Below, in pieces: positions 1-64,000 of a DNA stretch of 64,000 bases (within the stretch, counting starts at the first letter, position 1; every line of letters starts with the position of its first letter). The translations under genes were made by a program, and so were the position numbers. Source of the DNA: Liolophura sinensis (Eukaryota > Mollusca > Polyplacophora > Chitonida > Chitonidae); contig NC_088296.1 of NCBI RefSeq assembly GCF_032854445.1, forward strand, positions 3,869,246-3,933,245, in the 5' to 3' direction. Under the pieces are notes generated by a model. The model saw only the letters and a list, made by a program, of their open reading frames with translations, had not been told where the DNA came from and did not search any database.

Positions 1-375
1 CCTATTACATTAACATATTACAGGGTATTCATCTTCTCTGGTGTGGTGCCTTTCCTGTCTGTCTGATACCTGGACTACATATGACCTGATTTGTATCTTC
101 TGAGGTGAGGGCAGTTTCTGTTCTGTCTCTTTTCGGGCCCACATATTATACAATGTGTATCTTCTGGGGTATGCTTTGTTTCCACTCCGTCTAATTCCTC
201 ACATATTACTTTGTACATTTTCTCACGTGTGCTGGTTTCCTCTCTGCCCATTGCGTGGTCCACATATTACCTGATGTGTACCGTCTGACGTGTGTTGGGT
301 TTCCTCTGTGCCCGGGGCCTGATCCACAAACTACCATGTGTATTTTCTCAGGTGTGGTGGATATCCCCTGTATTT
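1..375. repeat. Degenerate ~60-bp tandem repeat
   Basis: About five diverged units, each carrying a 'cacatattac'-like box followed by 'gtgtatcttctgaggtgtg'-like sequence. The boxes lie near 76, 140, 198, 259 and 326, a spacing of 58-66 bp. The array is interrupted by the SINE at about 379-643, and a short stretch resembling the array resumes after it. No coding function is seen. Confidence 0.6.
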
Positions 376-378
376 AAT

Positions 379-643
379 ATTTATTTACTTATTTGATAGG
401 TGTTTTACGCCGTACTCAAGAATATTTTACTTATACGACGGCGACCAGCATTATGGTGGGTGGAAAACGGGCACAGCCCTGGAGAAAACCCACGACCATC
501 CGCAGGTTGCTGGCAAACCTTCCCACTTAAGGCCGGAGAGGAAGCAGCATGAGCTGGACTTGAACTCACAGCGACCGCATTGGTCAGAGACTCCTAGGCC
601 ATTACGCTGCACTAGCGCGCTAACCAACTGAGCCACGAGGGCC
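379..643 (-). mobile_element. tRNA-derived SINE, family C, near full length
   Basis: On the minus strand it starts with a tRNA-like head, with an A-box-like 'tggctcagttggttagcgcg' and a B-box-like 'gagttcaagtcc'. A conserved body follows ('gtacggcgtaaaacacc' in the same orientation) and then an AT-rich 'aaataaata' tail at the left edge. An imperfect flanking duplication (cccctgtatttaat / cccctctgtgtttaat) suggests a target-site duplication. This is the commonest SINE in the window. The name 'family C' is mine. Confidence 0.8.
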
Positions 644-2340
644 CCTCTGTGTTTAATACGTGGTACATGTCAACAGTTCGTTGCATTATCCCGTAATGCT
701 AAACGTTAGGCAAGGAAGGTATAACTTTCCCTTTTAATGTTCTAGGCGTGACCAGAACCAGGACTGACCCTGGATCTATCGTCCCGAAGGGGAAGAAATG
801 TGGCAACTGTCATCATTTTAGCACGAACACATATTGTAGTCTGAATTAAACACTACGGTAATGTGTAAACTGTTGGTCATCAACAACAAAATGATCTCCA
901 TAAAAAAGTAAAGACGTTTTCAGCTAATCAACCTAGACGCTGTCATCCATGTATTTGTGGTATGACTTACTGCCTTATGACTGCCAGCTTCCAAATGTCA
1001 TTTAAACATGTTAATGTTTATGTAAATGGTAAATTACCTGAGATTTTCTTGGTGGCAGAAATCAAACAGACAATAACTGTGGGCCAATATGCGCCATGGG
1101 TCACAAAGAAGGAATAACAAATCTCATCAACTGTCAAGTTCGTTCAATAACACACAATGTTCAGACACATAAAATATTTTGGGATTGTGCAGACTAGCCA
1201 TTTTAACTGTCAAGTTAATGCCAAGTGTTGGGAAATTACTGACTTTCAAAAACTGGCACAGCCTTTATAATGGATTGCTAAAGAATGTATGTCGTTTGTA
1301 GAACATACGTAAGTTGGAAAATGTTACAAAGTAACTGAATATGATTGAGTTTTATTATTTAGATCCCTCGGTCTACAGACTTATGTAACCTGTTTGTTAA
1401 AGAAAAAAATACTGCAACACCGCAATACTGTATCATCATTAGAAAGGCGGTTTTATGACAGAAGATAAAAAAGCATCTATATGGGTGAAGAGAAACAAAT
1501 TAATCTAAATCTAAGAGTAAACTTAAATATTAAAAAGGTTTAAAGTCGAATATATCTTTCCTGCTTTGTCAGTGATTGATACTTCATATTTAAAGACTTT
1601 ATGTGATTGGCTCATAACACTAAGTACAAAATTATATTTATTGGCGGAAGCCTATACTAGAGGAAACTGAGTAACTGCGCACGTTAAACTGTTACAGATA
1701 CGTGTATAACATCATGACTCCAACACAAATGACTATGTGTGAGTTGGATGTGTTTTGTGTTCACTGTGGGTTTCTTGAGCACAGAACAGGGTAGCTGTCT
1801 CCCTGAAAGAACAAATACACCACATTACCACTGACATCATATAAGACAAGGTCTGTCTATAGATCAATATACAGATCAGGTGAAGTAGATCTTACACCGA
1901 CAGTAAATAATCTGCACAAATCTCTGATATTACTAAATGAAATCCAACGTTCCCAATAACGTATAGCCTCTACCGTTATTACTGATGGTAAATATCGATT
2001 TGTTATATTGTTTATCACCGTAGCCGTCTGACTTACAGGTATCGTTAAACTAGACTGGTAAATAAGTTACACAAGTATAAAATGATGTTATTATGGGAAA
2101 CATTACACAGTCGGCTTACCAAAGCAATCTAAACGACATCACAACCATGTGTCTCATCCGACATGCTATTTCTCCAGTAAACACCTGCAGACACCCAGGT
2201 GAGAACTTCACACAGGTAAGTAACCAGCCTTCCGCATGACTGTAAATGATGTACAAAGTTCTGTGTATACCAGTCTTGTTTTTCTAATAACTCTAAAACC
2301 GTATATAACAAAACAATTATGAATAAGGTGAATTAAGCGA
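644..2340. other. Intergenic, nothing recognised
   Basis: AT-rich DNA with only short chance frames. I see no exon with good splice sites, no RNA gene and no clear repeat. Confidence 0.5.
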
Positions 2341-2394
2341 CCAATAATTTTTTGTGTTTACTATGGGTTTCTGGTACATTCTTGTAATATATTT

Positions 2395-2878
2395 TGAGCT
2401 TTTTGTGGGGATTTTGTGCGGCAGATTCAATTTACATTGTCTTTGTATACGTTTTTCTTTTACATTTGATGCATCTTGCGTCGTCTATTTATATGGATTT
2501 ATTTTACATGTGATGTATTTTTCGTCCTCTGTGTATACAACTTTCTGTTACATATGGCGTATTTTGCGTCCTCTATGAGTTTGTTGTACATCTGGTGTGT
2601 TCTGCATGAGCGTGTTGTTCTGTATTAGATTGCTCTGCATGTAATGCACTTTGTGTTTGCAGCGGGTTTGTTATTTCTCTGGTGTATTTTGTGTCAGCGG
2701 GTTTGTTGTTCTTTTGATGTATTTTGTGTCAGCGGGTTTGTTGTTCGTCCGATGTATTTTGTGTTAGCAGCGGGTTTGTTGTTCCTTTGATGTATTTTGT
2801 GTATGTGGGCTTGATATTCGTCCGATGTATTTTGTGTTAGCAGCGGGTTTGTTGTTTTTCTAGTGTATTTTGTGTCGC
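2395..2878. repeat. Irregular 37-46-bp tandem repeats
   Basis: Two adjoining degenerate arrays. The left one (about 2395-2600) repeats 'ttacatgtgatgtattt..cgtcctctgtg'. The right one (about 2650-2878) repeats 'gcgggtttgttgttc' followed by 'gatgtattttgtgt', about six units of 37-46 bp. The small minus-strand ORF across the right array is a by-product of the repeat. Confidence 0.7.
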
Positions 2879-2903
2879 GCGTCAATGGCACAGGTCTCGT
2901 GCC

Positions 2904-3192
2904 TGGTATCATTCGCGCGCAAAAGGGACCGTCCTCGTCCCCTCATTTCCTGCCAGCAGGCTGCGCTCCAGATAACTACTACTGATCTATAGCGTGTAGG
3001 TCTGCTTAATATGGTCGCGAACGATGACCTGATCCCTTCACCCCGCTCCTGGCGGCACGAGGACGCAGATAATCTGGCGCGAATGGTACCATTTTCGTGC
3101 CTTGACCTTCGGCTTATGTCCCGCTGGAAGAGAAGACGACGACGGTCACCGTTCGAGACCACGTCCAGATCGTACTTATCTGGAGCGCAGCC
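2904..3192. mobile_element. Fold-back (inverted-repeat) element
   Basis: An outer 17-bp arm at 2959-2975 (ggctgcgctccagataa) is perfectly inverted at 3176-3192. A second inverted pair is near 2914-2928 and 3076-3091 (tggta(c/t)cattcgcgc). The segment is GC-rich compared with its AT-rich flanks. It is probably a MITE or fold-back element, but neither termini nor a target duplication could be fixed. Confidence 0.45.
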
Positions 3193-3199
3193 CTATGAC

Positions 3200-4698
3200 C
3201 GAAATTGACGTGTTTCCCTGGGTCATTCTTAAACTTAGACTTTAAACTTATGAAACGGACAAACTTGTGTAGGGTGCCAAAAAAATATAGATGAACAATG
3301 TTCTTAAATATTGTCTGAACAGAAATTGCTCGGAAACTATGTATAAATGTCACCTAACACCACCTGTGGAATGTGTAGATATAGCTTGTGACAAAGAAAA
3401 TAAATAAACTACAATAACCAACATATCAGCTTAACCCGCACAAAATCAGAACATTACACCATTAGAAAGTTTCCAAAAACAACAACTGTTACCGACTTTA
3501 GTAATTCTTTCTTTTCCACAAATTGTGCTGTGGAAGAGCCATAGAGTAATCAGGAATTTACCAACAATATAAAATAATTCTACAAAAATGTTTTATCCAC
3601 CAGTGCCACTAGTATGGTGTAATTTAGGTAAGGAAAGTTCAAATATAATCTTCTGAAGAGTAAGAAATTGATGTAGCTTGGTAAACAACAATTTATTTAA
3701 TATTTAGAATTATTTGCTCTCCCAAATGTATCAGTTTGGTTAGAGGACTCCATTCATAATAGCTATACCAAAGATTCTAGCTCATGACCTTTTCCTTTAA
3801 ATTTTCCATCCTCTTGCAGACTTTATCTTCATGATATATTACCATAGTTCTCGATGAGACAAGCCGAGTAATCAGCGTGCCAGCGCGGCACAATGACCCA
3901 TGTAGGCGGGGATATAGTTCATGTAAAGTGAAAGCCCGCTTCTCAGCGTTAATTTAATTCAAAATGATAGGACTGATACCGTGAACACGAGTCTATCCGT
4001 TGACCTGAAAATCGTGTTCTAAAGCGTGATTTCGAATTACATGAAGAACATGACTGATACGCCCTCAGGCTGATGGGATCGCACCATATTTTCTAATTCC
4101 ATAGGGGTGCACTAGTTTAAAGCAAGTCTTCGAGCCACCTCATGCCAATAAGTCGTGCAGCCAGGGGTTTCCTGTGTCTCCATTACGTTAGATGATAGTT
4201 GTGCGCAGTAATTGTAAACCAGCCTAAAACTAGACTTGATCATTTCGCGTATAGCTCGGAAGTGGGCCTGTGATGTGCATTGTAGGCTTACATTCTTAGG
4301 ATAAGAAATGAACACAATGAATTTATCATATTTCCTTCCACACTGGAGAATAGCGAGAGATAAACACCTTACCATTTGTTTGCGAACATTATGATTATGT
4401 GTTTGTCTCGTTATTAACATACATTGCAGCTGATGGTGGAAAGATATCACATAGAACCATGGACAAGGATGGATAGATATCACATAGACACAGGAGGATA
4501 TAGAAAGATGCAAGAAAAACACTATATCAAGAGGGGAATCAGTGCGGAGAAGGGGCGGTCATTCGATCAAAGTACGCGAAGACCTCAGATGAAAACTACT
4601 GACCACGAACCTCATGTGAACAATGCACACAAATACACACAAAGATTTATCATAGCTGTAGCTCAGTTGCCATCCGACGTTTTCTCATCAGTATATTT
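3200..4698. other. Intergenic, nothing recognised
   Basis: Only chance frames. A short direct repeat, 'agatatcacatagaacc', occurs near 4441 and 4475. No supported gene. Confidence 0.5.
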
Positions 4699-4866
4699 TA
4701 TGTTTATTTATTCTATTGATGTCTTACGCCGTACTCAAGAATATTTGACTTATACGACGGTGGTCATCATTATGTTGGGAGAAAACAGGACAGAGCCCGG
4801 GAGAAACCCACAACCATCTGCTGGTTGATGGCATATCTGCCCACGTGTATACAACGGGAGAGGAAG
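4699..4866 (-). mobile_element. SINE family C, truncated
   Basis: Matches the body and tail of family C ('cgccgtactcaagaatatt' and the acgacgg and cccacaaccatc blocks in plus sense). The tRNA-like head is missing at the right end. Confidence 0.75.
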
Positions 4867-5109
4867 TTTGTCCATTTAGGAGTGTAACACGAATGTTACC
4901 GTCCTCGTGCGACCTGCGGGACGAGATGTCCTCATCCGGCTTCCATATCAATTCTTTACTCGTCTTGTGTACTTTCTTTTTCCGTATCAATTTGCTGTTC
5001 ATTTAATGCCGCTTGAATTCTGTGTGTAACTGTTGTAGCTATAGCCTATTCTCATTATACCAGTGTTTTGAAGGTATTCTGTTTGAAAGTAAATGTGATA
5101 ACAAATATA

Positions 5110-5385
5110 AATGACACTCTCGTTTGCCACTCAGCACTGGAAGGTTAGAGCAAGGAAACAGGGGGTGGTTGGCCCCGTGGCAGTATAATGTGTCTGGGTG
5201 GCGTAAAACGTGACGTGTCATGTTTGGTGTCTTTAGCAGGATACTTCAATGGCTGCAGCCTTTGGTGGTATGAACACGTCCTGTCACAAAAACACCATGT
5301 ATGTACACATAGCTAATAACTCTTCGTCGTCATATGGTTGAAAAATTGTTCAGTTCGGCGTAAAACTCCAAGCATGAAACTCCAA
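5110..5385 (+). mobile_element. SINE family B, partial
   Basis: Contains the family B blocks in inverted sense relative to the copies at 34.2 and 53.5 kb: 'ttgccactcagcactgg', 'agtataatgtgtctgg' and the terminal 'gaaaaattgttcag' plus 'ggcgtaaaactccaagcat'. The tRNA head is absent or highly diverged. Confidence 0.6.
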
Positions 5386-5391
5386 GAAACT

Positions 5392-7915
5392 AATATAAAT
5401 AATTTGCACCCATCTGCTGAAGTAATTCTTGGGAAACTGGTAAATTTCTTAAAATAAGGCATTCGCATATATAGCCTAGAGTTAAAAGGTAACCCTGCTA
5501 ACCAGTGTAGAGTATAAATGTGTAAAAGCATATCGAGGGATTTACCTCCCCTCCTGAGATCACGTGCATTTCTCTGAACTAAGTGTTTTCTGTTTCAGAC
5601 TGCGTAGTTTTGTGGGTGTTGTAAAGCACGGTGTATTTGTGTTGACAGGTAAGTCATGTAAGATTGAGTACGTCTATTTTGATGGCTGGATGTTTCTATC
5701 AGGTGAGGATGTGATATCGACAGTATTTAATTGGTCGAGTTTTGCTCAGACGGATACAAAGTAGACATGCGACTGGGGCGTGTCTTTACATAGACTCTAC
5801 CCTCAGCCTGTGGGTAAACCTCTAACACTGTCGATACGCAGTCAGAATATTTCCATCTCCCGGAAAACGACTAATTTTGGTTCATGTTGTTAATTGTGTC
5901 GATCTTGTCACTATAAATACAGGGCGATGGTACGTAAATTATTAATGTGAGTTTTTGAAGCTTTGACCTTAAAAGGCATTATGCAGAGTTATGTTTAAGG
6001 TCGATTACTGGCGGTGACGTGTCGCCCGTGGCACACAAAGCCAGGAGAGCCCAACCAGGGATCGCTGTTTGTTTACTAGTCTTGCTTTCTTGTTTTTTTG
6101 TTTGTTTGTTTGTTTGCACCGCTTGCCTGCCTGAACCAAATATCAAAACTTATATTTTATAAACACCCAGATTTATATATAAGCATGAAGTGACTACGTG
6201 TATTATTAACGCCACAAACAGCAGACATTACAGGCTCCCTTAGTGATATCCGACAATGGAGGGTGTAACTTGACACAGCTTATCCCGTCAGGACGGTCGT
6301 ATACCCAAATTCAGGCCGTTTTATAGGCTAGCCAGGGCTGTCTGTGTGATGCTTTAGCAAACACTAACCTACTTCTACAGCCTACAGCTTAGACCAGGGG
6401 CTTACACCAGGCTGATAGGTGTATGTGTTTAGACATGTATGTCATATTTCTGGTGTGCAGCGTCAAGTTAAGTTTTAAACATTGTATGTTTTATCATGGC
6501 CCGAGACCTCGATCTAAGGGTGGCTTATATATACTGATACGTAGGGACCGCTAGCCACCCTTAGCCCAAGAGCTATCTGGACCAGATTCCGGTATAACGC
6601 TTACGAAGAGCTACCCCCTCGTCCAATTCAGATGCATTCGGTCAGCGAGGCGCACATGTGCAGCAGCGGGTGACCTTTCCGTGATATCATGTCTTGAAAT
6701 CTACACTAATACTGGAAGTTATCTATGCCTTCAATCAAACATGTGATAGAAAATGAATAAAGATTTAATTTTAGCTGCTTATTAGAAGTATGACCAGACC
6801 AGATGTTTTGAAAAGACCACAGATGGAGGAAATCACGGCGATATTTTCCGATACAAGTGTATTTTGCCTTCTGCCAACTCGGTTTAGGAAAAGTTAATTT
6901 CTGTTTTACGATTTTATCCATTATGATTTATACACACCTGAATAGTTGTTACCCCTCCCCCCCTTAATGGTAATAAAAAATAATATGAAAGTTCCCGCAT
7001 GTAGGGGCTCTTCGCTAGTGTCGACAACGTATTGGTTGTCTTTCTTTTTAATTCGACGTATCCCCTACATTCCATACTTTCCAGAAATTAACATTCTGAC
7101 GACTTACCATGACACTGTTACTTTCAACAGGAAATGGTAAAAGTCATGGCACCAGATCGTCCTGCATGGTGTCGTTTCTGGACTTCTGGTGTACATGGCA
7201 ACATTCTTCAGCAAGAAAACTATCGAGGCCTTAACATATCGTAATGCCTGTGGTGCCCAATTTTAAATGGAGCTGATGTCGAAGGTAACCTCCCTTTTTC
7301 ACTGCGAATTTAATCTGACAGTTTGCACAAACTGTGGGGTTCGTCATTTTGTGCCATGGCCTTCTGTCAAATTCGCGTCTCCTCGGTCACATGGCTTTGT
7401 GCCTGTCAGAACTAACAGCCAGCTCATCAAAACATAATGACGTAATGAAAGGTCAACCACGGATGCGCATAGGTGGGCAGCAATAACACGGTTTAGTAGG
7501 TCAGAATGTCGACACGGCATGTGAGCATAAGTCACAACTGTGAATTATCTTGGATTTACTGGTCGTAAAGGCTACAGAATGCGGAAAAACTTGGCAGAGA
7601 TAGAGAGGATGACACGGTGAACGTAGTTCCCTGGAGTTTTTCCCTGTTAATGCATGTATTGGTTCATTTTGCGCGGATTTTTGTTGCGCGTAGTTTCTCT
7701 GCGACAGGGTGTTTTTCCATACCACTATTTTATCCTGGATGACTCCTCGGTTATGATCTACGCCTAACCCCATATTAAAAGATCACAGCCAAGATCCTAG
7801 GCTAGTTTAATCAGCCTTGATTGCACGATATAGCAGCACTGTGGTAGTCTTTACTTCTGTGGTTCTTCACAATAACACAATAAAACACTGAAATTTGGAA
7901 GAGTTGGACCTGTTA
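5392..7915. other. Intergenic, no gene recognised
   Basis: Holds a short (tttg)n microsatellite near 6090-6116 and several small chance ORFs. No exon with domain similarity was recognised. Confidence 0.5.
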
Positions 7916-7924
7916 CAATTTGAA

Positions 7925-8118
7925 GTTATATCAATGTAGACATTCGCCCCGATTATCATATAACGTTCAGTTCTCTTCACTACCATTGTAGTCCAGACGT
8001 TTGACCCCATTATCATGTAGGGTTAAGTTCCTTTCCGTGCCACTGTAGTTCAGACATTTGACTCCATTATCATATAGGGTCATGCCTCCTTCACTACCAC
8101 CATAGTCCAGATGTTTCA
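7925..8118. repeat. ~57-bp tandem repeat, 3-4 diverged units
   Basis: Units carry 'ccattatcatatagggt' followed by 'ttcactaccattgtagtccagac'. They lie about 500 bp upstream of the first TRIM coding exon. Confidence 0.65.
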
Positions 8119-8608
8119 CCCAAATACATGTATCTTATACCTGAAGCCCCACCCTTTCTGTTGAAGGTGTTTGCTAATTGGCTGGCCTTACCTTTAAATC
8201 AGCAGACTCTCGTTTTCACACACCAATCTGCTTTTCACGGATGGTGCTGTATAAAGGTGTCATCACTGTCAAACACGTCTGGCCAAATTGTCTTGATCAG
8301 ATCTTTGTCAAAAAAATGTCAGGTACATGATAAATGCTAGAATCGTCAAATGTCTAACTAAGCAGTTATTTCCTCTCAGGGAAGTGAGGCGCTCAAACTG
8401 TCATATATCATATGTAAAGCAATGCTTCTTCAGCAAAAGCGACAAAAAATACTGTATCCTATATGTTGTTGAAAGAGAGGAACAGGCACTGCACTGTAGA
8501 TGGAGACTGTACTGTGTTGAATTTTATATTTTCGTAAATGGGATAACCTGTATTGGTGTCAGTCTAAGTAATTAGCTGGTTTTATTTCAGTGAAAAACCG
8601 AGCGTGTA

Positions 8609-9280
8609 ATGGCTGAAAGCAAGGAAAATCGTGAAGAAGTTCTCACATGCCCGATATGTGTGCAAACATTCCGGAAACCCGTAACGTTACCTTGTCAGCA
8701 CAGTTTTTGCAGGGAGTGTATTGCTGTGTATGCTGACAAGTCTAAACCTGGACAGACAGATGAGGTCACCTGTAGCACGGGGAGTGAGGGTGTTCACCAG
8801 CTGATCTCATGCCCTGTATGTCGGACACCAATCAGTCTGGGAAGGGAAGGTGCGGCTGGTCTGCCTCCCAACTTTCACCTGGCAGAAATAGTGGAGAGGT
8901 TCTCTTCTGCTGTGAAGGTTGAGGATGACATCCCATATTGTTCTCTGTGTGGTGAGGATAATCAGGCTAAAGCTGTCAAGTTTTGTACCGACTGTTGTTT
9001 ACTGTATTGTAAAGACTGTTTGGCTTCTTTTCATCCCATGATGGGTGCTATGAAGCGTCACTGGCTGATTTCGTCCCAGGAGTACCTCTCTCTGGAAACC
9101 TCACAGCGACAGACCAGTGGCAGGGATGAACAATCAACTCAGCAGCCGTCATGTCCAAAACATGGTCAGCCATTCGGCTTGTACTGTGTACCGTGCCGGC
9201 TGGTGATCTGTATGGGGTGTGTGGTTGACCATCCGGAACATGCTGTGCGGGATATACCATCTGCAGCGGAGAATGCCAAG
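8609..9280 (+). CDS. TRIM exon: RING, B-box 1 and B-box 2
   Basis: 224 codons, ending at donor AAG|GTAATG in phase 0. RING ligands are C14, C17, C29, H31, C34, C37, C68 and C71. The C37-C68 loop is long (30 residues between) and carries an extra C55. The first B-box starts at C111/C114 and runs through C126, C129, C134, C137, H142 and H151. The second (C182, H185, C193, C196, C201, C204, H208, H211) is the classical B-box 2 pattern. After the donor the frame runs only three more codons to a stop, which supports the splice. Confidence 0.93.
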
Positions 9281-12200
9281 GTAATGCGATAAAGACATTC
9301 GTATATTAGTCAACAACCACAGTGAATATTCTGAGTCAATAATCGTGAAGTCAATTCCAAACATAACGATTAATACGACATACGAAAAACTAAGAAGTTG
9401 TGTAAGTTCAAAATTACTTTGAGATCATGCAAAGAGAAGTAGTAAACAGTTTTCAATGATGTTAGAAACACGCAAGGATATTCTAAGCAAATGACTTAAA
9501 TCACAATTTAAATCGTGTACCGCGCTAGTATATAGGTCGATAATCACTATAAATGTCATGATTTGGAATGGTATAATGACCCATAGTTTGTAATCTATAG
9601 TGAAGAATGTTGCTTTTTGTCCTGTACTGTAGTGAGTCGTTTTAAAGACGATCTTTTTAATGTAGCATTTTTTCCATTACAGCCAGCGGTCTTGAACAAG
9701 ACCAGTGAACTGGAGAAAGTGCTACAAGAAACTAAAGAATCACTGTCAGGAGTTACGAGGCTGTACAATAAGATACAGGTTGGTAGTTTTGATGACACTT
9801 GGTTAACTTGTGATTTATTGCATACTTGGTGACTTATTTTTCTTATGAAAATTATAGCTACTCTCAGTGACACAGACGCGATATGCCCACCTCAGGCAAC
9901 TCCAGTAGGTACATCATCGTCGATTATACGCTGTCATAATATCTATATTGTATATACGCACTCCACATGTGATGGGGACCGGCCCCGATAGCACAGTTGG
10001 TCGAACCTCCACTTCTTGAGCGGTAGACCTGGGTCAACTCACACCTAAGACTTTAAAAGAGGAAGTTGTAACTTCCTTTCTTGGGGTTCAGCATGAAGGC
10101 GATAGAGTAAGGACTGTTTGACCCGTATCAGTATAATGGCTCGGGCAGGGCGGTTTAATTGTCTTCGGAAAGGCGTCTCAGTGAAGCAGCACTAAATAAA
10201 AGAGCGGTGGAAATCCGTCCTGCAACAAGGAGGCACATTACATGCACCTTAAGGATTCCTTCGACATCTGAAAAATTGTTAAGTACGACGTTAAACCCCA
10301 AGCACTATCTCACTGATATGTGATGGGGCGACACCTGGGATTTAAAGACGACTCTTAATCCCAGGGTGACACTCTTGGTGTTTGAACCAAACAACTGGTG
10401 ATCTCCACAGCATAAAGGCTGCACCATCTCACCCTGCTCAGAGCACCAATTGTGATATTGAATTAACGTTTCTGAGTTGACACATGTGAAGTGCATTGTA
10501 GATACAGTTGTGTGGCGCTGTTATTCCACTCTTGTTACACAGGCATGTATAATTTCTTGAACACACCTGTAATGGTCTAGATAAGATAATAAACGTTCTT
10601 TTTGTTTGTCAGGAAACCCAGGAACTTCACACTCAAGAGGTAGAAAGGGCTTATTGTGCAGCCTTGGAAGCCTTACAAGCCTGGAAACAACAGTCCTTAG
10701 ATGGCATAAAAACCCGCTATTCACAGTGGAGTGTGGAGTGTAGCGCCATTCTCAAACATTTCCAGCTACAGGCTCAGGAAATGGAGAGGATGGTCGAGGC
10801 TTCCAATGATTTATTAGCGTCAACAGACGTCGAGTTTTTACAGGTGAGTCAAACATGCACAATCTTTATCATTGGTTCAGCTACCTTCAACAAATTAAAT
10901 ACCTCAGCTAACCACACAGGATAGTGTCCATAATTTGTCAGCTACAGAGAACATATGTAGTTTTCTTAGTTGTACGGTCCTTAATCTTGGTTCTGACCAC
11001 TCATTTGTAAACAAACGTGTGTTGTGTAAGTACACAGAGGCGTCTTATTTACCATTGTCACATTATTGAACTTGTGAATCATCACCCTTGATTTATGCAC
11101 AGGTATATTTCATTTAAGGATAAATTTTACTAAAGGCTATTATTTTCATAAACATGCCGTAAAATAATCACAAAACAGCCGTAGAAAGGGATACTAAGAG
11201 AAAGACCAGAATTAAGCCATTTCTTTATTTTCTTGATATCGTTGGTTTATATCCCTCTCTTTAGAAGACTTTTACCCTGGTCTTCTGATTTATAGTCCAC
11301 TATGTATCTTCTCCCCACAGCCGTTACGGTAAGGGGAGATAACTCTTGTGTATTTCACTACCATAAAACTTTTTGCCATTATACTTGTGAAATTGACAAA
11401 GGGTTGCTTCTCTTACAGAAGTACCAAATTAAATCATTATCACAACTGAGTATTTATACAACAACTAACTTCAAGTTGGTTACTGTTTTGCTTGTAATCG
11501 GTAGAACAAACCGTTTCATTTTCAACTATGATTGGGTGATCGGGAAATCCTAGGAGGAAAAATTGCACTGTAACAAGCTCCATAGAATTCATTACATTGG
11601 AATTTAGAGCTGATTTTGTCAATGTATTTGACTAGGGAATGGTCTAATTGTTTAAGGGAAGAGCCAATGGCCCCTGTGTACTATAGGGGAGGTAAGACAT
11701 TTCCTTTATAGCTGCGTTCTTGTTACATGTTGTGGTGAAAGTATACCCAAATTCTTCTAAAACTTGGGACAGATATTGGTAGTGTTAAAAATAGAATATT
11801 ACATTTCTTTACCAGCCTTTTGGAAACGTAAAGATATGAGTATGTTGTTCATTACATGGTCTAATCATGTGAGAAAAAAGAAACTCAATAATCCTGCCAG
11901 GATTACATATATATTGGCTAAAATGAGCAGACCAGGTGACCCAGATTTTAGAAGGAAAAGAGTAGGTAAAGAATCTTTGTTTCAGTTATCATTGTTACAT
12001 AATTGTATATGTATGCTCAAATCTGTTTGTTGACAGGGTTCCACGGACTTCACCAAAACGTATGTATAAATATGTTATACTTCTTTAGTTTTTTTATACA
12101 CGTGCAAATGGCTATTATCAGCAGATGTATTTCTGTAAAACTGAGTACCAGCGCTGTAGTTTTCCAAAACATGACCCAAGTGTAAAGTATATCTAGTGTT

Positions 12201-15200
12201 CAAACATACATTTGTTCAGACATACATTTGTTCAGAGAAATGAGACCTAACCTGCTAGGAAAAGTACACTGTACATCATGACATTTTCAGGACTGTATGG
12301 TACACAGGATTACCACACAACTGTGTCTCTTTGTTTTCTTTCCTCTTCTCACAGAATTGATGACCAGCTGAATGAGATAAAAGCAGATCTGGAAAAACAT
12401 GAGGTCAGCAGACAGAAGCTTCTAAATTCTGTACAACATGACCAAGTTGTTACTAGACAGGTGACTGTGAAAGAGACAGTACAAGAACGTCAGGACTTAG
12501 AAGCAGCAGTCGGTGGGCAAATGTCACCTCTACGTGTTACAAGTAGGTTCTTATATGTATAAAAGGTATACAGTTGTGTGTGCCCAGAGACCATAGATGA
12601 CTGCAAGGTTTACACTAGTATGTGCATCAAGGACACAAACATAAGTGGAGAAGGCGCACAGTTTATGGGCAAAATACACGGTAGACTGTGTTAAGAAGAA
12701 AACAAACCGATATGAGTTGTAACACAATAGGGTGCGCCCAGAAAACAAATAGTATTCCAAGTGTAACGAAAGTGAGAAGTGCTTACAAAAAGCACAGATA
12801 GTGTAGGGTGTGAACAAAACACAAACTGATGTCACACTTACAGTAGGGTGTGGGCAAAGGACACAAAGTAATGCAGTGTACAATAGGGTGTACACAGAAG
12901 ACACAAACTAAAGTGAGCCATGCATTAGGGTGTGCACAAAATATAATTTTATGTCAGGAGTCCATTGAGTCATCCACAACAGATACAAACTAATATGAGG
13001 CATACACTAGGGTGAGCAAAATACATACAAACTAATGTGAGGTATGCAATAGGGTGGGCAAAACAGATACAAACTAATGTGAGGTATGCAATAGAGTGGG
13101 CAAAACAGATACAAACTAATGTGAGGTATGCAATGGGGTGGGCAAAACAGATACAAACTAATGAGAGGTATGCAATAGGGTGGGCAAAACACATACAAAC
13201 TAATGAGAGGTATGCAATAGGGTGGGCAAAACACATACAAACTAATGAGAGGTATGCAATGGGGTGGGCAAAACAGATACAAACTAATGTGAGGTATGCA
13301 ATAGGGTGGGCAAAACACATACAAACTAATGTGAGGTATGCAATAGGGTGGGCAAAACAGATACAAACTAATGTGAGGTATGTAATAGGGTGGGCAAAAC
13401 AGATACAAATTAATGTGAGGCATGCAATAGGGTGAGCAAAACAGATGCAAACTAATGTGAGGTATGCAATAGGGTGAGCAAAACAGATGCAAACTAATGT
13501 GAGGTATGCAATAGGGTGGGCAAAACAGATACAAATTAATGTGAGGCATGCAATAGGGTGCGCAAAACACATACAAGCTAATGTGAGGTATGCAATAGGG
13601 TGGGCAAAAGAAAAATACAAACTAATGTGAGGTATACAGTAAGGTGTGCAGATAGGATATAAACTAATGTGAGTTGTACAGTATGGTGGGCAAAACACAT
13701 ACAAACTAATGTGAGGTATGCAATAGGGTGAGCAAAACAGATACAAACTAATGTGAGGTATGCAATAGGGTGGGCAAAACTGATACAAACTAATGTGAGG
13801 TATGCAATAGGGTGGGCAAAACAGATACAAACTAATGTGAGGTATGCAATAGGGTGGGCAAAACACATACAAACTAATGTGAGGCATACCCTAGGGTGGG
13901 CAAAACACATACAAACTAATGTGAGGTATGCAATAGGGTGGGCAAAACAGATACAAACTAATGTGAGGTATGCAATAGGGTGGGCAAAACAGATACAAAC
14001 TAATGTGAGGTATGCAATAGGGTGCGCAAAACACATACAAACTAATGTGAGGTATGTAATAGGGTGGGCAAAACAGATACAAACTAATGTGAGGTATGCA
14101 ATAGTGTGGGCAAAAGAAAAATACAAACTAATGTGAGGTATACAGTAAGGTGTGCAGATAGGATATAAACAAATGTGAGTTGTACAGTAGGGTGTGCACA
14201 GAAGACACAAACTAATATAGAGACATAAAATAAGGTATGGTACTTGTAAAGTGTACACTGGGGTCAGAAGTCGAAAGGAAATCAGTAGGCTGTCCTGAGA
14301 AATTGAAAGCCTATGCAAGCTACTTATAGCATGGTTTGCTCAGAAATAAAAAAAAAATATAGTGTATTCAACAATATGTTATTTTCTGCAAAAAAGGAAA
14401 GCACATTGCAGAGTTATATATCGGCAGGTGTACAGTTAGAACAGGACAGATGGTAGTGTACCCCTCGGTGTCTGGGTGATATTTACCTCGTGTTCAAATA
14501 AGCAAGTGCACTGTTAGTACAGGACACGTGGCAGGGCACAGCATGTTTGCAAATCAGCAGGTGTACTGTTAATACAGAACAGATAACATATTGTACAACT
14601 GAGTGTCTGAGTGATGTTTACCTCATGATTGTGTACAAATCAGCAGGTGTACTGTTAATACAGAACAGATAACATATTGTATAACTGAGTGTCTGAGTGA
14701 TGTTTACCTCATGATTGTGTACAAATCAGTAGGTGTACTGTTAATACAGAACAGATTACATATTGTACAACTGAGTGTCTGAGTGATGTTTACCTCATGA
14801 TTGTGTACAAATCAGTAGGTGTACTGTTAGAAAAGGACAGATTACATAATGTAGCCCTCAGTGAAATAAAAAGAAAGTAACTCGGAATATTGAAGTCATA
14901 ATATTAGTCTGTATTTCTGTCACTATGTTTGTGGCATCATCAGGAAATATATATAGTAAATAATACATAGGTTTGTATACATGTAGCCGCGTAGGTGTAC
15001 AATGCACGCATGTATAAAGACAAAACACTGTATGGCAAGTTAGCAGAAAGACAGAAATGGTTGAGCGCGAGTGAGTGAGTGCTTGGGGTTTAATGTCGTA
15101 CTCAATGGTTGAGCGTGAATGCCATAATATGAAGCTGGTATTGCATGAGAAAGTACTGAGGAAAAGGGAATAGAATGTACAGTTGAAGAGCCAGAGCTCT

Positions 15201-15231
15201 CTTTCTCTCTCTCTCTCTATATATATATATG

Positions 15232-15270
<39 letters not shown>

Positions 15271-16610
15271 ATGTCTCTTATACCAGCTTAATATTATGCA
15301 GTTCCTCGTATCTGTTTTTGTTTATTATTATTATTATTATTATTAATATGAAAGGGTGGAGATTCCATGTATGTAAGCCCATATATTTACAATTGTTGAT
15401 TTACATTTATTTCATCACTTAATATACGTTTTTCTTTCTTAGTCTTGAAATATTTAACTGCAGAAAATATTTACTGTGAATCCAGCAATTGATTACTACT
15501 AATAATTCTGATAGATTAAATAGCCTTTGCAATTGTTGCAATGAAAGTCACTGGGTAAGTTATTTGTGATGAGTTACCTCCCTTACTACACAAACGGCTT
15601 CGGTACTCCACGAACGACAACAGGCCTACTACAGCTTCATAGTGAATTGTGTGTTCAAATGTGCCATAACTGACAACTAAAACCAATGACTGGATAGAGG
15701 AAGGTATTATTCTTGTTGTAGGTGATAAGTTTCGAACAAATTAGATCACTAAAAGTCTGTATTTTAATCCAGTATTTAGCCTATGTCTTAGGGCTACCCA
15801 TCATTTAGTGACGGATCCTTGTCGAAGTTCAACTCTTTCATACTGGCTGAAAATGACAGAGATCTGTGTATAAATTAAATTTGTGTCAGCAGTATATGTC
15901 ATTTTATTCCAAGAGATTTTGTTGAGAATTAAAAATACAGTATGTGTACAGGTATTTAAACTTTAGTCTTACAGCGTGTGTTTATGGTTTGCTGTTGTTT
16001 ATACTGCTTCTGTTGTGTTTTTGCAGAGCCGACGCTGAGATTCACAGAGACAGACGGCAGTGAGCTGAGAATCAATGACAGCGGCTGTGTGGTAAAGGCT
16101 GAGGGCTTGTCCTTGGATGGGAGGTGGAGGAGAGCTGTGACAGACGGGCGTTACCAGACGGGCAGGTACTACTGGGAGATACACATCACCTGTTCACATG
16201 AGTGTGGCTGTGCTGTAGGAGTGACACAGGAGAGCTATGGCGTGAGGGGGAGGACAGTCCCTCGCCGTAACTCCTGGTACATTGGGATGGTGTACAGTGG
16301 TGATGAGGTTGGGTGTTATAGTCACAGTGGTGGTGGTGAGATCAAACCTGACTATCGACAGTGGAGACGTTACACACGACCTCATCACGTGGGTGTGTAC
16401 CTGGACTGTGATGACCACACACTGACAGTCCTGGACTGTGACAACAACCAGGTAATGTACACTGACAGTGATGTTATCGTCACAGAGCCTCTCGTGCCAT
16501 CGGTTGAGTTTGATGTCTGGTCTGGATCTGTGTCTGTGTCTGCTCGTCTGGTAACGGGTGACTTTGCAACTCTGCCTCCAGTTCTCTGTGATATGATAAG
16601 CACTTTCTGA
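8609..16610 (+). CDS. TRIM-family E3 ubiquitin ligase, RING-B-box-coiled coil-B30.2/SPRY (six coding exons)
   Basis: Join 8609-9280, 9683-9778, 10613-10843, 11321-11328, 12355-12542 and 16027-16610: 1,779 nt, 592 residues and a TGA stop. The protein has a C3HC4 RING (14-71), two B-boxes (about 111-151 and 182-211), a coiled coil (about 225-395) and a B30.2/SPRY domain (about 400-585). TRIM proteins of this layout are RING-type E3 ubiquitin ligases. The coiled coil dimerises and the SPRY domain binds the target. Many act in innate immunity, but no target can be named here. The start is firm: an in-frame TGA at 8591-8593 directly follows a good splice acceptor (tttatttcag), so 8609 begins the second exon of the transcript and a non-coding first exon lies upstream. 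Introns hold a SINE (intron 2) and a 42-bp minisatellite (last intron). All exon phases agree (0,0,0,2,1). Only the 8-nt exon is uncertain. The orthologue is not determined. Confidence 0.9.
9424..9482 (+). repeat. Fragment of dispersed repeat family Y
   Basis: Contains 'gtaaacagttttcaatgatg' followed by 'aaacacgcaaggatattc'. It matches the 3' half of the longer copies at 38.6, 58.1, 60.9 and 63.5 kb. Lies in TRIM intron 1. Confidence 0.5.
9683..9778 (+). CDS. TRIM exon: start of coiled coil (96 nt)
   Basis: Acceptor 'tttttccattacag' and donor CAG|GTTGGT; exactly 96 nt (residues 225-256), phase 0 on both sides. Heptad-like residues such as 'LEKVLQETKESLSG'. In vertebrate class IV TRIM genes the exon after the RING/B-box exon is also 96 nt, so the length itself supports the model. 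Confidence 0.9.
9978..10317 (+). mobile_element. SINE family A, full length, with target-site duplication
   Basis: Starts with a tRNA-like head (A-box-like 'gatagcacagttggtcga') and ends with 'gacgttaaaccccaagcac'. It is flanked by a perfect 11-bp duplication 'atgtgatgggg' at 9967-9977 and 10318-10328. It sits inside TRIM intron 2 in the same orientation as the gene. Confidence 0.88.
10613..10843 (+). CDS. TRIM exon: coiled coil (231 nt)
   Basis: Acceptor 'ctttttgtttgtcag' and donor CAG|GTGAGT; 231 nt (residues 257-333), phase 0 on both sides. It encodes an amphipathic helical segment ending 'STDVEFLQ', the position where TRIM coiled coils run into the linker. 231 nt is the usual length of this exon in vertebrate class IV TRIM genes. 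Confidence 0.92.
11321..11328 (+). CDS. Proposed 8-nt TRIM micro-exon
   Basis: Exon 10613-10843 ends in phase 0 but exon 12355-12542 starts in phase 2, so an exon of length 3n+2 is needed between them. The best candidate is 'ccgttacg', with acceptor 'cttctccccacag' and donor GTAAGG. It adds Pro-Leu and the split Arg joined to the next exon. Vertebrate relatives have a 23-nt exon here, also 3n+2. Weaker alternatives are a 14-nt exon ending before 'gtaaag' near 11966 and a 5-nt exon before 'gtaaga' near 11691. Confidence 0.45.
12355..12542 (+). CDS. TRIM exon: linker helix
   Basis: Acceptor 'tcctcttctcacag' and donor CAA|GTAGGT; 188 nt, entering in phase 2 and leaving in phase 1. Encodes residues 337-398, helical and charged ('DDQLNEIKADLEKHE'), joining the coiled coil to the SPRY domain. 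A 42-bp minisatellite begins just downstream of the donor. Confidence 0.85.
12550..14220. repeat. 42-bp minisatellite in the last TRIM intron
   Basis: About 28 near-identical 42-bp units between 12985 and 14150 (core 'actaatgtgaggtatgcaat' then 'agggtgggcaaaaca'). They are preceded from about 12550 by progressively more diverged units and followed by decayed ones. As 42 is a multiple of three, long frames stay open on both strands (up to 305 codons on the minus strand). They have no domains and are repeat artefacts. A few units carry 'gaaaaat' insertions (13604, 14112). Confidence 0.92.
14545..14850. repeat. 86-bp tandem repeat, ~3.5 units
   Basis: The unit starts 'aaatcagcaggtgtactgtt' and recurs at 14551, 14637, 14723 and 14809, 86 bp apart and nearly identical. 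Diverged related sequence extends left to about 14420. Lies in the last TRIM intron. Confidence 0.85.
15192..15346. repeat. Microsatellites (CT)n, (TA)n and (TTA)n
   Basis: A (ct)n tract runs into (ta)n with a 'tgcaata' interruption at about 15196-15270, followed by (tta)n at about 15318-15346. They create meaningless Tyr-Ile frames on both strands. Confidence 0.9.
16027..16610 (+). CDS. TRIM terminal exon: B30.2/SPRY domain
   Basis: Acceptor 'ttctgttgtgtttttgcag'; the first two bases complete a Lys codon from the previous exon (phase 1). PRY-SPRY hallmarks are visible: 'GRYYWEIHI' (about 446-454), 'AVGVTQESYG' (about 463-472) and 'GVYLDCDDHTLTVLDC' (about 524-539), as in the family's G-x-x-YWE and GV-x-LD motifs. 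The stop is TGA at 16608-16610. The domain looks complete. Confidence 0.93.
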
Positions 16611-19600
16611 CCATCGGGTAATTATTCATTACATCTTTTCCATCATATTATAATTTGTTGAAATACACAGTTTTGTTAAGTCTTTTTTAAAAAAAGAAAA
16701 AAAATGATCAGTTTGTAGATGTTTTAGTTAATGTGAGCAGTGTGGCTAATTCAGTATGTATAGCTTCTTCTGCAAAGTGGTCAGTGATCTGTCACAAGCT
16801 TACAGCTTGGTTTAGTTATACACAGTCTGTCTGACTTGTCCTGAACATCAATGTCAGTTTTCTTCCAGACAAAATACATGTAGATAATGACTAGGTAGTT
16901 TTATTTTTAGTAATGGTGACTTGTAAATCAGCATTATCAGGAGTGTCACTGAGCAAAACAGGTCAGAGTTTATACATGACAATACGTATAGTGAACATGT
17001 TACATGTAGTAGGATGTACATTTGTGACAAAAAACCTTGTAGAAATAAATAACCAATAGTCTGTATATATAGAATAGTGCACTTATCACGTAACTAACCA
17101 CAAAATTGGGTTACACTTTGTCAAAACTGCTCTTGTTTGGTGCACTGGTCTCTTGTACCTAACTTCGTGGAAACTTGCCGCAGTATTTCGCTCCACTGAA
17201 AAAAAAAATGTTTTGCCTCTCACAGAACGCGAGTACCTCAATATCGGATCTAACTAGCAAAAACAGGCTTTTTCCAAATGATTTTCTCAGAAAGTGGCTA
17301 AGGGTATAGAAAATTATTTTTCTTACCATGATCGGGCCAGTACGTCATAACCCATGAGTGGTTTCAGATTAAATCGTAAAAACGGACCAGATCAGATTGA
17401 CGTTGTTGTTGCAGCGCATTACAAAAGATAATTCTGTTTTGAATTCCGGTCGACCCTATGTTGTCTGCATGATGAGGTTAATCCTATGCTGAACAAGAAC
17501 TGTTTTAGGATGCCATTATCTTAACATTGTCAGCTGTAAGTTTCTCCTTTCCTAAATGTTTCTCTATTTGTCAACTTTGCTTATTCAAACTTTGGCGTTC
17601 ACAACAGTTTGTCATGATCTGGGCATAGTTTGAGTATGTGACATGTTTACAAGAGTAAATATTTGAAGCTGTTTATCAGATTTTTATCTTCAGTATAAAC
17701 ACATTGACATTTACTGGACTATTTGTGTTTATTGAATACCTCTAGCACACTACTATGTAAACATCTAACATATTTTCTGTAATAAACAGTTACGTCTTAG
17801 TTACTAAACAATTTTTTATGAATAAATACATTTATTAGGAAAATGATGCTAAAATGATTTGTTTGTGTCACTCAGTATGTAAACTTCATAAAAATGTGCC
17901 AATTATTTCTCTACACTCCATAGTTCTCTAACAATATCTCAGATATATGTATTGTGGCTATAACCTTTTTTCCTTTAAATGACTTCTACATGTAAGTGCT
18001 GTGATATGACCTGTGACATGTATTATTGTATTCACTGTCCTCTAAGCATTATGCCCACATTATGATATTTTCTAATTTCTAAATACATGTATATACATTG
18101 ATTATGTTGCATTTTATTTAGAATATAGTTTTTTTTTGCTTGCATATGCTTAGCTTGATGAAATAATTAAAGTATCATTGTTGCGAATTTGATTACCAAT
18201 CAAAAAAATAAAAAGTAAATAAGTACTTGTGCTTAATGTAAATTGACATATATATTTTACACCCTGACATATCTACTTGTAAGTTTTTCACAGCTGGCTT
18301 GTACTGTGTGTGCTGTACAGAATGGATTGATAGTTTTATTTTAGGTTTAACCCCCAAGACTACCTTTCGTCTCCAACTTGTCGTGCAGCGGAAATCATGC
18401 AGGGCCGCCGCTGGCACTCGCTGTTGTCGCAAATTCAAAACAATTTTTTGAAATGGCAATAAAATTTGAAAAAATGCGAAAATTTTTGGCAACAAATTGG
18501 TTTTCTGGGGTTTCTAGAAGATTTTCGCAATTTTTCTAATGAAAATAATCCACTTTCTTTCATTTCAAACGGCCTAATCTCCGCGAAACAACAACAACAC
18601 AATTGTATATGGAGATTACAGAAATCTACAAAGGGTGTTCAGCATTGTTGCAAGTTGACTTACATTAAATAACGCTTGAAAATTAGTTTTATTAAATAAC
18701 GAATGAGAATCATGGCATTTTGGGGATGCCTTTCATCGCCAATTGTGAAAAAAAAAAGTTATCAAGGGAGATAAGTCAAGGTAGAGTTACACCTGTAAAT
18801 GAATTTACCTCCCATGAAAAATTTAAACTTTTTTGATCCGAAGTAAATTAAATGTTTCAGAATATGTGTCGGTACATAAATGTGTCCTGTCTCCTGTCAG
18901 GCTGTTTTACTCCAATGTACTGATCATCATGTTGCATTTAAATAAACTGAATTTACAATTTTTTTTTCTGATAGAGGAAATTAAATTTTACTAGTATCCT
19001 GCACAGAAATGTTGAAAAAGGGATAGATTTTTTGTTAAAAAAAAACAAACAAAAACATGCTGCCAGGCATTGGTCCATTATTTCGAGGGCAAATGTTGTA
19101 AATGTAACGTTTGATAAACTCCAGATATAGCTGAAAGAGACCAAGTTGATTTTAGCAGCTACACCGAGGCAGACAAAAACGACTTACAGATGGAGACCTA
19201 CAAGAGTCATGGATGCTGCTTCCATTCAATCCAGTGATGATCACAAGAGATTAAGTCAAGGTTGCTAACTTAAAGTATGGCTAAAGAAAAATAGCATTTG
19301 CTACAAAATCTGATGAGTGGCTGAAGTGACTGGCTAAACAAATACTGACCCAGAGGAAGCCCTGATCATATATCCAGAGCTATGTGTGTCAAATATATAT
19401 GTGTCATCTAGGACCATCCACGTCTTTATAATTACACTTGCCTCTAACTTTGGGCAGACCTGCAGTACATCTTGAATCGACTTTGTTGCGCACCACCCAT
19501 GCATGACAGGCTTGATTTGATTGTTAACCCAAAGTCAAAAAACAAATAAATACATGCACATACATGTATATACATTGTGTTCTTCGTTTTTATTGTTTTG

Positions 19601-19694
19601 TAGGTTTATTCATAATATTGCTTTGCTCATTGCAGCCTTTGCTTAATTATTTGTCTGCAGACTATTCATTTTTTGCGCTCTCGGTTGTAAAATC
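16611..19694. other. TRIM 3' flank and intergenic DNA
   Basis: AT-rich sequence with AATAAA motifs and small chance ORFs. No second gene, RNA gene or clear repeat is recognised before the SINE at 19.7 kb. Confidence 0.5.
17044..17049 (+). terminator. Possible TRIM polyadenylation signal
   Basis: The first AATAAA I see downstream of the TRIM stop, about 435 nt away. Others follow near 17781 and 17820. Which is used cannot be told from sequence. Confidence 0.25.
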
Positions 19695-19707
19695 TAATCT
19701 CTTTGTG

Positions 19708-20040
19708 AGTGAGTGAGTGCTTGGGGTTTAACGTCGTACTCAACAATTTTTCAGTCATATGACGACGAAGGAATCCTTAGGGTGCATGTACGTATAATGT
19801 GCCTCCTTGTTGCAGGACGGATTTCCACCGCTCTTTTATTTAGTGCTGCTTCACTGAGGCGACTTACCGAAGGCAAGTAAAGCGCCCCGCCCGAGCCATT
19901 ATACTGATACGGGTCAACCAGTCGTTGCACTATCCCCTTCATGCTGAACGCCAAGCGAGGAAGTTACAACTTCCTCTTTTAAAGTCTTAGGTGTGACTCG
20001 ATCAAGGATTGATCCTCGATCTACCGGTTCCGAAGTGGAC
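19708..20040 (-). mobile_element. SINE family A, 5'-truncated, with target-site duplication
   Basis: Tail at the left ('gagtgcttggggtttaacgt') and head at the right, truncated inside the tRNA-like part. Flanked by a 13-bp duplication with one mismatch: taatctctttgtg (19695-19707) and taatctccttgtg (20041-20053). It interrupts a minus-strand frame that would otherwise run from the 20041-20330 segment into 19.69 kb. Confidence 0.85.
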
Positions 20041-20330
20041 TAATCTCCTTGTGGTGTATTTGCTTGGCGAATAATTTGGAAGAATTTTTCTGTGCTATAG
20101 TCTCCTGTATGGCATTGGCAATTTTGTACCGGTTTTCACTCAGGAACTGACAACCGTAGACGACAAAAACACGTCTGGTTTGTCTGACACGAACTGAACA
20201 TTCGTGGGATGGTGGTAGGCCCAGCTGACAAGTTGGCGCAGTTTCACAGTTCACCAGCTGGGCCGATGGGATTGTGAGCAGCAGTGATGAGAGCAATCGC
20301 CCGCCTAACACTGGTAAAAGTGGGAGTCCC
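20041..20330 (-). other. Coding-like minus-strand frame, unidentified
   Basis: An open frame of about 95 codons ending 'QIHHKEI' at the SINE insertion site. With the SINE removed it continues about nine codons (FYNRERKK) to a stop. No family is recognised. It lies downstream, in the same direction, of the zinc-finger ORF at 20633-21151 and could be another exon or part of the same decayed element. Confidence 0.2.
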
Positions 20331-20632
20331 AGGCCTCGTCGTTTGAAAATCCCAGGAGTGCTATTTTCAGTCCTCCTTATTTCAGCAAGGAGTGTGAAAA
20401 GCTCTCCTGGAAATAGTCCTCCTAAATTACTTTAGGAGAGCTATTTCATAAAATATACAAAAACTGAAAATCTATATAAACATGGCTGCCATAGTTTTGG
20501 TAAGTTAAATGGCTTTGACCTGGACTATTTTACTGAGGGCCTGCATGGTCATGGGTGGATAACAGGTGTCTTAATGAGGGTAAATTCAATACCAGAAGAC
20601 AGCACAAGTCAGAAGTGTCATTGTCAGAAGTG

Positions 20633-21151
20633 TCATTGAATGCTGTGAAAAAAAATAATAATAATAAAAAAAATAACAGCATATAATTCCAAAAGATATG
20701 AGAAGTCATCATTGTTGCCCAATAAAGATGTAATTAGCTGTGATGTAATCGGCTGTGTACTAGTGACAGTAGTCTTAGAAGCCACCGGGCCCGGTCTCTG
20801 GTTACTCTCACTCTGATAAGTTTCATCTCCGAGGCGTTTCTGACCAGTCTTCAGTGCCTGACCTAAAGCAGTCTCAGCCAACTTTTCAAGTTCGACACCC
20901 ATATGATGCACTTTAGATTCAAGGTGCCGCATGACGGTGTGTTTTGTAATAAAGCTGGTTCCCGTTGTATACTTCATGAAGTCAGCGACAGCTCTTCCAC
21001 GGAGCTTGGGTACCAACTGCGCCTCGTGAGCAGCGCAGGTTTTGCACCACACCTCAGTCACTTGCGTCAGTCCATCCTCGCTACTCGTTTTGTAGCCTAT
21101 CACATTTCCTGTTGGCCATGCAAGGAAGGTTTTTAGCTTCACGGAAGACAT
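20633..21151 (-). CDS. BED/hAT-like zinc-finger ORF, fragment or single exon
   Basis: 172 codons from the first ATG (21149-21151). The frame extends 34 codons further upstream but without an ATG. The N-terminal part has a conserved-looking 'KTFLAWPTG' block, then a zinc-finger pattern: C-x2-C in 'VWCKTCAAHE', about 30 residues, then 'KHTVMRHLESKVHH'. This resembles the N-terminal zinc finger of hAT-transposase-derived proteins (ZNF862/C17orf113-like). That assignment is from pattern memory, not a search. The last ~20 residues are hydrophobic and low-complexity (poly-Ile/Phe), so the real exon probably ends near 20700. 'cttcaacag' directly before the ATG could be a splice acceptor. Upstream, at 21302-21310, is a TATA-like box on the same strand. 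No transposase core was found in the window. Confidence 0.5.
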   Translation of the reverse strand: MSSVKLKTFLAWPTGNVIGYKTSSEDGLTQVTEVWCKTCAAHEAQLVPKLRGRAVADFMKYTTGTSFITKHTVMRHLESKVHHMGVELEKLAETALGQALKTGQKRLGDETYQSESNQRPGPVASKTTVTSTQPITSQLITSLLGNNDDFSYLLELYAVIFFIIIIFFHSIQ

Positions 21152-21301
21152 CCTGTTGAAGACTAGAGCGTGAACGTTCTGTACGGTGCACTTAACCAGT
21201 ACACATGCCGTTCCCTTTCGCCTTGCAGAGGCAACGATTGTCACCTTCAACACAGAAGAGTTTGCCTAAAGTTACGTCCCCTGTCACGGCGGCTGGCGTG
21301 C

Positions 21302-21370
21302 AATTTATAGAGCTCCCCAAAAAGGGGTTTAGGTGCGCGTAGGAGCGCGAGCGCGATCGCGATCGCGCTC
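21302..21370 (-). promoter_or_regulatory. Possible promoter: TATA-like box and CG-rich palindrome
   Basis: On the minus strand 'ctataaatt' (21302-21310) lies about 150 nt upstream of the zinc-finger ORF start. Just upstream of it is a perfect 22-bp palindrome made of 'cgatcg' blocks (21349-21370). The placement suits a core promoter, but this is inference from position only. Confidence 0.3.
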
Positions 21371-21410
21371 CTTATATTTCAAGGCCTGGAGTCCAGCTTA
21401 TGGTTTATGT

Positions 21411-21835
21411 TTGTATGCTTGGGGTTTTACGTCATACTTAACAATTTTTCAGTCAAATAACGACGAGGAGCCTTTTAGATATGTGTAGTACATATAGCGT
21501 GTCTTCTTGTGGCGTAGCGAAAGTCCCGCGACCACTGAAGTAACAGAGTCATCATACACACCGAGTCACATTTTATTGACGCCGAACCAATGAATCTTGT
21601 TTACTTGTTTCATCCTCTCAGTGCTGAGTGCCAAACGAGGCAGCTGTGGCAGAACATCCTCTCAGTGCTGAATGCCAAGCGTGGCAGCAGTGGCAAAACA
21701 TCTTAGTGATGAGTGCCAAGCGTGACAGCAGTGGCAAAACATCTTAGTGATGAGTGCCAAGCGTGGCAGCAGTGGCAAAACATCTTAGTGATGAGTGCCA
21801 AGCGAGGCAGCAGTGTCATCAGAGTAGGCTGGGTG
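21411..21835 (-). repeat. SINE family B with an internal 41-bp tandem expansion
   Basis: The left part (21411-21600) has the family B tail ('gcttggggttttacgtcata') and body. From about 21608 the SINE segment 'cagtgctgagtgccaa' plus 'gaggcagc' is repeated. The units become a regular 41-bp repeat ('catcttagtgatgagtgcca' then 'agcgtggcagcagtggcaaaa'), about four copies to 21825. Confidence 0.75.
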
Positions 21836-22599
21836 TTCAGCAAACGAAGTGGATGTAGCGATAAACCAAAGCGGCAGTGAAGTTCAAGTGAGGGTAGCTC
21901 GGTTTCTTACTGAACATGAGGCCTTACCCATACTTCACCGTTTCACGATTTTCTGTCATAATTTGCCTCAATGAATAAGCTGGATCAGGGCTTCGCTCTC
22001 GGCATTAGCTTTATCACGCGAGATCTGTAATATTAGAGCACAGACTGTAAACGAGAATGTCCAAGTCACGTATGGTCTGTATGGCCGAGAAAAGCTTATA
22101 GTGCTCCTAAATGGAGTTTCTGGGAGGTCTTAGCTTGCTCGTTGTGCCTATCAGACCATTGATCAATGAGTTAACAAGTTCGAATAAACCCCGGCTATCT
22201 CGAACACAGCACTGAAGTCAGTATAGAGACTGGCTCTATCTATACATGTGAAAGAAAGTAATTGTCTCGGGTATCACAGAAAAATATTTTGCCAATTCAG
22301 TAAAATTTTGAAACCCGGGAAAATGGATTCAAGTTTATGAAGTCCTACCATGTACGGTTTTTGGGACGGCGCTACGTTTAGTGTTGATTAGTGTAGAGGT
22401 CTGATACTACGTGATATCACGCTGGATAGGGAACACGGCAAAATGGGGTTAGCCAAATGATTGGCTAGATCGTGACAATAATTTGCGATTTATTCCGTTC
22501 ATAACTCTTTCAATATTTTTAGAGCACCTTAGTTAAATTTAGAAAACTTTGGAATTAATTAAAAATTTGTTGGCTGATTTCATGTTCTAAATGAAGGGG

Positions 22600-22732
22600 T
22601 GCGTCAGGTGCCTGCCGAAGGTCGGTGGTTTACTACGGACGCTTCAGTTTACCTCATCCATAACCCTGACCTGTGTCATTTTAAAGTTAAACGTTTTTGG
22701 GCACGTCGTTAAACATCAATCACTCAATCAAT
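22600..22732 (+). mobile_element. SINE-like repeat, family F
   Basis: Contains 'gtgcctgccgaaggtcggtg' and 'tggtttac', and ends 'cacgtcgttaaacatcaatc' plus a 'cactcaatcaatc' tail. Related inverted copies are at 41.3-41.46 and 50.2-50.35 kb. The simple tail and 'cgttaaacatcaatca' motif are typical of mollusc SINEs. Confidence 0.55.
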
Positions 22733-23650
22733 CCAGTTGACGCTTAAAAGAAATTGTATTCTGTCATTCCACGCATTAAACAGGCATTTTTTTCTTACGT
22801 TACAACAGAGCCTGCGTGGACACTGCACCGAGTTATTCAGCTCTGTTCAAACTCTATCCTTAGGATTTATTTCTTCCCTTTTTCCCAGTAAGCCATGTGG
22901 AGGGAACTGGATTGCCTGAAGGAAACCATAGCGATTTACCAGGTACCTGACAAAAAGGTAGCATCGGAAGTAGATGTTACATCTGTTTCATTCTTCCCAG
23001 CTTGCCTTTAAGAAATACATATCGGCATTCTTCAATTACTAACCCGGAACTCCTTTTTTTTACGCTACAAAAACATATTTCCTTGAAGTCTCTACAGTAA
23101 TTCTGAATTCTTATCAGCTGCTTCTTCGTCGATAATAAAGACCACAACGTCACAATAAACACAAATGTACCTGGCGCATTGACGGCAAGCCAAAGTTCGC
23201 TAACCGCCATGTTCGATTTGAGACGGTCGCACTCGGCATCGCCAGATAAGACATTCGTGGAACGATTGAAACCAAGAACAGGTATATATGTGCACCACTG
23301 ACAACTTGTTTGGGAGTCTTCAATTTGTGTTTTAATAATGAACAAAAGGAACTATATAAGGAAACTGTTGTGGGAAAAGGATGGTCTTAATTTCTGAACA
23401 CCATCCTAGCAACGGAGTCACGTGATTCGAAAATGGCGGCTTACGAAATTTTGATGTTGTCCGAATAGATGTATCAGTTACATTTTGTTAATTGGGATGT
23501 TATGGTTTTTAATAATCCCGCATAATGAGGTGATACGAATTCAGAATTACTTTAAGATCACAAGAAACCTATTTTTTGCGGGCGCATAGCTTTGACACAT
23601 TGGGTAAAGCGCTGGCGACTGGACCGAGTTTTCAGGTTTGTAAGTGTAAC
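22733..23650. other. Intergenic, nothing recognised
   Basis: Small frames only, including a 122-codon minus frame (22977-23345) without recognisable domains or good splice sites. Confidence 0.45.
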
Positions 23651-23654
23651 AATT

Positions 23655-24070
23655 CGCAGCGGTTGATGTGGAAGCTGAGTTGGAAACATGGCCAACCGAT
23701 CTCAAAGCGGTTATTGTGGAAGCTAAGCTGGAAACATGATCAATCGGTCTCAGAGCGGTTAATGTGAAAGCTAAGCTGGAAACATGAACCAACCGATCTC
23801 ATAGCGGTTAATGTGGAAGCTGAGCAGGGAGCATGGCCAACCGATCTCAGAGCGGTTAATGTGAACGCTGAGCTGGAAACATGACCAACCGATCTCATAG
23901 CGGTTAATGTGGAAGCTGAGCATGGGAACATGGCCAACCGATCTCAGAGCGGTTAATGTGAAAGCTAAGCTGGAAACATGACCAACCGATCTCATAGCGG
24001 TTAATGTGGAAGCTGAGCAGGGAACATGGCCAACCGATCTCAGAGCGGTTAATGTGAAAGCTGGGCTTGA
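23655..24070. repeat. 47/48-bp minisatellite with alternating unit types
   Basis: About nine units built on 'ccaaccgatctcagagcggt' and 'taatgtgaaagct'. Two unit types alternate: one reads 'catagcggttaatgtggaag', the other 'cagagcggttaatgtgaaag'. This gives a higher-order repeat of about 95 bp. Minus-strand frames through it are artefacts. Confidence 0.88.
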
Positions 24071-24074
24071 AATC

Positions 24075-24865
24075 TGGCCAATCTAACTCAGATCTGCATT
24101 GGAACCTGTCAGAGCTAGAAATGAGTCTGTAGTTTATGCAACTGAGCCAACTGTATGACTATAGAGACACTTTCATATAGCAAGTGCGTTAAGAGACCAA
24201 ACTACAAAGGTAAAAGCTTTGGATATGAAGAAACCGACAGATTCATTTTCGTTGTGATTTATCTGTTTACACGACCAAACAGTTAATTCAATGAGACTGT
24301 TATATGGTGAGCTATGTACAAAATTTCACGATTAAAAATCCATTGATCTTGTTACACATGTCCTCGCGATATCTCGTGAGACTTGCGTGCGTGTTCAATA
24401 AATAACATTTCTTCAGAGTTCGAAGATTTTGTTTCCTTTAAAAGTCACATTTTCGTCCTTCCAATCTCGTCTTGTAAGATTTCCGGTCACGTCCACACCA
24501 GTTGATCACGTCTGCTCGCTTCCGGGCTGGTGAAGCGCTAGGGGCGATGATTCCTGCTGCTAATTCTGTCAGCGATACGGCAGTTTGATCGTCTAAAGGC
24601 CTCGCCCCAAGTAAAGCCACCTAAAATTCGAGAGGAGGAGAAGATTACTGACACAGTTTGAAGGAAAGAATGCTTGTAATACTCGAACGTTTTGCTGTAG
24701 AAAGTTAAACGTTATTTATGTATTTATTTATTCACCGATAACTGCTCTCAGTTCATAATTTTGTTAGCAGGAACTATGTATTTCATCAGTCTAAATGTTC
24801 CTTACTAAAGTGCCAACAGTGTATCTGTTTCGTTGTTCCTTTATTTTTTTGTTTATTTCTTTATT
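24075..24865. other. Intergenic, nothing recognised
   Basis: No gene-like frame or RNA gene seen. Confidence 0.45.
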
Positions 24866-24867
24866 CA

Positions 24868-24962
24868 TTTCCACCCACCATAATGCTGGCCGCCGCCGTA
24901 TAAGTGAAATATAATTGAGTACGGCGTAAAAACACCAATCAAATAAATAAATAAATAAATAT
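24868..24962 (+). mobile_element. SINE family C, 3' fragment
   Basis: Carries the body end ('ccacccaccataatgctgg', 'gagtacggcgtaaaaacacc') and the (aaat)n tail. Confidence 0.75.
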
Positions 24963-25454
24963 TTCACAGGATAAAACAATTCTGCTGAATCATGAGAACA
25001 TACACTCAGTTATTCTCAAAGGATAGGAAAATAAAAACAATGTCGACAGATAAGACAATGAAGGTAAGTTACTGTGGAACAACTCAATGAAGCTACATAT
25101 ATATACCAGACACTTTAGGCAAAAATCCATGTTCCCTAACCAAACCAAATTTTCTACATTTAGAAGACTTTAAATTATCGCCTTTCAATAAATACCAGAC
25201 TCGTACCTGTACTACACAGTGTTAAAATGAGTTTAAAACAGAGAGAATGCGATCTGTTTTACTGATTTTAGCTAGACACAGCCTATTTTACCACGGAACG
25301 GAAACACGTGAGCAGACGTAATTATTCACACTATCTAAAATAACAGCAAAAATTTGTTTTGATTAACGCTGATCCGTTTTTCTTGCCCAATTCTCTGATA
25401 TAGCTTCTCTAAACCATGAGAAGAAGATTGCAAACTGATGTTTGGTCCAAAATG

Positions 25455-25921
25455 CTTCAAAAACTAATCTGTTAATTTTAACAAAAAGTCTGCTGTCTGA
25501 GTGATGCTAGAATGTTTTGTAACATAACACGTTGTCATTGTCAACATAATACCCCGTTAGCTTAATAGAATGTTTATTTTGAATTAATAGATTACGTGTG
25601 TTAAATTTAACAGAAAAAAACTCGGCTGCAATACCAGAATATAATCCAGCACCAATCAGACAACAACCAATGCGGTCGCTGTGAGTTCAAGTCCAGCTCA
25701 TGCTGGCTTCCTCTCCGGCCGTAAGTGGGAAGGTTTGCCAGCAACCTGCGGATGGTCGTGGGTTTCCCCCGGGCTGTGCCCGGTTTCCACCCACCATAAT
25801 GCTGGACGCCGTTGTATAAGTGAAATATTCTTGAGTACGGCGTAAAACACTAATCAAAAAAAAAAAAAAAAAATCAGACAACAGACTTTCAGGTGAAATT
25901 CACAGACTAATTTTTTGAGTC
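25455..25921. mobile_element. MITE family D, copy 1, split by a SINE
   Basis: The left terminus 'cttcaaaaactaatctgtta' and 'aaagtctgctgtctgagtga' is inverted at the right end, ending 'ctaattttttgagt' at about 25921. The terminal inverted repeats are about 45-60 bp. A SINE is inserted at 25666-25871. It matches the other D copies at 43.47-43.70 and 49.46-50.12 kb. No transposase is encoded. Confidence 0.7.
25666..25871 (+). mobile_element. SINE family C, 5'-truncated, with target-site duplication
   Basis: Starts inside the tRNA-like head ('gcggtcgctgtgagttcaag'), runs through the family body and ends in a poly-A tract. It is flanked by a perfect 12-bp duplication 'aatcagacaaca' (25654-25665 and 25872-25883), so it is a genuine insertion into the MITE. 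Confidence 0.9.
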
Positions 25922-26295
25922 ATATATTATACTTTATTTGTTGTGTTAGAAGGTTTATTTTCAACGAGTAATTCCTGCTCTATTGTTAGTCCAGTGATGA
26001 TGTGTTAGAATGAATGATTGAATAAAAACATAGCTTAGCGCAACTTCGGTAATATTACATTCATATCGCCGCGAGAATTGTCTCTTAGTGATGTCAAACA
26101 ACGATCAAAGCGACAACAAACCATGGTGAAAGTCCGGAGGCTACCTAGGTCGCGGAATCACCAGATTCAAGCTAGAAGTTCTGAGACAATTCTGAACAAT
26201 TTTAGGTCATTAAGAGAAACGGAACGGGGAAGAGAGATACGGAACATAAAACATTTTCGGTGACATATTATATTTTCTGAGACATCTAGAATTCC

Positions 26296-26301
26296 TTTAT
26301 T
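26296..26301 (-). terminator. Possible CRHBP polyadenylation signal
   Basis: AATAAA on the minus strand, about 310 nt past the CRHBP stop codon. It is the nearest match seen in a sensible place. Confidence 0.35.
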
Positions 26302-26612
26302 GCACACGGTTTCAAAGTCTACCGCAACTTAAAAAAATTGCCCTCGTCCAAACCTGAGATAGGCAGGTTTATAGCGGGAATCCCCGCTCCAACCCCCACT
26401 CCCCAAAACCCTGCCTCGTACCGATTCTTATGCCTATTTGTACAAAACAACAAAGTTTTGTGAATTGTAATAATTTGATTTCTGTTTGCGACTGGAGAGA
26501 CATTTTGCCAATTATTTGAAGCTATAATGTTTTGTTTGTTTGGATACATCCTGCCATACATCCTCCAGCACAAACAAAACGCGTAACAAGTAGTGAGAAA
26601 AGGGACGGAAAC

Positions 26613-26752
26613 CTAGCAATGGTCTGGACTGATGCTAGCCATTTCCTCGTCTGAAGGGATCTTGTAAGCGAAGGTGACGGAGTTGTGGAACCTGCCGCTG
26701 GAGACAAGGCGCACCACGGAGTGCTGACAGCCCAGGATCATCTCATCACGAT
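26613..26752 (-). CDS. CRHBP: CRHBP terminal exon
   Basis: Acceptor 'tgtatttccctgtttcag'; 140 nt with TAG at 26613-26615. Encodes 'DEMILGCQHSVVRLVSSG', 'RFHNSVTFAYKIPSDEEM' and a final 'SPDHC', giving cysteines nine and ten. It is separated from exon d by a 7.2-kb intron full of repeats. The acceptor itself lies inside the first unit of a 45-bp tandem repeat. Confidence 0.92.
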
Positions 26753-29700
26753 CTGAAACAGGGAAATACAGAACATGAGTTAAAGGCCCATTACGATCTG
26801 AAACAGGGAAATATACAATATGAGTTCAAGTCTCATTACGATTTGAAGCAGAGAAATATACCATATGAGTTAACGTCTCATCACGATCTGAAACAGAGAA
26901 ATGTACAACATGAGTTAACGTCTCATTACGACCTAAAACAGGGAAATATACAATATGAGTGAACGTCTCATCACGATCTGAAAGAGGGAAATATAGATCA
27001 TTAGTTAAAGTCTCATGACTTTATATACAGACAGTGCATGCCGAGCGATGGAATATCAAGAATTGTCAGCTCAAGAGAAATGGTGTTAACAGATACTTGC
27101 GAACAAAGGGAGATAACTGCAGTAGAATAAACGCACGTGAACGTGGGATATTATATGAGCATGACGTTGATTTGCATGAGGGCGTGATCGTTATACATCC
27201 TGTTTTGCGGAAAATCATGCTACCGTGTATTGACCAATGGAAACCAAGAATCACTCTATGAGGTATGATAATATTCATTAGATAGCAGATTTAGAAAAGC
27301 TCTATGCCAGGATAACCAATATTTCTATCAACAGAAAAAGAAGGGTTATAATTTACCTGTTAAAATATAGACTGAGATTGATGAAAATAATGTATTCAAT
27401 CAATCAGTGTAAAACTTAAAAAAAAAACTCAGACAAAAACACATGCAGGAGTAAAACAGATCAATGAAATATAAGGAATGCCGCGGTCAATCAGTCAATT
27501 ATAGTGAGTGTCAAAATCAATCAATCAAACATTAGGAGTGTCACAATTAATCAGTCAAACGTAAGCAGTGTCGAATTCAATAAGTCGAATATAAGGATAG
27601 TCGCAATCAAACAGTCAAAGGTAAGGAAAGTTAAAATCAATCAGTCAAATATAAGGAGTGTAGCAATCCATCAGTCATATATCAAATATTTTTTTAAAAC
27701 TCCGACAAAAGTACATGTAGGAGTTTAAACAGATAAATGAAATGTAAGGAATGCCTCGGTCAACCAGTCAAATATAAGGAGTGTCAAAATCAGTCAATCA
27801 AATATAAGAGTGAGTGAGTGCTTGGGGTTTAACGTCGTACTCAACAATTTTTCAGTCATATGACGACGAAGGAATCCTTAGGGTGCATGCACGTGTATTG
27901 TGCCTCCTTGTTGCAGGACGGATTTCCACCACTCTTTAATTCAGTGCTGCTTCACTGAGGCGACTTACCGAAGGCAAGTAAGGCGCCCCGCCCGAGCCAT
28001 TATACTGATACGGGTCAACCAGTCGTTGCACTATCCCCTTCATGCTGAACGCCAAGGGAGGAAGTTACAACTTCCTCTTTTAAAGTCTTAGGTGTGACTC
28101 GATCAAGGATTAATCCTGGATCTACCGGTCCTGAAGCGGACGCTCTACCAACTGTGCTATCCGCGCCGGTCTCAAATATAAGAAGAGTCATTATTAATCC
28201 GTGGAATATAAGAAGTGCCACAACCAATAAGTCAAATATAAGAAGGGTCGAATTCAATTAGTCAAATATAAGAAGTGTCACAATCAATCAGTCAAATATA
28301 AGGGGTGTCGCAATCAATCAGTCAAATAGAAGGAGTGTCAAAGTCAGTCAGTGAAGTATAGGGGGTGTCAAAATCAATCAGTCAAATATAGGGAGTGTCA
28401 AAATCAGTCAGTGAAATATTAGGAGTGTCAAAGTCAGTGTCAAATATAAGGAGTGTCGCAATCAATCAAATATAAGAAGTGTCAAAATCAATCAGTCAAA
28501 TATAAGGAGTGTCAAAATTAATCAGTCAAAAATTAGGAGTGCTGCAATCAATCATCCAATTATAAGGAGTGTCGCAATCAATCAGTCATGTAGGAGTTAA
28601 ACCGATCAGAGGAATATAATGAATGCCGCCTTCAATCAGTCAAATATAAAGAGTGTCAATATCAATCAGTCAAATATAACGAGTGTCAATATCAATCAGT
28701 CAAATATAAAGAGTGTCAATATCAATCAGTCAAATATAAAGAGTGTCAATATCAATCAGTCAAACATAAGGAGTGTCAAAATGAAAGAGTCAAATATTAG
28801 AACTGTCACAATCAATCAGTCAAATATAAGGAGTGTCGCAATCAATCAGTGAAAGGTTAGGAGTGTCACAATCGATCAGTTATAGGTAAGAAGTTGGATC
28901 AGCTGACTCCCACTATCAATGACCGATTTCACAAAGTCAAACAAAAATTTTAAAACATTGTCGCAATGCTTTGCTTTTGGTAATGAAAGCTTACATTTGA
29001 CATATCTGTTTTAAAATAACATTTATGAGTTATTCAACATTCTAAGTTTTAGGGACAAATAATAAGTTCTAGAATGGTGATTCACATTTTGAGAGAAAAT
29101 TGCTTTCTATATTGGCCCCAGGGAGTGTAAAATGTAGGCACACGTGTTTTAAGCACAAGATCAACGAGTTCAAAGTAAGGTGTCCGAATGACAGACTCTC
29201 AATATCGGTGACTATAAGTGTGTCTTAAATAAGTATCTATGTGGAAGTTCTACCACGCAGCTAGTGGCACAAACGATTGGACATCATATCTTCCCAAGAG
29301 AGTCCACCCATCCGTTATGTCTGGGTCTTCTCACAGTTCAAGATAGCTTCCAGGAGGTCCTTTACAGAGAATTCCATGTTGCCTTCCCCATTAAAACGGC
29401 GTTTCTTATTTCCTAAATGGACTCTACTTGGCCAAATCTTCCTCAGGAGATTCCCACTGAAATTTTACGCAGGGGTCTATAATTGCTCTTGCAATTACTT
29501 CCGCTGTTGTTTTCCGCGGGCGACAACCAAAACTACTTTCCATGCGCGCCACACATTTCCTAAAGATACGTTTTGAGGACGGAATTGAATCCTTCAGAAG
29601 CACGCAATTGTAACCAGATCCTCTCGAACGCAAATCCGGAAAACTGTTTTTCCCCGTCATAGTTCCGTCCAATGACCCTTAGTATTAAAATTCGCGACCG

Positions 29701-32700
29701 AATCGAAACAAGTGACAACGCCACTTCAGTACCCGGGGCTCAAATTGCACAGAGTGCCCTACCCTTTTACCCACACTCTCCAGTCTTGATGCAACATTTC
29801 TCGCCTTCTTTCCGGAAGAGTTCTTCGACGGCACTATCAGATTTCAGTTCCTCCACCTTCTCCAATGACAGCTACTTTCCTGTTTCTTAGAGCACAGTCT
29901 TTATGAGTCTAATTGGCTAAGATTAATTAGATTTGAGGACGAGGTTGCATCGGATTCAAATTAATGAGTCAGTGACAAGGGTGCTGTATTATTAGAGGCC
30001 AACAACGTCATATCACAGGAGGTGTCTACCTAGGCATTTATTTATACAGTAGACTCTATCTTCGAATAACAAACTAATCGGTTTAATATTGGGGGTGGCA
30101 TACTGGGCGCTATTGTTGCCCGCGAGTGTTTTATTTTACGTACTGCCCAGCTTCCCTGAACAAGAGGCATAATAACTGGTGAGGTATATAGGAGTTATAC
30201 AAGAATGTATAGGGAAGTTTATACACCGCTTATCAAACACCTCAAGCTAAGGCGATAATCCTTAATGATCCTTTACTAACGCATTCACAACTGTCGCCCA
30301 CCCTTTCTCTCATCGCCCTACAGCCAACCAAACACAATCACACAAAGCCTTAACACTTTGAGTATATGTATACTACCGGGTATTATTAAAACGATTTTGA
30401 GCGTGACCCTTGGACTGTTGTTAAATATAGTTTTAGATGCACTCTACATTGTAGGCCTACATCCCAATATGCCGTACTATACCGTTCACCCTGTATTTTG
30501 TCATGCACCACAAAATCTATCCATGATTAATGGGACAGAATTCATTTAATCTGAATTGCCACGTTTCAAGTTCAAGTTCATTTTCAAATTAAATTTTCTT
30601 CCAAATGATACGAGGGACAAGTGAATATGAGTGTATCTGATAGCCTGCAAATCTCGCTATAAAGCTTCATTTCGCCTTTACATGAATTATGGTGGGCGGG
30701 AACGAGGTAATTCACGAGCAAACGCAGGTTGCGGCCAGACCTTTTCAAGAACTGTCCAACATGATCTGGACTCGAACTCACAGCCATCGCACTGGTAAGA
30801 GGTCATTAAAAACTTTAATATTTATTTCGATTAAACCGTAATTGAACTCATTATGGGTGTATCAGTCAACTTTTTATCATCTTGTCTCAACATAGGTAGC
30901 TCCACATTGAAACATCCAACGGATGAATTGGAAAGGTGTCCCTTCATAGATCTCTCGCCAGTACAAGTACAGGATAGGTTCAGTGTAAACGAACTTACCT
31001 AGCAGGGGGGACTTTCGTGCAAAGCTCGGTGGTTAAGATGCATGTATTTTCCAATCTCAAAAATACCTATCGCATTTTCAACTTTCGATGACACTGTGAT
31101 AGTTGGCAAATGGTCAGATGTAACCGGTGAAATGCAGCCTCTTGTCAGTTTAGTTCAGTTAGGTATTTATTTTCTTCATGTAAACACTGAGATCCCCCTA
31201 GAACCATGGCTTAAACAGAACTAGACTAGACAAATGCAGTGATTTTGCTTATAATTGTTCAAACACGCATGCACCATTGCTTCTGTGTCATTGCCAGCTT
31301 GAAGGGTCCTTCGATCTCCATAAACGTGAACATTAGTGTCAAAACCGCGGACTGACACGCGGACAAGGGATGATCACGATCAAACCGGATGCATGAGGCG
31401 GCGGCCAGACACGATACGTGAAATTAGGTCACGTGCTTGTGGTCTCTTGTCCTCGCGCGCAGTAACAATTACACTTCACGGTTTAGATCTGAAAAACCAT
31501 CGACAGGTAATGGGCGGCTTTATAACTGCAATCACATGTTACAAAAAAAAATGAAGTTTTTCAGCAAAACAAGAAGCTAAATCTTTGAATACGTACAATT
31601 ATTTACAACGAATTTCTGATTTGATGCATTCTTGCATGCCTTTGCTTTAAAACCGTTTATGTGTTGGGTTCAGAAAGCAACTCGAACGATTACAGAGGGA
31701 AGTTTTGACGCTCTAACCACAAGGCCATCGAAACAGTGAACACCATTAGCAGAATAACAGATAAGCAACAGGGTATATTGAAACACCGAAACGTCGTCTC
31801 CGAATAAACGTCCATACGAATCACTTCCATGTTGTACATGTCCGCCACAGGTTCAAATGACACTGACAGAGGTATTTAACCTTAGTATGTGCATGATTTA
31901 AGTTATCTCCCCTGGAGAATAGAAACCCTGGACATGTCTTGTCGAGCTAATACGATTTCCTGGATAATTCCGTGAACGGAATGGCCGATCAGAGCGTTAA
32001 GCGTTCTCTGTATAGAGCCCTTCACTGTAAAACTGTCCCCAATACCCTTTCCCCTATCCTTTGTCTTGTCCCGTTGGGGTCGCCAATTTTCTACCAGGTC
32101 GAGTCAGTAATTCGTGTTGAAATCACATCAAGTCATTTACGACATCGCCACTGATGCCAGAAGAGTCTTGATCAAACATGGCGTCCAGTAGGTTAAAACT
32201 GTGTCTGGGAGAAAACATTGCTCTGGCTCCACAAATTGTTCATGTAAGAGGCAGATAAATGTAATAAAACATTAATGTTTGTGCTAAAAGTTGCATTTCC
32301 CCAGCGGAATATCATCCTACCTTCAAAACATAACTGTAATTACATTTCCAAGATCAGCAGAACTCGATCAACTTTGTAACAGTTTTCTCATGTGGGAAAT
32401 TTTAGGTTGTTAACCGTACGGATCTCTACAGTTGATCTTCAGTCCGTATGCGTAGTTTTGTGACAAATCAAAAAGTTAGGGCGCTGAGATGTGAATATCA
32501 AAAAAGATATTGTTCTGAATTAAAGGATCCCGTGTATGAAAATAAGTCTTGAAAATAAGTCTTGAGATACTCAACTTGCAATTTGAGATAACTCGGACTT
32601 ATCAATTTTATCCATCGCTCTTCGATCTTCCATTATCAACACATTTTGTGGAGCTTCTTCAGGATGCTCATGTTATTGTAAATGTAATCGAAAATAGTTG

Positions 32701-35700
32701 TCTAAACGTTCTGACAGGTCACATGATGCAGTAGGACGGTTTTATTTACCTCCATTGATACAAGAGTGCGAACTCGAATCTTCCCAATGGGGTGGTTTCG
32801 GGTTCGAATTCTTTTCTCCATGATGGTGAAAGCAGTCCTCCTGTATCGTGTAACTTGTGTTCCAAAGGCACAAATGACACCTCTCCTTTAAGAACTTCTC
32901 AAGTTCACAAACCTTTAGCTGCTCAATTTTCTCCATCGTTTGTCTTCTCTAAATAACTTTTAGCGAGACTTAAGCGAAGATTTTGACAGGGCGACATGAT
33001 TCAGTTGGACTTTTTTACCTTTAGCGATAAAAGAGTTAAAACTAGAAAGTCCCGTTTTGTTTCATTGCTTGTTTGGTTGGTTGTTCTCCTCATTCATTCA
33101 CCGACTCACTGGTTTCGTTGACAATGTTTCGTCCTTTAAAAGTAGAACTGTTTCTCTTTGCCATTCGACAAAGCCTTAGCGTTAGGAATCGGACAGACTA
33201 CGACCTTAACAATGAGCTATCATGCATGCGCATTAATAAAATCCGCGCCAACGTCCAAGAACAAAACGATCACTATCCACAGGAAGAGTTAAAACATGTA
33301 AGAAGAGCAGAAACAACAAACCACGTAAACAACAACAAAGTCGTCCTCACATAGTGCTGGTTGATAATTATAACAAACTGCTAATTAATTCATTCATTCA
33401 TTTAACAACCTTGTACTTTGCAGTATTTGAACAAAATACAGATGGCAATGGTGCGTGCAATGTCTTGAATAAAAATATTGAAAGCAAAGTCAAGAGCAAA
33501 CAAGTTGTATGCCACCATATACAGAATACGTCAAAAATGTTGCTTAACTATGTTGACGAAAGAGTGAATCTCAAAGATAAAGTTCAGTTAAAAGAGTGCA
33601 AAAAGTTAGTTGTAACTGGAGTCTTCAATATTTTTTCGATTTTTCTTTAAAGACAAATAGACACTTGAAAAAAATTTGTATGGTGGATATTTGGGACCAC
33701 AGTTTGATATATATACTCTTTGTGTAATAATATTTTAAAACAGGATGTAACAAATGTTTAATAAATATATTTACACTAGAATTTGGTCTTTTCAGCTAAC
33801 AAATGTGCTGAACATGGATTTTGATCACATTTATAGTTTTAAAATATTTTTGCTTATTAAAGACAGCCTCACGATCCCGTGGCCTAGTCAACTGCCAATC
33901 ATGTAAAGTCTCCACCCACTTACGTGTCACAGAATCAGCGCCGCAGAATATTAGCCTCGGTTTCATTCGGCCAGTGTCCAATCCATTGCCGTCCATCAGC
34001 TCCACGTAGTCATTCGTCCCGCACTATAGAACCAACGACAAACAAGTACAGTGGAACATTTCAACACAGCACTGGTTGATATATTCTCGTTTGACTGTTT
34101 AGCGTGTGCGAGTGTGCGCGTGTGCGTGCATATATAAATTATGTATGTATAATGTCATGCATGCTTGGAGTTTTATGTATTGCCGGTAGGTAAAAAGTTT
34201 TCAGTCACATGACGACGAGAAGTCTTTAGGTGTTCGTGCAAATACATATACTGTGTCTTCTTGTGGTAGAGCGAGTCCATGCCGCTAAAGTGAAGCCGTC
34301 ACTGAAGTATCATGCCGGAGACACAAGACATGACACCCAACCTAGTCACATTATACTGACACTGGGCCTACCAGTCCTGTTTCCTTGCTCCAACCTGTCA
34401 GCGCTGAGCGCCAAGCGACGCAGCAGCAAGAACCATTTGTAGTCTTTGATATGACCTGACCGTGGTTTAATCCTGAGTCTACCGACTTCGAGGCGGAAGC
34501 TCTAACCATCTGGTCACCGAAGCGGTTCAGAATTACTCAGTAACCATATTGTGTACAAACTAGTCTGTAAGCTGTCCTTAATCAAGAATGTGTATCTCAG
34601 TTGTGCTTTGATTACACCTATTCATATATCCACGTTGCTGAAATTATTTATCGAGACGCACATGTAATCCCTTCGTCCCGGGTTAATCGGGTTTACGCAC
34701 AATTATGAAGCTGAGCGCCACAGATTTTGAATTTATTTATTTATTTATTTGATTGGTGTTTTATGCCATACTCAAGAATATTTCACTTGTACGACGGCGG
34801 CCAGCATTATCGTGGAGGGAAAGCGGGCAGACCCCGGTGAAAACCCACGACCATCCACAAGTTGCTGTCTGGCCCACAGATGCATGTGGAGTCATGGCAT
34901 AGCGCGGAGCGAAAGTTAGGGATATATAATTTTTGGTTTGAAGTTCACAATTTTTTTGGTATTTAAATAGTAAGGAGAAATACTGCGCTGTGGTGGATTG
35001 TTTAATCCTGACCTTGCCAGTAAGCCCAGTTTCCATGTCAAAGGCCACTTCCGGTAGAGACACTGTCACGCCCACATCAACGTTAACCAATCGGATTTTC
35101 TCCGGGTAGATGATGGACACGCTGCAATTCTTCTTGTGGCCGTAGTTTTTGAGTGTGTAATAACCATCCTGATACAGCGAGACAACGTTACAGGCTGAGA
35201 AAAAATAAGGAAAGAATCAAGATTACATGTTGTCATGTAAAAACTTGTTTTCAGAATTGCCTGTAATGTATTTTTTATCGTAAACAAATTTGATTTGTTC
35301 GAAAATGTGTGCACCATTTCTACGTGATTCTAGCACACTGAAAACATAAAGTCTGGTTTTTTCATCTTTGTGTTGACACAGATAATAACAGAATACATTC
35401 TAGAATCACTCAGAAAACAGAATTTCTGCTGATTAGTATTTTTTAGAGCAGGAAAACTTTCTGACTTATTAAATTTCTTTCTTCAGTTGAGCTTTTTCAT
35501 TTGGTTAAGCATCATTATTGGTCTTTTTCACCACTTTGATAAATACCGTGGACAGTCAGCGATTCTTGATTTGGGAGAAATGTAGATCCACCTTCTATTA
35601 GCATTGGTTTTGGGGATAACTTTGGCCTGTAGAGTTTATTTTTCTCTTATTTGTTAGGTGTTGCCTTTTGTGTCGTTTTGTAGGGCAGGCTTTACGAGGA

Positions 35701-38700
35701 TTTTGGTAGGTACTATTTGATTTGGGAGGATGCATACACTTGGAAACGTGGTGAAATGTCAGTGTCCCTGTTGTCAAGCTGACACCTCTTGTGCCTGAGA
35801 GGATCAATATTAATTTCATCCATCATGGCCTGGTCCTTCGAAATTTTGACAATTAATTTCTCAGAGGCCAGTCTGCGAGGGGCTAAGATGGTTTGGGGAT
35901 TGTAGATCTATAGGGACTGCTCAGCGGCACCGATTGTTAACATGTACATAAATGGCAAATTAATGGCAGTCTGAACCCTTTAGTTAAATGCGACAACGGG
36001 ATGACTTACGCTGTGGATTTCTGGGAAACCTGATGGTCACTCTAAAACCATCACCAGCTCGCGGTAAACGGAATTGGATCAAGGCGACGTTTTGTGAAGA
36101 GAGGTAGATTTTGGTGGGCTTGTGGGCACCGCAGAAAGTCCGGAATCGTTCGTCTAGCGGATCTTCGTGATCGATATCACCCGGGAAAACTTGTCCGTTC
36201 AGTTCCCAACCGTCCACAATCTGTGCAACAACAACAGCAAGAAGAATAAGCCACTTCCATTTCCACTGCTAATCTTCACAAAGTAGAATGACTAACACAT
36301 ATGACAGCCCACCCAGATACATTATACTAACACGAGGCCAACCAGCCATGTTTCTTTGCTCTAACCTCTGAGTGCTGAGCGCTAAAGGGTGCAACAACAA
36401 GTGCCATTTTTAAAGTCTTTGCATGGCATAACTTGACGCGGGTTTGATCCAATATCTCCAACTTCCAGGCGGACACTCTAACCATTAGGTCACTGACGTG
36501 GGCTTTAACGTCGTACTTATGAAAACGTCTTCAGATATATCACGACGAGAAGTCATTAGGTAGGCGTACATATATTGTGTCTTCTTGAGGCAAGGCAACT
36601 CCATGCCGCTAAAGTGCTGCCCCAACTGAGGTATAAGTCACGTAATACTGACAACCAGCCCTGTTTCCTTTCTCTAACGTCTCAGCGCCAAGCTTTAAGC
36701 GAAGGAATAAGAAGCACCATTTTCAAAATCGTTGGTTTGACTCGACCCGGCTTTGATCCCGGATCTACCGACTTCAATGCGGAAACTCTGACCATTAGAC
36801 CTTAGAAGTGGTCGTAACAAAGTAGGGAAGGAACTCCAGAAAATGAGGGAAGGTAATACAGCATTTAATATTCCCGCTTTATTTTGTCATTTTTAGGAAT
36901 GAGCGACAATGGTTTAAATGGAACCGAAATGCTGAATCATCTAACGTCTTGCGCCATTTTCAGACCTGCCACATATGTCATTTATGTCTACCCATAGAGA
37001 TGTAAGATCTTCGATACCAGTAAAAATTGTTTCTATATGTTCCATTTTCTCTATTAGATAAGCACAACACCAACACAGTTTATTTCCCTTAATTTTTTTC
37101 GAAACCTTTGCATTCTAAAATTTTGGCTAATTTGTTATCCAACGGTGTGGTAAGTGCATGTTTTCGTGCCGATCAGCTACCCCTTGTTTTTACGGGAGGT
37201 CTCTTGGTTGATTGGTCTATAAACGTTTAATAGGCTAAAGATTATGATCCAGAGGCCAGTGGTGCGAAACCTGCCTTAATCTCAACCAGTTTTCAACAAA
37301 AGAAATTGTGCTTTCCACAGAAAGTGAAATCTTACATAATCATGATAATGTTTCTTTCAAAAAATCCACAGGAAATCCACTCAGGTCATTTACAACAGCA
37401 GATTTTCATAATGGGAAAATTATTCATCCATTTAAAGGTGATTTTCCGATTTGAAGATATACAGTAATATAATAACAGTAACACAGAGAGTAAAACTAGA
37501 GCAGCGACGACAGTGTGATAAATAGCAAACGGTCACATGTGTAACTGGTGACATGCGGCGTCTTATCTGTTTACATCAGCTAGGGATTTATTTTATAACT
37601 TTAAATATTTAATTAGTACCAAATTACGTGCTCCCTGCACTAATGTTTATAATCTATTTGGCGATCGTCGTACAGTTTGTTTCACAAAAGTATTTAAACC
37701 ATCGTATGTTTGCTAATGGTGGCGACTGATTTTTTTCTAGGCATGGACATTACGAAATGAAATATGAATGTAAACAGGTCTGGAATAGAATATTGCGCCA
37801 TATTTCATCTAACCACCTTAAATGAAAGTTCTTAAATTTAATCGACAACAATGATGCCTATGTGGACTGCACCCTTGGACTGTGTTTATGAGGGGCTTTC
37901 AGCCTTTAGTTTCTTGCCCAAGAATTTTCCTCTAATACGACAGCAGACAATGTTATGGGTAGAGGAATGGAAGTAGACCAGGAGGTGAGGCGACCGCCTC
38001 CCACCCTGAGGCTTACAAACCTTCTGATGTAAAGCTGCAGCCAGTATAATTAAAGGCTAAAGCACAGACAGTAAAACCAGAGCAGCGACGACTGTGCGAT
38101 AGCTGGCAAATAGTCACTCGTAAGCCGTGAAATACGGCTACAGCACAGACAGTAAAACCACAACAGCGACGACAGTGTGATAGCTGGCAAATAGTCACAC
38201 GTAACCGGTGAAATACGGCTACAGCACAGAGAGTAAAACCAGAGCAACGACGACATTGTGAAAGCTGGCAAATAGTCACACGTAACCGGTCAAATACGGC
38301 TACAGCACAGAGAGTAAAACCACAACGGCGACATTGTGAAAGCTGGCAAATAGTCACACGTAACCGGTCAAATACGGCTACAGCACTGAGAGTAAAACCA
38401 CAACGGCGAGGACAGTGCGATAGCTGGCAAATGTTCACACGTAACAGCTGAAATACGGCCTCTTGACAGTTTACCTCAGTCAGGGTTTTGTACTAACTGT
38501 TCATCTAAATTCTTACATAGTGGAGAATTGCAAGCCCCCTACCACCAAGTCTTAAGCAAGAGCCATTATACTTATTAAATAATAGCGATATAAGCGTCAA
38601 GTCCGACATTTATATACCATTCGTAGTCCGTAAAGGGCGTTCCAAGTCGATAATCACAAGATCCATTTCCAAAACAACGTTTAACACTAACTCCCAAAGA

Positions 38701-40031
38701 GAAAGGTATGTAAGAAATTATACAAATAAGAGAGAAGCGGTCATCAGTTTTCAATGATGCCGGGCAGACAATGAATATTCCAGGCATGAATTCCATATCA
38801 AAGTTCAAATTCCCCAGGCAATGGTGTGATACAGGGTCCCCCCCCCCCCTCAAAAAAAAAAGCATATGCAGATTGTTACAAGATAAATCCACTTCAGGTC
38901 AACGTATACACGTGTGGCATAATCAGTTTAACACGCCATCATTTTTATCCACAATTACTCACTGGGAAAGTCAGAGTGTCATTAATCCTAAAACAGAAGC
39001 TCATTCGGCCATGTCTGACAGCAACCTGCGAATGGTCGTGGGTTCCCCCGAGCTGTGCCCGGTTTCCTCCTACCATGATGCAGGCCACCGTCGTATAAGT
39101 GAACTATTCTTGAGTACGGCGTAAAACACCAATCAAATAAATAAATAAATAAATCATTCTGCCATGACCCTAGGTCACAAGTGGATATTCATCCCAGTTC
39201 CTGGTGTCACCACAATGAGCCACCTAAACTTATCTCCTTTGAGGGAGAGTGTATTAGGCTAAACTAAACTTTCCCAAAATGCTTTCTCACGAAATGTGAT
39301 TCATCTTCCCAGCTTTATAAACTGAGCCCTTGTGCTAAACGTCCTGACTGGAACATTTCCCTCATGCGACGGTGATCATCGCTGTCACGGATTAACAAAA
39401 CGAAGTCACCAGAGCGAACCACGTCCTTCGGCAAGTAACGGACATGGTTTTGGGCTTGTGTCATGCGGTTGATATTTTGGCCAGAAGCAACGAATCTGGC
39501 CTACTGAATCTTGTTGAGTAACCCATGTCGTGTGAGGACATATCGTGCTGTGTGGGTCATTTTTAAAAAAAATATTAAATGTCTCGCTGTCCTACATCTC
39601 AATAAGCGGTTGACGACGAAAATATTCACCAAATATAGTTTTCTTCACCAAATATAGCGCGCAAATCTCACGTTTATCTCACTCGTCAAAGATCTGTGGT
39701 TTCTTTGTGTCCACCCGTACACCTGACCACCAGCATACTAGTGGAATTCTTAAATAGGGCCATAAATAACAGCGAATTAAACATGAAAATTGAGTTGTAA
39801 GTCAAAACTTACATATTAAAAGTTATAAATTAAAAGTTAGAAGTTAAAAAGGAACCACTTGTTAACTTACGCTGAGCAGTCCTCCCGACGCGCAGTCTAC
39901 CTGGAACTCTGTAAAGTCGATCTCCACCAGTTGATTACTAAGCCCTATTAGGAACAATCCGCAGACTCCGTCTGACGTGCCATCTGATTGGTAGTAGTAC
40001 TGACCCGCAAAACTCTCCATCGATATGCAAC
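26613..40031 (-). CDS. CRHBP: Corticotropin-releasing-hormone-binding protein (CRH-BP), lacking N-terminal exon(s)
   Basis: Minus-strand join 40031-39871, 36220-36010, 35194-35013, 34023-33924 and 26752-26613. Intron phases 0,1,0,1 all agree and give 263 residues ending in TAG. CRH-BP is a secreted glycoprotein that binds and sequesters CRH/urocortin-type (in invertebrates DH44-like) peptides. Family landmarks in order: 'CISMESFAGQYYYQ', 'DGWELNGQVFPGD', 'SSQNVALIQFRLP', 'CNVVSLYQDGYYTL', 'NCSVSIIYP', 'YVELMDGNGLD' and 'VVRLVSSGRFHNSVTF'. Ten cysteines are present, enough for the family's five consecutive disulfides. Their spacing (22, 23, 37, 42, 22...) follows vertebrate CRH-BP closely; only the stretch before the seventh cysteine is longer. 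The first exon found begins in phase 1 at the first family cysteine, so the signal peptide and roughly 40-60 residues lie on unlocated exon(s) above 40031. No frameshift or stop is seen. Confidence 0.93.
26744..27013. repeat. 45-bp tandem repeat containing copies of the CRHBP last-exon splice acceptor
   Basis: Six units start at 26744, 26789, 26834, 26879, 26924 and 26969, exactly 45 bp apart. The first unit includes the last nine bases of the terminal exon's start and its acceptor (plus sense 'catcacgatctgaaacaggg'). The other five repeat the whole junction. An AG at the acceptor position survives in units 2, 4, 5 and 6 and is lost in unit 3. Confidence 0.92.
27485..28900. repeat. 30-bp minisatellite in a CRHBP intron
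   Basis: About 35 units of 'agtcaaatataaggagtgtc' plus 'aaaatcaatc' with moderate divergence, split by a SINE at 27811-28170. The plus-strand frames (Asn-Ile-Arg-Ser-Val-repeats) are artefacts of a 30-bp period. Confidence 0.9.
27811..28170 (-). mobile_element. SINE family A, full length, inside the 30-bp array
   Basis: Left tail 'gagtgcttggggtttaacgt'; right end a complete tRNA-like head ('gcgcggatagcacagttggt' on the minus strand, then 'agagcgtccgct'). 'tcaaatataaga' occurs on both sides and is the likely target-site duplication. As the array repeats nearly that word, the duplication cannot be proven. Confidence 0.88.
29285..29885 (-). pseudogene. Frame-broken coding-like DNA, unidentified
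   Basis: Several minus-strand segments read like protein but in different frames: 'LSLEKVEELKSDSAVEELF' (about 29838-29782), 'RKTTAEVIARAIIDPCVKF' (about 29517-29461) and 'GEGNMEFSVKDLLEAILN' (about 29387-29334). They are separated by stops and frame changes. GC content is above the neighbourhood. It may be a decayed gene or transposon. No family was recognised, and short exons of an unknown gene are an alternative. Confidence 0.3.
29900..33900. other. CRHBP intron DNA, mostly featureless
   Basis: Apart from a diverged SINE C near 30685-30805, only chance frames are seen, including plus-strand frames at 33073-33650 without domains. A tRNA B-box-like 'cgggttcgaattc' occurs near 32809 with no clear element around it. 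Confidence 0.45.
30685..30805 (-). mobile_element. SINE family C, diverged internal fragment
   Basis: Blocks 'attatggtgggcgggaac', 'cgcaggttgcggccagacc' and 'ctggactcgaactcacagcc' follow the family C order, from body to tRNA-like head. Confidence 0.6.
33924..34023 (-). CDS. CRHBP: CRHBP exon d
   Basis: Acceptor 'gtcgttggttctatag' and donor CAC|GTAAGT; 100 nt, phase 0 in and 1 out. Encodes 33 residues, 'CGTNDYVELMDGNGLD' to 'LIFCGADSVT'. Two cysteines, in the place of the family's C-terminal domain. Confidence 0.9.
34160..34528 (-). mobile_element. SINE family B, full length
   Basis: Tail and body 'cagtcacatgacgacgagaa' and 'gtgtcttcttgtggtagagc'; right end a tRNA-like head (minus strand 'ggtgaccagatggttagagc', then 'ttccgcctcgaagtcgg' and 'gactcaggattaaacc'). 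Lies in a CRHBP intron and is preceded by a (tg)n tract. Confidence 0.8.
34733..34885 (-). mobile_element. SINE family C, truncated
   Basis: (ttta)n edge, 'gattggtgttttatgccata' and the 'acgacggcggccagcattat' body. The head is missing. Confidence 0.75.
35013..35194 (-). CDS. CRHBP: CRHBP exon c
   Basis: Acceptor 'ccttattttttctcag'; 182 nt, completing a Pro codon and leaving in phase 0. Donor AAG|GTCAGG is weaker than the others but is fixed by phase. Encodes 'PCNVVSLYQDGYYTLKNYG', 'KKNCSVSIIYPEKIRLVNV' and on to 'METGLTGK'. Two cysteines. Confidence 0.9.
36010..36220 (-). CDS. CRHBP: CRHBP exon b
   Basis: Acceptor 'ttgctgttgttgttgcacag' and donor GC|GTAAGT; 211 nt, phase 0 in and 1 out. Encodes 'IVDGWELNGQVFPGD' through 'GDGFRVTIRFPRNPQ', with one cysteine (TFCGA). 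Closely matches the vertebrate CRH-BP segment with the DGW and SSQNVA motifs. A head-to-tail SINE pair lies just upstream in the intron (36293-36812). Confidence 0.93.
36293..36812 (-). mobile_element. Two SINE family B copies head to tail
   Basis: Copy 1 (about 36293-36505) lacks the tail half and ends in a tRNA-like head ('ggcggacactctaaccatta', 'ggtcactgacg'). Copy 2 (about 36506-36812) follows at once with 'ctttaacgtcgtacttatg' and ends in its own head. They lie 72 bp upstream of CRHBP exon b. Confidence 0.75.
37480..37620 (+). repeat. Dispersed repeat family X
   Basis: Core 'gagcagcgacgacagtgtga', then a 'cacatgtgtaactggtga' block. It occurs in about eight places between 37.4 and 61 kb and nowhere before. 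No terminal inverted repeats or coding capacity seen. Confidence 0.65.
38046..38525 (+). repeat. 78-81-bp tandem array of family X
   Basis: Five units of 'agcgacgacagtgtgatagc' plus 'tggcaaatagtcacacgtaa' and 'ccggtgaaatacggctacag'. The last unit continues into the normal family X right half ('cagtcagggttttgtactaa'), so the array is an internal expansion of one element. Confidence 0.85.
38600..38800 (+). repeat. Dispersed repeat family Y
   Basis: Shares 'cgttccaagtcgataatcac' and 'ccaaaacaacgtttaacac', then 'tcatcagttttcaatgatg', with copies at 58.08, 60.92 and 63.46 kb. About 200-230 bp. Class unknown. Confidence 0.65.
39017..39153 (+). mobile_element. SINE family C, 3' half
   Basis: 'agcaacctgcgaatggtcgt' through 'gagtacggcgtaaaacacca' and an (aaat)n tail. 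Confidence 0.8.
39319..39561 (-). pseudogene. Coding-like fragment with one in-frame stop
   Basis: The minus frame from the ATG at 39561 reads about 19 codons, a TAG, then about 57 more codons including 'NRMTQAQNHVRYLPKDVV', 'RSGDFVLLIRDSDDHRRM' and 'REMFQSGRL' before TAA. The second part looks like real protein. A 'SGDFVLL' motif recalls the C-terminal region of retroelement integrases, but I cannot assign it. It lies in a CRHBP intron on the same strand and could be a decayed retroelement piece. Confidence 0.3.
39871..40031 (-). CDS. CRHBP: CRHBP exon a (first one found)
   Basis: Acceptor 'tgagcggtatacattgcag' and donor AGC|GTAAGT; 161 nt, entering in phase 1 and leaving in phase 0. Encodes 53 residues starting at the first conserved Cys and ending 'VDCASGGLLS', with three cysteines. 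Corresponds to the exon that begins the first CUB-like half of CRH-BP. Confidence 0.92.
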
Positions 40032-40044
40032 CTGCAATGTATAC

Positions 40045-40330
40045 CGCTCAATGATTGGTCGGTTGATTGACTAAAATTCAGGAGTCATGTACTTTCTGAA
40101 ATCTAAACTGCCTACTGAGTGGTCGGTTGATTGACGAAAAACTCATCATCAATGATCTTTCTGAAATGTAAACCTCTGATTGATTGGGTGATGAGTTGAC
40201 GTAGAACTGGTCAATAACGTACTTTCTGAAATGGTAACAGCTCGCCGATTAGATAATGGATTGACAGAAAACTCACACTTTGTATGATATATATACTTTA
40301 TGAAACGTAAAAACCGATTATTTGGCTGAG
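40045..40330. repeat. ~65-bp diverged tandem repeat
   Basis: Four units with 'tgattggtcggttgattgac' and 'gtactttctgaaatgtaaac'. A further stray unit is near 40860-40915. Begins about 15 bp upstream of CRHBP exon a's acceptor. Confidence 0.7.
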
Positions 40331-40479
40331 GGGGAATTATTCCGTAGCGTACTGTCGTAATATGAAACGCTCATGTCGTGGTTTCATACGTGACCTTTTC
40401 GCATACGTGACCTTTCCGCATACGTGATCTTTCCGGCATAATATGTGTAGTCCAAAGTTCATTCATATTCATTTATTTG

Positions 40480-40685
40480 CATGTATGAATGCTTGAGGTT
40501 TTACGTCGTACATAACACTTCTTCAGTCATATGAGGATTCATTAGGTGTGTGTACATATATACTGCGTCTTCTTGTGGCAGGGCGAGTCCATGTCGCCAA
40601 AATGCTGCTTGCCGCCATTGAAGTAGAATGCCGAAGACACCAGACATGACACCTCACCCAGCCACATTATACTGACACCGGGGGC
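40480..40685 (-). mobile_element. SINE family B, head missing
   Basis: 'aatgcttgaggttttacgtc', 'tcttcttgtggcagggcgag' and 'cattatactgacaccggg' follow the family order. The tRNA-like head is absent. Confidence 0.75.
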
Positions 40686-40709
40686 GCTTAGGATTATGCA
40701 GAAACATCT

Positions 40710-40847
40710 GGGCCCAGTTTCACAAAGATGCCGCAAATGTACGACAATCGCAAATATAGGATAATGGTACGGTAATAGTGACGTACAAAATATCGTACGA
40801 CAAATGCACGATAAAAATGTCGTGCAACGCTTTGTGAAAGTGGGCCC
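40710..40847. mobile_element. MITE with GGGCCC terminal inverted repeats
   Basis: Left terminus 'gggcccagtttcacaaag' and right terminus 'ctttgtgaaagtgggccc' are inverted copies with one mismatch. The element is 138 bp with no coding capacity. Confidence 0.8.
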
Positions 40848-41334
40848 TGTATTTGGGCGGAATACTTTCTGATATGTAAACCGCTTATTTATTGGTTGGT
40901 TGACTGGAGAAGAGTCCCTAAGTCCTCAACCTGTTCGCATAATGATACAATTTATGCACATTTTGGATTTCGGAGATAAAACTGCATTGGTTGGATTGGC
41001 CAATTTCAGGGCTTAACACAAAGTAAAATTTAATCAGTCTTCATAGAATAATGCCTTTAGAAAATGATTGAATAAACACATTACAAACTTGCGAAAAGAT
41101 TGAATAATTACAGTAAGCTGATTTTTTGTTTGAGAATATCTTGACCAATAAGATTCTGACGTTTCAATTACTAATCGGCTGATTTCATTTGATCTGTTCA
41201 CTGATTGGTTGATTGCTAATCGGTTGATTCAGGGTTTTTTTTTTATCAAGGTACCAAAACTTCTGGAATACAATATGCAAAGTAAAGAATTTACAACTTC
41301 GCGAACAATTAAAGGCTGTCTCGTTTTATTAATT

Positions 41335-41460
41335 TATTTATTTTAATTCATTTATTTGATGGGTTTTAACTCTGCACCCAAGAGTTCTTCTGTTATAGGA
41401 GGACAGTTTGATTTATTGGTGGAGGAAATGAGAGTGTCCGGGTAAACCACAGCTATGCAT
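41335..41460 (-). mobile_element. SINE-like family F/C, diverged
   Basis: (ttta)-rich edge, 'atttgatgggttttaactc', then 'gtgtccgggtaaaccac', matching the inverse of the family F block at 22.6 kb. Confidence 0.5.
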
Positions 41461-42239
41461 ATACTACATTCTTCCTGGATCAAAAGGCCTATCCGTTGCG
41501 ACGAAGAAAGACTGGTAGAGTTTCAAAAAAAAAAGAAAGAAAAACACTTGCACGAGAAATGTACGAGACTTTAATCGTGTCGAGGATATAAAAGACGACT
41601 TTAACAAACGGTAGTCCCTTTACGGCTGTAAAACCGGTGATTAGATCCCAAGCACTGCTGACTTGTATCGCCACTGTAACAGCTCAGCCGCCCATGCAGA
41701 GCGCGTGGCATTACACAAACAATCCAGAACTGATGTATCCCGTGTTCCCTGAAGCTGATGATTAGCATCCGTGCGTTTGTTGTAACCGCTCATATAAAGG
41801 CGGTTGTGATATTGGAATTGTGTCTTGCTTGTTTAAGCCCCCAGCATCGCGCTATGAGCCTCAATTAAATCGTCCTTTGTCAGCGCCAATAAAACTATAC
41901 TGATTCCATTTTGGCTACCATTCTCCGCAAGAAGATAATATTGCCGTGCCTGAAACTGATCCGTGTTTTATCAAACCCAGTGGTAGTTCAAATACATATT
42001 AATTAGAGTTATTTCTGTGATTGTATGTAAGGGTCAGATATGATTACATTTGCTGGCGAGATTACTACTTTTATTTTGGAAGGCTTGTTAACGAAATCTC
42101 CAAGTGTTGTTTAGTGTCCGTTCCATCTGTCTTCGTCTGTCAATTTCGTTCATGTATTATTATGTATCATCTTATTTTGTTCTGACGTCAGTTTTGTTTT
42201 GCTTCATAGAAGATTGTAATATGAGTCACACATGTACTG

Positions 42240-42500
42240 ATACCCTTTTGTCGTACTGATACTTTTTCATTTTTTCTACTCATACACTTTTAGTGCCGTA
42301 CTATTACTCTTTTAATGTCGCACTATTACTCTCTTAGAGCAGTACTCGTACACTTTTAGTGCCGTACCATCACTCACTTAGTGCTTTCTTATTACCATTT
42401 TAGCGCAGTACTCGCACTTTTTAGTGCCGTATCATTACTCTTTCAGTGCCGTACAGTTACTCTTTTAGTGTCGTACTGTTACTCTTTTAGCGCCTACTAT
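42240..42500. repeat. ~22-bp tandem repeat
   Basis: Degenerate units of 'tagtgccgtactattactct' and 'ttt', about eleven, some in a double-length form with 'gcagtactcgtacac'. Confidence 0.75.
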
Positions 42501-42584
42501 GTCTCCTCTTTTATATTTATCATATTTATACGTTACATTTACTTTTCTCTTTAATAAACGCTTGAAACTGTATTCAAGCACAGT

Positions 42585-42775
42585 TCCCTTACACGAGGGG
42601 GGTCATGTTTATGGGGGGGAGGAAAGCCACCGCTTTTCACCACGTACCTCACAAAATTCCCTAATTCAAAACCTCAGCGGAATCTGCTGGGGAGGGATTC
42701 GAACCCGCGACCTCATCCGTCAAACGGCAATCGGATACGACGAGGGTGACCCCGTTTAGGCGAACGTGCCAGCGA
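42585..42775 (-). mobile_element. tRNA-derived SINE with a near-perfect B-box
   Basis: On the minus strand 'ggtcgcgggttcgaatccc' is a textbook RNA polymerase III B-box, followed by a SINE-like body. It differs from families A-C. The A-box is not clear. Confidence 0.5.
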
Positions 42776-43464
42776 GGGAGGTGTGACGTACATGTAAACC
42801 TGTAATAAGGCATGTTACAGCTCAGATGTGACGGGGTTTCGGCGGAGTATAAACACCGTACATGTAATACAAAACCTTTCCCCTGACTTCCCGAGGGGAG
42901 GATCGTCTCAGGGTATTTCGTCGATGCTGTCAGATAAATTACGTGGGTAGGAGTTTACTGTTCACTCAAGTTTGGGATGGAGGATTTATGTTAGACTTAA
43001 TTTGTTCTCTAGCAAAGAGTAAGGAGATGTGCTGTCCTTTTCTTCTTCAAATACTGCAATCCCTGTTCCGTAACTATTAAGAAAATAAAGTTGTTTATTA
43101 CAAGAGGATTGTTCGATGTTTTGGAGGCGAAGAAAAGCTCCCGTAGGTGGGCATTAGTGGTTCAATTAACAGAGTTTAAGTTTTCCCACTTCTGCGATCT
43201 TGTACTGTTTGCAGAAGACCGTTGGAAGCGTTGGCATGCATATCATCACTTTATCACTTAACATGATCACCCCCCCACCCCCAACTTTTCAGCCCTTGTT
43301 GCATGCACAGTGACAATGATACCACCGCTGACTTTGTATCCATGTTAGTTTCTAATGGGAGTAGGGACGTCGTCCTCGAACACAAAGGAAGTTATACATC
43401 CATAAGGGTCTCTTTCACGTTTTAACAATATTACTGCCAAAGCCAATCTCCAATTCCAAAACAG

Positions 43465-43703
43465 ACACACCCAAAATATTAATCTATTAAATCTGATAGA
43501 AAGACTGTTGTATGAGTTATTGCAGCAGACTATTCTGCTAAATATAACACACATATTCTATAAATTCAACATAACCATTCTATTAGACTAACAGGACATT
43601 AAGATGAAAATGACGCAATATTGCGTTATAGTAACAGAATATTTTCTTTCATCACTCAGACAACAGACTTTCTGTTAAATGTAACATATTATTTTTTTGA
43701 GTG
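43465..43703. mobile_element. MITE family D, copy 2, intact ~240 bp
   Basis: Left 'cacccaaaatattaatctat' and 'gatagaaagactgttgtatg' are inverted at the right end ('cagacaacagactttctgtt' ... 'tttttttgagtg'). It is the most compact copy and shows the unexpanded form. No convincing target duplication. Confidence 0.72.
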
Positions 43704-44109
43704 CACCCACACACACAAAACAGATTTATGTTCTGACTCACCTATCGTTGTTTCTGCGCTCCTTGGATTTCTCAGCAAATCATTTTTCTGAAAAAAAGAG
43801 ATCGAAAAAAAAATGCGATGAAAAACATGCTTTGTCAAATGTATGGGCGAATGTCAGGGCTTTGAACTTCTTAAGTTTGATTAACAGAAATATCCATTTT
43901 GTTCCCTCAATTTCGTTTTGGACCAAAAGGTGTGACGGACTAGTTATGTGTTTACAAAGTAAAACAAAGGTGTACATAAGTTTGGGCCACTTTGACAATG
44001 CAGGAATTAGTTTCCTTTACCTCCCTATTTCTCACTGATTGGTTTAATGACTATAAAAGTTTTACTTCAATCATAATTATTCATCGCCATGACAACTGCC
44101 GGAAGTCTT

Positions 44110-44216
44110 CTATTCCCGAAATTCTGCGAGGTTCCTCTACCCATAAACCTGATTGTTATCACATAAGTGAAAACATTTTCAGTACGAATTTAAACAACAA
44201 TCAAATAAAGAAATAA
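44110..44216 (+). mobile_element. SINE family C, diverged tail
   Basis: 'cataagtgaaaacattttca', then 'aacaatcaaataaagaaata', matching the family C end with many substitutions. Confidence 0.45.
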
Positions 44217-44307
44217 TTAAAATGAATATAATTACATCCATAAAACCATCCATGTGTACACAAGAGTAATAACAATATTATTAGATGTGTGTTTTTAAAA
44301 ATATACA

Positions 44308-46202
44308 TGAATGTGTCTCATTGACGCTTGTATACACAAGGATAAAAACAGTGTAACAGTGTACATCTGATCATGTATGTGTCTCATTCAGGCTTGTATA
44401 CACAAGGATAAAAACAGTGTAACAGTGTACATCTGATCATGAATGTGTCTCATTGACGCTTGTATACACAAGGATAAAAACAGTGTAACAGTGTACATCT
44501 GATCATGTATGTGTCTCATTCAGGCTTGTATACACAAGGATAAAAACAGTGTAACAGTGTACATCTGATCATGAATGTGTCTCATTGACGCTTGTATACA
44601 CAAGGATAAAAACAGTGTAACAGTGTACATCTGATCATGTATGTGTCTCATTCAGGCTTGTATACACAAGGATAAAAACAGTGTAACAGCGTACATCTGA
44701 TCATGTATGTGTCTCATTCAGGCTTGTATACACAAGGATAAAAACAGTGTAACAGCGTACGTCTGATCATGTGTGTGTCTCATTCAGGCTTGTATACACA
44801 AGGATAAAAACAGTGTAACAGCGTACGTCTGAGCATGTGTGTGTCTCATTCAGGCTTGTATACACAAGGATAAAAACAGAGTAACAGTGTACGTCTGATC
44901 ATGTGTGTGTCTCATTCAGGCTTGTACAACATGTGTGTGTGCGTGCGTATACACAAGGATAAAAACAGTGTAACACCGTACATGTGACCATGTATGTGTT
45001 TTATTCAGGCTTGTATACACAAGGATAAAAACAGTGTAACAATGTACATCCGATCATGTGTGTGTCTCATTCAGGCTTGTATACACAAGGATAAAAACAG
45101 TGTAACAGTGTACGTCTGATCATATATGTGTCTCATTCAGGCTTGTATACACAAGGATAAAAACAGTGTAACAGTGTACGTCTGATCATGTGTGTGTCTC
45201 ATTCAGGCTTGTAAAACGTGTGTGTGTGTGCGTGCGTATTCACAAGGATAAAAACAGAGTAACAGCGTACATCTGATCATGTATGTGTCTCATTCAGGCT
45301 TGTATACACAAGGATAAAAACAGTGTAACAGTGTACCGGGATGTGTCTCATTCAGGCTTATATACACAAGGATAAAAACAGTGTAACAGCGTACATCTGA
45401 TCATGTATGTGTCTCATTCAGGCTTGTATACACAAGGATAAAAACAGTGTAACAGCGTACATCTGATCATGTGTGTGTCTCATTCAGGCTTGTATACACA
45501 AGGATAAAAACAGTGTAACAGCGTACATCTGACTATGTATGTGCCTCATTCAGGCTTGTATACACAAGGATAAAAACAGTGTAACAGCGTACATCTGATC
45601 ATGTGTGTGTCTCATTCAGGCTTGTATACACAAGGATAAAAACAGTGTAACAGTGTACGTCTAATCATGTATGTGTCTCATTCAGGCTTGTATACACAAG
45701 GATAAAAACAGTGTAACAGTGTACATCTGATCATGTGTGTGTCTCATTCAGGCTTGTATACACAAGGATAAAAACAGTGTAACAGCGTACATCTGATCAT
45801 GTGTGTGTCTCATTCAGGCTTGTATACACAAGGATAAAAACAGTGTAACAGTGTACGTCTAATCATGTATGTGTCCCATTCAGGCTTGTATACACAAGGA
45901 TAAAAACAGTGTAACAGTGTACATCTGATCATGTGTGTGTCTCATTCAGGCTTGTACAACATGTGTGTGTGCGTGAGTATACACAAGGATAAAAACAGTG
46001 TAACAGTGTACGTCTAATCATGTATGTGTCCCATTCAGGCTTGTATACACAAGGATAAAAACAGTGTAACAGTGTACATCTGATCATGTGTGTGTCTGAT
46101 TCAGGCTTGTACAACATGTGTGTGTGCGTGAGTATACACAAGGATAAAAACAGTGTAACAGTGTACATCTGATCATGTATGTGTCTCATTCAGGCTTGTG
46201 CT
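44308..46202. repeat. 66-bp minisatellite, ~28 units
   Basis: Unit: 'tgtgtctcattcaggcttgt', 'atacacaaggataaaaacag', 'tgtaacagtgtacatctgat', 'catgta'. The first units alternate 'cattgacgcttg' and 'cattcaggcttg', a 132-bp higher-order form. At least four units (near 44930, 45210, 45955 and 46115) carry an inserted 'aacatgtgtgtgtgcgtg'-like segment. Very homogeneous, so probably recent. Confidence 0.95.
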
Positions 46203-46519
46203 ATGTGTATTTACTTGTTCACAAGTGTATCAACACTACACCTGTGTGTATTTGAGCACATTGGTTTCTCGCTGACGATCTGATGCTGTTAGTTTCTATG
46301 TAAGAACGCATGGTGAAATAAGCCGCCGCATCACTATTATATAATACATCTGTTATACTGAGACACCGGGCATCTAATACCAGTAGATGAAAATAGAATA
46401 ATTTTAGACTGGATGTGTAATGAGTGTGTGACCGCATGTTATGTACTACCTGTAACCAGCATACCTCTAATCCTACTGACACCTCAACTAATTAATTAGT
46501 CACATGTAGTCGTGTAACT

Positions 46520-46830
46520 TTCACATCGGGAATGTGGTAGGGTTAGGTGGGGTGTGTTTTGGGTGTGTGGGTTGGTACGGGATAGCATTGTTCATTTTCA
46601 TCGGTTTCCTTTTGTTTACTCTTTTTGCCCCTCCTTCCTTCTGTTATATTTTTGCTTTTGTGTTTTTGCTTTTCCCCTTTTTTTCTAGTTTCAGCAATTT
46701 TCCAACACACGACTTTAAACAAGGTTGTTGCTGTAAAAGGGCGATGTATAAACCCTAAAAGTCGTAATGGAAAACTATGACTGTGACAGCCATGGAAGAC
46801 GAATGCAGCCACTCGCACTGCCGTGTCATT
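46520..46830. other. G/T- then pyrimidine-rich DNA
   Basis: A GT-rich then T-rich plus strand gives a 74-codon hydrophobic frame (46534-46758) and a Lys-rich minus frame. Both look compositional rather than coding. Confidence 0.4.
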
Positions 46831-46833
46831 TAA

Positions 46834-47223
46834 TGTCCGCGGGACGAGGACACGAGAGTCGAGATTAACAAAACTCGTGGAACAAGAACACGAGATTCAA
46901 GATTAACAAAACTCGCGGTACGAGAACACGAGATTCAAGATTAACAAAACCCGCGGGAAGAGAACACGAGATTCAAGATTAACAAAACCCTCGGGAGGAG
47001 AGCACGAGAGTCGAGATTATCATAAAAAGCGCGATTTTGTTGCTACTCTCTTACGATTTGTGGCAAACTCCGCCAGATTAACAATAACAACGCTCGCATT
47101 TCACTAATCCCGCATTCTCGAGTTCACGACTGGCGCGTCCCGTCATAAAACCCGAGGGTCAGGATTAGGAAGAAACGTGCGGTTTTTGTTAATCTCCACT
47201 CATGTGTTCTTGGCCCGCAGATA
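46834..47223. mobile_element. MITE flanked by TTAA, with a tandem expansion of its left end
   Basis: 390 bp bounded by TTAA at 46830-46833 and 47224-47227. The left end 'tgtccgcgggacgaggacac' and the inverse of the right end 'tatctgcgggccaagaacac' match and continue into 'gagattaacaaaa', so the terminal inverted repeats are about 45 bp. The left repeat is amplified as about four 38-bp units to about 47020. TTAA duplications are characteristic of piggyBac-type elements. Confidence 0.7.
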
Positions 47224-47547
47224 TTAAAAGGCGCAGCTTCAGAGCGCGAGAAGCCGCATCCGCCTTGCACAGAGTCTATACTGCAGCCAGCTGGAAGATA
47301 ATGCGATTAATATCAAAATTTGAGTAGGTTCATACTGCACCCAATTAAATCGACGAATTTAGTTCTTTTGCAATTTGATCCAAACTAGATTCGTTAGAAC
47401 GTGTTACATCTATGTTATATGAGAGGGTAGTATGACACTGCGGCTTAATGAGGCTAATTCTGGCGATGTTCAACCGTGCAAGCAGGACATCGAACCGAGT
47501 ATTAGAATGAGCTGAATGTTAGCTTGAAACATCATAAGCTGTGAGGT

Positions 47548-47685
47548 ATGAAAACCAGATGCTTTCTGGTTACGCTCTTGTATTTGTGTTCTTTTACAAT
47601 GCTTTTCATTGACGCGAATTCGCTCTTCGTACATTACGAAAACTTATTTAGATCAAAATGCAACCGGCCAAAGGCACATGGACGG
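47548..47685 (+). other. Short ORF start resembling a signal peptide
   Basis: ATG at 47548 followed by 'KTRCFLVTLLYLCSFTMLF' and 'IDANSLF', like a secretory signal. The frame then runs into the SINE at 47686, so most of the 103-codon ORF is repeat. It may be chance or a first exon. No splice partner was found. Confidence 0.15.
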
Positions 47686-47875
47686 CTGAGTGGTAAAGAG
47701 CGTCCGTCTCCTAAGTCGGTTATCCGGGGGGCGAGGTTAGAGTCGGGTCACATACGTATGACTTTTCGCCACATGCACTGTAGTGTACTAGGCGCCTGTT
47801 TCCGGCATTTTGCGGCATTGTGGACCGTCTTGTTTGGTGTCTTCGGCATGGCGTTTTAGTAAAGCAGCGCTATAA
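47686..47875 (+). mobile_element. tRNA-derived SINE, family E
   Basis: tRNA-like head 'gacggctgagtggtaaagag' with 'cgtccgtctcctaagtcgg' and the B-box-like 'gaggttagagtcggg'. Body ends 'cggcatggcgttttagtaaa', 'gcagcgctataaatatg'. A single copy in the window. Confidence 0.6.
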
Positions 47876-48653
47876 ATATGTCAAAATTGAGACACGCATG
47901 CAATGAGACAAGTAAAATGACAAAAAAAAACAACAAAACAACAACAACAACAACAACAACAAAACTTGAACGCGACACCGACTCGGCGTGAGACTCATGC
48001 CAGACGAAATCACGTGAGATAGGCTCGTGTTCACATGTCAGTCCTATCATCTTGGAGCGAAATTTACACTGAGAAGCAAGACTTCGCGCAACTCAACGTA
48101 TATCCCGCCAAATCCTAGGCAAAGAAAGAAACGAATGAAACACAAGCTAAATTAAACAACTACAGGGGAAACGCGAGTGGCGTTATCGGCTTCCGTATTT
48201 CTTTATATGTAAGTATAGAGATGCTCAACATCTTTGTATGAACGCCCCTGATTTGCATGGATTTCCCTTCTCCGTGGTCGCAAAGAAATGGGAATATGGC
48301 GCACGGAGAAGTCGCAAATGCTGAAATGTTTTAATCAAAACTGTAGGTAATGGAGTTTGATTACAGCCAAATTACTACCGTGTTCTTGCACGATAGACCG
48401 GCCTGTGAAGCTAACTGTGGCGACGAGTCCACAGCCGCCTATAGATCTTGCCCGAAGAGTTGAACATGGAGACTTGTAATGGCGAACGCTTCGGGGCCTC
48501 AAGCCAGGCAGAAAATGGCTAAATGAGGCATGATTGGCTGAAATTCAACATGTGGGAAAATGTCAACGGAGTCAGAGTGGAAACAATACATCGGCACTAA
48601 AGCCAATAAGCTTTTAGTGTTTGGAAGAAAAAAAGGATGTTCCGCGCCCTAAT

Positions 48654-48947
48654 ATGAAAGCACCGATAGTCCTGTATAACCACGGATATTCACTCGTAAA
48701 AGAGTTGTTTCCTCAAGGCTATATCACGAATCACGCCAAAGATGTTGATTTTACAAGTGAATCTATATCTCCTTCTGCCGACAATGACGGAGGGGAATTC
48801 AACGCCATGGTTTCGCGCGACGGGGATCATTTTCCGCCTGAGTCCCATTTCCACATTTTAAATGACCGGTTGTTTCCGTGTGTTCACCCATGTAATTATA
48901 TTCACCCTGAGGAATTAGTTCCCTGTAAACTGTGGAAGCGGACTATA
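48654..48947 (+). other. 97-codon ORF in unique sequence, unidentified
   Basis: From the first ATG (48654) the frame reads 'MKAPIVLYNHGYSLVKELF' ... 'LVPCKLWKRTI' with balanced composition and no repeat overlap. No signal peptide, membrane segment or family is recognised, and there is no supporting context. It could be chance. Confidence 0.2.
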
Positions 48948-49458
48948 TGATAATGCGTCTCCCTGATGTATCGGAAAATAGCTGGTCATAACACGAATTT
49001 CGCCTGAAGCAGAAAGAAATATGACTCAAGCCAAAAATAGATGAAGTATTCTTTTGACATCCAGATCAGACAAAACAGCTATCTTTCGTCTCCATTTTTC
49101 AGATTTTTAGGCATCATTTTTGGCTTTGATCACCGAGTTTTCTTAGCTTCTAATGTGGCAGCATCTGAGCCTGGCGAGAGTTGAGAATAACAGTTGTTTT
49201 ATACACATTTAAGGTTCCCCATAATTACGAATACATTAAGAAAAAGAACAAACCAAATGGTCTTAGTTCACGCATACTTCAAGTCATTCGGTAATAACTA
49301 ACATCATTTGAAAGCTGTAAACAGTACTATATACCTAACTCAGTTAACACATTCGTGTAAATGTTAGGTGAGCTTTGCGAAATCAGTCAAAGTGACAAAG
49401 TAATCACGTGAACTGTCAAACACTCTGTCTTGGCTATGTTCCTTCTGTGTGATTTTTA

Positions 49459-50120
49459 CGCTCAAAAATTTATTCCCTTAAGTTTAACAGAAAGTGTGTT
49501 GTCTTAGTGATGCTAGAACGTATTTGTTATTAGAAAGTGTGTTGTCTTAGTGGTGCTAGAACGTATTTGTTATTAGAAAGTGTGTTGTCTTAGTGGTGCT
49601 AGAATGTATTTGTTATTAGAAAGTGTGTTGTCTTAGTGGTGCTAGAATGTATTTGTTATTAGAAAGTGTGTTGTCTTAGTGATGCTAGAATGTATATGTT
49701 ATTAGAAAGTGTGTTGTCTTAGTGGTGCTAGAACGTATTTGTTATTAGAAAGTGTGTTGTCTTAGTGATGCTAGAATGTATTTGTTATTAGAAAGTGTGT
49801 TGTCTTAGTGATGCTAGAACGTATTTGTTATTAGAAAGTGTGTTGTCTTAGTGATGCTAGAACGTATTTGTTATTAGAAAGTGTGTTGTCTTAGTGATGC
49901 TAGAATGTATTTTGTTATTAGAAAGTGTGTTGTCTTAGTGATGCTAGAATGTATTTTGTTATTATTATATTCAGCACAACATCCTGTCAGTTTAATGGAA
50001 TCTTTACATCAAATAAATAAAATATCTAAGAGAACAATATACTACAACAAAAAGAATACATTCTAACATCACTTAGACACCAGACTTTCTGTAAAAATCA
50101 ACAGATTAATCTTTTGAGTG
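49459..50120. mobile_element. MITE family D, copy 3, expanded by a 43-bp array
   Basis: Left terminus 'gctcaaaaatttattccc' then 'tttaacagaaagtgtgttgt'; right terminus 'cagactttctgtaaaaatca' to 'cttttgagtg' is its inverse. Between them the left terminal repeat is amplified (separate entry). Confidence 0.75.
49491..49962. repeat. 43-bp minisatellite inside MITE D, ~11 units
   Basis: Unit 'agaaagtgtgttgtcttagt' plus 'gatgctagaacgtatttgtt' and 'att'. Almost identical units alternate 'gatgctag'/'ggtgctag'. The unit is part of the MITE's left terminal inverted repeat. Confidence 0.93.
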
Positions 50121-50224
50121 CATATTTTATTTTATATATTAATTTGACTGTTGATTAATACCACAATAAAATAATTAACTGAGACCATGGCGGTCAGATT
50201 TATGCATGGTTGACTGAATCTAGA

Positions 50225-50352
50225 CATTTCTTTGTTTATTTATTTCACTGCTGCGTATGGTCATATTTCAGAAGTTTTCACCTATACTTTTTTATAGGTG
50301 GAGAAAACCTGAGTACCCGGTGTAAACCATCGACCTTTGGCAAGTCACTAAT
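50225..50352 (-). mobile_element. SINE-like family F, diverged
   Basis: 'gtggagaaaacctgagtacc', 'cggtgtaaaccatcgacctt' and 'tggcaag' are the inverse of the 22.6-kb copy. Confidence 0.5.
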
Positions 50353-50777
50353 GCTCTGTCTTAAATGAAGTGAAGATTTACACATCATACTGGTGAACAA
50401 CAAGAGTTATCAAAACAAATGATACACAGCGGAAACATGAGAGTCATCAACCACTACAAATCAGAACAGAAATCCGATATGGCAGGTATATCTCAACAAA
50501 AATATTAACACATGAAGCACTCACAACCGACTGTGTTCACTGTTACCATCACGAAGTGCGTGAACTGTGATTACCGACCACTCTGTTTCCCCTAAAATGT
50601 AAAAATCTGGTGGAAATTGAAGCCATGATTGATAAAGAATATTGACCCTAATTGTTGAGTTAACACGTTATTTAATACTGAGATAAAGCAATATAAAATT
50701 GCTTTGTACGTTCATATTTTTGTTGAGAATGTATCTCACTGAACTGTTGTGGCTGTATCAGACGTACGTATACAAGG

Positions 50778-50870
50778 ACTACAGCAGAGAGAGTAAAATC
50801 AGAGCAGCGACAACCGTGTAAATGGTCGTAAATGGTGAAATACGACCTCTTGTCTTATATGCCATTTCTA
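50778..50870 (+). repeat. Dispersed repeat family X, partial
   Basis: 'gactacagcagagagagtaa', 'agcagcgacaaccgtgtaaa', then 'tggtgaaatacgacctcttg'. Confidence 0.65.
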
Positions 50871-51362
50871 TAGTACTATCAGCCATTCTAATTAACGAGT
50901 TTTGCTTGTAGCCATCTGTCAGCCTCTGCTTCAAGCTGAAGTGATAAGAAATTATCAAAACACGGACATTTTGCTACGCCATGGTTGATCCAGGCGAGAC
51001 TAAGCTCTAGATTTTCTAACACGTTGTCGAGGTTATATTCCGTCAGATGCGTTAGTCGTCATTGTTCGTACCATGAAGCTTGGTGGACGCTTAATTCTTG
51101 ACGTATACGGTGTCTGACATGCCAGGAACTCTCAGCCAATAGTTAATAGACTTATAAAGCGCGTCAGAATTTATAAGGTACGGACCTGGTCCACCTAGAC
51201 AATACCATTAAGGGCATTGGGGCAGTATAGGATCACACCTCACCTATCCTTGACCACAAGCGCAGTCTGTATGTTTCTTCACATATTTGTAACCCACAAA
51301 TAGTATGGGTTTGAATTTCGAATCGAAAAGTGCCAGGCGTTGTGTAAGTTGCTATACTATTA

Positions 51363-51482
51363 GGGCTTTTACACGGACTGTTAGGACAAAACCCTGACTG
51401 ACGTAAATTGACAAGAGGTCGTATTTCACCGGTTACGTGTCACCAGTTGACAGCTATCACACGGTCGTCGCTGCTCTGGTTT
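51363..51482 (-). repeat. Dispersed repeat family X at the array edge
   Basis: 'aaaaccctgactgacgtaaa', 'ttgacaagaggtcgtatttc' and 'cacacggtcgtcgctgctct', the inverse of the other X copies. It runs without a break into the 45-bp array. Confidence 0.75.
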
Positions 51483-53300
51483 TACTCTGTATGCTGTACG
51501 TCTTTACTTCATATATTGCTCTGGTGTAACTCTCTATGCTGTACGTCTTTACTCCATATACTGCTCTGGTGTTACTCTCTATGCTGTACGTCTTTACTCC
51601 ATATACTGCTCTGGTGTTACTCTCTATGCTGTACGTCTTTAATTGAAATGCTGCTTTCGTGTTACTCTCTGTGGTGTACGTCTTTACTCCATATACTGCT
51701 CTGGTGTTACTCTCTATGCTGTACGTCTTTACTTCATATACTGCTCTGGTGTTGCTCTCTATGCTGTACGTCTTTACTTGAAATGCTGCTTTCGTGTTAC
51801 TCTCTATGCTGAACATCTTTACTTCATATACTGCTCTGGTGTTGCTCTTTATGCTTTACGTCTTTACTTGAAATGCTGCTTTCGTGTTACTCTCTATGCT
51901 GAACGTCTTTACTTCATATACTGCTCTGGTGTTACTCTCTATGCCGCACGTCTTTACTTGAAATACTGCTTTCGTGTTACTTTCTATGCTGTACGTCTTT
52001 ACTTCATGTTCTACTGTGGTGTTACTCTCTATGCCGTACGTCTTTACTTGAAATACTGCTTTCGTGTTACTTTCTATGCTGTACGTCTTTACTTCATGTT
52101 CTACTGTGGTGTAATTCTCTATGGTGTACGTTTTTACTCCATATGCTGCTCTGGTGTAACTCTCTTTACTCCATATGCTTCTCTGGTGTTACTCTCTATG
52201 GTGTACATCTTTGCTCTATAATCTACTCTGGTGTAACTCTCTATGCTGTACGTCTTTACTCCGTCTTCTACTCCGGTGCCACTCTCTGTGGTGTACATCT
52301 TTACTCCATATTCTACTGTGGTGTTACTCTCTATGGTGTACATCTTTACTCCATATTCTACTCTGGTGTAACTCTCTATGGTGTACGTCTTTACTCTATA
52401 ATCTACCCTGGTGTAACTCTCTATGCTGTACGTCTTTACTCCGTGTTCTACTCCGGTGGTACTCTCTGTGGTGTAGGGGCCTACATCTTCACTCCATATT
52501 CTACTCTGGTTTTACTCTCTATGAAGTAGGTCTTTACTTCATATTCTACTCTGGTGTTACTCTCTATGATGTACGTCTTTACTCTATATACTGTTCTGGT
52601 GTTACTCTGTATGGTGTACGTCTTTACTTCATTTGCTGCTCTGGTGTTACTCTTTACTCCATCTTTACTCCATATTCTACTGTGGTGCTACTCTCTATGT
52701 TGTACATCTTTTTTCCGTATTCTACTCTGGTGTTACTCTGTATGGTGTACGTCTTTACTTCATATTCTACTCTGGTGTTACTCTCTATGCTGTACGTCTT
52801 TACCCTATATGCCGCTGTGGTGTTATGGTGTCCGTCTTTACTCCATATTCTACTCTGATGTTACTCTGTAAGGTGTACATCTTTACTCCATATTCTACTC
52901 TGATGTTACTCTGTATGGTGTACATCTTTACTTCATATTCTACTCTGATGTTACTCTGTATGGTGTATATCTTTACTCCATATTCTACTCTGATGTTACT
53001 CTGTATGGTGTCCGTCTTTACTCCATATTCTACTCTGATGTTACGCTGTATGGTGTACATCTTTACTCCATATTCTACTCTGATGTTACTCTGTACGGTG
53101 TACATCTTTACTTCATATTTTACTATGGTGTTACTCTGTATGGTGTACATCTTTACTCCATATTCTACTCTGGTGTTACTCTGTATGGTGTACATCTTTA
53201 CTTCATATTTTACTATGGTGTTTCTAATTATGGTGTACGTCTTCACTCCTTATTCTACTCTGATTTTACTGGAAGTATTGTACAGCGTAAAGTATATCAA
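51480..53300. repeat. 45-bp minisatellite, ~40 units
   Basis: Unit 'tctggtgttactctctatgc', 'tgtacgtctttacttcatat', 'actgc' with several variants ('gaaatgctgctttcgtg' units at left, 'ctgatgttactctgtatggt' units at right). The period is a multiple of three, so frames of 190-227 codons stay open on both strands. All are periodic Leu/Tyr/Cys-Ser or Tyr-Ser-Ile-Glu-Ser strings and should not be annotated as genes. Confidence 0.95.
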
Positions 53301-53464
53301 CTAAATGCCGGATTTCACCAATTTGAGGACCTTTCCACTTGTAATGCCAAATATAACACTGATCTGTTATAAAGAAAAACAATGTAGGCTTTAATCATAT
53401 ATATTTACACAGGGAAACAATTTCGTGTATGAATGTATATATGTATGCAGGGCTATGTGTTTAT

Positions 53465-53672
53465 GTATGTATGTTTTGGGTTTAACACCGCACTTAACAA
53501 TTTTCAGTCATGTGACGAGGAGGAGTCATTAAGTGTGTGTACATATACTGTGTGTTTTTGTTGCAGAGCGAGTCCTTTAAAATCTTTGGTATGACAAGAC
53601 TCCGGTTTGAGCCCGGGGCTTCCCGACTTCGAGAGGACGACGTAACCACTAGGCCACCGAAGTGGGTATGGA
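53465..53672 (-). mobile_element. SINE family B, internally deleted
   Basis: 'ttttgggtttaacaccgcac', 'cagtcatgtgacgaggagga', a deletion, then the head (minus strand 'ggtggcctagtggttacgtc', 'gggctcaaaccgga'). Confidence 0.75.
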
Positions 53673-53675
53673 AAA

Positions 53676-55970
53676 CACGTTATCTTTCAGTAAATTACTG
53701 TGCAAATGGTGACTTTTACTGTAAATATGCACCATTTGTTAGTACAGAATAATACTTTGTAGGTTGATTACAGAGTTAACAACCCGTCATTCATATTCTG
53801 TTCTTGCATATAATGAGTATAAAGAGTTCCCTGGTATCGATCATTGCATAGCAGACATGCGCAGTGGGACTGCTCTTTCCTCTTCACTTTCCAGCACAAA
53901 TGGATTTCCACCCCCGATTTCTTGTCTAATCGTGTAAAAAGACAAATGGTAGGCGTCAAACTATACATTGCAACATCCGCTTCTGTGTGCTTTCCTCCAC
54001 ATCTAACGAGGCCTGTTTGGCGAGGCTGTGTAAATCTTCTGTCAGATTCCAATTAAAGGTAGAAAAATACACGTGGCGTGCATCCGGATGTTTAAACGAG
54101 CTAGCCCAGTTAACAAATTATGTATTTTCACGCTATATTTCTGAGCTCGTACATTTCCAGGGCTATTACAACTGAATTCAGGATTAAATTTAGTACATAC
54201 AGAATATAACCAGCCAGTTTATGGTATAGTCAAAGATTTTTATAGTGTTGAAAAGAGGCTATGGCATACCGGTAATTACCTTTTCAATTAATTTTTCTCT
54301 TGGTTTTCCAACTGCAGAATCAAATTTCGTTCTCACCAGGGATACTGAGTGTATACAGGACTATGGGACTTGAGCAGACAGTTGTTTAAAGAAAAAATAT
54401 TCAATGGTTACAAGGTTATTGTTTTTAAACTACCTTTCTTGCATAAAAATATGTATTTTGATATGAATTTTATAACAAAAAGCAGGCAATAAACAAGACT
54501 GACATTATTTTAATACAGGTGCACGGTTGAAGATTCCACGAGCCAACAAACAGTTCATGTATGGTGAATAGGGTATTCAACTATCAACCGGAAAACTGTA
54601 ATACCGACATGGCCACAGGCCAAGGCAACGCTTCCGGGTCACAATTAATCCTTCCGGGTCAAACATATTTTACCTTCTGTTGCCTATTGTAGCTACTGTT
54701 TTTTTTTTCATTTTTTTTCCTGCTTGTTGGGTGGTGTCATTTTATAGGAGAGGCTTCTAAGTTTCATTCTATGGATAATATTGGTGCTAAAAGAGTATTC
54801 ACTAAACTTTTACGAAGTGGTGTTGACCCCTGTGGGCTGTTTGTCAGCTTTTTTAACAATTTCATCAGTCAACCCCTCTCACAAGTTTGAATGGAGTTGT
54901 GTCAGGGAACGAGGATTACCAGGCCCGAAGCTTTCGGGGATCGGAGATTTAGGGACAGTGCTCTGGGGCCAAACGTTAACCCGTATTCATAAATCGTAAA
55001 TGGATAGTGCACTGTGGCCGCGTTAGGACATTGGTTTGGCCAACATACACAAAACGGGAAACAGAAAACATGAACTGTAATTCAGAGAACTGAAAAATTT
55101 GATATCAGACATCATAACCGGTTGTAGTCGACTGTAAATTTAACATACAACTGATTCTTTAAAACAGTACGGTCCTTCCTTTTTCTTTCATTAAATATTG
55201 GACATGATGTGAAGAAGGAACCAAAACTCTCTTTGATTGGACTGTTGCTTTACAACAGACAGTTGTGAAGTAGCCTTTCAACTAGCGTAGAATTCTGTAG
55301 CGCTTCCAACCTTTACACACCTGATAGAAAACTATCACACTAGAACATTCCATGGGATCTGTCTGTCTGTAGAAAGGGTCTCTCTTAGAGCATTTAGGGC
55401 ATGGGAGTCGAATCGTGTACAACATGCAATTGGATGTTCAGCTTTAGTCTTGCAGGATTTCAGAAGACCATTACGTTGAATAAAGAACCCAACGTGGAAT
55501 AGATTTAAATCTCTAACTTGGAACCTTGTAAAAGAATCGGGGAGAACTCTGGGCTAAAACAGAGATCGGCAGGAAAACGTATCGGCAGTCATCTGGCTAA
55601 TAATAGGTACTAACCCGTGTCTTTTGCGACGGGTTGTTTTGGGGCTAATGACACCGCTCTCTCTACACGACGGTAAAATGGTGAAACGTGAAGCCTTGTA
55701 TTGATTTCCACCTCTCAGGAGACTCGAGACAGGGTCGGCTTCCTCACGCCATTCATTCGCCACCGTTCTAAACGACTCGTTGAAAGCTATTGTCTTTAAT
55801 AAAGCTTGCGAAGTCGCTTTTGGAAGTGGGCTCGGATAAGACGTTAGCGGTAAAGGCTCAAGAGAACTTTCATTGGATTTGTCACGACTTTACACCTCAG
55901 CTTGAAGAAGACGAGATTAAAAGAAAACTGATATTTTTACAGAGCAGATAATATGCCCTATCACGACAGT
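53676..55970. other. Intergenic, no gene recognised
   Basis: Unique-looking DNA with frames of up to 94 codons (for example 53768-54052 minus and 55554-55763 minus). None has recognisable domains or paired splice sites. Confidence 0.45.
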
Positions 55971-55976
55971 TTCCTT

Positions 55977-56140
55977 TTATTTATTACTTTATTTAATTGT
56001 TGGGGCGTCAAAGGTTTATCAGAGAACCAACCCATGGAGAAAAATTCCGCGTCACATCAATAGCGTGAACCCGTGACACAAAGCATCAGCAAAAAATGGA
56101 CTCGAACCCGCGAACCTATTGTTCACGAACACGAGAAGGT
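55977..56140 (-). mobile_element. SINE-like element with a tRNA B-box
   Basis: (ttta)-rich left edge; at the right, the minus strand has 'ggttcgcgggttcgagtcc', a near-perfect B-box. It adjoins a family C copy. Confidence 0.45.
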
Positions 56141-56159
56141 GGGAGCTAGATATACTTAT

Positions 56160-56335
56160 GTATTTTTTAGTTGATTGGTGTTTTACGCCATATTCAACAG
56201 TATAATCACTTAAGGGACGGTCGCCAGCATACTGGTATGGACGAAATAGGGTAGAGCCCGTGAGATACCCACGACCATCTGCAGGTTTCCACCAGAGCTT
56301 TTCACGTACGGCCGGAGAGGAAGCCTTGGCACACT
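56160..56335 (-). mobile_element. SINE family C, truncated
   Basis: 'gattggtgttttacgccata', 'cacgaccatctgcaggtttc', 'cggccggagaggaagcc'; the head is missing. Confidence 0.75.
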
Positions 56336-56867
56336 ATATTTGTTGAATCACACTTGTGCGAGTGAATTGGATTCATCACATTTTATACAGTGTATAACAA
56401 AATGCTGCAAAGCGAGATATGTATACGCCAAATGCAAATATCCAAACAGGGATAATATACGATATCATCATTGAAATTACCCATTGTCATTTATCACACA
56501 GACAGCGTGAGATAAGACCCTTGATCTTCCTGGTACAGCTTTAGGTCCACATAAGATCTGTTATCTCCTTCGAATCCAACGAATGTGGATAGATTTCTTT
56601 CACAATCTCGGCAGCACGGTAATTATTTATTTCCCAAAGGCCATCAATATACCACCTGGTTAGTGAAAAGAGTCGAGCAATGAAAAGATTGCTTTTTAAT
56701 AATTTCTTCCTATAGTCGTATTGTTTTAATGTGATTGTATATTAAATGTGATGACAAAACAGCATTTTGAGTAAATCTAGATCAGAGATATGTATTAAGA
56801 TGTGACTAAGATAGAACTGCATTTCTTAATCCTGCATTTTTGAGTACATTGCTGCTTTTATGCAAAT

Positions 56868-56996
56868 ACATTCGGATTAAAACCCTGACTGAGCTAGGTA
56901 AATTGAAAAGAGACCGGATTTCAACGGTTACTTGTGACCATTTTCCAGCTATATCATGCTGTCATCACTACTGTCGTTTCACTGTCTATGGTGTAA
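56868..56996 (-). repeat. Dispersed repeat family X
   Basis: 'taaaaccctgactgagctag' through 'atcatgctgtcatcactact' and 'ctgtctatggtgtaat'. Confidence 0.65.
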
Positions 56997-57159
56997 TATG
57001 AAAACAGGTAGTGAAAATTGTCAAGTATGTCAAATTGCTTAACACCCAGGTAAAACCACTAAAAATATGTTAAATCTGATAAAAAATAGAGCAATGTTTT
57101 TCCAAAATTAATTAACTTTACACTAAAATTAAAAAGGCCATTATTATTTTGCTACCGTT

Positions 57160-57238
57160 TAAACATTTACACGAACGGTTAGAATAAAACCCTGACTGAA
57201 GTAAACTGACAAAAGGCCGTATTTCACACTTATGTCGC
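57160..57238 (-). repeat. Dispersed repeat family X, partial
   Basis: 'agaataaaaccctgactgaa', 'gtaaactgacaaaaggccgt', 'atttcacac'; cut off there. Confidence 0.65.
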
Positions 57239-57239
57239 T

Positions 57240-58070
57240 ATAATCTATTTTGTTCTCAGTATGTAGCCAAAGGCATACTCAGAATGGACATAAAGAAAGA
57301 TAAATAAATCTGTACAGCGCATGAGTCCAATACAAAAATGTATGTTATTTTGGTTGACATAGCAACATGTATAGAGAGTAAAGCTTGGCTGACACATAGC
57401 ATCAGGCTTAACAGAGAGGGCTTGTGTCGCCGCGAGGCCCACCGAGCCCTAAGTTAATTGAACCAGAAATTAAGCCACATATTTACCGTTGCAAGACGTA
57501 AAAAGTAAGCACAGACTGCATCCGTTCAGTTGTTTTACGGATTTGAAATTGTCTCATTAGAATCGTGGTATTTTGAGGATTTCTTTTCCTCGGGTGCAAA
57601 AACACAGGGTGGCCTTTGTAAATGCATGTAGTCACATCGTATCAAGGATCGACATTAGTTATCATGGGTGAACTTATGTCCAGTGATTTGCCTGTAATCT
57701 GCATTACATCTTGAAGACAATCCGAGCGGTCCACGAAATGTCAAAGATTAAACCATGAGAGTTTACCATGTTTATATGCTGTGTACTGTATGTCTCAACT
57801 GACATTCGCGGCCATTGGTTCACCTGTGGGCTAAGTCCTAAGCCTGTCCTTAGTGGGTACTAAAGCTTCTACGTGGTACATTGATCAGGATTTGTGAAAA
57901 CCAGATAAAATCATCGGGATTTCTTTTTAAATGCCAAACTTACAAATCCATCCAGGCGCAATTATTTCAGATTCTACTCTTTCAGCGTATTTTTTAAGAA
58001 CGTTCCTGACTTGGGTCTACTTTGCGGAACATCGTTAACAGAATGTACTGTGGTAGCGTTCGTACACCTG
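57240..58070. other. Intergenic, nothing recognised
   Basis: No gene, RNA or repeat recognised beyond the flanking X and Y copies. Confidence 0.4.
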
Positions 58071-58077
58071 ATACGAT

Positions 58078-58292
58078 TCTAGATGTCAACCAATTTGGAC
58101 GTTCCGGGTTAATAATCAATTCCCCAAAACAACGTTCAATACAACCCATCAAAGAGCTAGAAAGGTGTATAATGTATAAAATTAGGGCGGATTCATGCAA
58201 ATAGAGGCAGTCAACAGTTTTGTATGGCGATGCAAATGCGCCTGGAATGAAGGCGAATGAATGAAATCAGTATTCAAATCGTGCACCATGGT
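58078..58292 (+). repeat. Dispersed repeat family Y
   Basis: 'tggacgttccgggttaataa', 'ccaaaacaacgttcaataca', 'gtcaacagttttgtatggcg', 'gaatgaatgaaatcagtatt'. Confidence 0.65.
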
Positions 58293-58447
58293 AGTTGTCA
58301 ATAATAACAATATGAATTCTATGTAACTATCATTAAAGACAACGGGTTTAAAGATCTATAAAAATAATGGGACAAATAGAAAGTAGCTGGTGCTGGGTTA
58401 CAATTCTGACTGAAGAGATGAGCGCCGGAATCATCGTGCGTATGGAA

Positions 58448-58540
58448 GGTCCGCCAAAAACCTGCGGATGGTCGTGAGTTTCTTCCCACCATAATCACAC
58501 CGTCGTATAAAACACCGGTCAATTAAATAAATAAATCATG
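58448..58540 (+). mobile_element. SINE family C, 3' fragment
   Basis: 'ggtccgccaaaaacctgcgg', 'atggtcgtgagtttc', 'caccgtcgtataaaacacc', then an (aaat)n tail; internally shortened. Confidence 0.65.
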
Positions 58541-58544
58541 CTTA

Positions 58545-59455
58545 TGATGTAACTGCGCTACAGGCTGTAAATTTAGTCAGAAGAATTTTAAAATGCGCTG
58601 TACTCGGAGCCACTAGCAATCTTTTACGATAACACAACGCCGTTTGATATCCGCATATGCTCTTTGGTTTTAATTCGGCTTTGGCCGATCTGTTTTGAGA
58701 CGCCCTCAAGCAATTCAAGGAAAAACAAATCAGAAAAATTGAGCGGTTGCTAAAATATGAAAAGAGAAATAACTTCCACAACTGTGTAGGCTAATCCCTT
58801 CATTTCTGCAAAGAACATATTCAAAGATGAACAAAGACCGTTGCGTTTGTGCACAGCGGTACGTCATGATGGCTTCCGCTTGAACACTTTGTCCGTCTTA
58901 AGATCAATCCAACCAGCGTTTACAGCCAAATGCGCATGTGAAAGTAAATACTGGCTTTGTGAAGTCCAGGAATCTAAGAATCGCGGGATTTCAATGCTGA
59001 AATGACAGTTCCACTGGCGTTCCAGTCCGATTAAATAAAGATTGATCTGAAAACTTCCCGTCAAGACAAATTGTAGACGGCTATATTCAACAAATGAACA
59101 AATGGGTATTGAATGAAAAAAGGAGTTGTTTACTTCGATGGATAAAAAACCAAACATTTATCTTTTTGGTTTTGCAATGATAATGGTAAATATGTAAACA
59201 TTGATCTGAAAAAAGGTCTGTGTTTCATAGACATCCAATACACGTAGAAATCATTACAGTATTAAGACTGTATCGTCTTCCACGGTATTTTGCTATTTTT
59301 ATGTTCTGGGCTTGACATGAAATTGAATTAAAAAAGGATGTATTGTTACATCCTATAGTATGTTCGCTAACGCGGAGTTTATGTTCGCTACTTTGCCCCT
59401 GCTATAGTCTTTATTATAATACACTGGAATATCCATACAAAAAAAAACTTAATTT
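58545..59455. other. Intergenic, no gene recognised
   Basis: Contains a 97-codon minus frame (58864-59157) without domain or splice evidence. Confidence 0.4.
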
Positions 59456-59457
59456 CA

Positions 59458-59640
59458 TTTATTTATCTATTTATTTATTTATTTATTTGGTTTGTGTTTT
59501 ACGCCTTACTGAAGAATATTTCACGTATACGACGGCGGTCAGCATTATAGTCGGAAGAAACCTGGCAGAGCCTGGGGGAATCCCACGACCGTTCGCAGGC
59601 TGCTGGCAGACCTTCCCATGTACGGCCGGAGAAAGAGTTT
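59458..59640 (-). mobile_element. SINE family C, truncated
   Basis: (ttta)n edge, 'actgaagaatatttcacgta', 'cccacgaccgttcgcaggct', 'cttcccatgtacggccggag'. Confidence 0.8.
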
Positions 59641-59744
59641 ATAATATATATTATAGAGTATACCTGGCTTATCTGGTAATCTATACCTAGAGAAAAGGTG
59701 GGGGAGATGTATACAGAACGCCTAATATAGTGTAATATAATATG

Positions 59745-59895
59745 AAAGACTACAGCACACAGAGCAAAATCAGACCAGCGACGACAGTGGGGTAGTTTAG
59801 CAAATAATCAGACGTAACCAGTGAAATACGGCCGCTTGCCGTTTTAACAGGGTTTTATTCTAACTTTTCATGTAAATGCTTACATAAACAGTAGA
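59745..59895 (+). repeat. Dispersed repeat family X, most complete single copy
   Basis: Runs from 'gactacagcacacagagcaa' through 'cagcgacgacagtggggtag' and 'cagggttttattctaacttt' to 'aaatgcttacataaacag', about 150 bp. It is a good reference for the unexpanded element. Confidence 0.7.
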
Positions 59896-59899
59896 AATT

Positions 59900-60855
59900 T
59901 ACACATTCCCTAGCACCATGGCTTACACAAAATTAATTTTAAAAAAATTGCATTGATATTAGTTGAAAAATATTAGACGTCACTAGTCAAGAGAAAGGTT
60001 CACGGTGATCTCAGTCTCTTTGATTCCAACTTCGGTGGTATGGACCATTTCCGTTAAACTTTTGTTTCCCTTCTGAACCCTCTGGTTGGTTTCCGTCAAG
60101 AAAAAATCGATTCTAATTGGCTAGGTATGGTACATTTATTCTAGCGTGACCAAGGTTGCAATATTCAACCCAGGAAATCCTATTTCCACTGTCAACCAAT
60201 CAGCGTCGATTTTGTATCCCTTCAAGCTGAATTAGGCATTAGACATTAAAAACTCAAATAGGATTAACTAAACCATCAAATAACTGAATAAACCAATACA
60301 TGTACGTATTTGCAAACTTAAAGTTGAGAGATACGGCCAGCTGGGTAGAATACGCACTTTCTAGTTGCGTCATTAAACGTCATTACAACAGTGACGTTTA
60401 GGCGCAAAATGACGTAGGTAGGGATACTTGCGTGTCTTGTAACACGCTTGTGTTTGCGTGTAGATCAAAATACCAGCAGAACATCATTATTTTTGAAATG
60501 TTGAAATTCTCAGGGAACCTATAAGAACATAATTCAGAATATCAAATCATGTTTAATTAGTGTTCTATATTCTACATGCTATGCCATGTTAAAACGGGAA
60601 GATTGACCCTAGCGTCCTTAAAGCGACGTCATGTCACGCCACATGGGAAAGAGACTCTGTTGTCGTGACGTCGCACCTCGAAATCTCCGTATTAAAATGG
60701 GTGTGGCCCATTCCAAAGGTATGAAGGAGGTCCTGACAAAATGCACTGTGCCATTTCAGACTAACCAGTGACGGCTAATAAATTGCAGTTAACTGCATCT
60801 GTTTACCTAATTCCGCTTAAGGCATGGTGCTATGGGGCGTGTAACTTGCTACTGT
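59900..60855. other. Intergenic, nothing recognised
   Basis: No gene-like frame seen. Confidence 0.4.
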
Positions 60856-60857
60856 TT

Positions 60858-61125
60858 AAGTATTTTCATCAGCCGATAGAATAAAACCCTGACATAGACA
60901 AATTGGCAAGATGTTGTCAACCAAAATAGACGTTCCCGGTCAATAATTGCAAGGTCAATTCCCAAAACCACGTTTAATACAAATCACCAAGGAACCACGC
61001 GAGTGTATTAAGTACGAAATCAGGATAGAATCATGCGAGGAGAAGCAATCATAAGTTTCCAATGATGTCAGAAAGAGGCAAGGATTGATCTAGATGAATG
61101 AATGAAATCAGTTTCTAAATCAAAA
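60858..61125. repeat. Adjacent fragments of families X (minus) and Y (plus)
   Basis: 60858-60915 carries the X end ('aataaaaccctgacatagac'). 60918-61125 is a Y copy ('agacgttcccggtcaataat', 'aaaaccacgtttaatacaaa', 'agtttccaatgatgtcagaa'). Confidence 0.6.
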
Positions 61126-61296
61126 TAATAATATTAAATAATAATAATCAAAATATGTGCCTGTGTTCAAATATTCAAGATGGCGATCTAATTCAGCACA
61201 ACGAATATACGGGTTATAGCTCTGGGTTATGCGGAATTCGACAAGATTGAGAAGCAGAATGTCAGAGACCGGAGCACTTGTCCATATTTACTTAGA

Positions 61297-61480
61297 AGAG
61301 ATTTATTTATTTATTTATTTATCTGATTGGTGTTTTACGTCCCACTCAAGAATCTTTCACTTATACGACGGCGGAAATTATCCTGATAATGTAATAGTGA
61401 CCTTCATCGCGCTTCGGCCCGCAAGTTTACCATTATGAAAATCGCAAGAGGGCGTAAAATACCAATCAAATAAATAAATC
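61297..61480. mobile_element. Two inverted SINE family C ends
   Basis: 61297-61375 is a minus-strand family C end ('tgattggtgttttacgtccc', 'acgacggcgg'). 61447-61480 is a plus-strand tail ('gggcgtaaaataccaatcaa'). Together they form a small inverted pair. Confidence 0.6.
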
Positions 61481-61691
61481 TAAAGTAAACCCAGAATAGG
61501 CCTAATTAAAATACACCTTCATTAGTCGCAATTACATCACTCAGTATTTTGGACCTTAATCTGCACTGTTGTTTCAAGGTCAGTATCATCGCGTCATGGT
61601 CGTTCTATCCCGATGTAGATGTGTTGGAATCATGTCACCCGTATTATTAGGTGATAAATCTGTTTCATGTGGTCGAGAGAGAGAGTGTTGA

Positions 61692-61832
61692 CCCTGGATC
61701 AGATCTAGGTATTGTTAGACATGTGCAGCTTGGCTCAGATCACGGTATTGCCAGGCACGTGCGGCTTGGCTCAGATCACGGTATCGCTAGGAACGTGCGG
61801 CTTGGCTCAGATCACGGTATCGCTAGGCATGC
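61692..61832. repeat. 36-bp tandem repeat, ~4 units
   Basis: Unit 'gcttggctcagatcacggta' plus 'ttgccaggcacgtgcg'; the first unit is diverged. The plus-strand Leu-Gly-Ser-Asp-His-Gly frame is an artefact. Confidence 0.85.
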
Positions 61833-62049
61833 TTTCGCACGCAAGATCTCATCAAGATGGTCAAACAAGATGGCCATGCAAATTATAGTTGCCCTCTCGT
61901 CGTTGGCAGTAGGTTCCAGCCTATTTTAGGATGTATGACGAGGCCTTGTCCAATTTTTAAGAGAGTTTACGAGATCTGGTAGAAATATTGTTACTGACTT
62001 TGCCGTGTTACAAAAATCAAAAAGACATTCTCCATGTTTGAAAATACTT

Positions 62050-62210
62050 AACTGTGTTATAACATACCTTTCCTGAGTTATAAAGACACATTCCCCTTCT
62101 CACAACATATATCCCCACTGTTACAACATATATCCCCATTGTTACAACACATATTCCCCTTGTTACAACATATATATTCCCTGTATTATAAAAATACATT
62201 TCCCTTCACG
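62050..62210. repeat. ~20-bp degenerate tandem repeat
   Basis: Units of 'ttacaacatatatccccatt', variably spaced, about seven. Confidence 0.65.
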
Positions 62211-62289
62211 CAATATACATGTCTGGAGCCAAACGTCAAATTAGTGTGACTATGTGCCCAATTTTGAAGAGATTTCATTTTTTTAAAAA

Positions 62290-62447
62290 TGTATTTGTTT
62301 GATTGTCGCTTTACCCTGTACTCAAGAATATTTCTCTTATACGACAGCGCCTAGCAGTGTGGTGCGAGAAAAACAAGACAGAGCCCGGGGGAACCCACCA
62401 CCATCCGCAGGTTGCTAGCTTCCTAGTATGACCGGCTTGGAAGCCAG
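62290..62447 (-). mobile_element. SINE family C, truncated
   Basis: 'gtactcaagaatatttctct', 'agacagagcccgggggaacc', 'caccatccgcaggttgctag'. Confidence 0.75.
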
Positions 62448-62449
62448 AG

Positions 62450-63220
62450 TAGAAGATATTTCATTTTACGATGGTCAGTGGCATCGTATTTAATTTATGT
62501 ATTTGCATTGGTGCAAATGTGAGCTTTTGTCACTGGTACCACAAACGGCACCACCGACACTCCACATTCCACTCATAAACTATTCATAACGACAAAAACA
62601 TGCTGGGATCACCAGGCGTCAAAGCTGAAACAAGTGCGTTCCCGGGCTATAGAAGTAATGCGCACCTGATTTGTCAAAATTGATCACGCGACAGCGCGTT
62701 CGATTTTTTCGATGTGCGCATTTCTTTTTATATTTGGTATAGTGTTGTCTTTTCATTCAACAAAGACGAACAAAACCTGAACAATGGTTAAAAGAGCTCT
62801 CACCTACGCCTCGGCATGTATACGTTTTTGAACAAAAGCCATAGGGTTTGGTTCATTGTACTCTCTCGGATAAGGTCTTATATCAAAGCGATACTATAAT
62901 GGCTTCATTAGCCTCTCAAACCTAATCAACTGATAATAGTCTTGTGTAAGTACGGAAACCACAAAAGATCACATCGCATGTACACGTTAATAAAACACCA
63001 TCAGTTATATTCGAAACTCTGTAAGATACCGATCAATGCAAAGCACGATGTAAAATACGTGTTCCGCGAATAGCTTATACAAAGCGATAATGCGGTAAGC
63101 TAGGATAGTACGTCAGATCTCCAGGCCTGGAGAGCATAACTACTGCCATCTGATCATACATAGCTCCTAAAACACCGGAAACAGGAGCAGGTATAGGATC
63201 ACGCATAACAGGCGCAGTAG
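62450..63220. other. Intergenic, nothing recognised
   Basis: No gene, RNA or repeat recognised. Confidence 0.4.
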
Positions 63221-63224
63221 CAAC

Positions 63225-63400
63225 AAGCCAGGACGGGCATACTGGGATACATCGCGATAGGTTAAAACAGATGTCCTGTGATAAATCGCAAAAGACCAAC
63301 ACAGACATGCTGGGATAAATCGCAGTAGGCCAAGACGGATATGTCGGGATAAATCGCAAAAGGCCAAGACTGATATGTTGGGATAAACTGAAAAAAAGCC
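63225..63400. repeat. ~34-bp tandem repeat, ~5 units
   Basis: Units of 'gggataaatcgcaaaaggcc' plus 'aagactgatatgtt', more diverged to the left. Confidence 0.8.
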
Positions 63401-63454
63401 AATCTTTAAGATGAATCGAGAATTTAAGTTTTTAGAGAGCAATATTATAGTTCT

Positions 63455-63685
63455 AGGCGTCAACAAACTGGGACGTTCCAGGTCAATAATCGCAAGATCA
63501 ACTTCCAAACAACGTTCAACACAAACTATCAATGAACTAAGGAAGTATAAAAAGCATATCAAGTCATTAAATTAGAACGTGTCCATGGAAAGACAAATCG
63601 TCGACAGTTTCCGAAAGACGATGGAAAGACGCAAGGAATGCTCCAGGCGAGTGAACTGAAGCAGTGTTCAAATCATAAACCTTAC
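63455..63685 (+). repeat. Dispersed repeat family Y, longest copy
   Basis: 'ctgggacgttccaggtcaat', 'ttccaaacaacgttcaacac', 'cgtcgacagtttccgaaaga', 'cgcaaggaatgctccaggcg'. About 230 bp, no coding capacity. Confidence 0.7.
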
Positions 63686-63737
63686 TTGTTCATGTGTTGT
63701 CGACAATCGAACGTTTGATTGCGCTTTCGATCAGTTC

Positions 63738-63773
63738 TGAGTACGGCGTAAAACACCAATCAAATAAATAAAT
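63738..63773 (+). mobile_element. SINE family C, tail only
   Basis: 'gagtacggcgtaaaacacca' then 'atcaaataaataaatt'. Confidence 0.65.
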
Positions 63774-64000
63774 TCACCCGCTTCTGTGTGACAACCACAC
63801 GGTATATACACAGTAAAACCTTCAGCACACGGTAATGAACGTAGGTAAACAAAAAAAACAAACAAAAAAAAAAACATTGAACAATACTGTGCAGTAGCTG
63901 GTCATGGTAGTGTAACCATTTTATGGCGGTATAGTACAGTCAGTGGCCACACGGCACCGTGAAGTCATGATCCTTGCGGTAATGCCGCAGTCGCACAGCA

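Follow-up and report, generated by a model that had tools for sequence, protein, structure and literature searches.

The locus described here raises the question of whether a splice junction has itself been copied into a tandem repeat and, if so, what becomes of the splicing of its gene. It lies in a 64,000-nucleotide stretch of the Liolophura sinensis genome (the window, to which coordinates refer unless a contig is named), where the last splice acceptor of CRHBP had been predicted to form part of a 45-bp minisatellite. The identity of the gene is borne out by profile searches, with the CRF-BP_N and CRF-BP_C domains spread over four minus-strand exons (b, c, d and last). Exon b (36010–36220) matches CRF-BP_N profile positions 60–124 and exon c (35013–35194) contains the start of CRF-BP_C, the ends of both being set from splice consensus and frame; exon d (33924–34023), placed by its profile match and donor consensus, forms the donor side of the last intron; and the last exon, whose coding part including the stop codon occupies 26613–26752, is defined by its match to CRF-BP_C positions 80–121, the spliced protein and the end of the open reading frame. 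Joined together, the four exons score 84.8 bits against CRF-BP_C and 54.0 bits against CRF-BP_N; the part corresponding to positions 1–59 of the N-domain profile was not located. The donor GTAAGT directly follows the end of exon d at 33924; the join to 26752 is in phase 1, with CAT as the junction codon. The last exon encodes two cysteines, which, from vertebrate CRHBP, we take to be the last disulfide pair. A genome search with CRF-BP_N finds a single place, so there is no CRHBP paralogue for comparison; a structure search returned no solved CRHBP structure (a single chance-level match, E 0.74), and no mollusc CRHBP paper was among the matches listed in a literature search. The same intron contains two further arrays with closely similar 30-bp units, at 27460–27682 and 28172–28880 (Tandem Repeats Finder, TRF).

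The array on the junction is reported by TRF at 26741–27016, with a period of 45, 6.1 copies, 83% matches and 0% indels. Read in register on the minus strand it spans 26741–27019, comprising six full units and a 9-nt partial copy that extends it on the intron side to 27019, and the two readings agree on the anticipated six-unit, 45-bp periodic structure, with no indels. The in-register acceptors 1–6 precede positions 26752, 26797, 26842, 26887, 26932 and 26977, and their dinucleotides are AG (26753–26754), AG (26798–26799), AA (26843–26844, a lost site), AG (26888–26889), AG (26933–26934, as TTTTAG) and AG (26978–26979), such that AG is kept at five of the six places, among them units 2, 4, 5 and 6 as had been predicted. 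The first 12 nt of the last exon lie inside the array, and these bases (26741–26752) are matched at all 12 positions by the copies that follow acceptors 4 and 6; the expectation that the repeat includes the start of the exon therefore holds, with an exonic share of 12 nt rather than the nine first proposed. The units differ from each other at 5 to 13 of their 45 bases. When the segment 26700–27050 was used as a DNA query of the 609-Mb genome, with very common words skipped, the one match was the locus itself.

Might the array simply abut the last exon, through coincidence or an artefact of assembly? Minisatellites are abundant in the window, where 29 arrays, merged by hand from 55 TRF rows (the rows of period below 13 at 15218, 47926, 47929 and 59452 being left out), occupy 9,849 of the 64,000 bases (15.4%), so it would be no great surprise for an array to fall on a junction. 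Rows of three TTTCAG separated by gaps of 30–55 bp are likewise common genome-wide (7,781 matches vs 4,349 in a reversed control), so little weight attaches to a row of AGs as such, and it is the exon bases in register that count. On those bases a chance acceptor row was set aside: the 12-mers are identical and sit in the 45-bp register, which excludes chance for them and largely refutes coincidence, and the divergence among the units is not that of a simple assembly stutter. We regard a coincidental or artefactual array as exceedingly improbable. The CRHBP array is a mirage minisatellite, a kind already known from lancelets that the prediction did not name, with units lying over an exon-intron boundary and the splice dinucleotide kept by most of them.

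The repeated segment carries more than the dinucleotide. In each of the six units a branch-like YTNAY lies at −28, at −24 or at both, pyrimidines fill 12 or 13 of the 15 positions from −18 to −4, and the stretch from −28 to the acceptor is free of AG; judged by these signals each appears to be a complete 3′ splice site. Scored with an acceptor matrix of approximate primate frequencies, untrained on molluscs, the five array AGs rank 1 (unit 6), 3, 4, 5 and 9 among the 341 AGs scored in the intron, with values of 8.49–11.82 vs 6.34, 8.44 and 3.22 for the other three CRHBP acceptors; acceptor 6 scores 11.82 and acceptor 1 9.71. There are five strong scores (8.4 or more) in the approximately six units of this array, vs at most 0.22 per unit in the other 21 window arrays of period 20 or more, making it the only one of the 22 with strong scores in most units. 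The 25 columns that we defined as signal columns contain 11 between-unit differences, vs 18 in the 20 other columns; this lower variation is not significant (permutation p 0.053; the value is attained in 2 of 45 rotations, the true register among them), and it would be a suggestive hint that the copies are used.

How the array arose is suggested by its two ends. The intronic end repeat GTCATGAGA (27019–27011) and the exonic end repeat GTGATGAGA (26749–26741) are identical at 8 of 9 nt and lie exactly 6 × 45 bases apart. In the origin that we favour, the sequence GTSATGAGA would have stood both in the intron, upstream of the branch site, and at exon bases 4–12, and slippage or unequal exchange between these short direct repeats would have duplicated the whole 3′ splice site, that is, the branch site, pyrimidine tract, AG and 12 exon bases; later events would then have led to about six copies. 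The shared end repeats fit seeding by slippage, a mechanism that we infer from the array as it now stands. In the Haber and Louis model, as given in the available portion of the source, minisatellites are seeded by flanking repeats of 5–10 bp (PMC6947457); the CRHBP array resembles minisatellites of this type in having short direct repeats at both ends, and differs in that what has been amplified is an entire 3′ splice site.

The direction of change could also have been the reverse, with an intronic minisatellite spreading to, or replacing, an older junction, in which case the acceptor and about four codons would be repeat-derived. From profile position 80 to 89 there are 10 residues in the spliced protein against 8 in the profile, as counted from match ranges taken as ungapped, and the junction residues HRDE fall in a length-variable stretch, both of which such a capture would accommodate. 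The excess is however just two residues, and the units hold complete acceptor signals, as copies of an acceptor would, whereas the other 21 arrays hold few or none. We consider capture of the junction by a pre-existing array unlikely. That the junction was copied, as the original prediction held, is supported by the exon bases in register, by the best profile fit being obtained with acceptor 1 and by the shared end repeats, and the order of events was probably junction first and array second.

The consequences of using each acceptor can be read from the frames. Acceptor 2 would add 15 codons, open and in frame, and acceptors 4, 5 and 6 all lead to a TGA at 26828–26826, in the copy behind acceptor 3 (ORF 26826–27020); both outcomes had been foreseen, and reading the register and frames confirms them. 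With acceptor 1 (26753–26754) the CRF-BP_C match of the splice product covers profile positions 1–121 of 123 at 84.8 bits, while the product of acceptor 2 falls to 77.5 bits and that of acceptor 4 to 48.0 bits, its match being cut at profile position 80. Acceptor 1, which gives the best profile fit, is taken as the authentic site.

It is probable that the CRHBP array is a mostly silent mirage minisatellite, in which the first junction was duplicated via short direct repeats. The copy adjoining the full exon would have stayed the authentic acceptor, and most transcripts would be expected to use it, since the complete terminal exon, and the exonic signals in it, follow acceptor 1 alone; the amphioxus data point the same way. 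The additional AGs could plausibly act as decoy acceptors, and mostly normal CRHBP splicing with a possible leak is expected. If splicing leaked on rare occasions to acceptor 2, the protein would gain 15 residues, whereas a leak to acceptors 4, 5 or 6 would leave CRHBP truncated, short of its last two cysteines. Under the exon-junction rule a stop codon in the last exon is not expected to cause decay, and the truncated product would not be an obvious target of nonsense-mediated decay because this TGA sits in the last exon. The competition of copied 3′ splice sites, reportedly described by Reed and Maniatis in 1986, is said to depend on proximity and on exon sequence. The upstream copies carry just 12 exon bases each; a proximity rule could nonetheless favour a truncating site, because acceptor 6 is transcribed first and scores highest, and a leak to the upstream acceptors is a real possibility on the strength of these signals.

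An array in active use would go further, with several copies spliced and with array length and unit mutations determining how much of the CRHBP made is normal, longer by 15 residues or truncated. Several features are compatible with this: the five acceptors outscore the other three of the gene, with the high intron ranks given above, every acceptor has its YTNAY motif 24 and/or 28 nt upstream and lacks an inner AG, the frames match (15 in-frame codons from acceptor 2, TGA from 4, 5 and 6), and tandem repeats at exon-intron boundaries can alter splicing in human segmental duplications, according to the part of that report available (PMC2812944). Set against these are the loss of acceptor 3, the non-significant conservation of signals between units, the origin of the scores in an approximate matrix without mollusc training, and the amphioxus data, which, in the accessible text, suggest normal splicing (PMC3087553). 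Taking both sides together, we view such active use as somewhat unlikely, and the mostly silent array as the better account.

Whether junction arrays recur was addressed with a sample of 60 loci, comprising 30 of 138 kinase and 30 of 99 P450 matches, in which 60 internal edges of HMM matches served as approximate junctions. No array was found over an internal exon edge at these 60 edges. Arrays near an open frame were flagged in five of the loci (L023, L038, L051, L059 and L060); the four that were read (all except L023) do not cross a junction, and the L023 array, of 15 bp and 1.9 copies, lies inside the profile match. Mirages are thus not frequent at the resolution of 60 sampled edges. Arrays of period 15 or more make up 3.1% of the 227,796 bases in loci L001–L063. 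We also scanned with Pfam the open reading frames of 35 aa or more that cross the edges of 45 merged arrays of period 20 or more in the window and loci L001–L064 (where one array appears twice, under L021 and under L064); one of 122 matched, and this was the CRHBP frame. The scan undercounts mirages, because it missed a kringle mirage whose exon changes frame.

Some other repeats and gene arrangements were noted along the way. The three longest arrays in the window (12978–14216, 44306–46199 and 51471–53270) are 1.2–1.9 kb long, and rightwards-oriented TRIM-like pieces at 8594–16607 include RING and B-box (8594–9289) and SPRY (15960–16607) parts with minisatellites between them. Loci L059 and L060 contain P450 exons matching the same part of the profile, with 35-bp arrays of about 28 and 42 copies that end about 85–105 bases upstream of the likely acceptor. 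One genome stretch has eight haemocyanin beta-sandwich matches, of which one unit (L001) matches haemocyanins in the PDB. These matches indicate a mollusc host, and amphioxus, considered on account of its mirages, was set aside; a GFP search likewise found nothing, although no control responded in it.

The kringle mirage provides a second example in the same genome, at the donor side of an exon. The array of L021, near a sampled kinase match, contains repeated GTAAG-like motifs, and in the neighbouring 4 kb (L064, C7:11042300–11046300) the end of a minus-strand kringle exon runs into a 45-bp array, the mirage spanning reverse-complement positions of about 2484–3725 of that segment. The exon matches Pfam kringle positions 1–58 (54.5 bits) and, once a one-nucleotide frame change within it is allowed for, positions 61–79 of 79 (26.1 bits, below the cut-off alone); with the parts joined by an X the score is 83 bits. 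The repeat unit consists of the last nine codons of the exon together with the GT donor, and of 25 anchors, not all of them in register, 18 have GT where the donor would lie. A DNA search for copies of the array gave six matches, all within C7:11043075–11043629. Both ends of the array carry the 9-mer GATGGGACT, the copies of which are 1,021 bases apart, corresponding to 22.7 periods and not to a whole register, a spacing that counts against the favoured account. The kringle exon is about 2 kb upstream of the kinase-domain match of L021, and since both matches are on one strand this distance apart, the gene is probably a kringle receptor kinase; given the frame change, this gene copy may not be intact.

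Together the two arrays extend a little-known lancelet structure to a mollusc, on the acceptor side and on the donor side in one genome, and the short direct repeats at the array ends of both suggest how junction arrays start. The CRHBP array also lends itself as a natural experiment on how a 3′ splice site is chosen, with five near-identical complete acceptors in 45-bp steps and one loss of AG, and the choice has a readout, one copy being frame-preserving and three truncating. A broader proposal, that mirages are recurrent in mollusc genes and that the copy number of complete 3′ splice-site modules in CRHBP sets, from one individual to the next, the proportions in which this stress-hormone-binding protein is full, extended by 15 residues or truncated, seems to us doubtful.

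Among known systems, minisatellites have been placed close to genes and to splicing in several ways, each described here from the available parts of the sources. An abalone intron contains a length-variable 27-bp minisatellite (PMC6905558), and C. elegans minisatellites occur near alternative splicing (PMC4039745). In human segmental-duplication genes, tandem repeats at exon-intron boundaries can yield alternative splicing (PMC2812944); the likeness to CRHBP is in the minisatellites at exon-intron boundaries, there linked to splicing changes, and the difference is that the human repeats were described with copy differences between paralogues and with transcripts, whereas CRHBP is one locus, with no paralogue found, that is read from sequence. 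No mirage outside amphioxus, molluscs included, was among the matches listed in the open-licence literature. The closest relatives are the mirage minisatellites of the amphioxus Adh3 gene and globin genes BflGb6 and BflGb9, which keep AG/GT, for which length and somatic instability are reported, and which, to judge by the data, leave regular splicing undisturbed (PMC3087553, in the portion available). They share with the CRHBP array, which keeps AG in five of six units, the placement of tandem units on an exon-intron boundary; its 45-bp unit compares with units of 10–72 bp in Adh3 and 150–160 bp in the globins (PMC3087553). Instability and normal splicing are reported for the amphioxus mirages, whereas the CRHBP array is known from the sequence of one assembly. 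The hosts also differ, a mollusc as against a cephalochordate, but taxon is not a structural criterion.
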